Assembly (NCBI RefSeq): GCF_030700245.1
Contig: NZ_JAUYZI010000022.1
Location: forward strand, 1-64,000
DNA from: Methylobacterium amylolyticum
GTDB taxonomy: Bacteria; Pseudomonadota; Alphaproteobacteria; Rhizobiales; Beijerinckiaceae
DNA length: 64,000 nt
Direction of reading: 5' to 3'
Made by a program: the position numbers and the translations under genes. Of the stretch, positions 1-64,000 are shown piece after piece. The stretch's first letter is position 1, and every line of letters starts with the position of its first letter. A model generated the notes under the pieces. The model worked only from the letters and a program-made list of their open reading frames with translations. It was not told the DNA's origin and did no database searches.

Positions 1-557
<557 letters not shown>

Positions 558-711
558 CCGTCCGCCCCCGCGGTGAGTCGAAGTCGCCGCGCATCGGGCG
601 CGCGGTGCGGGTGCGGTGCAAGCCTCGGTTCGCGGGCGGGCGCGACAGCCGGGCCGCATTGACAGGCGGACGCCGGGCGTGATCGGTGCCGCGAACCCCC
701 AGGACCCTTCG

Positions 712-1404
712 ATGCCCGAGATCGCCGACCCCCGCGACCGCCTGATCGTCGCCCTCGACGTGCCCGGCGTGGCCGAGGCGGAGGCGCTGATCGAGCGGAT
801 CGGCGACGCCGCGACGTTCTACAAGATCGGCTACCGGCTGGCCTACGCGGGCGGCCTCGCGCTGGCCGAGCGGCTGGCGGCGGGGGGCAAGAAGGTCTTC
901 CTCGACCTGAAGCTGCACGACATCGGCAACACCGTCGAGGAGGGCGTGCGCTCGGCCTCCGCGCTCGGGGCCACCTTCCTCACCGTCCACGCCTATCCGC
1001 AGACCATGCGCGCGGCCGTGCGCGGACGCAGGGCGGGCCTCAAGATCCTGGCGGTGACGGTGCTGACCTCCTACGACGACGCCGATGCGGCCGAGGCCGG
1101 CTACAGCCTGCCGGTGGCGGACCTCGTCGCGCGGCGCGCGGATCAGGCGGCCGAGATCGGGATCGACGGCCTCGTCTGCTCGGCGGCCGAGGCTGGCGCC
1201 GTGCGGGGAATCGTCGGGCCGGACCGGCTGATCGTCACCCCCGGCATCCGCCCGGCGGGCGCGGAAGCCGGCGACCAGAAGCGGGTGATGACGCCGGGGC
1301 AGGCGCGGGCGGCGGGCATCGACCACGTGGTCGTCGGCCGCCCGATCACCGGCGCTGCCGACCCGCGAGCGGTGGCGCGGGCGATCGTCGCCGAGATGGG
1401 TTGA
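712..1404 (+). CDS. pyrF: Orotidine 5'-phosphate decarboxylase
   Basis: Last step of de novo pyrimidine synthesis: decarboxylates OMP to UMP in the cytoplasm. The 230-residue product is the usual length. The catalytic DxKxxD signature is intact at D65, K67 and D70 ([12 protein letters not shown]), and the phosphate-binding end has the RPI motif of [12 protein letters not shown] 712 is chosen because it opens directly on the conserved [11 protein letters not shown] strand; an upstream open extension to 616 has no family similarity. The DUF1330 gene starts 12 bases after the stop, so the two are probably cotranscribed. Confidence 0.96.
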
Positions 1405-1415
1405 GGAGGAACGCC

Positions 1416-1760
1416 ATGACCAAGGGCTACTGGATCGCGCGGATCGATGTCCGCGACGCGGAGGCCTACAAGGACTACGTCGCGGCCAACGGCCCGGCGT
1501 TCGCCCAGTTCGGAGGCCGCTTCCTCGTGCGCGGCGGCCGCCACGAGGCGGTGATGGGCGAAGCCCGCGCGCGCAACGTGGTGATCGAGTTCCCGAGCTA
1601 CGACGACGCCCTCGCCTGCTGGCACTCCGACCTCTACCAGGCGGCCAAGGCCAAGCAGCGCGGCGGCGTCGAGGCCGAGATCCTGGTGATCGAGGGCTAC
1701 GACGGCGCGCAGCCCACCGCCTCGGAGCCGCCGCCGCCCGCCAACCCGGCCTCGGAATAA
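1416..1760 (+). CDS. DUF1330 family protein
   Basis: Small (114 aa) cytoplasmic protein of the dimeric alpha-beta barrel-like DUF1330 family; its biochemical role is not established. The family pattern is clear: GYWIARIDVRD at the start, then a strand containing FLVRGG, the VVIEFPSYDDAL block, and a LVIEGYDG strand at the end. The C-terminal 17 residues are a Pro/Ala/Glu tail outside the domain. ATG 1416 has a strong ribosome site (GAGGAGGA, 1403-1410). It lies 12 bases behind pyrF and is followed by a hairpin terminator. A run of six T directly follows the stop codon. Confidence 0.88.
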   Translation: MTKGYWIARIDVRDAEAYKDYVAANGPAFAQFGGRFLVRGGRHEAVMGEARARNVVIEFPSYDDALACWHSDLYQAAKAKQRGGVEAEILVIEGYDGAQPTASEPPPPANPASE

Positions 1761-1802
1761 GTTTTTTCGGACCGCCCGCGGGCTTGGTGCCGGCGGTTGA
1801 TC

Positions 1803-1829
1803 CCCTCTCCCCGCCCGGCGGGGAGAGGG
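1803..1829. terminator. GC-rich hairpin between convergent genes
   Basis: A near-perfect inverted repeat (arms CCCTCTCCCCGC and GCGGGGAGAGGG, three-base loop) sits in the 76-base gap between the 3' ends of the DUF1330 gene and the convergent TetR gene. There is no long T-tract right after it, so it may be a bidirectional terminator or one of the CTCTCCCCGC-type dispersed hairpins common in such genomes. Confidence 0.6.
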
Positions 1830-1836
1830 AAACGCG

Positions 1837-2487
1837 CTACCGGACCATGCCAGGCTCCGCCTTCGACCCGCTCTCCGGCGCCAACCCCCGGAGCAGGAAG
1901 GCGATCATCGCCGGTAGCGGCGGCACCGGCGGCAGGGTCGGCTGGCTCACCAGCAGGGGGTGGGTGTAGCGGGCGATGCCGGCGTGCAGGCAGCCGGCGG
2001 CGAGCGCCGGATCGTTCGTGAAGAACTCACCGCACGCGACGCCGTCGCTCACGATCCGCTCGAACACCGCGGTGATCCGCGCCACGTGGTGGCGGCACAC
2101 CTCCCAGCTCTCGCCCATCGCCGCCTCGATCATCTCGTGGACGCGGGGGAACTCCTCCAGGCGGCGCAGGCTGTCGTCGTGCAGGGCTTCGATCGCGGCC
2201 ACGAGGCGCGCCGTGGCGCTCAGGCCCGGCCGGTCGGCGATGCCGGCCACCAGCGCCTCGACCTCGCCGATCAGCCGCTCCAGCACCGCCTCGTTGATCG
2301 CCTTCTTCGAGTCGAAGAAGCGGTAGACGTTGGCCGGGCTCATCTTCAGCGCCCGGGCGATGTCGGCCACCGTGGTCTTCTGGTAGCCGATCTCGCGGAA
2401 GTGCTCCGTCGCCGTCGCGATGATGCGGCAGCGGGTGGTCGGCGCGGTCTCCTCCGCGAGCGGCAGGGCTGGATCGTCCGGGAACAT
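1837..2487 (-). CDS. TetR family transcriptional regulator
   Basis: 216-residue one-domain-plus-ligand-pocket repressor. Residues about 20-65 form the TetR helix-turn-helix: RIIATATEHFREIGYQKTTV then VADIARALKMSPANVYRFF, with the canonical YRFFxSK recognition-helix end. The rest is a helical ligand domain resembling the DUF-type C-terminus seen in regulators of efflux or membrane stress. It is divergent from the SDR gene (222 bases between starts), so it may control that gene and itself; the sequence does not name the ligand. It converges on the DUF1330 gene across a hairpin. Confidence 0.9.
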   Translation of the reverse strand: MFPDDPALPLAEETAPTTRCRIIATATEHFREIGYQKTTVADIARALKMSPANVYRFFDSKKAINEAVLERLIGEVEALVAGIADRPGLSATARLVAAIEALHDDSLRRLEEFPRVHEMIEAAMGESWEVCRHHVARITAVFERIVSDGVACGEFFTNDPALAAGCLHAGIARYTHPLLVSQPTLPPVPPLPAMIAFLLRGLAPESGSKAEPGMVR

Positions 2488-2708
2488 GCCCCTTCCCTAG
2501 TGCGCCCACCGCCGGAGTGGAAGCCGGCTCGCCCGAGGGCGGCCCCCCGCCGGATCAAGGACTTATCCCGGACCGCCCCCGCAACCCCCGCGGGAGGGCG
2601 CGCCGTGTCGACACCCGGACGTTTCAGCGCAGCCGGAACCCGGCGGGCGCGCACCGATTGCCCCGGCAACCGGCCGCCCTGCCGCGGCGCACCATCCCGG
2701 ACCGAGCG

Positions 2709-3479
2709 ATGACCTTCACCGACACCCGCGCGCTGATCACCGGCGCCGATTCCGGCATCGGTCGGGCGACCGCCGAATTGTTCGCGCAAGCCGGCGCCGA
2801 CGTGGCGATCACCTACCACACCGACGCGGACGGCATCGCCGAGACCGCCCGGGCCGTCGAGGCGGCCGGCCGCCGCGCCGTCGTCGTGCAGATCGACGTC
2901 GGCGATCCGGCCTCCGTGGCCGCCGCCTACGACCGGATCGGCAGCGAACTCGGCGTGCTGGACATCCTCGTGGCCAATGCCGGGCAGGCGATGGACGGCA
3001 TGCCGGTGGCCGAGATGGACGACGCGGTGCTGGAGCGGATCCTGCGGGTGAACCTGATGGGGCCGCTGTTCTGCGCGCGGCCGTTCATCGGCCTGCGCCG
3101 GGCCCAGGGCGGGCGCGGCAAGATCGTGTTCGTCTCCTCCGTCGCCCAGCACCTGCCGACCCCGGAGAGCGCGCCCTACGGCATGTCGAAGGCCGGGCTC
3201 GGCTCCCTGTGCCGCAGCCTGTCGCGGGAGCTGGCCGGCGACCGGATCAACGTCAACAACGTCGCCCCCGGCCTGATCGAGACGCCGATGACCGCCGACC
3301 GGTTCGAGCGGCCCGAGGTGCTGGACCAGTCCCTGGAGCGGATCCCGTGGCACCGGGCGGGCCGGCCGGAGGAGATCGCCAGGGCGATCCTCTACCTCGC
3401 CTCGGACGCGGCGGATTACGTTACCGGCCACACCCTGGTGGTCGACGGCGGCCTGACCATGCAGTGGGGCGGGGCCTGA
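2709..3479 (+). CDS. SDR family NAD(P)-dependent oxidoreductase
   Basis: Classical short-chain dehydrogenase, 256 residues. Rossmann dinucleotide motif TGADSGIG at 11-18, NAG motif (VANAG) at 88-92, catalytic Ser143/144, Tyr157 and Lys161 (YGMSK), and the PGLIETPM loop that closes on the substrate. The substrate cannot be read from sequence; glucose/ribitol dehydrogenase-like and 3-oxoacyl-ACP reductase-like activities are both possible. ATG 2709 is preferred since the motif-bearing strand follows at once and the upstream open frame (from 2517) is low complexity. Divergently placed from the TetR gene, a common arrangement for regulator and target. Confidence 0.92.
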   Translation: MTFTDTRALITGADSGIGRATAELFAQAGADVAITYHTDADGIAETARAVEAAGRRAVVVQIDVGDPASVAAAYDRIGSELGVLDILVANAGQAMDGMPVAEMDDAVLERILRVNLMGPLFCARPFIGLRRAQGGRGKIVFVSSVAQHLPTPESAPYGMSKAGLGSLCRSLSRELAGDRINVNNVAPGLIETPMTADRFERPEVLDQSLERIPWHRAGRPEEIARAILYLASDAADYVTGHTLVVDGGLTMQWGGA

Positions 3480-3543
3480 TCCCGGGCCGGAGGTATCTCA
3501 ACCGAAGATTGGATTCTGCGCTGTTACAATTTTCAGGCGCGGA

Positions 3544-3559
3544 ATAAGCGCGCGTTAAC
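3544..3559 (+). promoter_or_regulatory. Near-consensus CtrA box upstream of the chemoreceptor gene
   Basis: The sequence reads ATAA-N7-TTAAC, one mismatch from the alphaproteobacterial CtrA consensus TTAA-N7-TTAAC. It ends 22 bases before the preferred ATG (3582) of the chemoreceptor. CtrA commonly controls motility and chemotaxis genes in alphaproteobacteria, so the position makes sense; binding itself is inference. Confidence 0.45.
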
Positions 3560-3581
3560 CGTGCTCGGCGCGAATCCGGCC

Positions 3582-5330
3582 ATGCTGAGACCGTTCTTCC
3601 GCCGCCCGCCGATCGCGCCCGCCTCGGAGCCGGAGGTCCCGGCCGCCGAGCCACCACCCGCCGAGCCACCCCGCGCCGAGGCGCGGCCGGCGACGGGCGG
3701 GGCCGCGGTCCTCGACGTGATCGAGACCGACGTGCTGGCCGCGATCGGGGGCGTCAGCGCCTCGATCACGGCCGCCCGGGGCGAGGTCTCGGCGGTGCAG
3801 GCGGGGCTCGCCGGGATCCGGGCGCAGATGGGCGGGCTGGCCGCCGCGGCCCGCGAGGCGACCGGCGCCAGCGCCGAACTGACCGGCCATACCGACGCCC
3901 TCTCGGCGACCAGCACGCGGATCGGTGCCGCCATGCGCCGGGCGGAGGCGCAACTCGACGCCGCCGACGGGCGCGGCGCGGAGGCGCGGGCGCAGATCGA
4001 GGCCCTGGCGCGCGCGGGCGCCGAGATCGCCGGGATCATCGACGCCATGGCGGCGGTGGCGCGCCAGACCAACCTGCTCGCGCTCAACGCCACCATCGAG
4101 GCGGCCCGCGCCGGGGCGGCCGGCCGCGGCTTCGCGGTGGTCGCCGCCGAGGTCAAGGCGCTGTCGGTGGAGGCGGCGCGGGCCGCCGAGGCGGTGCGGA
4201 CCCGGCTGACCGGCCTGTGCGACGGCGCGGCGGCCTCGGCCTCGGCGATCGGCGCGCTGGCCGAGGCGCTCGACGCCGCGCGCCCCTCCTTCGCGGCGGT
4301 GCAGGCGATCTCCGCCGAGCAGGCCGACCTCGTCGCCCGCGTGGCGGCGGAGGCGGGCCGGGCCGGCGGCCTCGTGGCGGCGGTCGATGCCGAGGCCGGG
4401 CGGGTCGCGGTGTCGAGCGCCGCCCTGGAGACCGGCGCCACCGCGACCGAAGCCTCGGCGCGCGAGGCCGCCGATCAGGCGGCGGGCCTCGGCCGCCGGT
4501 TCGTCGCCGTGGTCCGCCAGAGCGAGATCGGCGACCGGCGCCGCCACGACCGCTTCCCGGTGGAGCTGCCGGTGCGCCTCGCCGACGGACGGCGCACCCG
4601 CAGCGTCGACCTGTCCGAGGGCGGCATGCTGGTGACCGCGCCGGAGGGGACGGTCCCGGCGGTCGGCGCGCGGATCGATCTGGAGGTCGAGGGCGTCGGC
4701 ACCCTGCCGGCGACCGTCGCGGCGGTGAGCGCGATGGGCCTGCACTGCGCCTTCGGCGACCTGACGGCGGCCGCGCGGGCCGGGCTCGGCGACCGGCTCG
4801 ACGCGGTGCGGGCGGAGTACGCGCCGCTGATCGTCCGCGCGCAGGACATCGCCGGGCGGATCGGCGACCTGATGGAGGCGGAATGCGCCGCCGGGCGCCT
4901 TCGCGTCGAGGCGCTGTTCGACACCGCCTACCGGCCGCTGCCCGGCAGCGACCCGCGCCAGTTCACGACGGACGGGGCCGCCCCGCTCGCCGCCCTGTTG
5001 CAGGATCTTCTCGACCGGGAGGTGGCGGCGGATGCGCGGATGCTGTTCTGCATCGTCACCGACCGCAACGGCTTCATCCCGGTCCACAACCGGGCGGTGT
5101 CGCAGCCGCAGCGGCCGGGCGAGCGGGCCTGGAACGACGCCCACTGCCGCAACCTGCGGATCTTCGACGACCGCACCGGCATCACCGCCGCGCGCTCGCA
5201 GCGGCCGGCCACCGTGCAGGTCTACCGCCGCACGGTGGGCGAGCGGATCGTGATGGTGCGGGAGGTGGACGCGCCGATCCGCGCGGCCGGCCGCCCCTGG
5301 GGCGCCTGCCGCACGGCCTATCGCTACTGA
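3582..5330 (+). CDS. Soluble methyl-accepting chemotaxis protein with PilZ and C-terminal sensor-like domain
   Basis: 582-residue chemoreceptor without membrane segments or signal peptide. Residues about 40-310 are the coiled-coil signalling domain; the conserved hairpin tip ([16 protein letters not shown]) is at about 164-180. A PilZ domain follows at about 315-415, with the c-di-GMP-type RRHDRFPVE start and a DLSEGGML strand. The last 165 residues carry a block ([35 protein letters not shown]) shared with sensor regions of alphaproteobacterial chemoreceptors. So input would lie after, not before, the signalling domain. A GTG at 3561 is an alternative start. It probably acts in a cytoplasmic chemosensory cluster and may couple c-di-GMP to motility; ligand unknown. 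Confidence 0.9.
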
Positions 5331-5345
5331 GGTGCGCGTCGGGCC

Positions 5346-5543
5346 CTACGAGCCGAACTGCGAGCCGAGCCGCTCCAGGTATTCGGCGAGGTCGACGCCG
5401 CCGACGCGCTTGCCGTAATCGAAGCGCATGCCCTGGCGGATGTCGACGCTGGCGGCCTTCGTGGTCAGCGTGAACGGCCGCACGCAGACCCAGGCGCCGT
5501 CGCGGCGGTGCTCGAAGAAACCGAGGATGTCGTGCTTGGCCAT
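5346..5543 (-). CDS. Small conserved-type hypothetical protein
   Basis: 65-residue protein I do not recognise. It opens MAKHDILGFFEHRRDGAWVC and contains mixed strand-like segments (WVCVRPFTL, AASVDIRQGMRF) ending in an acidic/aromatic helix (LAEYLERLG). No signal peptide or membrane segment. ATG 5543 is preferred to the ATG-type extension at 5582, since a GTGAC-N6-GTCAC palindrome covers that extension and a GGGAGAG ribosome site lies just upstream of 5543. It converges on the chemoreceptor gene with 15 bases between the stops. Function unknown. Confidence 0.65.
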   Translation of the reverse strand: MAKHDILGFFEHRRDGAWVCVRPFTLTTKAASVDIRQGMRFDYGKRVGGVDLAEYLERLGSQFGS

Positions 5544-5566
5544 GGCGTCTCTCCCGGGGCTTGACA

Positions 5567-5582
5567 GTGACATAACGGTCAC
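5567..5582. promoter_or_regulatory. GTGAC-N6-GTCAC palindrome (candidate operator)
   Basis: GTGACATAACGGTCAC is a perfect 5+5 dyad located 24 bases upstream of the small hypothetical gene. Its size and symmetry fit a dimeric repressor site. Which regulator would use it cannot be told from this window. Confidence 0.35.
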
Positions 5583-5998
5583 GCCTGTCCCAGGTTCACG
5601 CGTTGCGGCCGATTATCGCGGTCGTCGGGTCGTCTCCCAATGGACGAGCCTGCGGGTGATGCGGACGCAGCGGCGCTGGGGATCGCATCGTTCTGGGTAT
5701 GGGCTCGTGGATCGTATGACCTTTTCTCGATCGATAGGGTTCACTCATCGAGTGCCGCCATCAGTCGGCTAGCGTGCCGCCATCGGTAGACATCTTGCGT
5801 CTCGTTGAAATTTTAATTTGTCGCGGGGCGATATAGTTTTGAAAATCCATATTTGAAAAAATAATCTTGAGTTGATAGGACTAGATCATACGCTCCTTGC
5901 GTGTATGAGTGCCGATTTCGCTTCGCGCCGCGCAGAATTTTCTTGATTTTTTGCTCATATTCCTATAGAAGGTAAAAAATCTAGACGGATTTGCGATA
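5583..5998. other. Gene-free AT-rich stretch
   Basis: No convincing gene. Base composition falls sharply from about 5690 onward, unlike nearly all of the window. It holds a duplicated GTGCCGCCATC (around 5752 and 5775), a near-palindrome (CATACGC / GCGTGTATG, 5887-5907) and T- and A-rich tracts before the gene at 5999. This is the left part of a probably acquired island; no transposase, integrase or attachment site was recognised. Confidence 0.6.
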
Positions 5999-6421
5999 AT
6001 GACGAGACAAAACGAATACATGCGGCTGGGACGGCTACGTTATCGAATTGCTGCAACAAGTGTAAAAATCGAATTGTTAAGGCTCATCGTGGGTCTGAAG
6101 GGGTTTAATCCAAATCAACCGCGTGTGCCTGCTGGTAGTCGAGATGGAGGGCAATGGGCGAATGGCCGATTGCATCCTGAACTGGAAGACGCACCCATAA
6201 GGCCTTCTGATCGCCCGATTGAACCTCATCGAAGAGAAGACTTTGCACAATCGTATAGCATGGGAGATCTGGTTGCTGAAATACCAAGACATGTGGGACG
6301 AGATTGTGTCTATAGATTCGATTTTGGATTGGTAATGGCCCCAGGGCCAACAAATCTCCGCTGCCCTCAGATAGTTCCTTCCTCCGCCGTTCGCCACGGT
6401 GTGCTTCTCAATGATAATTAA
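5999..6421 (+). CDS. Unrecognised AT-rich gene with an NPNQPRVPAGS-DGGQW linker motif
   Basis: 140-residue protein. After a basic N-terminal helix (about 1-35) it carries FNPNQPRVPAGSRDGGQWA at about 36-54. From memory, motifs of this type occur in alphaproteobacteria just before toxin or phage-related domains; no search was run. The remaining 85 residues contain two cysteines (RDCVYRFDFG, NLRCPQIVPSS) and end without a recognisable catalytic motif. Codon choice is markedly AT-rich compared with every neighbour, which suggests transfer. The stop lies 14 bases before the start of the next gene, so the two form a unit. It could be a small toxin, or a truncated fragment of a larger polymorphic toxin; neither is shown. 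Confidence 0.6.
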   Translation: MTRQNEYMRLGRLRYRIAATSVKIELLRLIVGLKGFNPNQPRVPAGSRDGGQWANGRLHPELEDAPIRPSDRPIEPHRREDFAQSYSMGDLVAEIPRHVGRDCVYRFDFGLVMAPGPTNLRCPQIVPSSAVRHGVLLNDN

Positions 6422-6434
6422 TGAGGTTGGTAAA

Positions 6435-6767
6435 ATGAGAGCGGAGTATTTTGTTCCGATAAACTTTCTAATCTCCGGGAGCGCTTGGGCGGAAATCGGA
6501 CGTTTGCAGGAGTTCTGGAACGAGACACGCGCCGACACGGCCGACGCCCTGATGATCGGCTGGGGCAGGACCGAGCTTCACTCGGGCGCCTCGTGGGATC
6601 ATGTCGTGGTGAGTTTCTACGGACGATCGGAGCGGAGCGGCATCGCCGACGCGATCCAGCGTCTCGATGGGCGCGATGTCGTGTTCTTCGTGCTGGAGAC
6701 GGACAGCCGGCGCTTCGCCGGAAAGGTGATCGATTTCCAGGCCGAACGGGGGTTCTTCCTATCGTGA
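6435..6767 (+). CDS. Unrecognised second gene of the AT-rich cassette (immunity-like layout)
   Basis: 110-residue soluble acidic protein, no signal peptide or membrane span. It looks like an alpha/beta single domain with strands DHVVVSFYG and DVVFFVLETD separated by a helix (ERSGIADAIQRL). No family is recognised. ATG 6435 has a GAGG ribosome site eight bases upstream; ATG 6411 in the same frame would overlap the preceding gene by 11 bases. Composition shifts inside the gene: the first 80 bases are AT-rich, the remainder GC-rich like the host. Size, charge and position after a toxin-like gene resemble immunity proteins, but this is inference from layout only. Confidence 0.65.
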   Translation: MRAEYFVPINFLISGSAWAEIGRLQEFWNETRADTADALMIGWGRTELHSGASWDHVVVSFYGRSERSGIADAIQRLDGRDVVFFVLETDSRRFAGKVIDFQAERGFFLS

Positions 6768-6811
6768 CGGCATGGGTCCCGCCGGGGGGCGGGCCGAACG
6801 CGCGCCGTGAC

Positions 6812-6858
6812 GCCAAGCGCATCGTCCTGGATATCGGATCCAGGACGATGCGCTTGGC
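6812..6858. terminator. Perfect 20-bp hairpin behind the AT-rich cassette
   Basis: Arms 6812-6831 and 6839-6858 are exact reverse complements separated by a 7-base loop (TATCGGA). It lies 45 bases after the stop of the second cassette gene and would end that transcript, though the T-tract is poor. It overlaps the first ATG (6848) of the SGNH hydrolase frame, which argues for a later start for that gene. Confidence 0.65.
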
Positions 6859-7015
6859 CTTTGATGTGCGTCATCTTTTCCGAAAGCCGGTGACCACCTT
6901 TCGGGACGATGCTCGAGTCCCGGGAGACGTGCGGCATCCGGCATTGCGGTCCGCGGCGCGGACGGATCGGAACGAGGTGCTCCGCGGCGCGGTTGCAGCA
7001 GCCGTGACCGGAGCG

Positions 7016-7690
7016 ATGCGCGCGATGCCGGAGGCCGGCCTGTTCCGATCCGATGGGCCGATCCTGCTGATCGGCGATTCTCTGACGGAGAGCTGGGGTC
7101 TCGGCCGCCGCGCGTTCTTCCTGCGGCACGGCCTCGTCGCCCACGGCGTCGGCGGCGAGACCAGCGGGCAGATCCGCTTGCGGTTCGATGCGGCGCTGGC
7201 CGCGGCGAGGCCGCGCCGCGTCCATCTCTGGTGCGGGCTCAACGACATCTTCGGGCCGGACGGGCCGGTGACGCTCGACGAGATCGCCGCCAACGTCGCC
7301 GCGATGCTGGACCACGCCCGCGCCCGCGGGGTGCCGGCGTGGCTCGGGGCGGTGACGCCGACGCGGGCTCGGCTGCGGGCCTCCGACCCGCCCCCGGCAC
7401 CCCGCATCATCGCCCTGAACCGGCTCCTGCGCCGGCTCGCGGACGCCCGGGGCGTGCCGGTCATCGACTACCACACGCCCCTGCGCACGGGGTCGGGCGG
7501 GATCCGCCCCGCCCTCACCTGGGACGGGATTCATCTGAACGCCGCCGGCACGGCCGTCGTCGAGGCCTGCTTCCTGGCCCGGCTCGGCGGCGCGCCCGCC
7601 CGGCCCTCGGTGCGCGCCCGCGCCTACCGGTGCCGCGACGCCCTCGCCGCCGGCCTGACCCGGATCGCCGGATCCGCCGCCAGATCCTGA
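7016..7690 (+). CDS. SGNH/GDSL-type hydrolase
   Basis: Esterase/lipase-fold hydrolase of the SGNH superfamily. All four blocks are present: GDSLTESWG (nucleophile Ser), the Gly block around GVGGETSGQ, GLND (Asn), and the C-terminal DGIHLN supplying Asp and His. From ATG 7016 the protein has 224 residues, a normal size for a minimal SGNH domain, with a tail of about 45 basic residues. ATG 6848 would add 56 residues but sits inside the perfect hairpin at 6812-6858, so I prefer the later start. No signal peptide seen. The substrate (carbohydrate acetyl ester or lipid) cannot be told. Confidence 0.8.
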   Translation: MRAMPEAGLFRSDGPILLIGDSLTESWGLGRRAFFLRHGLVAHGVGGETSGQIRLRFDAALAAARPRRVHLWCGLNDIFGPDGPVTLDEIAANVAAMLDHARARGVPAWLGAVTPTRARLRASDPPPAPRIIALNRLLRRLADARGVPVIDYHTPLRTGSGGIRPALTWDGIHLNAAGTAVVEACFLARLGGAPARPSVRARAYRCRDALAAGLTRIAGSAARS

Positions 7691-7788
7691 AACCGAGCCC
7701 TGACATGCGCGCGGGCGCCCCGGCCGGGACCGGAGCGCCCGCGGCTCATGGCGTTTCCGGGTGAACCGTTCGGGGATTCCGGCCTAAG

Positions 7789-7884
7789 CCGTCATCGCGA
7801 GCCGAAGGCGAAGCGACCCAGGGCAGCGCGCGTTCTCCGGACGTTGGCGCCGCTGGGTTGCTTCGCTCCGCTCGCAAGGACGGG
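7789..7884. repeat. Imperfect inverted intergenic repeat (GTCATCGCGAG type)
   Basis: Left arm starts CCGTCATCGCGAGC and ends GAAGCGACCCAG; the right arm is its imperfect complement (CTGGGTTGCTTCGCTC ... AAGGACGG). Such GTCATYGCGAGC...CCCAG elements are dispersed intergenic repeats in many alphaproteobacteria. It lies just behind cysI and may form the 3' end of that transcript. Confidence 0.65.
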
Positions 7885-7920
7885 GAGGTTCGATTCCGAA
7901 CCCTTCAGCCGGAAGCCGTA

Positions 7921-9762
7921 TCAGGCGGCCGCGGCGGTCTTCAGCGCGCCGGTCCGGTCGTGGAAGTCCGGCCCGTTGACGGTCCGCGCCACGTGGCCGG
8001 CGCGGATCAGGAAGTCGCCGAAATGCTCGCCTTTCTTGCGGCCCTTCGCGTAGTCCGCGAACAGCGGGTCGAGGGTCTCGACGATCTCGGCGGGCGAGGC
8101 GTCCTCGCGGTAGAGCTTGCCCAGCCGCGAGCCGTCGAAGGCGGCGCCGAGGTAGAGGTGGTAGCGCTCGGGGCCGCGGCCGACGAGGGCGATCTCGGCG
8201 ATGAACGGCCGGGCGCAGCCGTTCGGGCAGCCGGTCGAGCGGATCGTGATGGGCTCGTCCTGGAGGCCGTGGCGGGCGAGGCTCGTCTCCAGCTCGTCCA
8301 TCAGGCCCGGCAGGAACCGCTCGCTCTCGGACAGCGCCAGCCCGCAGGTCGGCAGCGCCACGCAGGCGATGGAGTTGCGCCGCAGCGCCCCGGCTCCCTT
8401 GGTCAGCCCGTACTCGTCCACCAGCGCCTCGATCGCGGCGCGCTGCGCCTCCGGCACGTTGGCGATGATGACGTTCTGGTTGGCGGTCAGCCGGAAGTCG
8501 CCCTCGTGCACCTCGGCGATCCGCCGCAGCCCGGTGAGGAAGCGCGGACCGCCCTCCACGTCCTTGATCCGGCCCGAGGGCACGTAGAGCGTCAGGTGGT
8601 GGCGCCCGTCCTCGCCCGGGGTCCAGCCGAAGCGGTCGCCGTTGCTCGTGAACGTGAACGGCTTCGGGTCGGCGAGTGTCTTGCCCACCCGCTTCTCGAC
8701 CTCGGCGCGGAAGGCCGCGAGCCCGTAGCGCTCGATCGTGTACTTGAGCCGGGCGTTCTTGCGGTTGGTGCGGTTGCCCCAGTCGCGCTGGACGGTCATC
8801 ACCGCCTCGGCGACCTTCACGGCATCGGCGGGCGCGCAGAACAGCATCACGTCGGCGGTGCGCGGGAAGGTGTCGGTCTCGCCGTGGGTCATGCCCATGC
8901 CGCCGCCGACCGTGACGTTCCAGCCGGTCACCGCCCCCTTCTTGTCGAGGATGGCGATGAAGCCGAGATCGTGGGCGAACACGTCGACCTCGTTCGAGGG
9001 CGGCACCGCCACGACGATCTTGAACTTCCGCGGCAGGTAGGTCTTCCCGTAGATCGGCTCGACCTCGGCCGCGTCCTCGCCGCCGACCACGCGCTCGCCG
9101 TCGAGCCAGATCTCGCGCCACGCGTTGGTCTTCGGCAGCAGGCTGTCGGAGATGTCCTTGCCGAGCTGGTAGGCGGCCTTGTGCGCCTGGACCTGGGCCG
9201 GGTTGGTGGCGGCCATGACGTTGCGGTTCACGTCGCCGCAGGCGGCGATGGTGTCGAGCAGCGCCGAGTCGATCGCCGCCATCGCCCGCTTGAGGTTCGA
9301 CTTGATGACCCCGTGGTACTGGAAGGTCTGCCGCGTGGTCGCCCGCAGGGCGCCGCCCGCGTAGGTGGTCGCGATGTCGTCCAGCACCAGCCACTGCTTC
9401 GGCGTCACCACGCCGCCGGCGATGCGCAGGCGGATCATGAAGCTGTAGGCCTTGTCGAGCTTCTTCTTGGTGCGCTCGGGCCGCAGGTCGCGGTCGTCCT
9501 GCAGGTACATCCCGTGGAACTTGACGAGCTGGCCGTCGTCCTCGGAGATCGCGCCGGTGGCGTGCTTCAGGAGCCCGTCGGCCAGCGTGCCGCGCAGGTA
9601 GCCGCTGGCGATCTTGATGTGCTCGTTGGCCGCGAGCTTGGCCGCGCGCGCCGCCTCCGCCTCGGTGATCGGGCGGTCGGTCGGCGGGGTCTCGTAGACG
9701 CGTCGCGACGGATCGGGCTTGGCGTCGGTGGGCGCGGCGTCGGTGGGCTTGGCGTCGGTCAT
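7921..9762 (-). CDS. cysI: Assimilatory sulfite reductase, hemoprotein (beta) subunit
   Basis: Siroheme/[4Fe-4S] subunit that reduces sulfite to sulfide with six electrons passed from CysJ. 613 residues, slightly longer than the E. coli protein because of a 45-residue polar leader. The cofactor cysteines are intact in the two C-terminal blocks: CVALPTC (about 467 and 473) and GCPNGC (about 512 and 516). The N-terminal ferredoxin-like half contains the expected substrate-binding arginines (LRATTRQTFQYHG). It follows cysJ on the same strand, but a 190-base gap with a long hairpin repeat separates them. A nitrite reductase is less likely given the CysJ partner. Confidence 0.95.
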   Translation of the reverse strand: MTDAKPTDAAPTDAKPDPSRRVYETPPTDRPITEAEAARAAKLAANEHIKIASGYLRGTLADGLLKHATGAISEDDGQLVKFHGMYLQDDRDLRPERTKKKLDKAYSFMIRLRIAGGVVTPKQWLVLDDIATTYAGGALRATTRQTFQYHGVIKSNLKRAMAAIDSALLDTIAACGDVNRNVMAATNPAQVQAHKAAYQLGKDISDSLLPKTNAWREIWLDGERVVGGEDAAEVEPIYGKTYLPRKFKIVVAVPPSNEVDVFAHDLGFIAILDKKGAVTGWNVTVGGGMGMTHGETDTFPRTADVMLFCAPADAVKVAEAVMTVQRDWGNRTNRKNARLKYTIERYGLAAFRAEVEKRVGKTLADPKPFTFTSNGDRFGWTPGEDGRHHLTLYVPSGRIKDVEGGPRFLTGLRRIAEVHEGDFRLTANQNVIIANVPEAQRAAIEALVDEYGLTKGAGALRRNSIACVALPTCGLALSESERFLPGLMDELETSLARHGLQDEPITIRSTGCPNGCARPFIAEIALVGRGPERYHLYLGAAFDGSRLGKLYREDASPAEIVETLDPLFADYAKGRKKGEHFGDFLIRAGHVARTVNGPDFHDRTGALKTAAAA

Positions 9763-9811
9763 GGATCGTACTCGGTTGGTGCTGTCTGCCGGCGCCCGTC
9801 CGACCCGCGCA

Positions 9812-9925
9812 CCTCATCCTGAGGTGCCGGAGCGCAGCGGAGGCCTCGAAGGAGCCCTCCAGGGATCGCGCGGCCGGCTGGAGGTCTCCTTCGAGGCCCG
9901 CTCGCGCGGGCACCTCAGGATGAGG
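9812..9925. repeat. Long nested inverted repeat between cysJ and cysI
   Basis: Outer arms of 17 bases (CCTCATCCTGAGGTGCC at 9812-9828; its exact complement at 9909-9925) enclose inner 12-base arms (GCCTCGAAGGAG at 9843-9854; complement at 9886-9897). This CCTCATCCTGAGG element is a familiar dispersed repeat type in Hyphomicrobiales. Here it lies inside what should be one operon, so it may change the cysI:cysJ ratio by termination or RNA stabilisation. Confidence 0.8.
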
Positions 9926-9952
9926 GCGCGGGTGGGAGCGATGTCCCTCGGG

Positions 9953-11752
9953 TCAGTAAACGTCCTGCTGGTACCGCTTGGTCCGCTCCAGCCCGGCGAC
10001 GTGCGCTTCTGCCTCGGCCGCCGACAGGCCCTTGGCGGTCTCGAACGCCCGCACCACCGCGGCGCGCACGTCCTTGGCCATGTGCTTGGCGTCGCCGCAG
10101 ACGTAGAGATGGGCGCCGCCGTCGAGCCACGCCACCAGCTCCCCGGCGTTCTGGGTGATGCGGTCCTGCACGTAGATCTTCTCGGGCTGGTCGCGCGAGA
10201 ACGCCACGTCGATGCGCGTCAGCGCGCCCTCCTCCAGGGCCTCCTGCCATTCGAGCTGGTACAGGAAGTCGTGGGTGAAGTGCCGGTCGCCGAAGAACAG
10301 CCAGGAGCGACCGACTTCGCGACCGGGCGCCTCGGTCGCGCGGCGCTCCTGCACGAAGGCGCGGAACGGGGCGATGCCGGTGCCGGGGCCGACCATGATG
10401 ATGTCGGTGGCCGGGTCCTGGGGCAGGCGGAAGTGCCGGTTCGGCTTCAGCCGCACCCGCAGCTTGGCCCCGTCCCGGATCCTGTCGGCGACGTGGGTCG
10501 AGGCGACGCCGGTGCGGGCCCGGCCGTGGGTCTCGTAGCGCACCGCCGCGATGGCGAGGTGGACCTCGTCGCCCACCTCCTTGCGCGAGGAGGCGATGGA
10601 GTAGGCCCGCGGCGGCAGCGGCCGGGTGATGACCCCGAGATGCTCGGCGGTGAGCTGGGCCGGGAATTTCTCCAGCAGGTCGATCAGGTGGCGGCCCTCG
10701 ATCCAGGCGCGGACCTCGCCGCCCTCGACGAAGGCCTGCGCGTCGGCCGAGCCGGTGGCCTTGGCGAAGCGCTCGATGGTCGCCGGCGACAGGGTGGTGA
10801 TGTCGCGCTCGGCGAGCAGCGCGTCGCGCAAGCCCGCGTCGCCGGACAGGCCGGTGGCGGCCAGGATCTCCTCGACGAGCTGCGGGTCGTTCTCCGGGTA
10901 GAGTTCCAGCGAGTCGCCGGGCTCGTAGGCGGGCGCGCCGTCCTCGAAGGCGAGCGCGATGTGGATCGTCTCCTTGTCGGAGCGCGAGGAGTTGAGGTTC
11001 ACGTGCTCGACGACCTCGGCCACCACAGGCTCGCGGCTCGGCTCCTCGTCCTCCCCCGAAGCCTCCCCGGGCGTGCGGGCGAAGTCGACGGCCACGACGT
11101 TGTCGGCGGCCGCCTGCGCCGGGGCGAGCGCCTGGAGCGCGCCCTTGATCCAGGCGGCGGCCGGCTTGTCGAAGTCGAGGTCGAGGTCGGCGCGCTCGGC
11201 CGCGCGCTTGGCCCCCAGCGCCTCGAACCGGGCGTCGAGCGCCTTGCCGATCGCGCAGAACTCCGCGTAGCTCGTGTCGCCGAGCGCCAGCACCGCGAAC
11301 TCGACCCCGTCGAGGCGCGGGGCGCCCTCCCCCATCAATTCGCCGTAGGCCCGCACCGCCCGGGCCGGCGGCTCGCCCTCGCCCCAGGTGGCGGCGATGG
11401 CGATCAGCTTGCCGGCCTTCGGCAGGGTCGCGAGGTCGAGGTCGGCGAAATCCACGACCTTGGGCTTGAAGCCCTGCTTGCGCGCGAGCTTGGCGACGCT
11501 GCCGGCCAGCGCCTCGCAGTTCCCCGATTCGCTGGCGAAGATCACGGTCAGCGGCTCGGCCGCCTTCGGGGGGGCGGCCGGCACCGCCGCCGGCTGGCCG
11601 CCCGCCGCGTCGAGCCCGGCGAGGAAGCCCGCGAGCCACGCCCGCTGGAGGGGGGTGGCGGGCCCGAGCACCGCGTCGAGGCTGGCGCGCTCGCCGTCCC
11701 CGAACGGGGCGGTGCGCGGCAGGAGGGCTGGGGCTTGGCTGGGTCGAGACAT
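9953..11752 (-). CDS. cysJ: Sulfite reductase (NADPH), flavoprotein (alpha) subunit
   Basis: Diflavin reductase that moves electrons from NADPH through FAD and FMN to CysI. 599 residues in the usual order: flavodoxin domain at about 70-215 (FASESGNCEALAG FMN loop), connecting/FAD domain with RAYSIASS, and the NADPH domain with GPGTGIAPFRAFVQER and CGDAKHMAKDV. The terminal RYQQDVY is typical of CysJ and supplies the aromatic that stacks on FAD. A 55-residue Ala/Pro-rich leader precedes the flavodoxin domain. Its promoter region carries a GTTC-N8-GAAC palindrome also found in front of cysH, suggesting joint control. Confidence 0.95.
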   Translation of the reverse strand: MSRPSQAPALLPRTAPFGDGERASLDAVLGPATPLQRAWLAGFLAGLDAAGGQPAAVPAAPPKAAEPLTVIFASESGNCEALAGSVAKLARKQGFKPKVVDFADLDLATLPKAGKLIAIAATWGEGEPPARAVRAYGELMGEGAPRLDGVEFAVLALGDTSYAEFCAIGKALDARFEALGAKRAAERADLDLDFDKPAAAWIKGALQALAPAQAAADNVVAVDFARTPGEASGEDEEPSREPVVAEVVEHVNLNSSRSDKETIHIALAFEDGAPAYEPGDSLELYPENDPQLVEEILAATGLSGDAGLRDALLAERDITTLSPATIERFAKATGSADAQAFVEGGEVRAWIEGRHLIDLLEKFPAQLTAEHLGVITRPLPPRAYSIASSRKEVGDEVHLAIAAVRYETHGRARTGVASTHVADRIRDGAKLRVRLKPNRHFRLPQDPATDIIMVGPGTGIAPFRAFVQERRATEAPGREVGRSWLFFGDRHFTHDFLYQLEWQEALEEGALTRIDVAFSRDQPEKIYVQDRITQNAGELVAWLDGGAHLYVCGDAKHMAKDVRAAVVRAFETAKGLSAAEAEAHVAGLERTKRYQQDVY

Positions 11753-11797
11753 CAGGGGACCATGTCGTGGGGCGCGGGGCCGGTGTCAATCCAAAAC

Positions 11798-11813
11798 GTT
11801 CGTTTTGCAGAAC
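11798..11813 (-). promoter_or_regulatory. GTTC-N8-GAAC palindrome upstream of cysJ
   Basis: On the minus strand it reads GTTCTGCAAAACGAAC, 45 bases before the cysJ start. The same architecture is present 52 bases before cysH (12555-12570). Shared placement at two sulfur-assimilation promoters suggests one operator for one regulator. It is an inverted, not direct, repeat, so it is not the alphaproteobacterial LexA box GTTC-N7-GTTC. Confidence 0.5.
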
Positions 11814-11862
11814 GGTCGCGCGCTAGGAGATCTGGTTCGTTGCGGTGCGAAGAAGGAGAAGA

Positions 11863-12378
11863 TCATTCTCCGACCACCGCCAGCACCGGGGCGGTCCCCG
11901 GCAGGTGGCGGGTGGTCTTGGGCGGGGCCGGCAGGGGCAGGGCGGTGGTGGACTTCACCTTCTCCATCGCGAAGCGCGAGGTCACGTTCTTCAGCGGCAG
12001 CGTGGCGATCAGCCGCTTGTAGAAGGCGTCGTAGGCCTGCATGTCGGCCACGACGACGCGCAGCATGTAGTCGACGTCGCCGGCCATCCGGTAGAATTCC
12101 AGCACCTCGGGCATGCTGGCGACGGTGTCGGCGAAGCGCTCCAGCCAGTCCTGCGAGTGGTCCGCGGTCTCGATCGACACGAACACGGTCAGGCCGAGCC
12201 CGAGCTTGACGGGATCGAGCACCGCCACCCGGCGGTCGATCACCCCGTCGGCCTCGAGGCGCTGGATGCGCTTCCAGCACGGCGTCTGGGACAGGCCGAC
12301 CCGCTCGCCGATCGCGGCGATCGACAGGGTCGCGTCCTGCTGGAGGAGCCCCAGGATCTTCAGGTCGATCGCGTCCAA
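11863..12378 (-). CDS. Lrp/AsnC family transcriptional regulator
   Basis: 171-residue feast/famine regulator. N-terminal winged HTH ([15 protein letters not shown], then [28 protein letters not shown]), C-terminal RAM ligand domain ([29 protein letters not shown]). The last about 25 residues are a Pro/Ala extension. The frame has no ATG near the conserved start; the TTG at 12378 opens exactly at the HTH and has GGAGAGG just upstream, so it is taken as the start. A GTG at about 12473 would add 30 unrelated residues. It lies between cysJ and the divergent cysH operon, so it may govern sulfur genes, but Lrp homologues next to amino-acid genes are common and the effector is unknown. Confidence 0.88.
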
Positions 12379-12554
12379 CGGCCTCTCCGTGACGGTTTCC
12401 GCGGGGAAGATTTCCGCGGCTCTACAGGCGCAGGCAGCCTGATCATAGAAGAATCTTTTACGACGCACAGGATGCGGCCCCGCGCGGTGTGTGCGCCACC
12501 GCACCGGACGCCGCCCCGTTATGCCCCGCGGGCCGCCCGTCCAGCCTTGACTTC

Positions 12555-12570
12555 GTTCGATATAGCGAAC
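12555..12570 (+). promoter_or_regulatory. GTTC-N8-GAAC palindrome upstream of cysH
   Basis: GTTCGATATAGCGAAC, with five-base perfect arms (GTTCG/CGAAC), overlaps the spacer after a TTGACT -35-like hexamer (12547-12552). It is the counterpart of the element before cysJ. Overlap with a possible promoter would suit a repressor; this is inference. Confidence 0.5.
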
Positions 12571-12622
12571 ATCTCGCCCCCTCGACAACTGCTTCCGCCG
12601 GATCTCCCGAAGAGCGCACGTC

Positions 12623-13438
12623 ATGACCCGTCCGGACCGATCCGCGGCCGACGCCCTCGCGGAGCGCCTCGCCGGCCTCGACCTCACCGCCCGGCTGCAC
12701 GCGATGGCCGCGCAGGTCCCCGGCCGCCTCGTCTTCACGACGAGCCTCGGCATCGAGGACCAGGCGCTGACCCACGCCCTGGCGATGGCCAAGCTCGCCG
12801 GCTCCCGCGTCGAGATCGTCACCCTCGACACCGGCCGGCTGTACCCGGAGACCTACGACACCTGGGTGGAGACGGAGAGCGCCTACGGCCTGCGCATCCG
12901 GGCCTACGCGCCCGAGCGCGCGGCCGAGGAGGCGTTCGTGCGCGACGAGGGGATCAACGGCTTCCGCCGCTCGGTCGCCGCCCGTCAGGCGTGCTGCGGC
13001 TTCCGCAAGGTCGAGCCGCTGGGCCGGGCGCTCGACGGCGCCGCGGGCTGGCTCACCGGCCTGCGCGCCGGGCAGTCGGCCAACCGCGCCGGCACGCCGC
13101 TCGCGGAGTTCGACCCGGACCGCGGCCTGATCAAGCTCAACCCGCTGGCCGACTGGACGCGGGCGCAGATCGACGCCTTCGTGCGCGAGAACTTCGTCCC
13201 CTACAACGCCCTGCACGATCGCGGCTTCCCGTCGATCGGCTGCGCCCCCTGCACCCGCGCCGTGAAGGTCGGGGAGCCCGAGCGGGCCGGGCGTTGGTGG
13301 TGGGAGCAGGAAGAGAAGAAGGAGTGCGGCCTGCATATCGGCCGCCCGGAGGCGTCCGTGCAGCCCGGCCAGGAACCCGCAGCCTTCGAGCGGGCCGGCC
13401 TCGAATCCCAGAAGAATCAGCCGGAGTTCGCCCGATGA
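12623..13438 (+). CDS. cysH: Adenylylsulfate (APS) reductase, iron-sulfur type
   Basis: Reduces APS to sulfite with thioredoxin as donor. 271 residues. The four cluster cysteines that mark the [4Fe-4S] APS-using type, as opposed to PAPS reductase, are present: C124-C125 (ACCGFRK) and C207/C210 (GCAPC). The catalytic ECGLH is at 234-238. The PP-loop-like TSLGIEDQ is at 40-47. First gene of cysH-cysD-cysN; its TGA overlaps the cysD ATG (ATGA). Use of APS directly agrees with the absence of an APS kinase in this operon. Confidence 0.96.
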
Positions 13439-14382
13439 GCGCCGCCCTCGCCGCGCAGACGATCGCGCCTGCCGCCGCGCCCGCCCGCCTCAGCCACCTG
13501 AAGCGCCTGGAGGCCGAGGCGATCCACATCTTCCGGGAGACGGTCGCCGAGACCGAGAACCCGGTGATGCTCTACTCGATCGGCAAGGATTCCTCCGTCC
13601 TGCTGCACCTCGCGCTGAAGGCGTTCGCGCCGGGGCGGCTGCCGTTCCCGCTGCTCCACGTCGACACCACGTGGAAGTTCCGGGAGATGATCGCCTTCCG
13701 CGACGCGCGGGCGAAGGAGCTCGGCCTCGACCTCATCGTCCACACCAACCCGGACGGGCTCGCCCGCGGCGTCGGCCCGGTCAGCCACGGCTCCGAAGTC
13801 CACACCGACGTGATGAAGACGCAGGCCCTGCGGCAGGCGCTCGACAAACACCGGTTCGACGCGGCCTTCGGCGGCGCGCGGCGCGACGAGGAGGCGAGCC
13901 GCGCCAAGGAGCGGATCATCTCCCTGCGCACCGCCCAGCACCGCTGGGACCCCAAGCGCCAGCGCGCCGAGCCCTGGCACCTGTACAATCTGAAGAAGAA
14001 GCGCGGCGAGTCCCTGCGGGTGTTCCCGCTCTCGAACTGGACCGAGCTCGACATCTGGCTCTACATCGAGCAGGAAAACATTCCGATCGTGCCGCTCTAC
14101 TTCGCCGCGCCCCGGCCGGTGGTGGAGCGTGAGGGCCAGCTCATCATGGTCGACGACGCGCGGCTGCCGCTGCTGCCGGGCGAGACCCCCGAGGCGCGCG
14201 TCGTCCGCTTCCGCACGCTCGGCTGCTACCCGCTGACCGGCGCGGTGGAGAGTGACGCCGCGACGCTGCCCGAGATCATCGGTGAGACGCTGGCCGCCCG
14301 CACCTCGGAGCGCCAGGGCCGGGTGATCGACAAGGACGGCGCCGGCGCCATGGAGCGCAAGAAGCAGGAGGGCTACTTCTGA
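13435..14382 (+). CDS. cysD: Sulfate adenylyltransferase subunit 2
   Basis: Catalytic ATP pyrophosphatase subunit that joins sulfate to AMP, giving APS. 315 residues. The PP-loop SIGKDS is at 48-53, followed by the [10 protein letters not shown] block and the [16 protein letters not shown] segment typical of CysD. A 20-residue Ala-rich leader precedes the conserved start. The ATG overlaps the cysH stop and its own TGA overlaps the cysN start (TGATG), indicating translational coupling. Works as a heterodimer with CysN. Confidence 0.97.
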
Positions 14383-15773
14383 TGACCATCCATCAGTCCC
14401 CCACGGCCTTCGACCGGGCGCGCGGCTACGAGGCGTTCCTGGCCGCGCACCAGAGCAAGGAGGTGCTGCGCTTCATCGCCTGCGGCTCGGTGGACGACGG
14501 CAAGTCGACCCTGATCGGCCGGCTCCTGCACGACACCAAGCAGATCTTCGACGACCAGATCACCGCCCTCCAGCGCGACTCCCGCCGCCACGGCACGCAG
14601 GGGCAGGAGATGGACCTCGCGCTCCTCGTCGACGGCCTCCAGGCCGAGCGCGAGCAGGGTATCACCATCGACGTCGCCTACCGGTTCTTCTCGACCGAGA
14701 AGCGCTCCTTCATCGTCGCCGACACCCCCGGTCACGAGCAGTACACCCGCAACATGGCCACCGGCGCCTCGACGGCGGACGTGGCGGTGATCCTCGTGGA
14801 CGCCCGCCAGGGGCTGACCCGCCAGACCCGGCGCCACGCCCTGCTCGTCTCGATCCTCGGCATCCGCCGCGTGGCGCTCGCCGTGAACAAGATGGACCTG
14901 ATCGGCTGGTCGCAAAGTAGGTTCGACGCCATCGTCGCGGGCTTTTCCGCCTTCACCGCCGGCCTGAACTTCGCCGAGGTCAAGGCGATCCCGCTCTCGG
15001 CCAAGAACGGCGAGAACGTGGTCGAGCCCGGCGTCAACGCGCCCTGGTACGCGGGCGGGCCGCTGCTGGCCTTCCTCGAGACGGTGCCGGTCCACGCCGA
15101 GGCCGCGCAGGCGCCGTTCCGCATGGCGGTGCAGTGGGTCAACCGTCCGAATTCCGAGTTCCGCGGCTACAGCGGCCGGATCGCCAGCGGCCGGGTGCGC
15201 CCGGGCGACGCGGTGACGGTGCAGCCCGGCGGCCGCGCCTCCACGGTCGCGCGGATCTACACCGCCGACGGCGACCTCGCGGAGGCCGGCGAGGACCTGT
15301 CGGTGACGCTGGTGCTGGCCGACCAGATCGACGCCTCGCGCGGGCAGGTGATCGCCGCCGCGGGCAGGCCGATGCGGGAGACCGACCGCCTCGACGCCCG
15401 CCTGTTCTGGACGGCGGAGACGGCGCTGAGCCCCGGGGCGAGCCTGCTCGCCAAGATCGGCACCGCGACGGTGGCGGCGAGCGTGGAGCGCATCGTCTCG
15501 CGCCTCGACCCCGAGACCGGCCGTCCGGAGCCGGCCGAGCGCCTGTCGGCCAACGACATCGCCGACGTGATCCTCGTGCTCGACCGCCCGGTGGCGGTGG
15601 ACGCCTACGCCGAGAACCGCGAGACCGGCAGCCTGATCCTGATCGACCGCGAGACCACGGACACGGCCGCGCTCGGTCTCGTCCGCGCTCCGGCCCCCGC
15701 CGCGGCGACCGAGCCGGACGCGGCGCCGGCCGGCGGCTTCCTGGCCCGCCTGCGCCGGGCCTTCGGCGGCTGA
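14382..15773 (+). CDS. cysN: Sulfate adenylyltransferase subunit 1 (GTPase)
   Basis: GTPase subunit that drives APS formation by CysD. EF-Tu-like: P-loop GSVDDGKST at 35-43, DTPGHEQYTRNM (G3), NKMDLI (G4), SAKNGEN (G5), then two beta-barrel domains. 463 residues, so it is the stand-alone form without a fused APS kinase (CysC). Ends in a short Ala/Arg-rich tail. It is the last gene of the operon, followed by a multi-hairpin repeat in the gap to a convergent gene. Confidence 0.97.
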   Translation: MTIHQSPTAFDRARGYEAFLAAHQSKEVLRFIACGSVDDGKSTLIGRLLHDTKQIFDDQITALQRDSRRHGTQGQEMDLALLVDGLQAEREQGITIDVAYRFFSTEKRSFIVADTPGHEQYTRNMATGASTADVAVILVDARQGLTRQTRRHALLVSILGIRRVALAVNKMDLIGWSQSRFDAIVAGFSAFTAGLNFAEVKAIPLSAKNGENVVEPGVNAPWYAGGPLLAFLETVPVHAEAAQAPFRMAVQWVNRPNSEFRGYSGRIASGRVRPGDAVTVQPGGRASTVARIYTADGDLAEAGEDLSVTLVLADQIDASRGQVIAAAGRPMRETDRLDARLFWTAETALSPGASLLAKIGTATVAASVERIVSRLDPETGRPEPAERLSANDIADVILVLDRPVAVDAYAENRETGSLILIDRETTDTAALGLVRAPAPAAATEPDAAPAGGFLARLRRAFGG

Positions 15774-15783
15774 GCCCGGGTTT

Positions 15784-15895
15784 CGGAAGGGCGAGCCCTT
15801 CCGCGGGGGGCGGGGCGGAGCCCCGCGATGCCAGGGCTTTGCCCTGTCCGACCCACCAAAGGGACTCGGTCCCTTTGGAAACCCCGGATCCGGGG
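15784..15895. repeat. Multi-hairpin intergenic element, copy A
   Basis: Series of hairpins: CGGAAGGG-CGAG-CCCTTCCG (15784-15803), CGGGGC-GGA-GCCCCG (15811-15825), AGGGC-TTT-GCCCT (15833-15845), CCAAAGGGA-CTCGG-TCCCTTTGG (15856-15878), and a CCCCGGATCCGGGG palindrome. Located between convergent cysN and the LLM oxidoreductase. Copies B (30719) and C (53694) keep the same order of stems with different, still complementary, arm bases. Confidence 0.85.
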
Positions 15896-15903
15896 CGGGA
15901 CCG

Positions 15904-16926
15904 TCACGCGGCGGCAGCCACCCCGAGCCCCCAGGCCCGGGCCAGCAGCGCGTAGGACTCGCGCCGCGCCGCCTGATCGGGGATCGCCGAGACGATCATC
16001 AGCTCGTCCGCCTGGACCCGCTCGGCCAGCTCTGCCAGCCGCGCCCGCAGGGTCTCGGGCGCGCCGACATGCAGCCGGTCGCGGCCGCGCTCGATCCGCA
16101 GGCGCTCGCTCTCCGCGTAGGGGTAGGCTTCGGCCTCGGCGAGGCTCGGAAGCGGCCGGTACTCGCCGCGCTCCCGCCGCAGGGTCGAGAGCCGGGCGCT
16201 CATCGCCAAGCGCTCGGCCTCCGCGTCGGTGGCGGCGCAGATTGCCGCCACCGCGAGGATGGCGTGCGGCCGCTCCCCCAGATGCGTCGGCCAGAACCGG
16301 GCGCGGTAGTCCCGCATCGGCCCCTCGGCCGGCATCCCCGAGAAGTGCTGCGCGAAGCCGAAGCCGCAACCGATCTGCGCGGCGAGCGCCGCGCTGTAGT
16401 CGGAGGAGCCGAGCAGGAAGAGCGGCGGCAACCTCACGCCCGCGGGGCTCACAGGAATCGCGCCGAAGGGATGCCCCTCGGGAAAGCCCCCGTCCCAGAA
16501 CAGCAGCTCCTGAAGCCGGTCGAGGAAGTCGTCGCCGCCCGCCTCCCCCGGCGCCTCGCGGCGGCGCAGCGCCCGGGCGGTCAGCCCGTCGGTGCCCGGC
16601 GCCCGCCCCAGCCCGAGGTCGATCCGCCCCGGGAACAGCGCCTCCAGCACCCGGAAGCGCTCGGCGACCATCAGCGGCGCGTGGTTCGGCAGCATGATCC
16701 CGCCCGAGCCGACCCGCAGGGTGCGCGTCGCGGCGGCGATCTGGCCGATCATGATCTCGGGGGCCGGGCTCGCCACGTTCGGCAGCGCGTGGTGCTCGGC
16801 GAGCCAGTAGCGGTGATAGCCGAGGGCATCGACGTGGCGGGCGAGCGCCAGGGTGTCGTGCAGCGCCTGCGCCGGGGTCGAGTCGGCGGAGACGAACGAC
16901 AGGTCGAGGACGGAGAGCGGGATCAT
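15904..16926 (-). CDS. Luciferase-like (LLM class) flavin-dependent oxidoreductase
   Basis: 340-residue FMN-dependent monooxygenase of the bacterial luciferase superfamily, TIM-barrel fold. Recognisable blocks: [21 protein letters not shown] near the start, [17 protein letters not shown], and [16 protein letters not shown]. This subgroup (MsnO8/YhbW-like) often lacks a known substrate. Converges on cysN over a multi-hairpin repeat and is followed upstream by the parE gene 50 bases away on the same strand. No sequence sign that it belongs to sulfur metabolism, although sulfonate monooxygenases are relatives. Confidence 0.9.
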
Positions 16927-16975
16927 CCGGAAGAGATGGGCGTGCGGGCGGCCGGGTGCGAGGGTGGGGCCAGCA

Positions 16976-17311
16976 TCAGGCGGGCGGGGCGTCGTCCGGT
17001 GGATCGCTGCGGAACAGCGCCTCGAAATCCCGGCCGCCGTAGAACACGTTGGTGATCGTCACCCGGTCGGCCTCGACGCGGTAGGCGATGACGGCGGAGC
17101 GCTCGAACGGCACCGTCCGCAGGCCGGCTTCCAAGTCGTCGCGGGGGCGACCGCCGCGGGGTGCGTCGCCGATGCGCCGGCATCGCGCGATGATCCGCCG
17201 GATGAAGCCTTCGGCGACGCTGTTGTCCTGGCTGACACCGATCACGACGCGAAAGATGTCCGCCAGATCGGCGCGGGCCTCGCGCTTGAACTCGATGCGC
17301 AGCCTACGCAC
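16976..17311 (-). CDS. parE: ParE/RelE family toxin
   Basis: 111-residue RelE/ParE-fold toxin. N-terminal [19 protein letters not shown] matches the first strand and helix of Par[19 protein letters not shown] and [16 protein letters not shown] are the typical central loop and last strand. ParE toxins poison DNA gyrase; RelE relatives cleave mRNA, and the sequence does not fully settle which. GTG 17311 is the start and overlaps the antitoxin gene end by eight bases, so the pair is translationally coupled. Confidence 0.86.
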
Positions 17312-17588
17312 GGCGGCGGTCTCTTCGGGTCTCGGCGAACAGCGCTTCCATGTGCGCCTCGACCTCTTCGAGGCTCAGAGACGGTCGTGGATCGTCCAGG
17401 GAGCGGCGGATGCGGGCACGGATCGTCTCGAGGTGCTCGGCGTCCTCCCGCCTCTGGCGCTGCCACGCGCGCACGGCAGCGCCCAGGGCGTCGTCGATCG
17501 TGGCGTGGGCGCCGGCCTCGACACTCTCGCGCAGGGCACGGAGCATGTCGGGCGGCAGCGTGATCGTGAGCGTCTCGGCCGGCGGCAT
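17304..17588 (-). CDS. parD: ParD-type ribbon-helix-helix antitoxin
   Basis: 94-residue antitoxin of the neighbouring ParE. Residues 5-45 form an RHH DNA-binding unit (ETLTITLPPDMLRALRESVE, then a helix AHATIDDALGAAVRAW). The C-terminal acidic/basic helix would wrap the toxin. ATG 17588 is the first codon that opens the RHH strand. It overlaps parE by eight bases and is upstream, the usual antitoxin-first order, and should autoregulate the operon. Confidence 0.86.
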   Translation of the reverse strand: MPPAETLTITLPPDMLRALRESVEAGAHATIDDALGAAVRAWQRQRREDAEHLETIRARIRRSLDDPRPSLSLEEVEAHMEALFAETRRDRRRA

Positions 17589-17690
17589 GGGCGGTTCAGC
17601 CTCCTCGGATCGGCGCGAGGCTAGCACGGAATCCGGTGCGCCGCGCCGCTTTCCCCGCGCCGCCTTGCCCGCACCGCAGCATCGGCCTAG

Positions 17691-18944
<1,254 letters not shown>

Positions 18945-18947
18945 GGA

Positions 18948-19394
18948 TCAGCCCGGGGGCGGGTCGCGCCAGGGATTGAGGATCGGGACGCGGGCGCGGG
19001 CATAGTCGCTCACATTGCGCGTCACGACCGTCAACCCATGAAGCAGCGCCGTCGCGGCGATGAGCAGATCCGGTTGCGAGAAGGTGTGGCCGGACCGCCG
19101 TCCCTCATCGACGAGCAGGCACCAGCGCAGCATCACGTCCTCGCTGACCGGCAGGATGCGCCCGGCGAACATCGGCCGGACCCGGGTCGTGAGCCAGTCC
19201 GTCAGGTCGGCCCGCCGGGTGCCGTCGTCCAGCCGCTCGATGCCGAAGCGGATCTCGGCCAGGGTGACGCTGCTGACGTGTAGCCGGTCGAGCGGCTGGG
19301 CAACGACGAAATCGATCACGCGCCGCTCAGGCTTCGGCCGGCGCAACTCCGACAGGATGTTGGTATCGAGAAGCCACGCCTCGGGACGAGGCAT
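18948..19394 (-). CDS. vapC: PIN-domain toxin, VapC type
   Basis: 148-residue PIN ribonuclease. The acidic metal site is readable: LLDTNILSE at the N-terminus, AEIRFGIERL in the middle, and QPDLLIAATAL near the C-terminus. VapC toxins cleave specific tRNAs or rRNA. The ATG at 19394 overlaps the antitoxin stop (TGATG), so synthesis follows the antitoxin. The stop is only three bases from the end of the convergent aminotransferase gene. Confidence 0.9.
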   Translation of the reverse strand: MPRPEAWLLDTNILSELRRPKPERRVIDFVVAQPLDRLHVSSVTLAEIRFGIERLDDGTRRADLTDWLTTRVRPMFAGRILPVSEDVMLRWCLLVDEGRRSGHTFSQPDLLIAATALLHGLTVVTRNVSDYARARVPILNPWRDPPPG

Positions 19395-19678
19395 CACAGG
19401 TCGATATTGCGGACCGGCATCGCCGCGCGCTCCGGCTCGATGTCGATCTCACGGTGAGGCGAGGCTTGCAGGGCCTCGACGAGGAGCTGCCCCGTGGCAT
19501 CGCCGGAGAGGCGGCGGAATTCCTCGGCGGAGATGACCACGATCGTCTCGTCGTCCTGGACGGTGATGTGCTGTGGGCCGATACTCCGAACGCGGCGAAC
19601 GAGTTCGCTGAACTGCGCCCTGGCATCGTGCAGGCGCCACGTGCCGGATCGCGGAGGTTCGGCAGTTGGTCGGGTCAC
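19394..19678 (-). CDS. Phd/YefM family antitoxin
   Basis: 94-residue antitoxin partnered with the PIN toxin. Phd/YefM pattern: WRLHDARAQFSELVRRV, then GPQHITVQDDETIVVISAEEFRRL. The C-terminus (residues 60-94) is the probable toxin-neutralising tail. It starts with GTG. Phd-type antitoxins are often paired with VapC in alphaproteobacteria. Should bind its own promoter just upstream; no operator was defined here. Confidence 0.87.
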   Translation of the reverse strand: MTRPTAEPPRSGTWRLHDARAQFSELVRRVRSIGPQHITVQDDETIVVISAEEFRRLSGDATGQLLVEALQASPHREIDIEPERAAMPVRNIDL

Positions 19679-19808
19679 GGCCCGAGATTATCGTTCTGGC
19701 CGATGTGGAGCAAGGCCGGCTTCCGCCCTCCGTAGCCTCCGCTCCGGGACGACCTATGTACCGACAGGCGTCGACCTCGACCGCGCGGTGGCGCGCCGGA
19801 GGCCCCCA

Positions 19809-20654
19809 ATGCCCACCATCGCCGTCATCGCCCCCGGCGCCATGGGAAGCGCCATCGCGGGCCGCCTCGTCGCGGGGGGCGCCCGCGTGCTCACCGTCCT
19901 CGACGGCCGCGGCGCGGCGAGCCGGGCGCGGGCCGAAGCCGCGGGGATGGCCGACGCCGCGCTCGACGAGATCGCCGGGTCCGACCTGATCCTGTCGATC
20001 GTGCCCCCGGCGGAGGCCGCGGCGCTCGCCCGCCGCCTCGCCCCGGCGCTCGCGGCCGCTCCGAAGAAACCCGTCTACGTCGACCTCAACGCGGTCAGCC
20101 CCGAGACGGTCGCCGGCATCGCGGCCACGGTCGCCGGGACCGGCGCGCCGTTCCTCGACGGCGGCATCCTCGGCCACCCGCCGAAGCCGGGGACGAAAGG
20201 GCCGCGCGTCTACGTCTCGGGGGATCAGACCGGGCCGGCGCTGGTCCTGCGCGACCTCGGCCTCGACCTGCGGGTCTGCCCCGGTGGGGTCGGCGCCGCC
20301 TCCAGCCTGAAGATGAGCTACGCCGGCCTCAACAAGGGGCTGACCGCGCTCGCCAGCCTGATGATCCTCGCCGCCCGGCGCTCCGGGGCGGAGGCGGCGC
20401 TGCTGGCCGAACTCGCCGAGAACGAGCCGGCGCTGCTCGCCCGCTTCGCCAAGGGCCTGCCGGACATGGTGCCGAAGGCCTATCGCTGGGCGCCGGAGAT
20501 GGAGGAGATCGCCGGCTTCCTCGGGCCCGACGCCGCCGGCCGGGAGGTGTTCGAGGGCTTCAGCCGCCTCTACGCGCGGCTGGCCGCAGAGCCGGGGGCC
20601 GAGGAGACCGCTGCGCTCACCGCCTTCGCCGAGGCGGCCGCCGGCCGTACCTGA
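19809..20654 (+). CDS. NAD(P)-dependent oxidoreductase, 6-phosphogluconate/3-hydroxyisobutyrate dehydrogenase-like (DUF1932)
   Basis: 281-residue beta-hydroxyacid dehydrogenase-like protein. N-terminal Rossmann fold with APGAMGSAIAGRL at 8-20; the middle has SIVPPAEA and a YVDLNAVSPETV segment; the C-terminal helical DUF1932 domain has SLKMSYAGLNKGLTAL, whose Lys is the family catalytic position. Substrate unknown. ATG 19809 opens directly on the nucleotide-binding strand. It is divergent from the Phd/VapC pair. Confidence 0.86.
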   Translation: MPTIAVIAPGAMGSAIAGRLVAGGARVLTVLDGRGAASRARAEAAGMADAALDEIAGSDLILSIVPPAEAAALARRLAPALAAAPKKPVYVDLNAVSPETVAGIAATVAGTGAPFLDGGILGHPPKPGTKGPRVYVSGDQTGPALVLRDLGLDLRVCPGGVGAASSLKMSYAGLNKGLTALASLMILAARRSGAEAALLAELAENEPALLARFAKGLPDMVPKAYRWAPEMEEIAGFLGPDAAGREVFEGFSRLYARLAAEPGAEETAALTAFAEAAAGRT

Positions 20655-21092
20655 CCGGGCGGCCGTAGGGCGCGTTCCGCCGCACCCGCCCATGCCGGAA
20701 ACCGCCGCGCCTCTGTTGCCGGCTCGGACGCCACCCTCTACACGGGCGGTCCCCGCGGCCGATGCGCCTGAAGGTTTCGCGAGCCCGCTCGGGCCTGCAT
20801 GGTATCGGGGTCGGCAGTGACGGGACGGTCCGGACCAGTTCTCTGGGCCGCGCCTGTGAGGCTCAGTGGGCCGAGTCGCTGCAGGGGTGTCGGGAGCGCG
20901 GGGAACAGGAACCGCGGACCCGGCGCATGGCCCACCTGTCTTTCCTCGCTCCCGTGATTAGGGGCCGCTTCCTGCCCCGTTCCGGGACGCCGTTCGCGGG
21001 GCCCCTTGCCGCTTCGTTCACGCTCCCGCGCGATGATCCGGGGCGGTCCGGATCCGGCCGCGTGTGACCGCGTTCTCTCGGGCCTGACGACC
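20655..21092. other. Gap without a recognised gene
   Basis: About 440 GC-rich bases between two plus-strand genes. Several short open frames exist but none has a convincing ribosome site or codon bias. A 7-bp complementary pair (GTGGGCC near 20866 and GGCCCAC near 20929) is the only structure noticed; I could not match it to SRP RNA, 6S RNA, tmRNA or RNase P. Confidence 0.5.
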
Positions 21093-21491
21093 ATGCGAGC
21101 CCTGCTCACGAGCGGCATCAAGGCGATCCTGGCGATCGCCGCCCTCTCCACCGCCGCCCACTGGGCCCTGCGCGTGCAGCGCGAGTCTCCGGCGGCCGTC
21201 TCGGCGGCGGCGAGCCAGACCGAGCCGTCCACCACCGGTTCGATCGATCGGAGCCGGCTCGACCGGGCAGCCCCGCGGGCCTCCGAGGCGGCACCGGTGG
21301 CGACCGCCTTGGCAACGGCGCCGAAGCCGTCCGTCACCGCGGGCCTCGACCAGACGCATCTCGCGGCCCTGATCGCCGGCGCCACGCCGCCGAAGCCGAA
21401 GGCTGCCAAGCCCGCGACCACCAAGACCGCGTCCGCCGACAAGCCCGCGGCCGAGAAGCCCGCCGGCGACAAGGTCGCCGCCAAGCGCTGA
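21093..21491 (+). CDS. Small membrane-anchored Ala/Lys-rich protein
   Basis: 132 residues, not recognised as a family. Residues 5-22 form a hydrophobic helix (TSGIKAILAIAALSTAAHWAL) that could be an uncleaved anchor or signal peptide. The rest is disordered, rich in Ala, Pro, Lys and Thr, ending with AKPATTKTA / AEKPAGDKVAAK repeats resembling histone H1-like or TonB-like linkers. ATG 21093 begins at the hydrophobic helix; upstream codons are unlike a coding sequence. It may span the periplasm. Function unknown. Confidence 0.6.
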   Translation: MRALLTSGIKAILAIAALSTAAHWALRVQRESPAAVSAAASQTEPSTTGSIDRSRLDRAAPRASEAAPVATALATAPKPSVTAGLDQTHLAALIAGATPPKPKAAKPATTKTASADKPAAEKPAGDKVAAKR

Positions 21492-21643
21492 GCGGAGCCG
21501 GCCGACGCGTACCGGGCTCCGCAGGCCGCGCGGGACCGTGCCACCTGCATGGTTCGGTTGCATTGCCGCACGTACCGAAGCGGTCGCAGGCGTGGCAGGA
21601 ATACGGACCTCGATCGAGGTTCGGCAGGCAGGATCCCGGAACG

Positions 21644-22603
21644 ATGGGCTTACAGGCCAGCACCGCGCAGATCCAAGAAGGGCGCACCGAGACGCGCACC
21701 GCGCCGGAGCCGGACACGGCCCGCCGCCGCCGGATCGTCGGTATCGCCCTGATGTGCGGGGCGGTCGCGTTCTTCGCGAGCCTCGATGCCTGCGCCAAGA
21801 CCCTCGCGCGGGGCGGGGTCGACCCGCTGGTGACCACCTTCATGCGCTACGCCGCGAGCGTCGCGATGATCTCGCTGTTCATCAACCCCGTGGCGACGCC
21901 CGGCGTGATGAAGAGCCGCCGGCTCGGGTTGCAGATCGTCCGCTCGCTGCTGCTGTTCGCCTCCACCGCCCTGAACTTCGTGGCCCTGCGCTACCTGCAG
22001 ATGGCCGAGACGATCTCGATCCAGTTCGCGGCGCCGCTGACCGTCGCGCTGCTCGCCGGGCCGCTGCTCGGCGAGTGGTCGTCGCGGGCGCGGCTCGCGG
22101 CGATCGGCGTCGGCTTCCTCGGCGTCTTGGTGATCGTGCGGCCGGGGGTGGGGACGATGCACCCCGCCGCGCTGCTCTGCGTGGCCAACGTCGTGGTCTA
22201 CGCGTTCTACGCGATCCTCACGCGCAAGCTCGCCGCCCACGACTCGACCGCCACGACGATGTTCTACACCGGGCTTGCCGGCGTGGCGCTGATGGCGCCG
22301 CTCCTGCCCTGGATCTGGGCGAACCCCTCCGAGCTGAGCCACTGGGCCCTGCTGCTCGGCGTCGCCCTGTTCGGGACCCTCGGCCACTGGCTGCTGGTGA
22401 TGGCCCATGCCCGGGCGCCGGCCAACGTGCTCGCGCCGTTCATCTACACCCAGCTCCTATGGTCGGTGACGCTGGGCTTCCTGCTGTTCGGCGACCTGCC
22501 GAGCCGCTGGACCATCGTCGGCGCGATGATCGTCGTCGGCTCCGGGCTGTACCTGCTCGCGCAGGACACCCTGCGCCGGGAGGCGCGCAGGCCGGCCGCC
22601 TGA
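21644..22603 (+). CDS. DMT superfamily transporter (two EamA domains)
   Basis: 319-residue inner-membrane protein with about ten hydrophobic helices arranged as two EamA repeats, preceded by a 30-residue polar cytoplasmic tail. The first repeat ends in ETISIQFAAPLTVALLAGPLLGE, the family's conserved helix 4 region; the second ends in PFIYTQLLWSVTLGFLLFGDLPS. Members export metabolites such as amino acids or S-adenosylmethionine; the cargo here is not evident. ATG 21644 has GGATCCCGGA upstream. Confidence 0.9.
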   Translation: MGLQASTAQIQEGRTETRTAPEPDTARRRRIVGIALMCGAVAFFASLDACAKTLARGGVDPLVTTFMRYAASVAMISLFINPVATPGVMKSRRLGLQIVRSLLLFASTALNFVALRYLQMAETISIQFAAPLTVALLAGPLLGEWSSRARLAAIGVGFLGVLVIVRPGVGTMHPAALLCVANVVVYAFYAILTRKLAAHDSTATTMFYTGLAGVALMAPLLPWIWANPSELSHWALLLGVALFGTLGHWLLVMAHARAPANVLAPFIYTQLLWSVTLGFLLFGDLPSRWTIVGAMIVVGSGLYLLAQDTLRREARRPAA

Positions 22604-22625
22604 GACGGCCGGCCCGGGACCGGCC

Positions 22626-22895
22626 TCAGCGGCCCATCCGCTCCTGGCGCTCCATCCGCTGCTCGCGGCGGTCCTCGCGGGCGCGGCGGGCCGGATCGGG
22701 ATCGGTGCCGAGCACACCGCCGACGGTGCCGGTGGCCGCGCCGACCGCCCCGCCGACCACGCCGCCCACCGGACCGGCCGCGGCGTTGCCGTCCTCGACG
22801 CCGCGCTGGGCGCCGCGGACCGTGCCCTGGGCCTCGGCCGCGCCGGCGAACACCACCGGCGAGAGGGCGAGGGCGGCGATCAGAAGCTTCTTCAT
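22626..22895 (-). CDS. Small exported glycine-zipper protein
   Basis: 89 residues. Signal peptide MKKLLIAALALSPVVFAGAAEA with a likely cleavage after AEA, then a Gly-rich segment (GPVGGVVGGAVGAATGTVGGV) that resembles a glycine-zipper membrane helix, and a highly charged Arg/Glu tail. Such proteins are periplasmic or outer-membrane associated; role unknown. ATG 22895 is the natural signal-peptide start. It converges on the DMT transporter gene. Confidence 0.75.
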   Translation of the reverse strand: MKKLLIAALALSPVVFAGAAEAQGTVRGAQRGVEDGNAAAGPVGGVVGGAVGAATGTVGGVLGTDPDPARRAREDRREQRMERQERMGR

Positions 22896-23224
22896 GCTGG
22901 ATCCTTGTCGTTCCTTGAGAGGATCCGCGACCCGTCGCCGGGACGCGGAGGGCATGCCGGTCAACGAACGAGGCCGGAAAAGGTCCCGGCGCGACGACCT
23001 CCGATCGGCCGCGGGACCGCGGCGCGCGCTGGCATCCGGCCGGTGCCGCTGCTAGAGAGCGGGCGATGCGCGCCCTCCGCCGCCCGTTCCGAATTACCAG
23101 CCCGGCCTCCGCGTAGGAGCCCGTGCGCGACCGCGCGGACAGGGCCCGCGCGAGAGGCCGGGATCCGCCCCCGCCCCGCCTCACGCCGGCCCGAGACCGG
23201 CCCGACCGCCGACTGCGAGATCCG
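22896..23224. other. Promoter gap between the glycine-zipper gene and ileS
   Basis: 329 bases separating divergent genes. No gene or known leader motif was recognised. It should hold the ileS promoter. Confidence 0.5.
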
Positions 23225-26212
23225 ATGACCGCCCCCGAGACCGCCGCGCCGTCCGACGCGCCCGCCCGCGACTATGCGAAGACCCTGTTCCTGCCCCGCA
23301 CCGAGTTCCCGATGCGCGCCGGACTCCCCGTCCGCGAGCCGCTGCTGCTGGAGCGCTGGGCCCGGATCGGCCTGTACGGGAAGATCCGGGCGGCGGCGGC
23401 GGGGCGGCCGAAATTCGTGCTGCACGACGGCCCGCCCTACGCCAACGGCAACATCCACATCGGCACGGCGCTCAACAAGATCCTCAAGGACGTGGTGGTG
23501 CGCTCGGCCGGGGCGCTCGGCTTCGACGCCAACTACGTCCCCGGCTGGGACTGCCACGGCCTCCCGATCGAGTGGAAGATCGAGGAGCAGTACCGCGCCA
23601 AGGGCCGCAACAAGGACGACGTGCCCGTGATCGAGTTCCGGCAGGAGTGCCGGACCTTCGCGGCGCACTGGCTCGACGTGCAGCGCGCCGAGTTCAAGCG
23701 GCTCGGCGTCACCGGCGACTGGGACCACCCCTACTCCACCATGGCCTTCCCGGCGGAGGCGGCCATCGCCGCCGAGCTGATGAAGTTCGCCGTCACCGGC
23801 CAGCTCTACCGCGGCTCCAAGCCGGTGATGTGGTCGGTGGTGGAGAAGACCGCGCTGGCCGAGGCCGAGGTCGAGTACGAGGAGCACGTCAGCGACACGA
23901 TCTTTGTCGCGTTTCCGATCCGCGGCGGGGGCGACGGGCTCGACGGCGCCCGGGTGGTGATCTGGACGACCACCCCGTGGACCATCCCCGGCAACCGCGC
24001 GGTCGCGTATTCCAAGAAAATCGGCTACGGGCTCTACCGGGTCACCGGGGCGCCGGAGGACAACTGGGCCAAGCCGGGCGAGACCTACCTGCTCGCCGAC
24101 ACGCTGGCGGCCGGGGTGTTCAAGGCGGCCCGGGTGGAGGCGTTCGAGCGCGTGGCCGACGTGCCCGCCGCCGCGCTCGCCGGCCTCACCCTGTCGCACC
24201 CGCTCTCCGCCCTCGGCTACGACTTCGCCGTGCCGATGCTCGACGGCGACCACGTCACCGACGAATCCGGCACCGGCTTCGTCCACACCGCGCCGGGCCA
24301 CGGCCGCGAGGATTTCGAGATCTGGATGGCCGCCGGCCGGGTGCTCGCGGGCCGCGGCATCGAGACCGCGATCCCCTACACGGTGGACGCGGACGGCGCG
24401 CTGACCAAGGCCGCCCCCGGCTTCGAGGGGCGGCGCGTCTACACCGACAAGGGCGAGAAGGGCGACGCCAACAAGGCGGTGATCGCCGCGCTGACCGAGG
24501 CTGGGGCGCTCGTCGCCCGCGGGGTGCTGCGCCACCAGTACCCGCATTCCTGGCGCTCGAAGAAGCCGGTGATCTTCCGCAACACCCCGCAATGGTTCAT
24601 CGCCATGGACCGGCCGGTGCCGAGCCTCGACGGGCGGACGCTGCGCGAGGTCGCCCTGCGCGCCATCGACGAGACCCAGTGGGTGCCGCCCCAGGGGAAG
24701 AACCGCATCGGCGGCATGGTCTCGGGGCGGCCGGACTGGGTGGTCTCGCGCCAGCGCGCCTGGGGCGTGCCGATCACCGTGTTCGTCCACCGCGAGACCG
24801 GCGAGATCCTGCGGGACGCGGCCGTGAACGACAGGATCGTCGCGGCCTTCGCCGCCGAGGGCGCCGACGCGTGGTTCGCCGAGAATGCGGCCGCCCGCTT
24901 CCTCGCCCCCGACCACGACCCGGCGCAGTACGAGCGGGTCACGGACGTGCTCGACGTGTGGTTCGATTCCGGCTCGACCCACGCCTTCGTGCTCGACGAC
25001 CCCGCGCAGTTCCCCGGCCTCTCCGGCGTGACGCGCGTGCGCGACGGCGGCCGCGACCGGGTGATGTACCTGGAGGGCTCGGACCAGCACCGGGGCTGGT
25101 TCCAGTCCTCGCTGCTCGAATCCGCCGGCACCCGCGGGCGGGCGCCCTACGACATCGTCCTCACCCACGGCTTCGTGCAGGACGGCAAGGGGCTGAAGAT
25201 GTCGAAGTCGCGCGGCAACGTCGTCGCGCCCCAGAGCGTCATCAAGGATTCCGGCGCCGACATCCTGCGCCTGTGGGTGGCGGCGTCCGACTATACGGAC
25301 GACCTGCGCATCGGCCCGGAGATCATCAAGACCTTCGCCGAGACCTACCGCAAGCTGCGCAACAGCCTGCGCTGGATGCTCGGCTCGCTCGCCCACCGGG
25401 TCCCCGGCGACGACGTCGCCTACGCGGACATGCCGGAGCTGGAGCGGCTGATCCTGCACCGTCTGGCCGAGCTCGACGGCGAGATCCGTGAGGCCTACGC
25501 CGCCTACGACACCAAGCGGGTGGTGGCGCTGTTGAACGGCTTCATGACCGGCGACCTGTCGTCGTTCTACTTCGACGTGCGCAAGGACGCGCTGTACTGC
25601 GATCCGATCTCCTCGGTCACCCGCCGGGCGGCGTTGCAGGTGATCGACGCGGCCTTCTCGCGCGTCACGGTCTGGCTCGCCCCCGTCCTCGCCTTCACGG
25701 CGGAGGAGGCGTGGCTCGACCGCTACCCGTCCGAGGACGGCTCGGTGCATCTCCAGACCCTGCCGGACACACCCGCGTCCTGGCGCGACGCCTCCCTCGC
25801 GGAGCGCTGGCAAAGAATCCGGCGGGTGCGGCGGGTGGTGACCGGGGCGCTGGAGATCGAGCGCGCGGCCAAGCGCATCGGCGCAAGCCTGGAGGCGGCG
25901 CCCGTCGTCCACATCGCCGACCCGGACCTCCTGGCCGCGGTCCAGGGGCTGCCCGACGGCGCCTTCGCCGACGCCTGCATCACCTCGGGCGTCGCGGTCG
26001 TCGCGGGCGAGGGCCCGGCCGAGGCCTTCCGCCTGGACGAGGTGCGCGGCGTCGCCGTCGTCCCCGCGCTCGCCGAGGGCCGCAAGTGCGCCCGCTCCTG
26101 GCGGGTCAGCCCGGAGGTCGGCGCGGATCCGGCCTACCCGGAGGTGACGCCCCGCGACGCGCGGGCCCTGCGCGAGTGGGACGCGGCGCATCCGGAGGCC
26201 AGCGCGGCGTGA
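23225..26212 (+). CDS. ileS: Isoleucyl-tRNA synthetase
   Basis: Class I aminoacyl-tRNA synthetase charging tRNA-Ile. 995 residues. The HIGH motif ([11 protein letters not shown]) is at 75-85 and KMSKS at about 658-662 in LKMSKSRGN. The CP1 editing domain is present between them ([11 protein letters not shown], and the [15 protein letters not shown] hydrolytic block), so misacylated valine can be cleared. The anticodon-binding domain follows. The C-terminus lacks an obvious CxxC zinc finger. ATG 23225 opens a short Ala/Pro leader before the conserved DYAKTLFLP. lspA follows 214 bases downstream, the common ileS-lspA pairing. Confidence 0.97.
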
Positions 26213-26231
26213 TGAGGTCCGCCACACATCC

Positions 26232-26389
26232 CCCTCCCCCCTCTGCGGGGGAGGGTGGCCCCCGAAGGTGGTCGGGAGAGGGGAGCGCGGCCTCCGGAGA
26301 GGTCGCAACGCGAGCCGCATCCCGAGGCGTGGCGCTGCCCCTCTCCCCCCCTGCTGCGCAGGCTACCCTCTCCCGCAGAGGGGGGAGGG
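26232..26389. repeat. 18-bp perfect inverted repeat enclosing about 120 bp between ileS and lspA
   Basis: Arms CCCTCCCCCCTCTGCGGG (26232-26249) and its exact complement (26372-26389) enclose further CTCTCCCC / GGGAGAGG complementary tracts. It is a dispersed-type GC-rich element rather than a simple terminator and lies between two genes that are usually cotranscribed. Confidence 0.75.
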
Positions 26390-26426
26390 ACGCGCGCGCC
26401 CGGCGGTGGTCGTCCGGCCCTCGCCC

Positions 26427-26936
26427 ATGACCCCCGCCCGCGCCGGCCTCACGGCCCTCCTCCTCACCCTCCTCCTCGATCAGGCCTCGAAGCTCTGGTT
26501 GTACTTCGGCACCGACCTCGTGCTGACCCAGCCGTGGCGGCTGGCGCCGTTCGCCGACTTCGTCGTCGTGTGGAACCGCGGCGTCTCCTACGGGCTGCTC
26601 CAGCAGGAGGGCGATCTCGGGCGCTGGCTGCTGGTGGCGGTGTCGCTCGCCGCGGCGCTCGGCCTCGGGATCTGGATGATCCGCGCCGGGACGCGGCTGC
26701 TCGCCGTGGCGCTGGGCCTGATCGTCGGCGGGGCGCTCGGCAACGCGATCGACCGGGCCGCCTACGGGGCGGTGTTCGATTTCGTCCACCTGCACGCGTT
26801 CGGCTGGTCCTGGTACGTGTTCAACGTCGCCGACGCCGCGATCGTGGCCGGCGTCGTCGGGCTGGTGCTCGACAGCCTGCGCGGCGCCGGTCGGGAGGCC
26901 CGGGACGGGGCCGGCGACGCCGCCCCGCGCCCGTGA
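26427..26936 (+). CDS. lspA: Lipoprotein signal peptidase (signal peptidase II)
   Basis: Inner-membrane aspartyl protease that removes signal peptides from prolipoproteins such as BamD in this window. 169 residues, four hydrophobic helices. Catalytic aspartates are inferred as D118 (GAVFDFV) and D136 (FNVADAAIV), with the conserved GNAIDR just before. The first helix carries LDQASK, another family mark. ATG 26427 opens the first helix. The hydrophilic C-terminal tail (about 20 residues) is variable. Confidence 0.94.
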
Positions 26937-27097
26937 TCCGCGCAACACACAGCGGGTTCCCGCCTCACCGCCCTGGTGCGATGCGGTCAAGGCGCCATAC
27001 GATCGCCGGAAACCGGCCTCAGGCCGGGATCCGTCGGATCGGGCCGCGCCGCGGCCGCCCCCGCGCCGGGGTTCCCGGCCGGAACCCGTGAGGCAGC

Positions 27098-27757
27098 ATG
27101 ACCGCGCACAGGCTTCGTCTCGTTTCCGCCGCGGTGGCCGGCGCGCTCCTCCCCTGGCTCGCGGTCGGCGCGGCGCAGGCGCAGGAGCGCGGCGAGCTGA
27201 TGCGCGACGCCCTCTCCGGCATCGGCCTCCTGGAGAAGCGCCAGGCGCCGATCGACTACCACGAGCGCCCGCCGCTGGTGATGCCGCCCAAGCTCGACGG
27301 CCGCGCCCTGCCCGCGCCCCGCGCCCGCTCCTCCAACGCCGCCTGGCCGAAGGAGCCGGAGGTCGTCGAGCGCGAGCAGGCCGAGCGGCGCGCCCCCGCG
27401 GGCAACCAGACGCAGGGGCGCTACAACGACAACAACGCCACGCTCTCGATCGACGAGATGCGGGCCGGCCGCCGGGCCGGCGCCAACCTCACCACCGAGA
27501 TCACCGACAAGCCCGGCGACAACACCCGCCGCGACACCTGGGTGAACCCCCTCGACCTCCTGAAGGGCAAGAGCGCCGACGCCGAGCCCTCCGACGTGGA
27601 GCCGACCCGCGACACCCTCACCCAGCCGCCCACCGGCTACCGGCAGTCGCCGAAGAAGCTCGCCAAGCCCGCCTCCAGCGAGCCGATCAAGAACGCCTCC
27701 CAGGAGCGGGAGGAGGCCGACCCCGGCACCTATATCCGCTCGCGGGCCCGGCAGTAG
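27098..27757 (+). CDS. Exported hypothetical protein
   Basis: 219 residues with a clear signal peptide (basic start, hydrophobic VSAAVAGALLPWLAVGA, cleavage likely after AQA). The mature part is polar and Pro/Arg-rich with little predicted order; a DLLKGKSADAEPSD stretch and a PPTGYRQSPKK segment stand out. It sits between lspA and the M16 peptidase pair; from memory a similar exported protein follows lspA in other Hyphomicrobiales. GAGGCAG precedes ATG 27098. Function unknown, probably periplasmic. Confidence 0.75.
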   Translation: MTAHRLRLVSAAVAGALLPWLAVGAAQAQERGELMRDALSGIGLLEKRQAPIDYHERPPLVMPPKLDGRALPAPRARSSNAAWPKEPEVVEREQAERRAPAGNQTQGRYNDNNATLSIDEMRAGRRAGANLTTEITDKPGDNTRRDTWVNPLDLLKGKSADAEPSDVEPTRDTLTQPPTGYRQSPKKLAKPASSEPIKNASQEREEADPGTYIRSRARQ

Positions 27758-27953
27758 CGCGTTTCCGCGCCGGTGTGGCGCCGTTGCAACGGCGCTCCCT
27801 CGTGACGACATGAGAATGGCGACGCGGGAGCCGGCGACACGAGATTTCAGGCCCGGTACGGCTCTTGCCGCGCCGGAGCCGGGACGGCCCGAGATGCCTG
27901 CCCCGCCACGGGGCCGGGGCGCCGGGAGCCGGGACCGGCGGAAGGATAGCGGT

Positions 27954-29363
27954 ATGCACCTGTTCAGGACGGCGATGCCCACCCTCTTCCCGCGGCGCCC
28001 GGGCACCCCGATCGGCGCCAGTGCCGGACGGGCCGAGGCGGCCCCGTTCGGGCGCTCCGAGGCGGGCGGGCCGGAGGTGACGGCCTTCACCCTCGACAAC
28101 GGCCTCGACGTCGTCGTCGTCCCCGACCGCCGGGCGCCGGTGGCCACCCACATGATCTGGTATCGCAACGGCTCGGCCGACGATCCGCTCGGCCAGTCGG
28201 GCATCGCCCACTTCCTCGAGCACCTGATGTTCAAGGGCACGGAGAAGCACCCCGTGGGCGCCTTCTCCAAGGCGGTGTCGGGCCTGGGCGGCCAGGAGAA
28301 CGCCTTCACCAGCTACGACTACACCGCCTATTTCCAGCGGGTCGCCCGCGACCACCTCGGCACGATGATGGCCTTCGAGGCCGACCGGATGAGCGGCCTC
28401 GTCCTCGACGACGCCGTGGTCGCCCCCGAGCGCGACGTGGTGCTGGAGGAGCGCCGCATGCGGGTCGAGACCGACCCCAGCGCGCAGCTCTCCGAGGCGA
28501 TGGCGGCGTCGCTGTTCGTCCACCACCCCTACGGCATCCCGATCATCGGCTGGATGCACGAGATCGAGGGGCTGAACCGCACCCACGCGCTCGACTACTA
28601 CAAGCGCTTCTACACCCCCGAGAACGCGATCCTGGTGGTGGCCGGCGACGTGACCCCGGACGAGGTGCGGCGGCTCGCCGAGGACACCTACGGCCGGGTC
28701 GCGCCCCAGGGCGCCCGTCCGGAGCGGGTCCGGGCGCGCGAGCCGGAGCCCCGGGCCCTGCGCCGGGTGGCGGTGGCCGACCCCAAGGTCGAGCAGCCGA
28801 CCCTGCAGCGGCTCTACCTCACGCCCTCCTGCATCACCGCCCGCGACGGCGGCTGCCACGACCTCGAGCTGCTGGCCGAGGTGCTGGGCGGGGGCTCGAC
28901 CTCCTACCTCTACCGCAAGCTCGTCCTGGAGAGCGGGCTCGCCGTCAACGCGGGCGCCTGGTACATGGGCTCGGCGATCGACGACACCCGCTTCTCCGTC
29001 TACGCGGTGCCCGCCGAGGGCGTCAGCCTGGAGAAGCTGGAGGCCGCCGTCGACCGGGTGCTCGCCCGCGCCCCCGCCGAGGCGCTGTCGCCCGACGCGA
29101 TCGAGCGCGCCAAGACCCGGCTGGTCGCCGAGACCGTCTACTCGTCCGACAGCCAGTCCTCGCTCGCCCGCATCTACGGCTCGGCGCTCGCCATCGGCGA
29201 GACCATCGAGGAGGTCCGCCGCTGGCCAGCCGACATCGAGGCGGTGACGCAGGCCCGGCTCAAGGACTCGGTCGAGCGCTGGCTCGTGCCCGCCCGCTCG
29301 GTCACCGGCTACCTCACCAAGGCCCAGGACCCCGACGCCCCGGTCGCCATGGCGGCGGAGTGA
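27954..29363 (+). CDS. M16 family zinc metallopeptidase (catalytic subunit)
   Basis: 469-residue pitrilysin-type peptidase. The inverted zinc motif HFLEH is at 86-90 (H86, E89 general base, H90) and the third ligand is the glutamate near 166 (VVLEERRMR). Two M16 half-domains are present. The leader before about residue 40 is basic and Pro-rich and lacks a clear signal peptide from ATG 27954 (GAAGGA upstream). It pairs with the following inactive M16 protein, as in PqqF- or MPP-like heterodimers. Likely degrades small peptides in periplasm or cytoplasm. Confidence 0.92.
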   Translation: MHLFRTAMPTLFPRRPGTPIGASAGRAEAAPFGRSEAGGPEVTAFTLDNGLDVVVVPDRRAPVATHMIWYRNGSADDPLGQSGIAHFLEHLMFKGTEKHPVGAFSKAVSGLGGQENAFTSYDYTAYFQRVARDHLGTMMAFEADRMSGLVLDDAVVAPERDVVLEERRMRVETDPSAQLSEAMAASLFVHHPYGIPIIGWMHEIEGLNRTHALDYYKRFYTPENAILVVAGDVTPDEVRRLAEDTYGRVAPQGARPERVRAREPEPRALRRVAVADPKVEQPTLQRLYLTPSCITARDGGCHDLELLAEVLGGGSTSYLYRKLVLESGLAVNAGAWYMGSAIDDTRFSVYAVPAEGVSLEKLEAAVDRVLARAPAEALSPDAIERAKTRLVAETVYSSDSQSSLARIYGSALAIGETIEEVRRWPADIEAVTQARLKDSVERWLVPARSVTGYLTKAQDPDAPVAMAAE

Positions 29364-29421
29364 GGCTCTCCCCCGAGACCCCGCCCCGCGCCCGACCGCA
29401 CGAACAGAACACGAGGCTCCC

Positions 29422-30705
29422 ATGAACCTGGCCGACACCGACACGCGCAGTGCCACGAGCCCGACCACGGCGCTCCCCGTCGCGAGCGTCCCCGGCGTCG
29501 AGGCGTGGCACGTCGAGTCCCCCGTGGTGCCGATGATCGCCCTGTCCTTCACCTTCGAGGGCGGCGCGGCACAGGACCCGGCGGGCAAGGCCGGCTGCGC
29601 CCAGATGCTCGCCCGCCTGCTCGACGAGGGCGCCGGCGACCTCGGCTCCGACGCCTTCCAGGAGCGGCTCGCGGCGCGGGCCATCGAGCTGTCCTTCCAC
29701 GCCGGCCCCGACGCGCTGGGCGGCTCGCTGAAGATGCTGCTCAAGCACGCCGACGAGGCGATCGACCTGCTGGCGCTGGCGCTCGCCAAGCCGCGCCTCG
29801 ATCCCGACGCGATCGAGCGGGTGCGGGCGCAGGTGATCGCCGGCCTGCGCTACCAGCAGAACGATCCCGGGGTGATGGCCTCCCGCCGCTTCTTCAAGGA
29901 GGCGTTCCACGGCCACGCCTACGCCCGCCCCTCCTCGGGCACGGTGGAGAGCGTCACCGCGATCACCCGCGACGACCTGCTCGCCATGCACGCCCGGATC
30001 ATCGGCCGCGGCCGGATCAAGGTCGCCGCGGTCGGCGCGATCAACGCCGAGAAACTCGCCGAGAGCCTGACCCGCGCCTTCGGCGGCCTGTCCGAGGCCG
30101 GCGCCCTGAAGGCGGTGCCGCGCACCACCGTGCAGGATCTCGGCAAGCGCATCGTCGTCGATCTCGACGTGCCGCAATCGGTGATCCGCTTCGGCATGGC
30201 CGGCGTGCCCTGGCGCGACCCGGACTTCATCCCGGCCTACGTCCTCAACCACATCCTCGGCGGCGGCGCCTTCACCTCGCGCCTGTTCCAGGAGGTGCGC
30301 GAGAAGCGTGGCCTCGCCTACTCGGTCGGCACCTCGCTGGTGAGCCACCGGGCCGCGGCGATGACCTGGGGCTACACCGCCACCAAGAACGAGCGCGTGG
30401 CCGAGGCCCTGTCGGTGATCGGCGACGAGATCGGGCGGCTCATCACCGACGGCCCCTCCGACGAGGAGTTGCAGAAGGCCAAGGACTACCTCACCGGCTC
30501 CTACGCGCTGGGCTTCGACACCTCGACCAAGATCGCCCACCAGATCGTGCAGATCGCGTTCGAGGATCTGGGCATGGACTACATCGCCCGGCGCAACGCC
30601 ATGGTGTCGTCCGTCACGCAGGCCGACATCCGCCGCGCCGCCGGCCGCACCTTCGCGGACGGGCGCATGCTGGTGGTCGCCGCCGGCCGGCCGACCGGGT
30701 TCTGA
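29422..30705 (+). CDS. M16 family protein lacking the zinc motif (regulatory subunit)
   Basis: 427-residue partner of the upstream peptidase. Where HxxEH should be, the sequence reads [13 protein letters not shown], so it cannot bind zinc. It keeps the C-terminal Arg/Tyr pair ([15 protein letters not shown]) that active partners use to hold substrate. In heterodimeric M16 enzymes one subunit supplies zinc and the other supplies this R/Y pair. Gap to the first gene is 58 bases, same strand. A multi-hairpin repeat follows the stop. Confidence 0.92.
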
Positions 30706-30718
30706 CGAGACGGGGTGT

Positions 30719-30812
30719 CGAGAGGGCGAGCCCTCTCGCGGGTGCCGGGCCGCGCCCAGCGATCTTCGGGGCTCCGCCCCGAAAACCCCGCCGAAGGGAC
30801 ACGTCCCTTCGG
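30719..30812. repeat. Multi-hairpin intergenic element, copy B
   Basis: Stems CGAGAGGG-CGAG-CCCTCTCG (30719-30738), CGGGGC-TCC-GCCCCG (30767-30781), CCGAAGGGA-CACG-TCCCTTCGG (30791-30812). Lacks the third, smaller stem of copies A and C. Follows the M16 operon and precedes the dioxygenase gene on the same strand, so it may act as the M16 terminator. Confidence 0.85.
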
Positions 30813-30898
30813 GATCCCGTTTCCGATGCAGGGCTGATCTGCGCCCGCGCGGGCGGCGCTGCGCTTATCTGTGGCGTGGACTCCCCGAAGCGAACGCC

Positions 30899-31840
30899 AT
30901 GCAACTCACCGGCCTCCACCACCTGACCGCGGTCACCGCCCGCGCCGCGCAGAACGTCGCGTTCTACACCGGCACCCTCGGCCTGCGGCTGGTGAAGAAG
31001 ACCGTCAACCAGGACGACGTCTCCGCCTACCACCTGTTCTACGCCGACGGGCTGGCGAGCCCGGGCAGCGACATCACCTTCTTCGACTGGCCCGCCCCGC
31101 CCGAACGGCGCGGCTCGAACAGCATCAGCCGGGTCCACCTGCGCGTGCCGGGCGACGCCCTGCCCTGGTGGCACGCCCGCCTGACCGGGGCGGGCGTGCC
31201 CTGCACCGCTCCGGAGACCCGCGACGGCCGCCTCACCCTCGCCTTCGAGGACCCGGAAGGCCAGCGCCTCGCCCTGGTCGCCGACGCGGACGGCCCCGCC
31301 CACCCCTACGGCCGCTCGCCGGTGCCGGTCGCCCATCAGATCCGCGGCCTCGGTCCCGTGCGCCTCTCGGTCCCGCAGCCCGAGCGCACCGCCGCGGTGC
31401 TGACCGACGTCCTGGGGATGCGCCCGGCCCGGAGCTTCGAGACGCCGGAGGGATCCGTGGCGGTCTTCGCCATGGGGCCGGGCGGCCCGGCGGCCGAGGT
31501 GCAACTCCTCGCCGACCCCGCGGGTCCGGCCCGCCAGGGCGCGGGCGGCGTCCACCACGTCGCCTTCCGGATCCCCGACGCGGATTACGGCGCCTGGGCC
31601 GACCGGCTGCGGGCGGCGCGGGCGCCGACGAGCGGCCCGGTCGACCGCTACTACTTCCGCAGCCTCTACTTCCGCGATCCGAACGGGATCCTGTTCGAGA
31701 TCGCCACCGACGGGCCCGGCTTCACCGCCGACGAGCCGCTGGAGAGCTTGGGCGAGCGCCTCAGCCTGCCGCCGTTCCTGGAAGGGCGGCGCGCGGAGAT
31801 CGAGGCGGGGCTGGCGCCGCTCGCGGCCGCGACGCGCTGA
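30899..31840 (+). CDS. VOC family ring-cleaving dioxygenase (glyoxalase fold)
   Basis: 313-residue protein made of two vicinal-oxygen-chelate modules. Start [11 protein letters not shown] gives one metal histidine; [12 protein letters not shown] gives the second; [12 protein letters not shown] supplies the glutamate. The overall pattern fits the MhqO/LinE-like extradiol dioxygenases that open hydroquinones or catechols with Fe(II). Substrate not determinable. ATG 30899 begins exactly at the first strand. Confidence 0.88.
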
Positions 31841-32004
31841 GCGGTCCGGGCTCGGACGGCCTCACGAATGCCAAAAAAATATTCGAATGATTCCAGGACG
31901 TTCACTTCTTCGGCCGCTGTGGCGTCCTGCGCCTTGACCTGCGTGCCGCAGGTGCGAAAAGACCCCCGGCCGAGCGACGATAGGATTCGAGGACTGACCC
32001 GGCG

Positions 32005-32778
32005 ATGAGCAAGTACTACGAGGAGCGGGTGCTGTCGGTGCACCACTGGACGGACAATCTGTTCTCGTTCCGCACCACCCGCGATCCGGCGTTCCGCTTC
32101 CGCAACGGCGAGTTCACGATGATCGGCATCGAGGTCGAGGGTCGGCCGCTGCTGCGCGCCTACTCGGTGGTCTCGGCCAACTACGAGGAGGAACTCGAGT
32201 TCTTCTCGATCAAGGTGCAGAACGGCCCGCTCACCTCGAAGCTCCAGCATCTCAAGGTCGGCGACCCGATCATCGTCGGCAAGAAGCCCACCGGCACCCT
32301 GGTGCTCGACAACCTGCTGCCCGGCCGCCACCTCTACCTGCTCGGCACCGGCACCGGGCTGGCGCCGTTCCTGTCGATCATCAAGGACCCGGAGACCTAC
32401 GACCGCTTCGAGAAGGTGGTGCTGGTCCACGGCTGCCGGCAGGTGCAGGAACTCGCCTACGGCGAGACCATCACCGAGACGCTGCCGACCCATGAGTTCC
32501 TGGGCGAGATGATCGCGAACCAGCTCGTCTACTATCCGACCGTGACCCGCGAGCCGTTCCGCAACCGCGGCCGGATCACCGACCTGATGGTCTCGGGCAA
32601 GCTGTTCGAGGATATCGGCCTGCCGCCGATGTCGATCGAGGCCGATCGGTTCATGCTGTGCGGCAGCCCGGAAATGATCCGCGACACCCGCGAGCTCTTG
32701 TCGTCGCGCGGCTACGAGGAGGGCAACCACGGCGAGGCGGCCCACTACGTCATCGAGAAGGCCTTCGTCGAGAAGTAG
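32005..32778 (+). CDS. fpr: Ferredoxin--NADP(+) reductase
   Basis: 257-residue FAD enzyme moving electrons between NADPH and ferredoxin/flavodoxin; in proteobacteria often linked to oxidative stress and Fe-S repair. FAD motif RAYSVVS at 51-57, NADP motif GTGTGLAPF at 114-122, CGSPEM near the end, and the terminal AFVEK typical of the bacterial subclass. RBS is weak. A T6 tract directly follows the stop, then a hairpin terminator. The upstream gap contains an ACCTGC-N5-GCAGGT dyad (31937-31953) of unknown meaning. Confidence 0.95.
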   Translation: MSKYYEERVLSVHHWTDNLFSFRTTRDPAFRFRNGEFTMIGIEVEGRPLLRAYSVVSANYEEELEFFSIKVQNGPLTSKLQHLKVGDPIIVGKKPTGTLVLDNLLPGRHLYLLGTGTGLAPFLSIIKDPETYDRFEKVVLVHGCRQVQELAYGETITETLPTHEFLGEMIANQLVYYPTVTREPFRNRGRITDLMVSGKLFEDIGLPPMSIEADRFMLCGSPEMIRDTRELLSSRGYEEGNHGEAAHYVIEKAFVEK

Positions 32779-32800
32779 TTTTTTCGGGATTTGGCGTCGT

Positions 32801-32830
32801 GCCCGGTGCGGTCCGCTGCGCCGGGCTTTT
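32801..32830 (+). terminator. Intrinsic terminator of fpr
   Basis: GCCCGG (32801-32806) pairs with CCGGGC (32821-32826), followed by TTTT. It lies 23 bases after the fpr stop. Confidence 0.65.
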
Positions 32831-32968
32831 CTGTGCGCCGCTCTCGTCACCGCGAACGAAGCGAGGCAGCCCGGCGCGGCGCGCGATCACGGGACGGGGC
32901 GCTCCGGGATGTCCCCGGCGGGCCGATGACCGGCCTGCCTCCTCGGCGCGCCGAAGGGCCGCCGCGCC

Positions 32969-35900
32969 TCAGCGCTCCCCGGCCGGCACCGGCGGCACGC
33001 CCTCGGCGAAGGGGCCGCCGCCCGCGCTGAACAGCTTGCGCAGGAAGCCGGGGGCCACCGCCGAGAGCGGGTTCACGGTCACGTCCGGGTTCCCGAGCCG
33101 GCCCGAGACGCGGAAGTTGACCGCGAACAGGCCCTCGTTGTGCCCGCCCGCCAGCAGCGGCCCGAACAGGGGCACCTGTGCCACCACGTTGTTGAGCCCG
33201 TAGAGCGGCACGAAGGTGCCGTTGATGTCGGTGCGATCGCGCCCGGTATCGAGCCAGCCCGACAGGGTGAAGCCCATTGCCGCGTTCGAGATCGCCGCGT
33301 CGGTGAAGTCGACCCGGCTTCCGCTGCGGACGAAGTTCGCGCGCATCCGGTCGAAGCTGACGGAACTCTGGGCCTGCGCAGGGGCCCCGCGCCGCCCGCG
33401 GCCGGCCTCGGGCTCGGGCTCCGGGCTCTGCGCCATGATGCTCGACAGGGCCGGCTCGTTGCGCAGGGTGAAGTCGCGGATCTGGACGACGCCGGCCTGC
33501 GGGCCGTCGTTGAGGCCGATCCCGGCGCTGAGCCGGCCGCCGTACATCCGCCGGTACACGTCGGTGAAGCGCAGGGTCGCCCCGGCATCGGCCGACTCGA
33601 CGCTGAGCACCGGCACGCCGCGCTCGCCGCGGGCCACGTTGGCCGTGAACGGCGCCGCGCGGAACCGGCCGGTGATGCTCGCCGCGCGCAGGTCCCGCCC
33701 GCGCAGCGACAGCTTCAGGGCGGCCCCCGTCATCGCCTCGTCGTTGAAGCCGGTGAGGATCGGCAACTGGATGTCGGCCTCGATGTCCTTCGGGCTCGCC
33801 TCCTTCGCGTCCCTGCCCCCCTTGCCCTCGGGGCCGGTGAGCGACTTGAGGAAGGGGCGCGCGTCGGCCACCGCGCCGCGCACGCTCACCCGGTAGCCGC
33901 TGCCGGCCTTGTCGAGGCTCACGCGCATGTCGTCGCCGGGCGACAGCTTGAGGCTCGTCAGGTCCGCGTGCTCCAGGCCGCCCTCGGTGGAGATCGTGGC
34001 GCTGCCCCGGGCGCTGGCCGGTGCGGCGTCGAGGACGACGTCGCGGAGGTCGAAGCCCCCGGCGGTCTCGGTCAGGGTGAAGGCGAGCCGGCCGGGCTTG
34101 CCCGCCGGCTTGGTGAAGCCCGGCAGCAGCCCGTCGATGCCGGCCCGGGCGAGGTCCGCCTCGACCCGGATCGGCGGCTTGCCCGACCGGCCGATCGGCA
34201 CCACCGCCCGGACGGGGATCGTGCCCGAGAGCTGCGGCGCGGTGGGCAGGCCCTTCTTCGCCCGCAGGGCGTCGTCGAGGGCGAGCGTCACGGTCGCCTC
34301 GCCGGGCGCGCCCGGCTTGGGCTGGCGCAGGTCGATCCCGATGGGCGCACCCGCGACCCGGCCGTCGCCCTTCAGCGCGAAGTTGCCGCGGTCGTAGGAC
34401 AGGGTGAACCGGCCGGCCTCCAGCCGGTCCTTGCCCACGACCTTGTCGACCGCGAGGTCGCTGAGCGTGCCGGTCAGCGTCAGCGGCAGGTCGGGCAGAT
34501 CGGGGATGTGCCGCAGGTCGAGGGGGAAGTCGACGCGCAGGTCGGCGGCGCCCTTGATCGTCGCCGGGTCGAGATCGACGCTCATCACGCTCTTGAACAG
34601 CTTGGCCTGGAGCACGCTCGCCATCCCGTCGGCGCCGCCGGTGAGCCGCATGCCGATCTGGGCGATCACTCGGTCCGGGGTGATCTCGGGGATGACGAAG
34701 CTGCCGTCGGAGATCGCCATCCCCCGCCCGTCCGGGCCGCGGACCTCGGCGGTCACCCCGCGCACCGTCGTCGTGCGGCCGGTGATGACGCCCGAGACCC
34801 GGCCCTTGGTCACCGGCGGCGCGTCCGCAGAGACATCGATCGCCGCGTTCGACACGCGGAAGTCGATGTGCACCGCCGCGTCCGGCATCGGGTCGCCGCG
34901 CGTGGCGGCGGCGAGTTCCGAGCCCGACATGTCGACCTTGATGTCGACGCCGTCGATGTGGCCGGAGCGCAACTGATCGACGAGGTAGCCCCGCGCCGCG
35001 GGCGCGATGTTCTCCGGCCACAGGCGCAGGCCGGTGCGCACCTCGCCCTCGGTGGCGACGACGTGGAGCGTCAGGCCGCCGTCGTCGGCGGTGGTGTCGA
35101 CCGTGCCGGTGATGTGGCCCTTCACCCCCGGGCCGGTCACGGCGAAGTCGTCGATGGCGATGCCGCCCCCGCGCCCGGTGAGGTGCGCGTCGACGGTGTC
35201 GAGCTTCACCGGCGCGTCGGCCGGCGCCGCGCCGCGCAGGACGGCGTCGCGGCCGGTGAGGGTGGCGGTCCAGTCCGAGCCGGATCCCGGCGGGCTCTGG
35301 GCCCAGCTCCCGGTCAGGCGCACGGCGTTGCCCGCGCCGGCGTAGTCGAGCCCGGTGAGCGCCATCGTGCGGGCGGCCTCGTCCCAGCTCAGGGAGGCGG
35401 TGAGGTTCTCGACGGTGACGGGGTTGAAGTCCTTCTCCTCGATCAGGACCGTGCCGTCGCCGGTGCGGAGCTGGGCGGTCATCGCCGCGAGGCGGCCCCC
35501 CGCCAGCCGCACCTCGGCCCGGGCCGAGAGCTTCAGGTCGGTGGTCACCGGCAGCGTCGAGTGGCCCGTCAGCAGCAGCAGGTCGGTCACCGGCAGGTCG
35601 TCGAGGGTGATGGTGCCCGATCGCCGGGTCGGCCCGGGCCCGTCCTCGACGGCCTCGCGCACCGATCCGCCGAAGCGCCACTCGCCGTGCGGCCCGTCGA
35701 GGCGCAGCTCGAAATTGCGCGCGCCGCTCACCGGATCGCGCCCGAACAGGCCGTTGACCCGGGCGAACACCGCCCGCTCGCGGCCGTCGTCGTCGATCAG
35801 GCGCAGGCGCGCGTCGGTGACCCGGGCGCGGTCGAGGGCGCCGACCACGCCGCCGGGATCGAGCACCACGCCGAAGATCGAGGCGAGGGCCGTCGAGAGC

Positions 35901-36421
35901 GGCGAGGCCTTGCGGGGACCGTCCGCCGCGTCCGGCGGCGCGGGGGGCTCGACGTCGACCGGGTGGGCGGCCTCCGAGGCGGCGAAGGCGATCGAGCCGT
36001 CCCGGTGCACCAGCGCCGTGGTCTGGGTCTCGCGGAACTCGATGGAGCGCGGCTTGAGATCGAGGCGGAGCAGGCCCCACGGGTCGAGGCTGACCAGCGC
36101 CAGCGGCGCGCGCACCACCAGCGCGCCTTGCGGGTTGCGGATGTCGAGGCCGGTGAAGCGGAGCGCCAGCGCGTTCTCGCGGTCGAGTTCCAGGCTGCTG
36201 CCGCGGATGCCGATGGTCCAGCCCGGGCCGATCCGCTCGGCGACCGCGGCCGCGACCCGGCGCGACAGGCCGTCGATGCGCAGCGGTCCGTTGGACAGGC
36301 GCAGCGCCGCGGCGCCGATCCCGGCACCGGCCAGGACCACCACGACGAGCAGGCCGACGAGGCAGAACCCACCCCAGCGCCGTGCCCGCCGCCCGCCTCC
36401 CGAGGTGTTCCCGTCCGCCAT
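32969..36421 (-). CDS. Giant AsmA/YhdP-like envelope protein (DUF3971 and AsmA-like C-terminal domain)
   Basis: 1150-residue protein anchored by one N-terminal helix (about 17-38), with the rest in the periplasm. Long runs of alternating beta-strand segments (such as GKGHITGTVDTTADDGGLTLHV-type repeats) fit the beta-groove fold of AsmA, YhdP and TamB relatives, which shuttle phospholipids from inner to outer membrane. The C-terminus has the AsmA-like STSISG-type strands FTDAAISNAAMGFTLSGWLD and a proline-rich end. ATG 36421 is preferred over GTG-type upstream codons as it opens just before the basic stop-transfer region. Divergent from bcp. Confidence 0.85.
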   Translation of the reverse strand: MADGNTSGGGRRARRWGGFCLVGLLVVVVLAGAGIGAAALRLSNGPLRIDGLSRRVAAAVAERIGPGWTIGIRGSSLELDRENALALRFTGLDIRNPQGALVVRAPLALVSLDPWGLLRLDLKPRSIEFRETQTTALVHRDGSIAFAASEAAHPVDVEPPAPPDAADGPRKASPLSTALASIFGVVLDPGGVVGALDRARVTDARLRLIDDDGRERAVFARVNGLFGRDPVSGARNFELRLDGPHGEWRFGGSVREAVEDGPGPTRRSGTITLDDLPVTDLLLLTGHSTLPVTTDLKLSARAEVRLAGGRLAAMTAQLRTGDGTVLIEEKDFNPVTVENLTASLSWDEAARTMALTGLDYAGAGNAVRLTGSWAQSPPGSGSDWTATLTGRDAVLRGAAPADAPVKLDTVDAHLTGRGGGIAIDDFAVTGPGVKGHITGTVDTTADDGGLTLHVVATEGEVRTGLRLWPENIAPAARGYLVDQLRSGHIDGVDIKVDMSGSELAAATRGDPMPDAAVHIDFRVSNAAIDVSADAPPVTKGRVSGVITGRTTTVRGVTAEVRGPDGRGMAISDGSFVIPEITPDRVIAQIGMRLTGGADGMASVLQAKLFKSVMSVDLDPATIKGAADLRVDFPLDLRHIPDLPDLPLTLTGTLSDLAVDKVVGKDRLEAGRFTLSYDRGNFALKGDGRVAGAPIGIDLRQPKPGAPGEATVTLALDDALRAKKGLPTAPQLSGTIPVRAVVPIGRSGKPPIRVEADLARAGIDGLLPGFTKPAGKPGRLAFTLTETAGGFDLRDVVLDAAPASARGSATISTEGGLEHADLTSLKLSPGDDMRVSLDKAGSGYRVSVRGAVADARPFLKSLTGPEGKGGRDAKEASPKDIEADIQLPILTGFNDEAMTGAALKLSLRGRDLRAASITGRFRAAPFTANVARGERGVPVLSVESADAGATLRFTDVYRRMYGGRLSAGIGLNDGPQAGVVQIRDFTLRNEPALSSIMAQSPEPEPEAGRGRRGAPAQAQSSVSFDRMRANFVRSGSRVDFTDAAISNAAMGFTLSGWLDTGRDRTDINGTFVPLYGLNNVVAQVPLFGPLLAGGHNEGLFAVNFRVSGRLGNPDVTVNPLSAVAPGFLRKLFSAGGGPFAEGVPPVPAGER

Positions 36422-36597
36422 CGAGGCCCTTGTCACGGGTGTCGCGCGGGACTCTCCTGCCCCGCGACCGCTGGATCGGAGCGCGGCCGGCCTTTACAGC
36501 GGGCGGCGCTCCGGGCTTGGCTGTTTCGTGCGACGGCGTCGCGACACGCGCGGGCCGCCGGCCACCCACACCAGCAATCGGCCGAAAGGAAGGCACC

Positions 36598-37065
36598 ATG
36601 CCGCTGACGGAGGGCGAGCCCGCCCCGGATTTCGACCTTCCCGGCTCCGGCGGCGCGCGGATCGCCCTCGCCGCGCTGAAGGGTCAGACCGTGGTGCTGT
36701 ACTTCTACCCGAAGGACGACACGAGCGGCTGCACCCTGGAGGCGCAGGGCTTCAACGCCCTGCTGCCGGCCTTCGCCGAGGCGGGGGCGCAGGTGGTCGG
36801 GATGTCGCCGGACCCGGTCAGGAGCCACGACAGGTTCTGCGGCAAGTACGGACTGGCCTTCCCGCTCGCCTCCGACGAGACCAAGGAGACGCTCCAGGCC
36901 TACGGCGTCTGGGTCCAGAAGAGCATGTACGGGCGCACCTACATGGGCGTCGAGCGCACCACGGTGCTGATCGACCGCGCGGGCCGGATCGCGCGGATCT
37001 GGCCGAAGGTGAAGGTGCCGGGCCACGCCGAGGAGGTTCTCGCGGCAGCGCGCACGATCGCGTGA
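36598..37065 (+). CDS. bcp: Peroxiredoxin, Bcp/PrxQ type
   Basis: 155-residue thiol peroxidase reducing hydrogen and organic peroxides. Peroxidatic C45 in YPKDDTSGCTLEA; the YFYPKD strand and PDPVRSHDRF segment are characteristic. The position five residues after C45, where many Bcp proteins have the resolving cysteine, is Q50, and the only other cysteine is C81 (DRFCGKYG); so resolution must use C81 or an external thiol. ATG 36598 has a strong GAAAGGAAGG site. Divergent from the AsmA-like gene. Confidence 0.93.
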   Translation: MPLTEGEPAPDFDLPGSGGARIALAALKGQTVVLYFYPKDDTSGCTLEAQGFNALLPAFAEAGAQVVGMSPDPVRSHDRFCGKYGLAFPLASDETKETLQAYGVWVQKSMYGRTYMGVERTTVLIDRAGRIARIWPKVKVPGHAEEVLAAARTIA

Positions 37066-37173
37066 TCGCCGTGTCCCGCGTCCGGACGGTCGGCGGCGCT
37101 CCGGCATCGCGCGGACCCACGGATCCTTAACCTTACCGGATGCTCAATGGCGGCCCGCGCGACGGGTTGTGTC

Positions 37174-38382
37174 ATGAGTCGTTCGATCAGTCCTTCGAGC
37201 CCGCCTCCGAACCCCGCGGATCCCGCCGAGCCGCGGCGCCGGCGGGTGCCGTGGCTCGCGGGCGGCCTCGCCCTCGCCCTCCTCTGGGCCCTCGGGGCGA
37301 GCGGCATCCTCCTGTTCCACGACGACGTGCTCGCCCGCTTCGTCGCCCGGCAGGCGGCGATGCGCGGCGCCTACGAGGCGCGGATCTCCGAGTTGCAGGA
37401 GCAGATGGACCGCGGCCGGACCGACCGGGCCGGCACCGAGGTCGCGCTCGCCGCCCGGGTCTCGGCGGCCCTGGAGCGTCAGGCCGAGCTGGAGCGGCGC
37501 CAGACGGTGCTCGCCGGGCTCGCCGAGCCGGCGGTGACCGGCACCCTGTCCGCGCCTGCGGGCCAGCCGGCGGCCCTCGACGGCTTCAGCCTGCGCCCGG
37601 CCGAGGCCGCACCCCGCCCCTCCCCCGCCCTGGGGCGGCGCAGCGCCCGCGAGGCGGAGACCGGCCTGATCCGCCTGGAGGCGCGCCTCGAAGGCCTCGG
37701 GGCGGCCCAGGGGGAGCGGCTGGAGCGGCTCGCCGCCCGGGCCGACGCGGAGGTGGCCCGCCTGCGCGGCGTGATCGGCCGCACCGGCCTCGACCCGGCC
37801 CGGTTCGACGTGCCCGCCGCCGCCGACGGCCTCGGCGGTCCCCTCGTGCCCCTCGACGGGCGCGCGCTCGCCGGGGCGGACTTCGACGGCGCCCTCGCGC
37901 TGGCCCGCCGGGCGCTCGGCGACGGCCGGCGCCTGCGCCGGCTCGCGGCCGAACTGCCCCTGCGCCGCCCGACCCGCGGCGAGGCGCCGGTGTCGAGCCC
38001 GTTCGGCAGCCGGCTCGACCCGTTCACCCGCGGCCTCGCCCTCCACACCGGGCTCGACCTGAAGGCCGAGTACGGCGCCCCCGCCCGCGCCACGGCGGCC
38101 GGCGTGGTGACCGCCGCCGAGCGCTCGGGCGGCTACGGAAACATGGTCGAGATCGATCACGGGCACGGCCTCACCACCCGCTTCGGCCATCTCGCCCGCA
38201 TCGGCGTGCGGCCGGGCCAGCGCGTGGCGGCCGGCGAGACGATCGGCCTCGTCGGGTCCACCGGCCGCTCCACCGGCGCGCACCTGCACTACGAGACCCG
38301 CATCGACGGCGATCCGGTCGACCCGCAGCGCTTCCTCGACGCCGGGCGCAGCCTCGACACGGCGGAGGCCGAGCCCGAGTAG
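37174..38382 (+). CDS. M23 family metallopeptidase (LytM domain) with coiled coil
   Basis: 402-residue envelope protein. Short cytoplasmic Pro-rich tail, one hydrophobic helix at about 25-45, coiled coil (ISELQEQMDR, RQAELERRQTV), then the LytM domain at about 270-390. Zinc ligands are intact: HTGLDLKAEYG (H and D) and HLHYE (second H). The domain opens with PVSSPFGSRLDPF. Active members cut peptide crosslinks in peptidoglycan. ATG 37174 is preferred to ATG 37147. It is next to the FemAB-like gene. Confidence 0.92.
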   Translation: MSRSISPSSPPPNPADPAEPRRRRVPWLAGGLALALLWALGASGILLFHDDVLARFVARQAAMRGAYEARISELQEQMDRGRTDRAGTEVALAARVSAALERQAELERRQTVLAGLAEPAVTGTLSAPAGQPAALDGFSLRPAEAAPRPSPALGRRSAREAETGLIRLEARLEGLGAAQGERLERLAARADAEVARLRGVIGRTGLDPARFDVPAAADGLGGPLVPLDGRALAGADFDGALALARRALGDGRRLRRLAAELPLRRPTRGEAPVSSPFGSRLDPFTRGLALHTGLDLKAEYGAPARATAAGVVTAAERSGGYGNMVEIDHGHGLTTRFGHLARIGVRPGQRVAAGETIGLVGSTGRSTGAHLHYETRIDGDPVDPQRFLDAGRSLDTAEAEPE

Positions 38383-38493
38383 CATCGGGGTGTCGCGCCG
38401 GGGTGTCGCGCCGCGGTCCGGAGCGCGACAAAACGCGACGCCCCGCGCCCTCCGATTGCAACCGCATCGGCGGCGGTTCTACAGTGCCGCCCC

Positions 38494-39717
38494 ATGAAGC
38501 GAGCACCCGCGCCGCCGCCGGACTCCGTCGCGCTCACGGTGCGGGCGCTGACCGGGCTGAAGGAGATCGGCGCCGCGGCCTGGGACGCCTGCGCCCTCTC
38601 CCCCGAGACGCTGGCGGCCGGCGACGAGACCTTCAATCCGTTCGTCTCCCACGCCTTCCTCTCGGCGCTGGAGGAATCCGGCTGCGTCTCCCGCAAGACC
38701 GGCTGGCTGCCGCTGCACGTGGCGGTGGAGCGCGACGGGCAGATCCTCGGGCTCGCCCCCTGCTACCTGAAGTCCCACAGCCAGGGCGAGTACGTGTTCG
38801 ACCACGGCTGGGCCGACGCCTACGAGCGGGCCGGCGGCAGCTACTATCCCAAGCTCCAGGTCAGCGTGCCCTTCACCCCGGTCACCGGCCCGCGCTTCCT
38901 GATCGCGCCGGGAGCCGACGCGGCCGAGGCCACCGCCGGGCTCGTGGCGGGCCTGCGGGCCCTGCGGGCGGAGACCGAGGCCTCCTCGATCCACGTCACC
39001 TTCATGCAGGAGGCCGAGTGGGAGCGCGCGGGCGCCGCGGGCTTCCTGAAGCGCACCGACCAGCAGTTCCACTGGGAGAACGCCGGCTACGCCACCTTCG
39101 ACGACTTCCTCGACGCCCTCGCCTCCCGGAAGCGCAAGACCATCCGGCGGGAGCGGCGGGACGCGCTGGGGCCCGGCATCACGATCGAGCCCCTCACCGG
39201 CTCCGACCTGACCGAGGCGGTCTGGGACGCGTTCTTCGCGTTCTACATGGACACCGGCGCCCGCAAGTGGGGCCGCCCCTACCTCAACCGCCGTTTTTTT
39301 TCGATCCTCTCCGAGCGGATGGCGGACCGGGTGCTGCTGGTCATGGCGCGGCGCGGGGACACGTACATCGCCGGGGCGATCAACCTGATCGGCGACACGG
39401 CGCTGTACGGGCGCAACTGGGGCTGCGTCGAGGACCACCCGTTCCTGCACTTCGAGGTCTGCTACTACCAGGCGATCGAGTTCGCGATCGCCCGCGGCCT
39501 CAAGCGGGTCGAGGCGGGGGCTCAGGGGGAGCACAAGCTCGCCCGCGGCTACCGGCCGGCCCTGATGCACTCGGCCCACGACATCGCCGACCCCGCCCTG
39601 CGCCGGGCGGTGGCCGCGTACTTGCAGCGCGAGCGCGCCCACGTGGCCGAGGCGGTCGATGCCCTCGACACCCTCACCCCGTTCCGGCGCGCCTGCCCGG
39701 ACGCCCCCGAGTCCTGA
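38494..39717 (+). CDS. GNAT/FemAB-like protein, DUF482 (peptidoglycan biosynthesis/recognition family)
   Basis: 407 residues. The family pattern is clear: FNPFVSHAFLSALEESGCV, LPLHVAVERDGQILG, AEWERAGAAGFLKRTDQQFHW, SRKRKTIRRERR, FYMDTGARKWGRPYL, INLIGDTALYGRNWG. These proteins have a FemAB/GNAT double fold and are assumed to transfer an acyl or aminoacyl group; no substrate is established. A run of eight T (39294-39301) occurs inside the gene, unusual in this composition and potentially slippery. The M20 gene follows 41 bases later. Confidence 0.9.
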   Translation: MKRAPAPPPDSVALTVRALTGLKEIGAAAWDACALSPETLAAGDETFNPFVSHAFLSALEESGCVSRKTGWLPLHVAVERDGQILGLAPCYLKSHSQGEYVFDHGWADAYERAGGSYYPKLQVSVPFTPVTGPRFLIAPGADAAEATAGLVAGLRALRAETEASSIHVTFMQEAEWERAGAAGFLKRTDQQFHWENAGYATFDDFLDALASRKRKTIRRERRDALGPGITIEPLTGSDLTEAVWDAFFAFYMDTGARKWGRPYLNRRFFSILSERMADRVLLVMARRGDTYIAGAINLIGDTALYGRNWGCVEDHPFLHFEVCYYQAIEFAIARGLKRVEAGAQGEHKLARGYRPALMHSAHDIADPALRRAVAAYLQRERAHVAEAVDALDTLTPFRRACPDAPES

Positions 39718-39758
39718 CGTCCCTTCCGCGAGTTCCAGAAACCGTGAGTCCCACCGCC

Positions 39759-40919
39759 ATGAGCCCGATCGACCGCATCAGCACCTTCGCCGACGAACTG
39801 ACGGCGCTCCGCCGCGACCTGCACGCCCACCCGGAGCTCGGCTTCGAGGAGACCCGCACCGCGGGCATCGTCGCCGACCTGCTCGAATCCTTCGGCTGCG
39901 AGGTGCACCGGGGGGTGGGCGGCACCGGCGTCGTCGGCCTGCTGAAGGGCCGCACCGACAGCGGCCGCCGCATCGGCCTGCGCGCGGACATGGACGCCCT
40001 GCCGATCGAGGAGGAGACCAACCTCCCCTACCGCTCGACCTATCCGGGTAAGATGCACGCCTGCGGCCACGACGGCCACACGACCATGCTCGTCGGCGCC
40101 GCCCGCTACCTCGCCGAGACCCGCGACTTCGACGGCACCGCGGTGTTCATCTTCCAGCCGGCCGAGGAGGGCCGCGGCGGCGCCCGCGCCATGCTGAAGG
40201 ACGGCCTGTTCGAGCGCTTCCCCTGCGACGAGATCTACGGCCTGCACAACCAGCCGGGCGGCCAGCACGGCCACATCAAGCTGCGCCCCGGCCCGATCAT
40301 GGCCGCGGCGGACTTCTTCGACATCCGCATCCGCGGCAAGGGCATCCACGCCGCCCAGCCCCACAAGGGGATCGACCCGATCGTGGTCGCCACTGGGCTC
40401 GCCCAGGCGCTGCAATCGATCGTCTCGCGGAACGCCGACCCGCTGAAGTCGATCGTGCTGTCGATCACCCGGATCGAGGCCGGCTCGGCCTACAACGTCG
40501 TGCCCGAGACCGCGCACATGGCCGGCACGATCCGCACCTTCGACGCGGACGTGCGCGCCATGGCCGGAACCCGCATGCGCGAGCTCGCCGCGGGCTTCGC
40601 CGCCGCCTACGGCGCCGAGATCGCGGTGGAGATCCAGGACGTGTTCTCGGTGCTGGAGAACGCCCCCGCGCAGGCGGCCGCCGCCGCCGAGGTCGCGGCC
40701 GAGCTCGTCGGGCCCGGACAGGTCGATGCCGACGCCGTGCCGCGCATGGGCAGCGAGGACTTCGCCGACATGACCATGGTGGTCCCCGGCGCCTATGTCT
40801 GGCTCGGGGCCGGGCCGGGCCCGGGCCTGCACAATGCCGGCTACAACTTCGACGACTCGATCATCCCGATCGGCAGCGCCTTCCTGGCGCGGATGGTGGA
40901 GGCCCGCACCGCCGCCTGA
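39759..40919 (+). CDS. M20D family amidohydrolase (aminoacylase / hippurate hydrolase-like)
   Basis: 386-residue di-metal amidohydrolase. Metal and catalytic blocks: GLRADMDALPIEEE, HACGHDGHTTMLVGAARYL, FIFQPAEEGRGGARAML, GLHNQPG, and the C-terminal GSEDFADM. The dimerisation domain lies at about 180-290. Members remove acyl groups from amino acids or peptides (N-acetyl-amino acids, hippurate, indole-3-acetyl conjugates). ATG 39759 is taken; GTG 39744 is an alternative. Likely cotranscribed with the FemAB-like gene. Confidence 0.93.
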   Translation: MSPIDRISTFADELTALRRDLHAHPELGFEETRTAGIVADLLESFGCEVHRGVGGTGVVGLLKGRTDSGRRIGLRADMDALPIEEETNLPYRSTYPGKMHACGHDGHTTMLVGAARYLAETRDFDGTAVFIFQPAEEGRGGARAMLKDGLFERFPCDEIYGLHNQPGGQHGHIKLRPGPIMAAADFFDIRIRGKGIHAAQPHKGIDPIVVATGLAQALQSIVSRNADPLKSIVLSITRIEAGSAYNVVPETAHMAGTIRTFDADVRAMAGTRMRELAAGFAAAYGAEIAVEIQDVFSVLENAPAQAAAAAEVAAELVGPGQVDADAVPRMGSEDFADMTMVVPGAYVWLGAGPGPGLHNAGYNFDDSIIPIGSAFLARMVEARTAA

Positions 40920-41050
40920 GGCGGGCGCCGCACGGCGAGGAACACGGGGCCCGGCTGTTTCCGCGGGGATGGCCGGGCCCCGCGCGCGGCTCGACAGGGC
41001 CGGGCTTCGGTGCGAGGTTCGGCCCGGAGCGAACGTTGCGGGGGACGCCG

Positions 41051-41158
41051 ATGTCGCCGGAATTGCGGGAATCGCGCGCGGCCCTGATCCTGCTCGCGCT
41101 CTCGGTGGCCTCGGTGCTGATCTTCGGTGCCCTCACCCTGCTGACGCAGCTCGGCTGA
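41051..41158 (+). CDS. Possible 35-residue single-span membrane protein
   Basis: Very short frame: polar start MSPELRESRA then a hydrophobic stretch LILLALSVASVLIFGALTLL and a tiny tail. A GGGGGA tract lies seven bases before the ATG. The hydrophobic helix has the length of one membrane crossing. No homology is recognised and no expression evidence is available, so this is a candidate. Confidence 0.4.
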   Translation: MSPELRESRAALILLALSVASVLIFGALTLLTQLG

Positions 41159-41318
41159 ACCGCCCGGCCGCGCCGGAATGCGCGGTGCTCGGCCATCCAA
41201 ATTGCAACCTGCGCGGGTTGTGATGGGCTCGCCCGACAGATCGGAAGGCGGGTTTGAGCCCGAAAATGCCTGCCGGATCGGTAGAATGCACCCGAGAAGT
41301 GCCGGGGCGACCGGTTGA

Positions 41319-41334
41319 GTTAACCACTCATTAA
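41319..41334 (-). promoter_or_regulatory. Consensus CtrA box
   Basis: On the minus strand it reads TTAATGAGTGGTTAAC, an exact match to TTAA-N7-TTAAC. It is 63 bases upstream of the PAS-domain gene, in an unusually AT-rich patch. In alphaproteobacteria CtrA binds this motif near motility and cell-cycle promoters. Confidence 0.6.
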
Positions 41335-41397
41335 TTCCATTTTTGGTTGTATGTCTGCGAAAGGCGCGCAGGGGCGCACCGTTCTCGGAGATCGCCC

Positions 41398-42024
41398 ATG
41401 CACGTCGATGCGATCAAGCGACCGCGCAACCAGCCGGTCGACCTCACCGCGGCGCTGGACGCGTCCGGCGTGGTCGGTGCGTGGTCGTGGTCGTCGAGCC
41501 CGGACCGCTGCATCCTCGACGCCGGGGCGGCGGCGGTGCTGGCGGGGGACCCGGGCCTCGCCGGGCGGCCGGTGTCCCTGGAGACCGCCAAGGCCCGCGT
41601 CCATCCCGACGACCGCCCCGCCCTGTTCCGGCATTTCCGCGCCCTGAGCGAGCACGGCGGCCTGCTCGTGGCCGAGTACCGCACCCTCTCGCCGACCGGC
41701 GAGATCCGCCGGATCCTCGACCGCGGCCGGGTCTCCCGCGGCGCCCGTCGGCGCGAGGGGCACGGCATCATCATCGACATCACCGAGGCCGCGCCGCGCG
41801 ACGCGGCACCCGCCCGTACCCTGGCCCAGAACCTCGCCGATCCGGGCGACGCGCTGGCCGCCGCCGTCGATCACGCCCTCGAATGCCGCGATGCCCTGGA
41901 GCGGATCGAGGATTCGGAGCTGCGCCTGCTGATCGACATGCTACTGCTGCGGCTCGGCCAGAAGGCCGCCCGGCTCTCGGCGGGTGGGCTGACCCCCGGC
42001 CTCGGGGCGCGCCGCGACCATTGA
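41398..42024 (+). CDS. PAS-domain protein without output domain
   Basis: 208 residues. The PAS_3-type fold is at about 15-130: GVVGAWSWSSSPDRCILD, the VHPDDRPALFRHF helix and YRTLSPTGEIRRILDRG, ending HGIIIDIT. After it come two amphipathic helices (ALAAAVDHALECRDALERI, LRLLIDMLLLRLGQ) that could dimerise. No kinase, GGDEF or DNA-binding domain follows, so it may be a stand-alone sensor acting on a partner. ATG 41398 has a CGGAG ribosome site. A consensus CtrA box lies upstream. Confidence 0.82.
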   Translation: MHVDAIKRPRNQPVDLTAALDASGVVGAWSWSSSPDRCILDAGAAAVLAGDPGLAGRPVSLETAKARVHPDDRPALFRHFRALSEHGGLLVAEYRTLSPTGEIRRILDRGRVSRGARRREGHGIIIDITEAAPRDAAPARTLAQNLADPGDALAAAVDHALECRDALERIEDSELRLLIDMLLLRLGQKAARLSAGGLTPGLGARRDH

Positions 42025-42166
42025 CGGCGCGACCCGCCACACCGCACCCGTGGATGCCGGGCCACCGCGCCGGACCGGGATGACGCGTCGGGCGGCTTGC
42101 ACGGCTCTTCGCCCCCGGAGGCCCGTTCCGAAGGCTCGGGTCCGTGCCGGGGTGGGCGCCGGGCTC

Positions 42167-42310
42167 CTACCAGGTTCTGATGTCCGACGACGGCGCGACC
42201 CTGCGCGGTTCGGGCGCGTCGCTCATCCCGCCGGCGACGATGAGGGCCCAGGTCGAGGCGACGAGGGCGGTCAGCAATCCGGCCGCGAGGCTGAGCACAA
42301 TCGGAATCAT
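42167..42310 (-). CDS. Possible 47-residue single-span membrane protein
   Basis: MIPIVLSLAAGLLTALVAST-type hydrophobic helix followed by WALIVAGG and a polar tail. No family recognised. It is in the AT-rich gap behind the lone TadE-like gene, same strand, but 545 bases away. Real but unproven; a chance hydrophobic frame cannot be excluded. Confidence 0.35.
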   Translation of the reverse strand: MIPIVLSLAAGLLTALVASTWALIVAGGMSDAPEPRRVAPSSDIRTW

Positions 42311-42854
42311 ACGCTTGCGATCTCGACGATGAACACGGCCGACACGTCGGATCTCGCGACACCGATGGGCTGGACGATCTGTTCGAGCCCCACGGGCCGA
42401 GCCGGTTGTAGACCGGAGATTGCGCTCCCGGCTTAACGTGAGATGGTATGACAGATTGCGCGCGTAGAATGTGTCTAAACAGCAACAGTTCGACCCGTAG
42501 ACACTGGAGCTTCCTCGGCATCGACTCGGAGGGTCGCCGGTGACAGAGGTCACATCAATTTGTTTGCTGCATATTTTCGCACTTTCTCCGTCAATGGTCG
42601 AGAAATTAGAATAAAAAACGGATAAATCGACGTTTTTCTGATGAAAATACACCTGCCGTGCGGCGATCCGACAAGATCACGTACCGGCACGGCTCGGCTG
42701 CTCGGTTCTAACCGTTGGCGCGTGCCGCGGTAGTGGAGACGATGTCCATCACCGGCAATGGCGGCCCCGCGAGCCCGCGCCCCGGCGTCAGCGCCACCTC
42801 GCGCCCGTGCCAACGCCCGCACAGACCGGCACCGGCGGCCGGGCGGGTGCCCGG
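42311..42854. other. Gene-free stretch with AT-rich core
   Basis: No convincing gene on either strand. Composition drops between about 42430 and 42660 (for example a GAATAAAAAACGGATAAATC tract), unlike the flanks. No terminal repeats or transposase remnants were seen. Confidence 0.5.
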
Positions 42855-43322
42855 TCACAAACCGCCCCGGCGGACGCTGACGGTGCTGCGCATCAGGTCG
42901 GGCACCAGCGGCAGCAGGCGGGAGAAGGCGTTGAGCCCGAGGGTCGTCGCGTCGAGCCGCACGGTGACGGTGTAGACGTCGGCGTCGGTGGGATCGGACC
43001 CGACCTCGACGTCGACGCTGCCGGGGCGGAACATGGCGCCGGCGGTGAGGCTGCGGTTGACCGTGTTGCGGGCGAGGGTGGCTCGCTCCGTGTCGGTCAC
43101 ACCGGCGATCGAGGCCCGCGCGGCCTCCGCCGCGATCAGCCGCAGGTTGTGGGCCGCGCCGAGGCAGATGCCGAAGACGGTCACGCCCGCGAACAGCGCG
43201 AGCAGCAGCGGCATGATCAGCGCGAACTCGACCGCCGCCCCGCCGCGTCGGCACGACAGGATGCGTCGCGCGCGGTGCTTCGGCCGGGCGTGAGCGCAGC
43301 GGAGCCGTGAACGCCTTCCCAT
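42855..43322 (-). CDS. TadE-like pseudopilin
   Basis: 155 residues. A basic N-terminus is followed by RRGGAAVEFALIMPLLLALFAG: the processing-site-like glycine region, the conserved Glu and hydrophobic helix of TadE/TadG minor pilins of Flp pili. The C-terminal part is beta-rich. No other tad or flp gene lies near, so it is an isolated copy and must rely on a tad secretion system elsewhere. ATG 43322 is preferred; an upstream start at 43358 is possible. Confidence 0.82.
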   Translation of the reverse strand: MGRRSRLRCAHARPKHRARRILSCRRGGAAVEFALIMPLLLALFAGVTVFGICLGAAHNLRLIAAEAARASIAGVTDTERATLARNTVNRSLTAGAMFRPGSVDVEVGSDPTDADVYTVTVRLDATTLGLNAFSRLLPLVPDLMRSTVSVRRGGL

Positions 43323-43425
43323 CCGCTTCGTCCTCCGGACCGCACCACGCAGCGGCACAACCGAAGGTGGAGGACGAATCCTAATTTACGGTTGTGTTTC
43401 TGTCCCAGGTTGTATCCGGCGATCG

Positions 43426-44526
43426 TCAGATCTCGACGCCCGGCTGCGCCGTGCCGAAGCCGGCGGGATCGAAGGCGGCGCTCTTGATCACCGCCAGCAC
43501 CGGCCGGCCGGGCTCCAGGGCGAGGTCGCGGACCGCCGCCGCGGTCAGCCGCGCGACGAGCGTCGCCCCGCCGCACTCGATCGTCACCATCACCCCCGCG
43601 TCGGACGGCGCCAGCGACCGGACCCGTCCCGGCAGGACGTTGCGGGCCGAGAGGCCCCGCGGCGCCTCGGTCGCCACCAGCACGTCGCGGGCGGGCACCC
43701 GCACGCGGACCCGGGCCCCCGGCGGCCGGGCGAGTCCCGGCACCAGCAGCCCCCCGGCCGGGCCCGCGAGGCGGGTGAGCCCGGTCTCGGTGTCGGGCCC
43801 CTCCACGGTCATGTCGAGCAGGGCGCCGGCCTCCTCCCGCACCGGCACGAGGTCGGCCCGGCGCAGGATCTCCCCGGCCGGCCCCGCGGCGGCGACCCGG
43901 CCGGCGTCGAGGACCACGATTGTGGCGGCGAGCCGCGCCACCTCCGCCACCGCGTGGCTGACATAGACGATCGGCACCCCGGCCGCGTCGCGCAGGCGCT
44001 CGATGTAGGGGAGGATCTCGGCCTTGCGGGCCTCGTCGAGGGCGGCCAGCGGCTCGTCCATCAGCAGGAGCCGCGGCCGCGCCAGCAGCGCCCGGCCGAT
44101 CGCCACCCGCTGCCGCTCGCCCCCCGACAGCCCGGCGGGCTGCCGGTCGAGGAGCGGGCCGATGCCCAGCATTTCCGTCACCGCGGCGAATTCGGCCAGA
44201 TCCGGCCGGAGCCGGGCCATCCACCGGCCGTAGCCCAGGTTCTTCCGGACGCTGAGGTGCGGGAACAGGCGCGCGTCCTGGAACACCACGCCGATCCGGC
44301 GGCGGTGCGGCGGCAGGAAGACCCGCGCCGCCGTGTCGACGAGGACCGTGCCGCCGGCCGCGATCCGCCCCCGGTCGGGCCGGGCGAGGCCGGCGATCAG
44401 GTCGATCAGGGTGGTCTTGCCGGAGCCCGATCGGCCGAACAGGGCGGTGAGCCCCGGCCCCGCGTCGAAGGCCGCCTCCAGCGCGAAGGCGCCGCGCCGC
44501 AGGGTCACGTCGACGGAGATAGTCAC
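43426..44526 (-). CDS. modC: Molybdate ABC transporter, ATP-binding protein
   Basis: 366-residue ATPase of the molybdate importer. Walker A GRSGSGKTT at 31-39, signature LSGGERQR, Walker B LLLMDEPLAALD, switch His in VYVSHAVAE. The C-terminal about 130 residues form the Mop/TOBE regulatory domain (ARNVLPGRVRSLAP, VTIECGGATLVARLT) that binds oxyanion. GTG 44526 is chosen since it opens on the conserved ISVDVTLRRGAFALEAAF; ATG 44553 adds nine residues. modB and modA lie on the same strand upstream but are separated by an oppositely oriented gene. Confidence 0.94.
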   Translation of the reverse strand: MTISVDVTLRRGAFALEAAFDAGPGLTALFGRSGSGKTTLIDLIAGLARPDRGRIAAGGTVLVDTAARVFLPPHRRRIGVVFQDARLFPHLSVRKNLGYGRWMARLRPDLAEFAAVTEMLGIGPLLDRQPAGLSGGERQRVAIGRALLARPRLLLMDEPLAALDEARKAEILPYIERLRDAAGVPIVYVSHAVAEVARLAATIVVLDAGRVAAAGPAGEILRRADLVPVREEAGALLDMTVEGPDTETGLTRLAGPAGGLLVPGLARPPGARVRVRVPARDVLVATEAPRGLSARNVLPGRVRSLAPSDAGVMVTIECGGATLVARLTAAAVRDLALEPGRPVLAVIKSAAFDPAGFGTAQPGVEI

Positions 44527-44597
44527 TAGCGCCCCGTCGCGGAGCGTCGGCACGGCTCGGGCCCCTGCGCGTTGCCCACGGCCACGGAGACCCCGCG

Positions 44598-45254
44598 ATG
44601 ATCGTCGTCCACCACCTGGAGAACAGCCGCTCGCAGCGCGTGCTCTGGCTCCTGGAGGAACTCGGCCTCGCCTACGAGGTCCGGCGCTACGCCCGCGACC
44701 CGAAGACCCTGCGGGCGCCCAAGGCGCTCCAGGCGGTGCACCCCCTCGGCAAGGCGCCGGTGATCGCGGACGACGGCGCGGTCGTCGCCGAGACCGGGGC
44801 GATCGTCGAGCACCTGACGACCCGGGCCGGTGGCGCCCTGGTGCCGGCGGCGGGCACGCTCGAGCGCTCCCGCTACACGCATTGGCTGCACCATGCCGAG
44901 GGCTCGGCGATGCCGCCGCTCGTGCTCAAGCTGGTCTTCTCCCGCCTCGCCCCCGGCAGCCCGTGGCCCCTGCGCCCACTGGTGGCCGGCATCGCGCGAA
45001 CCGTCCAGGACAGGTTCGTCGATCCCGAACTGACCCGGAACGCCGCCTACTGGGAGGCGGAACTCGCCGCCCGCCCGTGGTTCTGCGGCGCCGACTTCAC
45101 CGCCGCCGACGTGATGATGAGCTTTCCCGTCGAGGCCTTCGCCGCCCGCGGCACCGGCGCGGGGCCGCGCCTGCGGGACTGGCTGGCGCGGATCCACGCC
45201 CGTCCTGGCTACGGGCGGGCGCTCGCCCGGGGCGGTCCCTACGCCTACGCGTGA
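44598..45254 (+). CDS. Glutathione S-transferase
   Basis: 218-residue cytosolic GST. Thioredoxin-like N-domain at 1-75 starts VVHHLENSRSQRVLWLLEELGLAYE (serine region that contacts glutathione thiol), and includes HPLGKAPVI and AETGAIVEHL, the cis-Pro and gamma-glutamyl contact. Helical C-domain ends ARIHARPGYGRAL. It lies between modC and modB on the opposite strand: divergent from modC (71 bases) and convergent with modB (5 bases between stops). No link to molybdenum is evident. Confidence 0.93.
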   Translation: MIVVHHLENSRSQRVLWLLEELGLAYEVRRYARDPKTLRAPKALQAVHPLGKAPVIADDGAVVAETGAIVEHLTTRAGGALVPAAGTLERSRYTHWLHHAEGSAMPPLVLKLVFSRLAPGSPWPLRPLVAGIARTVQDRFVDPELTRNAAYWEAELAARPWFCGADFTAADVMMSFPVEAFAARGTGAGPRLRDWLARIHARPGYGRALARGGPYAYA

Positions 45255-45259
45255 GCGCA

Positions 45260-45952
45260 TCACCCCGCCTCCAGCCGCCGCCCGGCCCGGCTCGCCAGGA
45301 ACTCCGAGACGAGCAGCGCCGTCACCGACAGGGCGACCGAGATCAGGGTGAGGCGTAGCGCCGGCCCCTCGCCGCCGGGGACCTGCGTCAGGGTGTAGAT
45401 CGCCGAGGGCAGGGTCTGGGTCTCGCCGGGGATGTTCGAGACGAAGGTGATGGTGGCGCCGAACTCGCCCATCGCCTTGGCGAAGGCCAGCACCGCCCCG
45501 GCGATGCAGCCGGGCAGGCTGAGCGGCAGCGTCACGGTGAGGAAGGTCGCCAGCGGCCCGGCGCCGAGCGTGCCCGCCGCCTGCTCCAGCCGCCGGTCCA
45601 CCGCCTCGATCGACAGGCGCATCGCCCGCACCATCAGCGGGAAGCCCATCACCGCGCAGGCGAGCGCCGCCCCGGTCCAGCGGAAGGCGAACACGATCCC
45701 GAGCTCGGCGAGCGGGGCCCCCAGGAATCCGCGCCGGCCGAAGGCGATCAGCAGCAGGTAGCCGGTGACCACCGGCGGCAGGATCAGCGGCAGGTGCACC
45801 AGCCCGTCGAGGAGCGCCCGGCCGGGGAAGCGGCGCCGCGCCAGCAGCCACGCCACCGCCAGCCCCGGCAGCAGGCTCGCGAGCGTCGCGACCGCCGCCA
45901 CCCGCAGGCTCAGGGCGACGGCGGTCCACTCCTCCGGGGTGAGGCCGGACAA
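45260..45952 (-). CDS. modB: Molybdate ABC transporter, permease
   Basis: 230-residue inner-membrane channel subunit with about five hydrophobic helices. The EAA loop that docks ModC is readable: LEQAAGTLGAGPLATFLTVTLPLSLPG, followed by AKAMGEFGAT, typical of ModB. Start is TTG at 45952, seven bases after the modA stop, so translation is probably coupled to modA. The 3' end faces the GST gene. Confidence 0.94.
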   Translation of the reverse strand: MSGLTPEEWTAVALSLRVAAVATLASLLPGLAVAWLLARRRFPGRALLDGLVHLPLILPPVVTGYLLLIAFGRRGFLGAPLAELGIVFAFRWTGAALACAVMGFPLMVRAMRLSIEAVDRRLEQAAGTLGAGPLATFLTVTLPLSLPGCIAGAVLAFAKAMGEFGATITFVSNIPGETQTLPSAIYTLTQVPGGEGPALRLTLISVALSVTALLVSEFLASRAGRRLEAG

Positions 45953-45959
45953 GGGGCCG

Positions 45960-46763
45960 CTACTGGCTCGCCCGCGGGCCGTCGATCACCGTGAAGCCCT
46001 GCCGCTCGAAGAACGGCTTCGCGGCGGGGCTGCGCAGGTAGCCGAGCAGCGCCGCGGCGTCGGGGTTCTTGCCCGCCTTCGTCTGCGCCGCCGGGTAGAC
46101 GATCGGCGGGTGGCTGTCGGCGGGAAACGTCGCCACCACCCGCACGCTCGGATCGGCGGCGGCGTCGGTGGCGTAGACGATCCCGAGCGGCGCCTCGCCG
46201 CGGGCGACGAGCAGCAGGGCGGCGCGCACGTTCTCGGCCTGCGCCACCTGCCCCTTCACCGCATCCCAGCCGCCGAGCGCCTCCAGCGCCGCCTTGCCGT
46301 ACTTGCCCGCCGGCACCGCGTCGGTGTTGGCCATGGCGATCTTGCCTCCGCCGAGCAGCTTGGCCAGCCTGCTGCCGAGGTCCGGTGCCAGCGCGAATTG
46401 CGGGTCCGCGTTTCCCGTCCCGGCGGCGGGGGCGATCAGCACCAGGGCGTTGCGCAGGAAGTCGAAGCGGCTGCCGGGCTTCAGGCTCCCGCCTTTCTCG
46501 GCATAATCCATCCAGGCCTGGTCGGCGGAGATGAACACCTCGGCCGGCGCCCCCGCCTCGATCTGCTTGGCCAGCGCGTTCGAGCCCGCGTAGGAGATCC
46601 GCGCGGTCTTGCCCGTCTCCTTCGTCCAGGAGGCCGTGGCGTCGTCCAGGGCGTTCTTCAGGCTCGCGGCCGCGAACACGAGCACCGGCTCGGCGGCCCG
46701 AGCCGGGGCGGCTGCCAGGACGGCCAGCGCCGCCGCCACCAGGATTCTCCGCGAGACGCGCAT
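45960..46763 (-). CDS. modA: Molybdate-binding periplasmic protein
   Basis: 267 residues with a signal peptide (RRILVAAALAVLAAAPARA, cleavage after ARA). The mature start LVFAAASLKNALDD carries the oxyanion-binding serine; SYAGSNALAKQIEAGAPAEVFISAD is the second binding block. Delivers molybdate or tungstate to ModBC. A CGTTATAT half-site typical of ModE boxes lies 20 bases upstream. Confidence 0.95.
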   Translation of the reverse strand: MRVSRRILVAAALAVLAAAPARAAEPVLVFAAASLKNALDDATASWTKETGKTARISYAGSNALAKQIEAGAPAEVFISADQAWMDYAEKGGSLKPGSRFDFLRNALVLIAPAAGTGNADPQFALAPDLGSRLAKLLGGGKIAMANTDAVPAGKYGKAALEALGGWDAVKGQVAQAENVRAALLLVARGEAPLGIVYATDAAADPSVRVVATFPADSHPPIVYPAAQTKAGKNPDAAALLGYLRSPAAKPFFERQGFTVIDGPRASQ

Positions 46764-46782
46764 CCGAACTCCCCCGCGGCCG

Positions 46783-46790
46783 CGTTATAT
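46783..46790. promoter_or_regulatory. Possible ModE (Mo-box) half-site before modA
   Basis: CGTTATAT equals one arm of the proteobacterial Mo-box. The second arm is degenerate (GCTACGAC region), so the site is weak. No modE gene is present in the window. Confidence 0.35.
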
Positions 46791-46875
46791 CCGGCCGGCT
46801 ACGACGCCGATCATAGGCGCAGGTCCCCGCCGGGCAAGGGGCACGGATCAGGCGCTCGGATCGGGGGCGCTTCGG

Positions 46876-47184
46876 CTACCGTTCGGGCGCGGGGGACTTC
46901 TGGACGGTGCGCGCGGACTCGGCCCGGTGCAGGCGGCTCAGCAGCACCAGCAGGCGGCCCGGCAGCGGCCCGTCCGGCATCGCGCCGCCGAACGGATGCT
47001 CCGGCCGGCGGCTCGCGACCTCATTGAGGACGACCGGACCGTGCCGACGGTGCGGCCGCTTGAACGTGGGGCCGCCGGGGGTGGAATGCCTGGACCGAGA
47101 CACGCCTGTACGCACCTTGTGAAGAACGCGCTTCGCGGGCGAAGCACGCGGGAACGCCGAGCCCGACCCGCGGGTTCCGGCCAT
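46876..47184 (-). CDS. Small hypothetical protein with a NepR-like C-terminus
   Basis: Frame of 102 residues. Codon use is clearly host-like only in the second half, so the true start may be later than ATG 47184. The C-terminal PLPGRLLVLLSRLHRAES resembles the end of NepR anti-sigma factors (P-x-P-x-R-x-x-x-LL-x-x-L). The upstream NepR helix is not clear, so homology is weak. It lies between modA and prmA with no operon partner. A chance frame remains possible. Confidence 0.4.
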   Translation of the reverse strand: MAGTRGSGSAFPRASPAKRVLHKVRTGVSRSRHSTPGGPTFKRPHRRHGPVVLNEVASRRPEHPFGGAMPDGPLPGRLLVLLSRLHRAESARTVQKSPAPER

Positions 47185-47351
47185 ACTGGTTAACGCGCGG
47201 GCACGGTGCCGCATTCCTGCGCAATGCGAGGCGCGCGTCGCGGCCGTCCCGCGGGACGGACCCGCTCTCCCGCCAGCCCGCGGCGCGTTCGGTGCCCCGC
47301 CCCGCGGCGAACCGGCTTCCCCTTCGCCGGGCGGCACTCTAGAGCCGGACC

Positions 47352-48269
47352 ATGCTCGAAGGCCTGCCGCCCCACCGCCCGACCCACATCCTGCGCCTGA
47401 CCACCGACGAGGCCTCGGCGCGGGCGATGACCGACCTGCTCGGGGAGATGTTCGACCCCACCGAGACGGCGGTGGCCGCGTTCGAGGACGCGGACGGGCG
47501 CACGTGGCGGCTCGAGGCCTACTTCGCCGACGCGCCGGACGAAGCCTTCGTCCGCAACCTGATCCGCCCGGTGATCGGCGCGGAGGCCGACGCGGCCGAG
47601 TTCCGCACGATCGAGCAGCAGGACTGGGTCCGCGCCTCCCTCGAAGGGCTGAAGCCGGTGCGCGCCGGCCGCTTCGTGATCCACGGGTCCCACGACCGGG
47701 CGGCGGTGCGCGCGAACGACCTCGCCATCGAGATCGAGGCGGCGCTGGCCTTCGGCACCGGCCACCACGGTACGACGCTCGGCTGCCTGCGGGCGCTGGT
47801 CGGCGAGCTGAAGCGCGGCCGGCCCGCGAGGGTGCTCGATGTCGGCACCGGCACCGGCATTCTCGCCTTCGCCGCGGCGAAAGCCCTGCGCGCGCCGGTG
47901 ATCGCGGGCGACCTCGACCGGGAGGCGGTGCGCACCGCCCGCGAGAACGCCCGTGCCAACGGGCTCGCACCGTATCTCAAGCTCTACGAGGGGCCGGGGG
48001 TGCGCCACGCGATGGCGGCCCGCCCGCGCCGGTTCGACCTCGTCTTCGCCAACATCCTCGCCAAGCCCCTGCGGCTGCTGGCACCCAGCCTGTCCGGCGT
48101 GGTCGCGGGCGGGGGCGTGCTGGTGCTGTCGGGGCTGATCGCCCGCGACGTGCCGGGGGTGCTGTCCGCCTACCGCCACCAGGGCTTCGCCCTCGTGCGG
48201 CGAGGGACGATCGAGGGCTGGGTCCACCTCGTCCTGCGCCGCGGGGGCGCGGCGGCGCGGCCGCGCTGA
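47352..48269 (+). CDS. prmA: Ribosomal protein L11 methyltransferase
   Basis: 305-residue SAM-dependent enzyme trimethylating L11. The N-terminal substrate domain covers about 1-100; the methyltransferase core has AFGTGHHGTTLGCL, VLDVGTGTGILAFAAAK (SAM motif I) and DLVFANILAKPLRLLAP (motif with the NIL catalytic loop). ATG 47352 is chosen by position of the conserved start. It is followed 31 bases later by the Rmf-like gene, also ribosome-related. Confidence 0.94.
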   Translation: MLEGLPPHRPTHILRLTTDEASARAMTDLLGEMFDPTETAVAAFEDADGRTWRLEAYFADAPDEAFVRNLIRPVIGAEADAAEFRTIEQQDWVRASLEGLKPVRAGRFVIHGSHDRAAVRANDLAIEIEAALAFGTGHHGTTLGCLRALVGELKRGRPARVLDVGTGTGILAFAAAKALRAPVIAGDLDREAVRTARENARANGLAPYLKLYEGPGVRHAMAARPRRFDLVFANILAKPLRLLAPSLSGVVAGGGVLVLSGLIARDVPGVLSAYRHQGFALVRRGTIEGWVHLVLRRGGAAARPR

Positions 48270-48300
48270 AACCGGCGGGCGAATCCCGCATTCTCCCGCC

Positions 48301-48501
48301 ATGAGCGAGACGCGCGACGAGCCCCGGGCCGACCGGACCTCCACCGACCCGATCGCCGAGGGCGCCCGGGCCCGGGCACAGGGCCGCCCGAAGGATGCCT
48401 GCCCGTATCCGGCGGACTCGCCCGAGCGCGCCGCGTGGCTGGAGGCCTACGACGGCACCCCGGCCGGCCGGGCCCCCGACCTGCCGATGGAGGGCGGCTG
48501 A
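48301..48501 (+). CDS. Rmf-like small protein (ribosome modulation factor family)
   Basis: 66 residues. The pattern GARARAQGRPKDACPYPADSPERAAWLEAYDG follows the ribosome modulation factor fold: G-x-x-A-x-x-x-G, the CPY turn, then R-x-x-W-x-x-G/A-Y/W. Rmf dimerises ribosomes in stationary phase; related Rmf/CrpP proteins have other roles. The first 20 residues are polar and variable. Located just after prmA, same strand, so the two may share a transcript. Confidence 0.7.
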   Translation: MSETRDEPRADRTSTDPIAEGARARAQGRPKDACPYPADSPERAAWLEAYDGTPAGRAPDLPMEGG

Positions 48502-48561
48502 GGCGGGGCTGCATCGTCGCTGCGGTTGCCGCCGCCCGTCCCGCGACGATAGGCTCGGGCC

Positions 48562-50385
48562 ATGACCGAGCCCCGCACCCGCTTCCAGAGCTTCGACGAC
48601 CCGAGCCATCGCAAGGGGCCGGAACGGATCGCGGCCCTGCGCGCGGGCTTGCGCGAGGCCGGCCTCGACGGCTTCGTCGTGCCGCGGGCCGACGAGCACC
48701 AGTCGGAATACGTGCCGGCCGACGCCGAGCGGCTGGCCTGGCTCACCGGCTTCACCGGCTCGGCCGGCACCGCAATCGTGCTGGCGGACTCCGCCGCGCT
48801 GATCGTCGACGGTCGCTACATCCTCCAGGCGCCGGAGCAGGTCGAGACCGGGATCGTCGCCGTCGTGCCGCTGGCCGAGACGAGCCCGGAGGCCTGGATC
48901 ACCGCCCACTTGAAGCGCGACGGCGTCCTCGGCTACGACCCGTGGCTGCACACCTCGGACGGGGTCGCCCGCCTGGAGCGGGCCGCGGCCAAGGCCGGCG
49001 GATCCTTGCGCGCCGTGCCGAACGCGGTGGACGCCTGCTGGGCCGGCCGGCCCAAGCCGCCCGCCGGCCCGGTCGTCGTCCAGCCCGACGCGCTGGCGGG
49101 CGAGGCGGCGGCGGACAAGCTGGCGCGGGTGCGCGCGGCGCTGGCCGAGGGCGGCTGCGACGCCCTGGTGATCTCCGATCCGCACGCGCTCGCCTGGGCG
49201 TTCAACCTGCGCGGTGGCGATGTCGGCCACACCCCCCTGGCGCTCGGCTACGCCGTGCTGCCGCGCGAGGGCCGGGCGCGCCTCTATCTCGTCTCCCCGA
49301 ACGTCGCGCCCGACCTGCGCGCGGCTCTGGAGCCCGTGGCCGACATCCACCCCCGCGCCGACCTCGACGACGGTCTCGCGGCGCTGACCGGTGCCCGCGT
49401 GCGGCTCGACGCGGCGACGGGGGCCGTCGCGCTCAGGGAGCGGATCGAGGCGGCCGGCGGCACCGTCGATGTCGGCAAGGACCCGATCGCGGCGATGAAG
49501 GCGGTCAAGAACGCCGCCGAGATCGCCGGGGCGCGCGCCGCCCACCTGCGCGACGGCGCCAGCATGACCCGCTTCCTGGCGTGGCTCGACCGGGCGGCGG
49601 CGGGCGGCGGGCTGACCGAGATCGCCGCGGTGGAGGCCCTGGAGGAATTCCGCGCCGCGGGCGGCGACCTGCGGGACGTGTCCTTCCCGACCATCTCGGG
49701 CTCCGGGCCCAACGGGGCGATCGTGCACTACCGGGTGACCCGGGGGAGCGACCGCACCGTGCGCGCGGGCGAGCTGTTCCTGATCGATTCCGGCGCCCAG
49801 TACCCGGACGGCACCACCGACATCACCCGCACCGTCGCGGTGGGTGCGCCGACCGACGCGATGCGCGACCGCTACACCCGCGTGCTGAAGGGGCACGTCG
49901 CCATCGGCCGCGCCGTGTTCCCGCGGGGCACGACGGGGGCGCAGATCGACGCCTTCGCCCGCGCGCCCCTGTGGCAGGCGGGACTCGACTTCGACCACGG
50001 CACCGGCCACGGGGTCGGCGCCTTCCTCTCGGTCCACGAGGGGCCGCAGCGCATCGCCAAGACCGGCACGGTGGCGCTGGAGCCGGGCATGATCCTGTCC
50101 AACGAGCCCGGCTACTACGCGCCCGGCGCCTACGGCATCCGCATCGAGAACCTCGTGCTGGTGGAGGATCGCGACGTGCCGGGGGGCGAGCGGCCGGTGC
50201 TGGGCTTCGAGACCCTGACCCTCGCCCCCTACGACCGCCGCCTGATCGCGTCGGAGTTGCTCGACCCCGGCGAGCGGGCCTGGATCGATGCCTACCACGC
50301 CCGCGTGCGCGAGGCGCTGGCGCCCCTGCTCGACCCGGAGGCGCGAGGCTGGCTGGAGCGGGCGACGGCGCCGCTCGGTGCGTGA
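48562..50385 (+). CDS. pepP: Xaa-Pro aminopeptidase (M24B)
   Basis: 607-residue three-domain enzyme of the eukaryotic-like aminopeptidase P1 type, removing N-terminal residues before proline. Two creatinase-like N-domains cover about 1-310; the pita-bread catalytic domain has the metal ligands in LIDSGAQYPDGTTDITRT (two Asp), GTGHGVGAFLSVHEGP (His), LSNEPGYY (Glu) and IRIENLV (Glu). Cytoplasmic; no signal peptide. ATG 48562. Confidence 0.94.
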   Translation: MTEPRTRFQSFDDPSHRKGPERIAALRAGLREAGLDGFVVPRADEHQSEYVPADAERLAWLTGFTGSAGTAIVLADSAALIVDGRYILQAPEQVETGIVAVVPLAETSPEAWITAHLKRDGVLGYDPWLHTSDGVARLERAAAKAGGSLRAVPNAVDACWAGRPKPPAGPVVVQPDALAGEAAADKLARVRAALAEGGCDALVISDPHALAWAFNLRGGDVGHTPLALGYAVLPREGRARLYLVSPNVAPDLRAALEPVADIHPRADLDDGLAALTGARVRLDAATGAVALRERIEAAGGTVDVGKDPIAAMKAVKNAAEIAGARAAHLRDGASMTRFLAWLDRAAAGGGLTEIAAVEALEEFRAAGGDLRDVSFPTISGSGPNGAIVHYRVTRGSDRTVRAGELFLIDSGAQYPDGTTDITRTVAVGAPTDAMRDRYTRVLKGHVAIGRAVFPRGTTGAQIDAFARAPLWQAGLDFDHGTGHGVGAFLSVHEGPQRIAKTGTVALEPGMILSNEPGYYAPGAYGIRIENLVLVEDRDVPGGERPVLGFETLTLAPYDRRLIASELLDPGERAWIDAYHARVREALAPLLDPEARGWLERATAPLGA

Positions 50386-50424
50386 GGCGGGTGATCCCGT
50401 CCCCGACCATCCCGGAAGGATCCG

Positions 50425-51399
50425 ATGGCCGACTTCACTGCGGACGAATTGCAGGCGGCGAGCGCCTTCGTGGCCGCGCGGATGCCGCCGACGCCGCTCC
50501 ACCTGTGGCCGCAGCTCTCCGGGCCGACGGGGGCGAAGGTCTGGATCAAGCACGAGAACCACGCGCCGACCGGCGCCTTCAAAGTCCGCGGCGGCCTGAC
50601 GCTGATCGACTGGCTGCGGCGGGAGCGGCCCGCCTGCCGGGGCATCGTCACGGCCACGCGGGGCAACCACGGGCAGAGCCAGGCCCGGGCCGCGACCGCG
50701 GCGGGCCTGCGCGCCGTGATCTACGTGCCGCGCGGCAACTCGCCCGAGAAGAATGCCGCCATGCGGGCCTACGGCGCCGACCTGCGCGTGTTCGGCGACG
50801 ACTTCGACGAGGCCCGGCTCGAAGCCATGCGCGTCGCCGCCGAGGAAGACCTCTTTCCCGTGCCGCCCTTCCACCGCGAGCTGGTGCGCGGCGTCGCCAC
50901 CTACGCCGTCGAGATGTTCCGGGCCAAGCCCGACCTGCACACGGTCTACGTGCCGATCGGCTGCGGCTCCGGCATCTGCGGCACCATCGCCGCCCGCGAC
51001 GCGCTGGGCTTGCGCACCCGGGTCGTCGGCGTCGTGGCGGCCGGCGCGCCGGCGGCGCTCCTGTCCGTGCAGGCCGGGACCGTCGTGGAGAGCCCCGCCG
51101 CGCGCACCTTCGCCGACGGGATGGCGGTCCGCGTGCCGGTGGCGGAGGCGCTCGCCATCTACGCCCGCGGCGCGGACCGCATCGTGAGCGTGGACGACGA
51201 CGCGATCGCCGAGGCGATCCGGCTCCTGTTCCGCGCCACGCACAACGCCGCGGAGGGATCCGGCGCGGCCGGGCTGGCGGCCCTCCTGCAGGAGCGGGAC
51301 GACATGGCCGGCCGCGAGGTCGGGCTCGTCCTCTCGGGGGCCAACATCGACACCGAGCGCCTGCGCGCCGTGCTCGCGGGCGAGACGCCCGAGCCCTGA
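50425..51399 (+). CDS. Threonine/serine dehydratase-like PLP enzyme
   Basis: 324-residue fold-type II PLP enzyme. PLP lysine K53 in TGAFKVRGG; phosphate-binding GCGSGICGT; ATRGNHGQSQA; the C-terminal SGANID. It lacks the regulatory ACT domain of biosynthetic IlvA, so it resembles catabolic threonine dehydratase or serine racemase. Starts at ATG 50425 with GGAAGGA six bases before. It follows pepP by 39 bases and may be cotranscribed. Confidence 0.9.
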   Translation: MADFTADELQAASAFVAARMPPTPLHLWPQLSGPTGAKVWIKHENHAPTGAFKVRGGLTLIDWLRRERPACRGIVTATRGNHGQSQARAATAAGLRAVIYVPRGNSPEKNAAMRAYGADLRVFGDDFDEARLEAMRVAAEEDLFPVPPFHRELVRGVATYAVEMFRAKPDLHTVYVPIGCGSGICGTIAARDALGLRTRVVGVVAAGAPAALLSVQAGTVVESPAARTFADGMAVRVPVAEALAIYARGADRIVSVDDDAIAEAIRLLFRATHNAAEGSGAAGLAALLQERDDMAGREVGLVLSGANIDTERLRAVLAGETPEP

Positions 51400-51544
51400 C
51401 CGGGGCCGACGGTCGCGCCGCGGGGCCTGCGCGCGCGGGCCCGCCCTGTGCTAAGGCTCGGTGCTCAGGCTCGACCGCCCCACAAACGCCCCCGCGGCGG
51501 GCGAGAGACCGCGCCCGCGTCCAGGGGACCGGCCAAGGGACAGC

Positions 51545-53683
51545 ATGATCGCCCGCCTCGCCCTCCTCGTCCTCGCCTGCCTCGCCGGCCCCCTCGCCGC
51601 CGGGGCCCAGGGCCTGCGCACGCCGCCGGACCTCGTGCGGGCGAGCCTCGTCGCCGAGCCCGCCGCGGTGGCGGGGGCGCAGCCCTTCACGCTGGCCGTG
51701 CACATGCGGCTGAAGGCCGGCTGGCACGTCTACTGGCGCAACCCCGGCGATTCCGGCCTGCCGCCGGAGGTGACCTGGACGATGCCGGCGGGGTTCAGCC
51801 CCGGGGCGATCCGCTGGCCGGCGCCCGAGCGCATCCCGATCGCGACGCTCATGAACTACGGCTACGAGGACGCGGTGACGCTCCTCGTCCCCGTCACGCC
51901 GCCGCCGAGCCTCGACCCGGCCGAGCCGGTGCGGATCGGCGCCAAGCTCACCTACCTCGTCTGCGAGACCGAGTGCGTGCCGGGCTCGGCCGACCTGAGC
52001 CTGACCCTGCCGGTGGGCGAGCCCCGGCCCGACCCCGCCAACGCCGCCCTGTTCGCCCGCGCCCGCGCCGCCCTGCCCGTCCCCCCCGTGTGGCCGATGC
52101 GCCTGTCGAGCCAGGGCGACCGCCTGCGCCTCGACTTCGCCGCGCCGGGCCTGAAGCCGGAGGCGATCAAGTCCGCGGCCTTCTTCCCCTACTCCGAGAA
52201 CGCCATCGACAACGCCGCCGAGCAGGTACTGAGCGTCGATGCCGAGGGCCTGCACCTCATCCTCGCCCGCGACACGACCAGCCCGGCCCCGGGCACGCTG
52301 CCCGGCGTGCTGACGGTGGAGGAGGATCTCGGCGGCTCCGTCACCCGCCTCGCCTTCGCCTACGGCGACGAGCCCGCGGCCCCGGCCCCTGCCGTCGCGC
52401 CGCAGCCGCCCGCGCCGGTCGCGGCGCCGGCCGAGACGCCGACGCTGCTGGTCGCCGCCGCGCTCGCCTTCCTCGGCGGGCTGATCCTCAACCTGATGCC
52501 CTGCGTCTTCCCGGTCCTGTCGATCAAGGTGCTGGGGCTCGTGCGGCACGCGGGGGAGAGCCCGGCCCGGCTGCGCGGCCACGGGCTCGCCTACACCGCG
52601 GGTGTGCTCGCGAGCTTCCTGGGGCTCGCCGGCCTGCTGATCGCCCTGAAGGGCGGTGGCGCGGCGGTGGGCTGGGGGTTCCAGCTCCAGTCGCCGATCG
52701 TGGTGGCGGGGCTCGCCTACCTGCTGTTCGCGATGGGGCTGAGCCTGTCCGGCGCGGTTGCGTTCGGCGGCCGGCTCGCCGGGATCGGCGACGGGCTCGC
52801 CCGCCGCTCCGGCTACGCGGGCTCGTTCTTCACCGGCGTGCTCGCCACGGTGGTCGCCACCCCCTGCACCGCGCCGTTCATGGGCACGGCCGTGGGCTTC
52901 GCCCTGACCCAGAGCCCGGGTGTGGCGCTCGCCGTGTTCGCGAGCCTCGGCCTCGGGCTGGCCCTGCCCTTCCTGATCCTCACCCTGTGGCCGGCGGCTT
53001 TGCGGGCGCTGCCGCGGCCGGGCGCCTGGATGGAGACCCTGAAGCAGGTGCTCGCCTTCCCGGTCTACGCCACCGTCGCGTGGCTGGTCTGGGTGCTGGC
53101 GCAGCAGGTCGATCCGCGCGGGCTGCTGATCGCCCTGTTCGGCCTCGTGGGCGTCGGCTTCGCCGCCTGGGCGTGGGAGCGCGGGCGTGCGGCGGGGGCG
53201 TCCGGCCGGGTCGGGCAGGCGGCGGCGCTCGCCGCCCTCCTCGCCGTCGGGGTCGCCGCGTCGGGTTTGCAGACCGGACGCGCCGCCGGACCGGCGCTCG
53301 CCGCCGCGGACGGGATCGAGCCGTACACGCAGGCGCGCCTCGACGCGCTGGTCGCCGAGGGGCGGCCGGTCTTCGTGAACCTGACGGCGGCGTGGTGCAT
53401 CACCTGCGCGGTCAACGAGACCACCTCGCTCTCCACCAAGGCGGTGCGGAATGCCATGCGGGCGCGCGGCGTGACCTACCTCAAGGGCGACTGGACCAAC
53501 GCGGATCCGGAGATCACCCGCCTGCTGGAGCGCTACGGCCGCAGCGGCGTGCCGCTCTACCTGCTCTACGCGGGCGGAGGAGCGCCGCCGCAGGTGCTGC
53601 CGCAGATCCTCACCGAGGGCACCGTGCTCGCCGCCCTCGACGCGGTCGTGCCGGCGCCCAGGAGCGCGGCGCTGTCGCGCTGA
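51545..53683 (+). CDS. Thiol:disulfide interchange protein, DsbD/ScsB family
   Basis: 712-residue transmembrane reductase bringing electrons from cytoplasmic thioredoxin to periplasmic thiols. Signal peptide (IARLALLVLACLAGPLAAGA), N-terminal beta domain with the CETECVPG cysteine pair, an eight-helix transmembrane domain (NLMPCVFPVLSIKV and VVATPCTAPFMGTA supply the two membrane cysteines), and a C-terminal thioredoxin domain with AAWCITC. The N-domain size fits ScsB more than short DsbD. ATG 51545 begins the signal peptide. A multi-hairpin repeat follows. Confidence 0.93.
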   Translation: MIARLALLVLACLAGPLAAGAQGLRTPPDLVRASLVAEPAAVAGAQPFTLAVHMRLKAGWHVYWRNPGDSGLPPEVTWTMPAGFSPGAIRWPAPERIPIATLMNYGYEDAVTLLVPVTPPPSLDPAEPVRIGAKLTYLVCETECVPGSADLSLTLPVGEPRPDPANAALFARARAALPVPPVWPMRLSSQGDRLRLDFAAPGLKPEAIKSAAFFPYSENAIDNAAEQVLSVDAEGLHLILARDTTSPAPGTLPGVLTVEEDLGGSVTRLAFAYGDEPAAPAPAVAPQPPAPVAAPAETPTLLVAAALAFLGGLILNLMPCVFPVLSIKVLGLVRHAGESPARLRGHGLAYTAGVLASFLGLAGLLIALKGGGAAVGWGFQLQSPIVVAGLAYLLFAMGLSLSGAVAFGGRLAGIGDGLARRSGYAGSFFTGVLATVVATPCTAPFMGTAVGFALTQSPGVALAVFASLGLGLALPFLILTLWPAALRALPRPGAWMETLKQVLAFPVYATVAWLVWVLAQQVDPRGLLIALFGLVGVGFAAWAWERGRAAGASGRVGQAAALAALLAVGVAASGLQTGRAAGPALAAADGIEPYTQARLDALVAEGRPVFVNLTAAWCITCAVNETTSLSTKAVRNAMRARGVTYLKGDWTNADPEITRLLERYGRSGVPLYLLYAGGGAPPQVLPQILTEGTVLAALDAVVPAPRSAALSR

Positions 53684-53693
53684 AACGGGGTTT

Positions 53694-53785
53694 CGAAAGG
53701 GCTCGCCCTTTCGCGGGGGCGGGGCGGAGCCCCGCGAACAGCCAGGGCTTCGCCCCGGCACCCCACCAGAGGGCACGCCCTCTGG
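53694..53785. repeat. Multi-hairpin intergenic element, copy C
   Basis: Stems CGAAAGGG-CTCG-CCCTTTCG (53694-53713), CGGGGC-GGA-GCCCCG (53720-53734), GGGC-TTC-GCCC (53745-53755) and CCAGAGGG-CACG-CCCTCTGG (53766-53785). Between convergent dsbD-like and phoB genes, as copy A lies between convergent genes. Confidence 0.85.
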
Positions 53786-53796
53786 ACGCCCCCTGC

Positions 53797-54492
53797 TCAC
53801 GCCTCCGCGAGGAACGTCTCGTCGAAGGCGTAGCCCGAGCCGCGCACGGTGCGGATCGGGTCGGTCTGGCGGGGGCCGTTGAGCGCCTTGCGCAGGCGCC
53901 CGACATGGACGTCCACCGTGCGCTCGTCGATGTAGACGTCGTGGCCCCAGACCCCGTCGAGGAGCTGCTCGCGGGAGAAGACCCGGCCGGGGCTGAGCAT
54001 CAGGAATTCGAGCAGGCGGAACTCGGTGGGGCCGAGATGCAGCTCCTCGCCGCCGCGGCGGACGCGGTGGCCGGTGCGGTCGAGCTCGATGTCGCCCGCC
54101 GCGAGCCGGTCGGCGACGTGGGCCGGCTTGGCCCGGCGCAGCAGCGCCCGCACCCGGGCGAGCAGTTCCGGCACCGAGAACGGCTTGACGATGTAGTCGT
54201 CGGCCCCCGTCCCGAGGCCGCGGACCCGGTCGCCCTCCTCGCCCCGGGCTGTGAGCATGATCACCGGCAGGCGCTCGGTCTCGCGGCGCGCCCGGATGCG
54301 GCGGCACAGCTCGATTCCCGACAGGCCGGGCAGCATCCAGTCGAGCAGCACGAGGTCGGGGACGCGCTCGGCCAGCAGGATCTCGGCCTCGTCGCCGCGG
54401 GCGGCCGCATCGACGGCGAAGCCCTCGGCCTCCAGGTTGTAGCGCAGGAGCGTCGCCAGCGCCTCCTCGTCCTCGACGATCAGGACACGCAT
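53797..54492 (-). CDS. phoB: Phosphate regulon response regulator PhoB
   Basis: 231-residue OmpR-type regulator. Receiver domain at 1-120: phospho-acceptor D51 (LVLLDWMLPG), T81 and K103 (YIVKPF). Winged-helix DNA-binding domain at about 130-228 with GPTEFRLLEFLM and RTVDVHVGRLRKAL. ATG 54492 opens MRVLIVEDEE; GTG 54501 would add three residues. Last gene of pstSCAB-phoU-phoB, 26 bases after phoU. Activates genes at Pho boxes such as the one before pstS. No phoR kinase gene is in the window. Confidence 0.95.
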   Translation of the reverse strand: MRVLIVEDEEALATLLRYNLEAEGFAVDAAARGDEAEILLAERVPDLVLLDWMLPGLSGIELCRRIRARRETERLPVIMLTARGEEGDRVRGLGTGADDYIVKPFSVPELLARVRALLRRAKPAHVADRLAAGDIELDRTGHRVRRGGEELHLGPTEFRLLEFLMLSPGRVFSREQLLDGVWGHDVYIDERTVDVHVGRLRKALNGPRQTDPIRTVRGSGYAFDETFLAEA

Positions 54493-54518
54493 CTCACGCA
54501 CCCCCGGCGCGGATCATC

Positions 54519-55232
54519 TCACGCCCCCGGCGCGACGGTCGCGTAGTTCGAGGCGTCGTTCTTCGGCCGGTCGCCGGCCAGGGCCTCGCCGGTGGCGAGA
54601 TAGTAGATCGTCTCGGCGATGTTGGTGGTGTGGTCGCCGATGCGTTCGACGTTCTTGGCGCAGAACAAGAGGTGCGTGCAGAACGAGATGTTGCGCGGGT
54701 CCTCCATCATGTAGGTCAGGAGCTCCCGGAACAGCGAGTTGTACAGGGCGTCGATCTCGTCGTCGCGGGCCCACACGTCCTGGGCGGCGGCGGTGTCGCG
54801 GCTGGCGTAGGCGTCGAGCACGTCCTTGAGTTGCGCCTCGGCGAGGTCGCTCATGTGGCGCACGCCGAGCACGATCTTCTGGGCGGCCGATTGGTCCGAA
54901 ATCGCCACCACGCGCTTGGCGACGTTCTTGGCGAGGTCGCCGATCCGCTCCAGGTCGCCCGAGACGCGGATCGCCGAGATCGTCTCGCGCAGGTCGATCG
55001 CCAGGGGCTGGCGGCGGGCGATGAGCAGCACCGCGCGCTCCTCGATCTCGCGCTGGAGCGTGTCGAGGCGCTTGTCGGCGGCGATCACCGCCTGGGCGAG
55101 GGCGGCGTCGCGGCGCACCAGCGCCTCGGTGGCCTCGCCGGTCATCTTCTCCGCGACGCCGCCCATCTCGGCGATCGACCGGCGCAGGTTCTCGAGGTCG
55201 GTGTCGTAAGAGCTGACGATGTGGCCGGCCAT
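54519..55232 (-). CDS. phoU: Phosphate signalling protein PhoU
   Basis: 237-residue cytoplasmic protein of two three-helix bundles, each with the acidic metal-binding ExxxDxxxD pattern (IGDLAKNVAKR, ERIGDHTTNIAETIYYLA). It holds PhoR inactive when phosphate is plentiful and limits PstB uptake. ATG 55232 begins AGHIVSSYDTDLENL, the family start; a longer frame upstream overlaps pstB and is rejected. It lies 32 bases after pstB. Confidence 0.95.
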   Translation of the reverse strand: MAGHIVSSYDTDLENLRRSIAEMGGVAEKMTGEATEALVRRDAALAQAVIAADKRLDTLQREIEERAVLLIARRQPLAIDLRETISAIRVSGDLERIGDLAKNVAKRVVAISDQSAAQKIVLGVRHMSDLAEAQLKDVLDAYASRDTAAAQDVWARDDEIDALYNSLFRELLTYMMEDPRNISFCTHLLFCAKNVERIGDHTTNIAETIYYLATGEALAGDRPKNDASNYATVAPGA

Positions 55233-55264
55233 GCTGGACGCTCCCAGGCGGGATCCCGAAAAAA

Positions 55265-56080
55265 TCAGCCGAAGCGGCCGGTGATGTAGTCCTGCGTGCG
55301 GCGCTGGGTCGGGTTCATGAACATGCGCTCGGTCGGGCCGAACTCGATCAGTTCGCCGAGATACATGAACGCCGTGAACTGCGAGATGCGCGCCGCCTGC
55401 TGCATGTTGTGGGTGACGATGGCGATGGTGAACTCGTCGCGCAACTGCTCGATCAGCTCCTCGATCCGGCCCGTGGAGATCGGGTCCAGCGCCGAGGTCG
55501 GCTCGTCGAACAGGATCACCTCCGGGCCCTGGGCCACCGTGCGGGCGATGCACAGGCGCTGCTGCTGGCCGCCCGACAGGCCGGTTCCGGGCTGCTTGAG
55601 CTTGTCCTTCACCTCGTCCCACAGGGCCGCCTTGCGCAGGGCTTCCTCCACCCGCCCGTCGAGTTCCGAGCGCGGCAGCCGCTCGTAGAGGCGCAGGCCG
55701 AAGGCGACGTTGTCGTAGATCGACATCGGGAACGGCGTCGGCTTCTGGAACACCATGCCGACCCGGGAGCGCAGCTCGTTCAGGTCGACGCTGGAATCGA
55801 GGATGTTCTTTCCGTCGAGCAGGATCTGACCCTCCGCCCGCTGCTCGGGGTAGAGGCTGTAGATGCGGTTGAAGCAGCGCAGCAGGGTGGACTTGCCGCA
55901 GCCGGACGGGCCGATCAGCGCCGTCACCTGCCGGTCGTGGAAGTCGAGGTCGATGCCCTTCAGGCCGTGGAAGCTGCCGTAGTAGAAGTTCAGGTCCTTC
56001 ACGGCGATGCGGACGGCCCGGCCGGCCTCGGCCTTGTTGCGGCTCAGCTCGACGGTGGAGATCGCGGAGGCGGCGTTCAT
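55265..56080 (-). CDS. pstB: Phosphate ABC transporter, ATP-binding protein
   Basis: 271-residue ATPase of the high-affinity phosphate importer. Walker [10 protein letters not shown] at 57-65, the PstB-specific [16 protein letters not shown]-loop [16 protein letters not shown], signature LSGGQQQRL, Walker [13 protein letters not shown], and [12 protein letters not shown]. It follows pstA by 31 bases. Confidence 0.97.
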
Positions 56081-56111
56081 CGGGGGTTCCTGGGGATGTC
56101 CTCGGGAGGGC

Positions 56112-56990
56112 TCAGCGCGACCGCTGCGGCTTGATCACCAGGCGGGCGACGATCGACAGCGCCAGGATGGTGGCGGTGATCAGCAGGGCGCCGGCCCACG
56201 CGAGGCCCTGCCAGTTCGGGTAGGGCGAGAGGGCGAACTGGTAGATCATCACCGGCAGGTTCGCGACGCCGCCCATCAGGTTGGCCGAGAACCACGAGTT
56301 GTTGTTGAGCGCGGTGAACAGCAGCGGCGCGGTCTCGCCGGCGATGCGGGCGAGCGCCAGGATGATGCCGGTGACGATGCCGGCCGAGGCCGCGCGCCAC
56401 GTCACGCTGGTGATGACGACGGAGGGGGGGGCGCCCAGCGCCGCGCCGGCCTCGCGGAGCTGGCCGGGGACGAGGCGCAGCATGTCCTCGGTGGTGCGCA
56501 CGATCACCGGCACGGCGATGATGGCGAGCGCCACGCCGCCGGCCCAGCCGGAATAGCTCCCCATCGGCCGCACCATCAGGGTGTAGACGAACAGGCCGAT
56601 CAGGATCGAGGGCGCCGAGAGCAGGATGTCGTTGAGGAAGCGGATCACGTCGGCGAGCCGGGAGGTGCGGCCGTACTCGGCGAGGTAGGTGCCGGCCATC
56701 ACGCCGACCGGGGTCGCGACCGCGATGCCGATGGCGGTGAGCACGAGGCTGCCGAGGATCGCGTTGGCGATGCCGCCGCCCTCGGAGCCCGGGCCGGGGG
56801 TCGGCTGGGTGAACAGGGCCGGGGTGAAGCCGCGCAGGCCCTGGACGATCAGCATCAGCAGGATCGAGCCGAGCACCACCGCGCCGATGACGGTGGCGAG
56901 CGTGCAGCCGATCCGCAGGGTCCGGTCGGCGACCCGCCGGCCGCGGCGGACGCGCCCGGCGAGCGGGGCGAGGGTGGTGGCGGCGTCCAT
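56112..56990 (-). CDS. pstA: Phosphate ABC transporter, permease PstA
   Basis: 292-residue permease with about six hydrophobic helices. EAA loop readable ([24 protein letters not shown]), preceded by [13 protein letters not shown]. The ATG at 56990 opens a short basic tail; longer upstream frames overlap pstC. Partner of PstC in the channel. Confidence 0.95.
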
Positions 56991-57004
56991 CGGAAGGTCC
57001 CGTC

Positions 57005-57979
57005 TCAGGCGGCCCGCACGCGCCGGGTCAGCAGGCGCGCGATGATCAGGACGATGAAGGTGATGACGAACAGGATGCAGCCGAGCGCCATCAGCGCGTT
57101 GAGCTGCATCCCGTCCGCCTCGTTGAACTCGTTGGCGATGCGCGAGGCGATGGTCGAGGACGGGTCGAAGATCGAGGCCGAGAGTCGGTTCGCGTTGCCG
57201 ATCACGAAGGTCACCGCCATCGTCTCGCCGAGCGCCCGGCCGAGGCCCAGCATGATCGCGCCGATGATCGACACCGCCGCCTGCGGCACCAGCACGTGGC
57301 GCACCACCTCCCAAGTGGTGCAGCCGATGCCGTAGGCGCTCTCGCGCAGCACGGTGGGGATCTGGTCGAGCATGTCGCGGGCGATCGAGGCGATGAACGG
57401 CACGATCATGATCGCCAGGATGATGCCAGCGGTGAACACGCCGACGCCCGACGGCACCCGGGCGTAGAGGATGGTGCCGATCACCGGCATCCCCTCGACG
57501 AGGTTGGAGACCGGGATCTGCACGAAGCGCGCGAACAGCGGCGCGAACACGAACAGGCCCCACATGCCGTAGATGATGCTCGGCACGGCCGCGAGCAGCT
57601 CGATGGTCATCGCCACCGGCTTGCGCGCCCAGCCCGGGCAGAGCTGCGTGAGGAAGACGGCGATGCCCAGCGACACCGGCACGCCGATGAGCAGGGCCAG
57701 CAGCGCCGAGGCGACCGTGCCGATCACCGCGACCAGCGCGCCGTACTGCTCGGTGCCGATGTTCCAGGCGCTGGAGGTGAGGAAGCCGAACCCGAACTCG
57801 CGGAAGGCGGGCCAGCCGCCGTAGATGATCGAGCCGAGGATGCCGGCGAGCACCAGGAGGACGAGCAGGGCGGCGCCGAAGGAGATCGTGCGGAAGGTGG
57901 CGTCGAGGCCGCGGCTCGGCCCCTTGCGCGCGGCGGCGCGCGGCTCGGAGAGGGCGATGGACTGCGTCAAGGCGGGCAT
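57005..57979 (-). CDS. pstC: Phosphate ABC transporter, permease PstC
   Basis: 324-residue permease, about six to seven helices after a 35-residue cytoplasmic tail. The [13 protein letters not shown] segment and EAA loop [22 protein letters not shown] are typical of PstC. 14 bases separate its stop from the pstA start. Preceded by an 88-base gap with a strong hairpin after pstS. Confidence 0.95.
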
Positions 57980-58031
57980 CCGCGGTTCTCTTCGGTTCGG
58001 GCGTCGTAGCGCGGTGCGGCCGGCGGCGCGA

Positions 58032-58060
58032 GGGAGGGAGCCCGGGACGGGCTCCCTCCC
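58032..58060 (-). terminator. Hairpin between pstS and pstC
   Basis: Perfect 12-bp stem (GGGAGGGAGCCC / GGGCTCCCTCCC) with a 5-base loop, just after the pstS stop. Likely shields or partly ends the pstS message so that more PstS is made than channel subunits; common in binding-protein operons. Confidence 0.7.
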
Positions 58061-58067
58061 CGCGGGC

Positions 58068-59108
58068 TCACATGTTGAAGACCGGCTTGCCGTCCTTGCC
58101 CTTGATGCCCTTCCACTCGTCGTGGATCAGGCCGACCACGGTGTCGGGCAGCGGCACGTAGTCGAGGTCGGTCGCGAGCTTGTCGCCGTTCTTGTAGGCC
58201 CAGTCGAAGAACTTGAGCACGTCCGCCGTCTTGGCGGCGTCGGCCGGGTCCTTGTGGACGAGGATAAAGGTCGCGGCGGTGATCGGCCACGCGTCGTCGC
58301 CCGGCTGGTTGGTCAGCGCGATGCCGAAGCCCGGCGCCGCCTTCCAGTCGGCGCTGGCGGCGGCGGCCTGGAACGCCTTGTCGTCGGGCTGCGGGTACTT
58401 GCCGGCCTTGTTCTGCAGCAGCGCGTAGGAGAGCTTGTTCTGCTTGGCGTAGGCCGACTCGACGTAGCCGATGCTGTTGGGCACCTGCTTGACGGTGGCG
58501 GTGACGCCCTCGTTGCCCTTGCCGCCCTGCCCGACCGGCCACGAGATCGTGGTCGCCGCGCCGTACTCCTTCTTCCAGGGCTCGGAGACCTGGGAGAGGT
58601 AGGTCGTGAAGATGTTGGTCGTGCCCGACGCGTCCGAGCGGTAGACCGGGGTGATGTTGGCGTCGGGGAGCTTCAGGCCGTCGTTGAGCTTGGCGATCCG
58701 CGGGTCCGACCACTTGGCGATCTTGCCGGCGTAGATGTCGGCCAGGACCTCACCGGTGAGCTTCAGCTTGCCCGGCTCGATCCCGGGGACGTTCACCACC
58801 GGCACCACGCCGCCCATCACGGTCGGGAACTGGACGAGGCCGTCCTTGTCGAGCTGCGGGCCCTTCAGCGGCGCGTCGGTGGCGCCGAAATCGACGGTCC
58901 TGGCCTGGATCTGCTTGATGCCGCCGCCGGAGCCGATCGACTGGTAGTTGAGGCCGTTGCCCGTCTCCTTCCGGTAGGCCTCGGCCCACTTGGAGTAGAC
59001 CGGGAACGGGAAGGTGGCGCCGGCGCCGGTGATGTCGGCGGCGAGCGCCGCGGACGCGAGCTGGGTCGCCGCGAGGCCGACGGCGAGCGCGTAAGCGAAG
59101 GGTCTCAT
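58068..59108 (-). CDS. pstS: Phosphate-binding periplasmic protein
   Basis: 346 residues, signal peptide RPFAYALAVGLAATQLASAALA with cleavage after ALA. Mature start ITGAGATFPFPVYSKW carries the phosphate contact loop; the QSIGSGGGIKQI and RSDASGTTNIFTTYLS blocks complete the site. First gene of the pst operon and the most highly made. A Pho box is 107 bases upstream of the start. Confidence 0.96.
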   Translation of the reverse strand: MRPFAYALAVGLAATQLASAALAADITGAGATFPFPVYSKWAEAYRKETGNGLNYQSIGSGGGIKQIQARTVDFGATDAPLKGPQLDKDGLVQFPTVMGGVVPVVNVPGIEPGKLKLTGEVLADIYAGKIAKWSDPRIAKLNDGLKLPDANITPVYRSDASGTTNIFTTYLSQVSEPWKKEYGAATTISWPVGQGGKGNEGVTATVKQVPNSIGYVESAYAKQNKLSYALLQNKAGKYPQPDDKAFQAAAASADWKAAPGFGIALTNQPGDDAWPITAATFILVHKDPADAAKTADVLKFFDWAYKNGDKLATDLDYVPLPDTVVGLIHDEWKGIKGKDGKPVFNM

Positions 59109-59214
59109 GGGATCTCCGTTGCCGTCGGGCGGGACGCGCGATCACGCGGAACCGACCGCCCGGTGCCGAGGACCGGGGCGGGCCGCCCGACGCGGCCGCG
59201 ATTACGACGGCCAG

Positions 59215-59232
59215 ATGACAGGGGGATGACAG
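59215..59232 (-). promoter_or_regulatory. Pho box
   Basis: On the minus strand it reads CTGTCAT-CCCC-CTGTCAT: two perfect 7-base PhoB half-sites at 11-base spacing. It is in the 252-base gap between divergent pstS and the small gene at 59361 and could serve both. The rest of this gap shows no gene. Confidence 0.85.
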
Positions 59233-59360
59233 GGGCCGCCGCCGTCCCCGGCGGCGCGCGGCCGGCCGGTGGCACGGTTCGCCGCTCTCGCGCGTTCCAC
59301 CCGGTCCGGTGCTCACGGAGCCGGACCGGAGGCCCGAGCGGGGCCGGCGGAGCGGGAAGG

Positions 59361-59636
59361 ATGGCGGCGGTGGGCGACGAGGGGGCCCAGGATACGGGGC
59401 GCGGTGAGGCCCCGGAGCCGGCCCAGGACGCGGCTTGGCTCGCCCTTCACGCCGAGCGCGAGGCGCTGGAGCGGGCGCTGGCCCTCGCCCAGGCGCGCCA
59501 GCGCTACGGCCGGGACACGGCGGAGGTGGCGCGGGCCCGGGCCGAGGAGGCCGCCATGCTGGTCGATCTCGACCGGGTGCTCACCCGGATCCGCGCCGCG
59601 GAGTATCGGCGGCGGCCCGGCGCCCGGCGCTGGTAG
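59361..59636 (+). CDS. Small Ala/Arg-rich coiled-coil protein
   Basis: 91 residues, not recognised. After an acidic leader, residues 25-80 make one long amphipathic helix (HAEREALERALALAQARQRY, then VARARAEEAAMLVDLDRVLTRI). GGGAAGG precedes the ATG. It is divergent from pstS and the shared gap holds a Pho box, so it may be phosphate-controlled. No membrane segment or signal peptide. Confidence 0.65.
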   Translation: MAAVGDEGAQDTGRGEAPEPAQDAAWLALHAEREALERALALAQARQRYGRDTAEVARARAEEAAMLVDLDRVLTRIRAAEYRRRPGARRW

Positions 59637-59677
59637 CCCCGACGAGGGGCTCGCCTGCGGCGGGCCGTGCGTCGGGC

Positions 59678-59875
59678 TCAGGACGCCCGGCGCAGCTCCC
59701 GCTCCTTCTGGCGCAGGCGGAGCAGCAATTCGATCTGCGCGTCGGTGATGGGCTGGGTGTCGACGCTGCCCTCGTAGACGCGGCGCAGGGTCAGGCCGAG
59801 GTGGCCGGTATCGACCGACCCGCTCAGTGCGGACGCTGGCCTGCGGATGTCGCGCGCGACGGCTGACGGCTTCAT
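59678..59875 (-). CDS. Small hypothetical protein behind a CtrA box
   Basis: 65 residues. Start MKPSAVARDIRRP, then a helical part LTLRRVYEGSVDTQPITDAQIELLLRLRQKERELRR. The second part has a loose NepR-like rhythm (LRRVYE...PI.D...ELLL.L) but lacks the diagnostic residues. GGGAGGGG lies four bases before ATG 59875. A consensus CtrA box is 71 bases upstream. The 3' ends of this and the previous small gene converge. Function unknown. Confidence 0.65.
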   Translation of the reverse strand: MKPSAVARDIRRPASALSGSVDTGHLGLTLRRVYEGSVDTQPITDAQIELLLRLRQKERELRRAS

Positions 59876-59946
59876 GGGCCCCTCCCGGCCTTCAACCGGC
59901 ACGGGCCTGCCCCCGGATCCGGCAGGGCACAGAATTCTCCAAATTG

Positions 59947-59962
59947 GTTAACACAGGTTTAA
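59947..59962 (-). promoter_or_regulatory. Consensus CtrA box
   Basis: Minus strand: TTAAACCTGTGTTAAC, an exact TTAA-N7-TTAAC. It precedes the 65-residue gene and follows recN. Embedded in a short AT-rich patch in an otherwise GC-rich gap. Confidence 0.6.
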
Positions 59963-59993
59963 TCCGCGGCCCGGCCGCGATCCCGCCGCCGGA

Positions 59994-61667
59994 TCAGGCC
60001 TCGGCGCCCTGGAGCAGGCGGGCGGCGGCGGCGCGGGCCTCGTCGGTGACGGTGGCGCCGGCGAGCATCCGGGCGATCTCCTCGCGGCGCGCCTCGACCG
60101 GCAGGGTCGCGACCCGGGTGGCGACGCGGCCCGCGCCCTTCACCGGCGCCTTGGCGATCAGGAAATGCGTCCCGGCCCGGGCGGCGACCTGCGGCGCGTG
60201 CGTCACCGCCACCACCTGCACGCCGCCCGCGAGCCGCGCCAGCCGCACGCCGATCGCGTCGGCCACGGCGCCGCCGACGCCAGTGTCGATCTCGTCGAAG
60301 ATCAGCGTCGGAGCCGAGCCCTTGTCGGCCAGCACCACCTTCAGGGCGAGCATGAAGCGCGACAATTCGCCCCCGGAGGCGACCCGCATCATCGGCCCGG
60401 GCTTGGTGCCGGGATTGGTCTGCGCCCAGAACTCCACCCGGTCGGATCCGGCCGCGTCCCGCGCGTCCGGGTCGGTGGCGATCTCGGTGAGGAACCGGGC
60501 CCGCTCCAGCTTCAGCGGCGGCAGCTCGGCCTGCACGGCGGCGTCCAGGGCCTTGGCCGCCCGGCGCCGGCCGGCGCTGAGCGTCGCGGCGGCCCGGGCG
60601 TAGGCGGCCTCGGCCTCGGACAGCCTGCCCTCCAGCGCGGCGAGTTCGGCTTCCCCCGCGTCGATCGCCGCCACGTCGGCGGCGTAGCGCTCGGCCAGGG
60701 CGGCGAGAGCGTCGGCCGGCACGTCGTACTTGCGCGAGGCGGCGCGCAGGGCGAACAGCCGCTCCTCCACCCGCTCCAGCTCGCGCGGGTCGAACTCGGC
60801 CTCGGCCAGGGCCGCGTCGAGCACGGCGCGGGCCTCGTCGAGCGCCACGAGCGCCGCGTCGAGCGCCCCGACGCAGGGCTCGACCAGGGCCGGGAGCTGG
60901 GCCGCGCGCCGCTCCAGCTTGCGCAGGGCGGCCGAGAGGTGCGGGACGCCCGAGTGCGGACCGCCCACCGCCTCCAGCGCCTCGTTCAGCTCCCGGGCGA
61001 TCTTCTCCGACTGCTGCATCACGGTCCGCCGCTCGGCGAGGCTCGCCTCCTCGCCCGGAAGCGGGGCGAGTTCGCCCAGCTCCTCGACGGCGTGGCGCAG
61101 GAAGTCGGCCTCCCGGCGGGCGGCCTCCACCCGGGCGCGGTGCTCGCCGAGCGCGGTCCGCGCCGCGCGCACGGCCTTGGACGCGGCGGCGACCTTCGCC
61201 AGGGGGGCCTGGAGCCCGCCGAAGGCGTCGAGGATCGCCCGGTGCGAGGCGGGGTCGGCCAGCGCCCGGTCGTCGTGCTGGCCGTGGATCTCGACCAGGG
61301 CGGCGCCGATCGCCCGCAGCACCTGCACGCCCACCGGCTGGTCGTTGACGAAGGCGCGGGTGCGCCCGTCCGCCATCTGCGTCCGGCGCAGGATCAGGTC
61401 GCCCTCGGTGTCGATCTCGGACTCGGCGGCGATGGCCCGCGCCGGGTGGTCGAGGGGCACGTCGAACACCGCTGTGACGCCGCCCTGCGCCTCGCCGTGG
61501 CGCACGAGCCGGCCGTCGCCGCGCCCGCCGAGCGCGAGGCTGAACGCGTCGAGCAGGATCGACTTGCCCGCGCCCGTCTCGCCCGTGAGGACGCTGAGCC
61601 CCTCGCGGAAGTTGAGTTCGAGCTTGTCGATCAGAACGATGTCGCGGATCGCGAGCTGCGCGAGCAT
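59994..61667 (-). CDS. recN: DNA repair protein RecN
   Basis: 557-residue SMC-like ATPase acting in double-strand break repair. Walker A GETGAGKS at 29-36, long coiled coils flanking the hinge, signature ASGGELSRFMLALK, Walker B LIFDEIDTGVGG and the VTHAPQVAARA D-loop/H-loop end. No GTTC-N7-GTTC LexA box is visible just upstream. Preceded by bamD on the same strand, with a terminator hairpin between, as in many alphaproteobacteria. Confidence 0.96.
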   Translation of the reverse strand: MLAQLAIRDIVLIDKLELNFREGLSVLTGETGAGKSILLDAFSLALGGRGDGRLVRHGEAQGGVTAVFDVPLDHPARAIAAESEIDTEGDLILRRTQMADGRTRAFVNDQPVGVQVLRAIGAALVEIHGQHDDRALADPASHRAILDAFGGLQAPLAKVAAASKAVRAARTALGEHRARVEAARREADFLRHAVEELGELAPLPGEEASLAERRTVMQQSEKIARELNEALEAVGGPHSGVPHLSAALRKLERRAAQLPALVEPCVGALDAALVALDEARAVLDAALAEAEFDPRELERVEERLFALRAASRKYDVPADALAALAERYAADVAAIDAGEAELAALEGRLSEAEAAYARAAATLSAGRRRAAKALDAAVQAELPPLKLERARFLTEIATDPDARDAAGSDRVEFWAQTNPGTKPGPMMRVASGGELSRFMLALKVVLADKGSAPTLIFDEIDTGVGGAVADAIGVRLARLAGGVQVVAVTHAPQVAARAGTHFLIAKAPVKGAGRVATRVATLPVEARREEIARMLAGATVTDEARAAAARLLQGAEA

Positions 61668-61774
61668 GCGGCGTGGGGAGATCCCTGTGAGAGGACCGCA
61701 GACATAAGGCCGGGCGCGGCGGGATTCACCCCGAAAATGCGTCGCCCGGGGACGGCCTCCGGCGCGCGCGACGC

Positions 61775-61803
61775 AAAAGGCCCGGAGCGGCGGCTCCGGG
61801 CCT
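61775..61803 (-). terminator. Intrinsic terminator of bamD
   Basis: Stem AGGCCCGGAG / CTCCGGGCCT with a 6-base loop. On the minus strand it is followed by TTTT. It is 26 bases beyond the bamD stop and should limit read-through into recN. Confidence 0.85.
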
Positions 61804-61829
61804 TCCTCGCAGGACGATCGCGTTCGCGG

Positions 61830-62714
61830 CTACTCGGCCGAGGCGGTCTTGCCGGTCACGCCGCGGAAGAGCTTCGACAGGAACGAGGATTTCTCCTCCC
61901 GCGGCGCCACGCCGCCCTGGGCGAGGAGCGCGTGCGCGTCCTTGTACCAGGGACTGTCGGGGAAGTTGTGGCCGAGCACGGCCGCCGAGTTCTGCGCCTC
62001 CTGGGTGATGCCCAGCGCCCAGTACGCCTCGGTCAGCCGCTCCAGCGCCTCCTCGGTGTGGCGCGTGGTCTGGTATCGGGACACCACGTCGCGGAAGCGG
62101 TTGATCGCCGCCGGGAAGTTGCGCCGCTCCAGGTAGTAGCGGCCGATCTCCATCTCCTTGCCGGCGAGCTGGTCGCGGGTGATCTGGATCTTGGCCCGCG
62201 CGTCGGCGGCGTATTCCGAGGTCGGATACTTCTGCACCAGCTCCTGGAGGGCGACGAGCGCCTTCTCGGAGCGGTCCTGGTCGCGGGTCACGTCCGGGAT
62301 CTGCTTGTAGTTCGACATCGCCATCAGGTACTGGGCGTAGGCCGCGTCCTTGCTGGCCGGGTGGCGCTGCAGGTAGCGCTTCGACGCGTTGATCGCGTCG
62401 TCGTACTTCTGGCCCTCGTAGTTGGCGTAGGCCGTCATCAGCAGCGCTTTGCGCGACCAGTCCGAATACTGGTACTGCTTGTCGAGGTTGTCGAACTTCT
62501 TGACCGCGGCCTCGTAGTCGCTGTCCTCGAGCTTGGCGAGGCCCTCGCTGTAGAGCTTGTCCGCCGGCACGTCCGGCACGACCTCGGGCTTGTACTTCTC
62601 GGCGAACAGGCCGGTCGGGTCGAAGTCGCAGCCGCCGAGGCCGAGGCCGAGGAGGGCGACGACCGGGGCCGCCAGCGCCGCGGCGCGACCGCGGGGACGA
62701 TGGGTGACAGGCAT
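61830..62714 (-). CDS. bamD: Outer-membrane assembly lipoprotein BamD
   Basis: 294-residue periplasmic lipoprotein of the BAM complex that inserts beta-barrel proteins. Signal with lipobox LGGC, lipidated C29, processed by LspA. The rest is five TPR-like repeats: YSEGLAKLEDSDYEAAVKKF, KALLMTAYANYEGQKYDDA, AAINRFRDVVSRYQ and others. ATG 62714 opens the signal peptide. It follows lpxC by about 200 bases. Confidence 0.95.
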   Translation of the reverse strand: MPVTHRPRGRAAALAAPVVALLGLGLGGCDFDPTGLFAEKYKPEVVPDVPADKLYSEGLAKLEDSDYEAAVKKFDNLDKQYQYSDWSRKALLMTAYANYEGQKYDDAINASKRYLQRHPASKDAAYAQYLMAMSNYKQIPDVTRDQDRSEKALVALQELVQKYPTSEYAADARAKIQITRDQLAGKEMEIGRYYLERRNFPAAINRFRDVVSRYQTTRHTEEALERLTEAYWALGITQEAQNSAAVLGHNFPDSPWYKDAHALLAQGGVAPREEKSSFLSKLFRGVTGKTASAE

Positions 62715-62915
62715 CAGCGCGTTCTTTCCCCGACTCCGGCCGCGCGTCCCGCGCCGGCATGCCATCACGTGGGTGGTTCCGGCCCGTCGGGGCCGCGCCC
62801 GCCGTTCACGGACCGTTAAACCGTGACGCTCGATTCGGGCGCGAAAGCGGCAGAGCTGCGGCGGCATCGGGTGCCGGCCGGTCGTGGCCCGCGGGCAACA
62901 GGGTGATCCGGGATT

Positions 62916-63863
62916 TCAGAGGTCGGCGGCGAAGGCCGCGATGCCGAGCCCGGCGCCGATCTCGGCGAGTGCCGCCTCGCGGCGGGTGCCGGGCGCCTCG
63001 ATGATCGCGTAGTTGGCGCGGTCGGCGAACAGGGCGGAGAGGACGCCGACGTTCATGCGGTGGCCGCCGCAATAGGAGCGGTAGGCGCCCTGGAGCGGCA
63101 GTCCGGCGAGCGCGAGGTCGCCGACCGCGTCGAGGATCTTGTGGCGGACGAACTCGTCCGGGAAGCGCAGGCCCTCGGGGTTGACCACCGCGGTCTCGCC
63201 GACCGCCACGGTGTTCTCCAGGGAGGCGCCCAGCGCGAACCCGGCCTTCCAGTAGCGCTCCACGTCCCGCATCATCCCGAAGGTGCGGGCGCCGGCGATC
63301 TCCCGGCGGTAGCTCGCGGGGGAGAGGTCCAGCGCCTTGCGCGAGCGGCCGATCACCGGGCTCTCGAAGTCGATCTCCACGTCGAGGCGGAAGCCCCGGT
63401 CGATCGGACGGAGTTCGGCGAAGGCGCGGCCGCTCTCGATCCGCACCGGCCGCAGCACCTTGAGCCAGCGCCGGGGGGCGCCGCAGGCCGCGAGGCCGAC
63501 CTTGTCGATCGCCTGCACGAAGGGGCCGGCGCTGCCGTCGAGGATGGGAAGCTCGGGACCGTCGATCTCGATCAGGGCGTTGTCGATCCCGAGACCGTAG
63601 AGGGCCGACATCAGGTGCTCGATGGTGGCCACCGCGCCGGTCTCGACGTCGCCGATGACCGTGCAGAGTTCGGTGGCGGAGACCAGGGCGTGATGGGCCT
63701 TGATGAGCCGGTCGTTGCCGAAGGGGGTGCCGGTGCGGAGGAAGCAGATGCCGTGGTTGGCCGGCGCGGGCCGGAGCGTGATCTCGGCGCGGTTGCCCGA
63801 ATGGACCCCGACGCCCGAGAGGATCGCCGGCCCCTTGAGGGTCGTCTGGCTGTTCGATCGCAT
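62916..63863 (-). CDS. lpxC: UDP-3-O-acyl-N-acetylglucosamine deacetylase
   Basis: 315-residue zinc enzyme, the first committed step of lipid A synthesis. Zinc ligands H83 (EHLMSAL), H241 and D245 (RHKILDAVGDL); catalytic H268 in GGHRMN. N-terminal LSGVGVHSGNRAEITLRPA is typical. ATG 63863. Upstream bases to 64000 hold no recognised gene. Confidence 0.96.
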   Translation of the reverse strand: MRSNSQTTLKGPAILSGVGVHSGNRAEITLRPAPANHGICFLRTGTPFGNDRLIKAHHALVSATELCTVIGDVETGAVATIEHLMSALYGLGIDNALIEIDGPELPILDGSAGPFVQAIDKVGLAACGAPRRWLKVLRPVRIESGRAFAELRPIDRGFRLDVEIDFESPVIGRSRKALDLSPASYRREIAGARTFGMMRDVERYWKAGFALGASLENTVAVGETAVVNPEGLRFPDEFVRHKILDAVGDLALAGLPLQGAYRSYCGGHRMNVGVLSALFADRANYAIIEAPGTRREAALAEIGAGLGIAAFAADL

Positions 63864-64000
63864 TCCTTAGCCCTCGGCCGCGACCCGGCACCGCTCCCGT
63901 GCGGGTGGTGCGTTTCGATCCGTCCGTCGCCTGATGCCCCGGCGCTGACAGGTTGTATGCCTGCTGCGCGCTTGTCGTTCCGTGGAGTCCTATAGCTGCA

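Follow-up and report, generated by a model that had tools for sequence, protein, structure and literature searches.

A dispersed four-hairpin element found beside stop codons in Methylobacterium

A stretch of 64,000 nucleotides from Methylobacterium amylolyticum (the window; contig C52 of a 6.57 Mb source genome) contains three copies of a repeat composed of several hairpins. From the sequence alone, it had been proposed that the hairpin arms differ between copies and stay paired, and that this indicates selection on structure. The locus raises two questions. What keeps the arms complementary, and why is the element found where genes end?

Anatomy of the element

All three copies were found where the original prediction placed them (Table 1), and a covariance model detected no fourth in the window up to E = 1. 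The stem letters quoted for copies A, B and C (e.g. GGAAGGG, GAGAGGG and GAAAGGG) were correct. So was the gene context; A and C separate convergent genes, and B follows a gene whose downstream neighbour is codirectional. Single strands of the copies folded better than dinucleotide shuffles, for both strands (z −3.1 to −5.9).

Table 1. Copies of the element in the window, with their hairpins and neighbouring genes, and positions of two other inverted-repeat families in genome G005.
Feature	Position	Strand	Remarks
Copy A	15771..15893	+	Between convergent genes; model span
Copy A, upstream neighbour: EF-Tu-type GTPase gene	3' end 15773	+	
Copy A, facing neighbour: luciferase-like monooxygenase gene	3' end 15904	-	
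Copy A, H1	15784..15803	+	CGGAAGGG-CGAG-CCCTTCCG; pairs counted
Copy A, H2	15810..15826	+	Loop GGA
Copy A, H3	15832..15846	+	Loop TTT
Copy A, H4	15856..15878	+	CCAAAGGGAC..GTCCCTTTGG
Copy B	30705..30827	+	Between tandem genes; span starts on last base of upstream gene
Copy B, upstream neighbour: M16 peptidase-like gene	ends 30705	+	
Copy B, downstream neighbour: glyoxalase-family gene	starts 30899	+	
Copy B, H1	30719..30738	+	CGAGAGGG-CGAG-CCCTCTCG
Copy B, H2	30744..30760	+	One C.A mismatch
Copy B, H3	30765..30783	+	Loop TCC
Copy B, H4	30791..30812	+	
Copy C	53681..53800	+	Between convergent genes
Copy C, upstream neighbour: DsbD-like gene	ends 53683	+	
Copy C, facing neighbour: response regulator gene	3' end 53797	-	
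Copy C, H1	53694..53713	+	Loop CTCG
Copy C, H2	53719..53735	+	Loop GGA
Copy C, H3	53741..53759	+	One A.C mismatch
Copy C, H4	53766..53785	+	CCAGAGGG-CACG-CCCTCTGG
Second palindromic family, G005	L190 15357-15397, 19465-19511; L192 3753-3793; L193 9615-9653		
Third inverted-repeat motif, G005	L192 19905-19931; L195 16364-16389; L197 14983-15008		

The element is ~120 bases long and has four hairpins (H1 to H4) plus two closing stems (P0 and P1). In one orientation, its parts are a terminal arm (AAGTCC.GGTTTC), H1 (C-G-AAAGGN..NCCTTT-C-G), CGGGT, H2 (AGGGC-RGA-GCCCT), a linker, H3 (loop mostly YCY), ACCCG, H4 (CCAAAGGG..CCCTTTGG) and a terminal arm. Reverse-complemented, H3-H4 is a variant form of H1-H2. 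The whole element nearly matches its reverse complement; the best 25 copies in the source genome all match on the other strand too. The element is therefore an inverted dimer of a two-hairpin unit. Each half is a unit of ~55 nt, in which the outer hairpin has an A/T base (AAAGG..CCTTT) and the inner one is a GC hairpin whose loop is RGA. The halves are joined head to head. Single units also exist, and one site holds one unit only in three species. An extra inner hairpin is present in some copies (L043, L060, L242 and L269).

Among 203 distinct copies, AAAGG occurs in H1 of 173 and CCTTT in H4 of 132. The host genomes are GC-rich (sampled stretches are nearly all 65–72% G+C). The H2 loop is GGA or AGA in 160/203 copies, and the complements of both are found in none. 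The original prediction had further stated that the loop CGAG, or its complement CTCG, is conserved. This does not hold generally; the inner letters of H1 are GA in 101/203 copies and TC, as in copy C, in 2/203. AAGTCC.GGTTTC is the majority motif at both ends, forming a terminal inverted repeat that has decayed in many copies. Kissing of the H2 and H3 loops was not significant (p 0.07).

Other inverted repeats were noted in the same material. A second palindromic family (GAGCATCGTCC..GGACGATGCTC, arms of 17–21 bp) is present in G005. A third motif (CCCTCTCCCCGC..GCGGGGAGAGGG) occurs at 1781-1851 of the window and in G005, and a form of it lies within the longest of the window's listed inverted repeats.

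Pairing, covariation and constraint

Watson-Crick pairing in the 203 copies is 98% for H1, 97% for H2, 94% for H3 and H4, 92% for P1 and 63% for P0. Several stem letters vary freely as long as they are paired. In alignment A2, 19 pairs changed on both sides, compared with 10.1 in shuffles, and 64 cells did so, compared with 24.5 (0 of 500 shuffles reached either value); these counts lean on alignments fitted to the covariance model. Further pair types were not above shuffles (38 vs 36.4, with 152 of 500 as high).

Shared descent was controlled for by comparing one pair of species at each of 33 orthologous loci, which gave 969 hairpin cells. In H1-H4 there were 44 two-sided changes, against 6.9 expected if the arms were independent, and 76 one-sided changes, against 150 expected. 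Two-sided changes thus exceed shared descent, and 36 of the 44 led from one Watson-Crick pair to another. The covariation is real for the four hairpins. P1 had no two-sided change in 132 cells, and P0 had 36 compared with 27 expected, so that covariation of P0 is without support. A cloverleaf or tRNA-like RNA held together by P0 and P1 is ruled out, as a covarying whole, by these two results.

The hairpins also differ from P0 in rate. At the 33 loci, divergence per site was 0.085 in hairpins and 0.289 in P0, for copies found by model or exact pattern, a search that favours intact hairpins. Hence, we made a second comparison with copies located by synteny, flanks or a cross-site DNA query. In ten such comparisons at five loci, all of them sites with a full element (lost, halved and degenerate sites fall outside), divergence was 0.059 in hairpins and 0.250 in P0. 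The same comparisons, which share G005 copies, contained 5 two-sided changes compared with 1.0 expected. Where a copy is retained, its hairpins evolve at a third to a quarter of the rate of P0. It is therefore doubtful that these copies are dead insertions. Taken together, selection on structure is borne out for the four local hairpins, by their excess of two-sided changes and their slower divergence in retained copies, and is not supported for the closing stems P0 and P1.

We then compared G-U with A-C cells. H1-H4 of all copies hold 72 G-U and 86 A-C cells; in H3 alone, A-C is the commoner (38 vs 13). Leaving out P0, 122 copies gave 62 G-U and 70 A-C cells. In P0 of all copies, G-U (213) outnumbered A-C (102), much of this coming from the innermost pair. 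On the transcribed strand of tandem copies we counted 41 G-U and 52 A-C cells in the hairpins and P1, and 71 and 66, respectively, in P0. For comparison, eight predicted tRNAs, one of them doubtful, from the G005 and G018 stretches had 8 G-U and no A-C in 172 pairs. Because the transcribed strand of tandem copies has no G-U surplus, RNA as the sole cause of the covariation is not supported. Post hoc, with H1-H4 read in the sense of each unit, there were 83 G-U and 55 A-C distinct events (p 0.02, uncorrected); for convergent copies in unit sense the counts were 33 and 17 (p 0.03, uncorrected). The tandem halves were not significant (19 vs 15 distinct events in the proximal half and 19 vs 13 in the other). 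We read the pairing as kept mainly as DNA complementarity, with an RNA component that is weak at most.

Distribution, placement and turnover

As the original prediction had suggested, a covariance model built from the three copies was searched over the source genome, and 56 matches were listed (both strands counted). A second model, built from 25 oriented own copies, was scored on 150 of 9848 candidates and identified at least 32 distinct places (E ≤ 1e-4), weak ones being counted without individual reading. E-values reached 4.6e-24. A strict pattern had 3 matches. In three complete genomes of the genus, at least 20, 23 and 44 places were listed. All these copy numbers are rough lower bounds, since 36–150 first-look candidates were scored per genome, of up to several thousand.

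Within the genus, 18 of 25 genomes match at E 0.001 and 7 do not, and matches per genome range from 0 to at least 88 among related species (both strands counted). The seven no-match genomes cluster together on a midpoint-rooted tree of one ~490-bp gene. Four genomes with a single match form another group of that tree, and their matches are one orthologous locus. In these four (G012, G020, G024 and G015; L045–L048), the single match overlaps predicted genes and consists of an H1-H2 unit, beyond which the sequence does not resemble the second unit. Genomes from other families of the order had no match (0/16). Of 99 genomes across the family, four have matches at E 1e-4; two are Methylobacterium, one (G127) belongs to another genus and the last (G155) proved, on reading, to carry a different repeat. 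In G127, at least 10 places were listed (L394 and L397–L405) and read as genuine or partial copies. Its two congeners had no match. Horizontal spread or differential loss is a possible origin of the G127 copies. The exact element pattern was present in at least 118 stretches; the 80 matches listed came only from Methylobacterium, Methylorubrum and one Beijerinckiaceae MAG.

On the main chromosomes of G005, G018 and G007, copies are unevenly spread, with two-fold clustering in each (simulated p 0.0016, 0.0004 and 0/20000, respectively). The listed copies of G005 and G018 are absent from the chromosome part opposite dnaA, which was located; for placing the terminus, the GC skew of 20-kb samples had too much noise.

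The 203 copies comprise 82 in convergent, 85 in tandem and 2 in divergent gaps, 27 that overlap a gene called by our own simple predictor and 7 at edges. Placement is not random inside genes. Intergenic length, sampled in the window and in parts of two genomes, would predict 21% convergent, 53% tandem and 26% divergent. Convergent gaps are thus over-represented, with 48% of the 169 placeable copies (those neither overlapping genes nor at edges). The median distance to a facing stop codon is 3 nt, and 68% of 249 sides, overlaps included, are within 10 nt. This closeness is no artefact of how the end was defined, because the terminal arm is also present on sides that face no stop codon. Occupied convergent gaps have a median of 7 nt beside the element, compared with a median of 95 nt for sampled convergent gaps. 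In tandem gaps, the element occupies the upstream half in 60 of 71 cases, and its orientation relative to the genes is even (43 vs 42). Of ten G127 copies read, eight lie 10 nt or less from a stop codon that faces them.

Elements are lost, and in some cases turned, at individual sites. For the copy C locus, a script covering one strand could align the two flanks at 15 of 30 loci; the element is present in 3 of the 15 and in none of the other 12, six of which retain 11–45 nt. Ten G005 sites were read in G043 by synteny. Four had the full element, two had lost one unit, two had no element, one was a shared single unit and one was not found. In G083, a remnant is left at the L120 site. Element-free alleles therefore exist; their flanks at the junction are too diverged to fix an insertion target by target-site duplication or empty site.

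Mean identity is 0.84 for orthologous copies, 0.77–0.78 for copies within a genome and 0.73 for unrelated copies across genomes. Concerted evolution by gene conversion is unsupported, orthologues (0.84) being more alike than copies of one genome (0.78). Since the closest non-orthologous pair is only 0.927 identical, there are no fresh copies among the 179 of full length. Of the full-length pairs at shared sites, 55 agree in orientation and 13 are opposed. One Leaf123 copy takes part in four of these 13, which are 0.88–0.91 alike; we read them as the same element turned in place. The remaining nine, only 0.66–0.75 alike, appear to reflect sites occupied separately or an element replaced long ago; they include the copy C site, where G013 and G053 have an element in opposite orientation.

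Two turned pairs locate the ends of the inverted segment. After turning, L123 (G005) and L429 (G068), from the four similar pairs, are identical at 29 of 30 hairpin pairs and differ at 6 of 10 P0 pairs. The same counts were obtained at a second site for L120 and L345, where the left junction letters are common to both orientations. Breakpoints of whole-element inversion thus fall inside P0. Inversion of a single hairpin loop, considered as a trace of template switching, was rejected as such; ortholog pairs provided one case, in H4.

Possible role and origin

The position of the element suggests that it marks gene ends. Our best reading, which we hold tentatively, is of a dispersed, orientation-blind gene-end element with one two-hairpin unit for each neighbour. 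We prefer a module of this kind, giving both neighbours the same two-hairpin 3' end, because position, symmetry, loop polarity and constraint fit it. Were the element transcribed, the transcript of any abutting gene would carry, immediately behind its stop codon, one unit in the same sense, whichever way the element is turned. Its likely job would be 3' end formation for the neighbouring transcripts. This could be an aid to termination, or an effect on RNA stability, with a block to 3'–5' decay and to read-through into a convergent neighbour. We infer that it was as a small repeat that the element came to be dispersed in the genus; it is now mostly inherited in place, with an occasional flip in place or loss of one unit.

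Bidirectional intrinsic terminators are one close comparison. They too lie between convergent stop codons, have A/T at the base of a GC hairpin and are symmetrical. Unlike them, the element has mostly 3–4 A/T, paired inside the stem, and has four hairpins that belong to a dispersed sequence family. No canonical intrinsic terminator (GC hairpin plus T-run) was called at copies A and C, the two scanned, and no T-run was called after the stem at either. Some other sampled gene ends have longer stems and longer A/T flanks than the element. An ordinary terminator is disfavoured because A and C have no T-run, many gene pairs are without the element, loss is frequent and tandem copies have no G-U preference. 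The same four points keep alive the readings, discussed below, of a selfish repeat and of template switching. Separately, terminator-like hairpins unlike those of the element were seen at L204 12992-13024, L193 14463-14496 and L200 18598-18632. These combine long GC stems with tracts of A and T, are centred 36–42 nt after stop codons and are symmetrical and ordinary-looking.

Among known repeats, REP elements are similar in several respects. One study describes the GTAG and CGTC superfamilies as dispersed palindromes that lie downstream of genes, chiefly in convergent and unidirectional gaps; families have alternative complementary stem letters and a patchy distribution, and CGTC elements are mostly head-to-head dimers that lack a dedicated transposase (PMC3733652). 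The likeness extends to gene-downstream location, head-to-head dimer, alternative paired stem letters and patchiness. Single REP units, by the same account, are 20–40 bp long, whereas the element here is a ~120-bp dimer with four hairpins. GT pairing is often present in GTAG REP stems (PMC3733652), unlike in H1-H4, where G-U does not exceed A-C. A GTAG tag lay beside the hairpins at 11/406 edges (2.7%), below shuffles (11.7%), and a CGTC tag at 40/406 (9.9%), equal to shuffles (10.3%). The Y1/RAYT transposase (PF01797) was found in none of 18 genomes, nine of them copy-rich; control genomes were positive in 5 of 14 cases. The missing Y1 transposase alone does not exclude CGTC REPs, because those, too, are reported to have no dedicated transposase (PMC3733652). 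A RAYT-driven REP is ruled out by the absence of the Y1 transposase together with that of REP tags.

MITE, ERIC and RIME-type intergenic elements are ~100–130 bp long. The present element resembles them in size, terminal inverted repeat, intergenic location and folding over most of its length. It is set apart from them, by description and with sequence compared to Rfam only, by the slow hairpins of retained copies, the distance of a few nt to stop codons and inversion in place. Rfam gave no match to the window at the gathering threshold; five loci searched at E up to 5 gave five matches, each far below the gathering score of its family. One query each of plasmid and phage records returned nothing. 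A composite transposon formed by neighbouring copies was also considered and rejected. The genes between such copies look ordinary by eye, and no parent transposon was found among them. We found no description of the element in the literature searched, mostly outside subscription papers and available in part, and the accessible text of PMC12306157, PMC3733652, PMC2817692 and PMC1590033 has no word beginning 'Methylo'.

The main rival, which we consider unlikely, makes the element a small interspersed repeat, selfish and non-autonomous, in the manner of a MITE or BIME. Its hairpins would be the substrate for its own copying, and copies would persist only behind stop codons, being harmful elsewhere. 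This would account for the wide range of match counts between related species, the tree group without a match and the patchy outlier genus with its two no-match congeners. The terminal inverted repeat, the nine poorly similar opposite-orientation copies at shared sites and the relatives' sites lacking the element or one unit point the same way. Dead insertions, however, should decay evenly, and the hairpins of retained copies do not. The lack of fresh copies, of a Y1/RAYT transposase and of any plasmid or phage match also counts against a selfish repeat, and the few-nt distance to stop codons looks tighter than mere exclusion from coding or promoter DNA would produce. A reading to which we give a small chance is an invertible, orientation-blind punctuation module, a repeat with no known transposase. 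It would put the same two-hairpin 3' end on both neighbours, spread and flip by template switching at its own hairpins, and have been adopted as a genus-specific gene-end signal.

Replication template switching might also act alone, as a mutational process that keeps arms complementary, in which case covariation says little about function. It is reported to homogenise the arms of inverted repeats and to invert spacers (PMC8604942), and to be able to maintain hairpins (PMC8794818). The dominance of changes from Watson-Crick to Watson-Crick, the equal rarity of G-U and A-C in H1-H4 and the whole-element inversions with breakpoints in P0 are consistent with it. Its chance of being the whole explanation is nonetheless slim; it leaves unexplained the low per-site divergence of hairpins, the conserved AAAGG and loop letters and the position at stop codons. 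Moreover, single-hairpin inversion is rare, and the common loops of H2 and H3 hardly ever occur with reversed polarity. Least probable, in our view, is a double-stranded DNA site for supercoiling, topoisomerase or a nucleoid protein where converging transcription ends. Such a role has been proposed for BIMEs in enterobacteria. Indifference to orientation and the lack of a clear G-U preference fit a DNA-level signal, as do the excess in convergent gaps and the uneven chromosomal spread in three complete genomes. Conversely, tandem gaps account for half of the placeable copies, a group within the genus lacks any match, and stem letters that are free provided they pair would be odd for a protein site.

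With dozens of copies per genome, many named strains and a tractable genus, the element is a natural data set in which hairpin selection, template-switch mutation and gene-end function can be separated at the same orthologous sites. It is also a warning against equating strong covariation of a bacterial repeat with an RNA; the hairpins here are almost purely Watson-Crick, and the transcribed strand of tandem copies shows no surplus of G-U. If the gene-end role that we favour is true, Methylobacterium, a genus used in biotechnology, would have an unannotated class of transcript-end signals.
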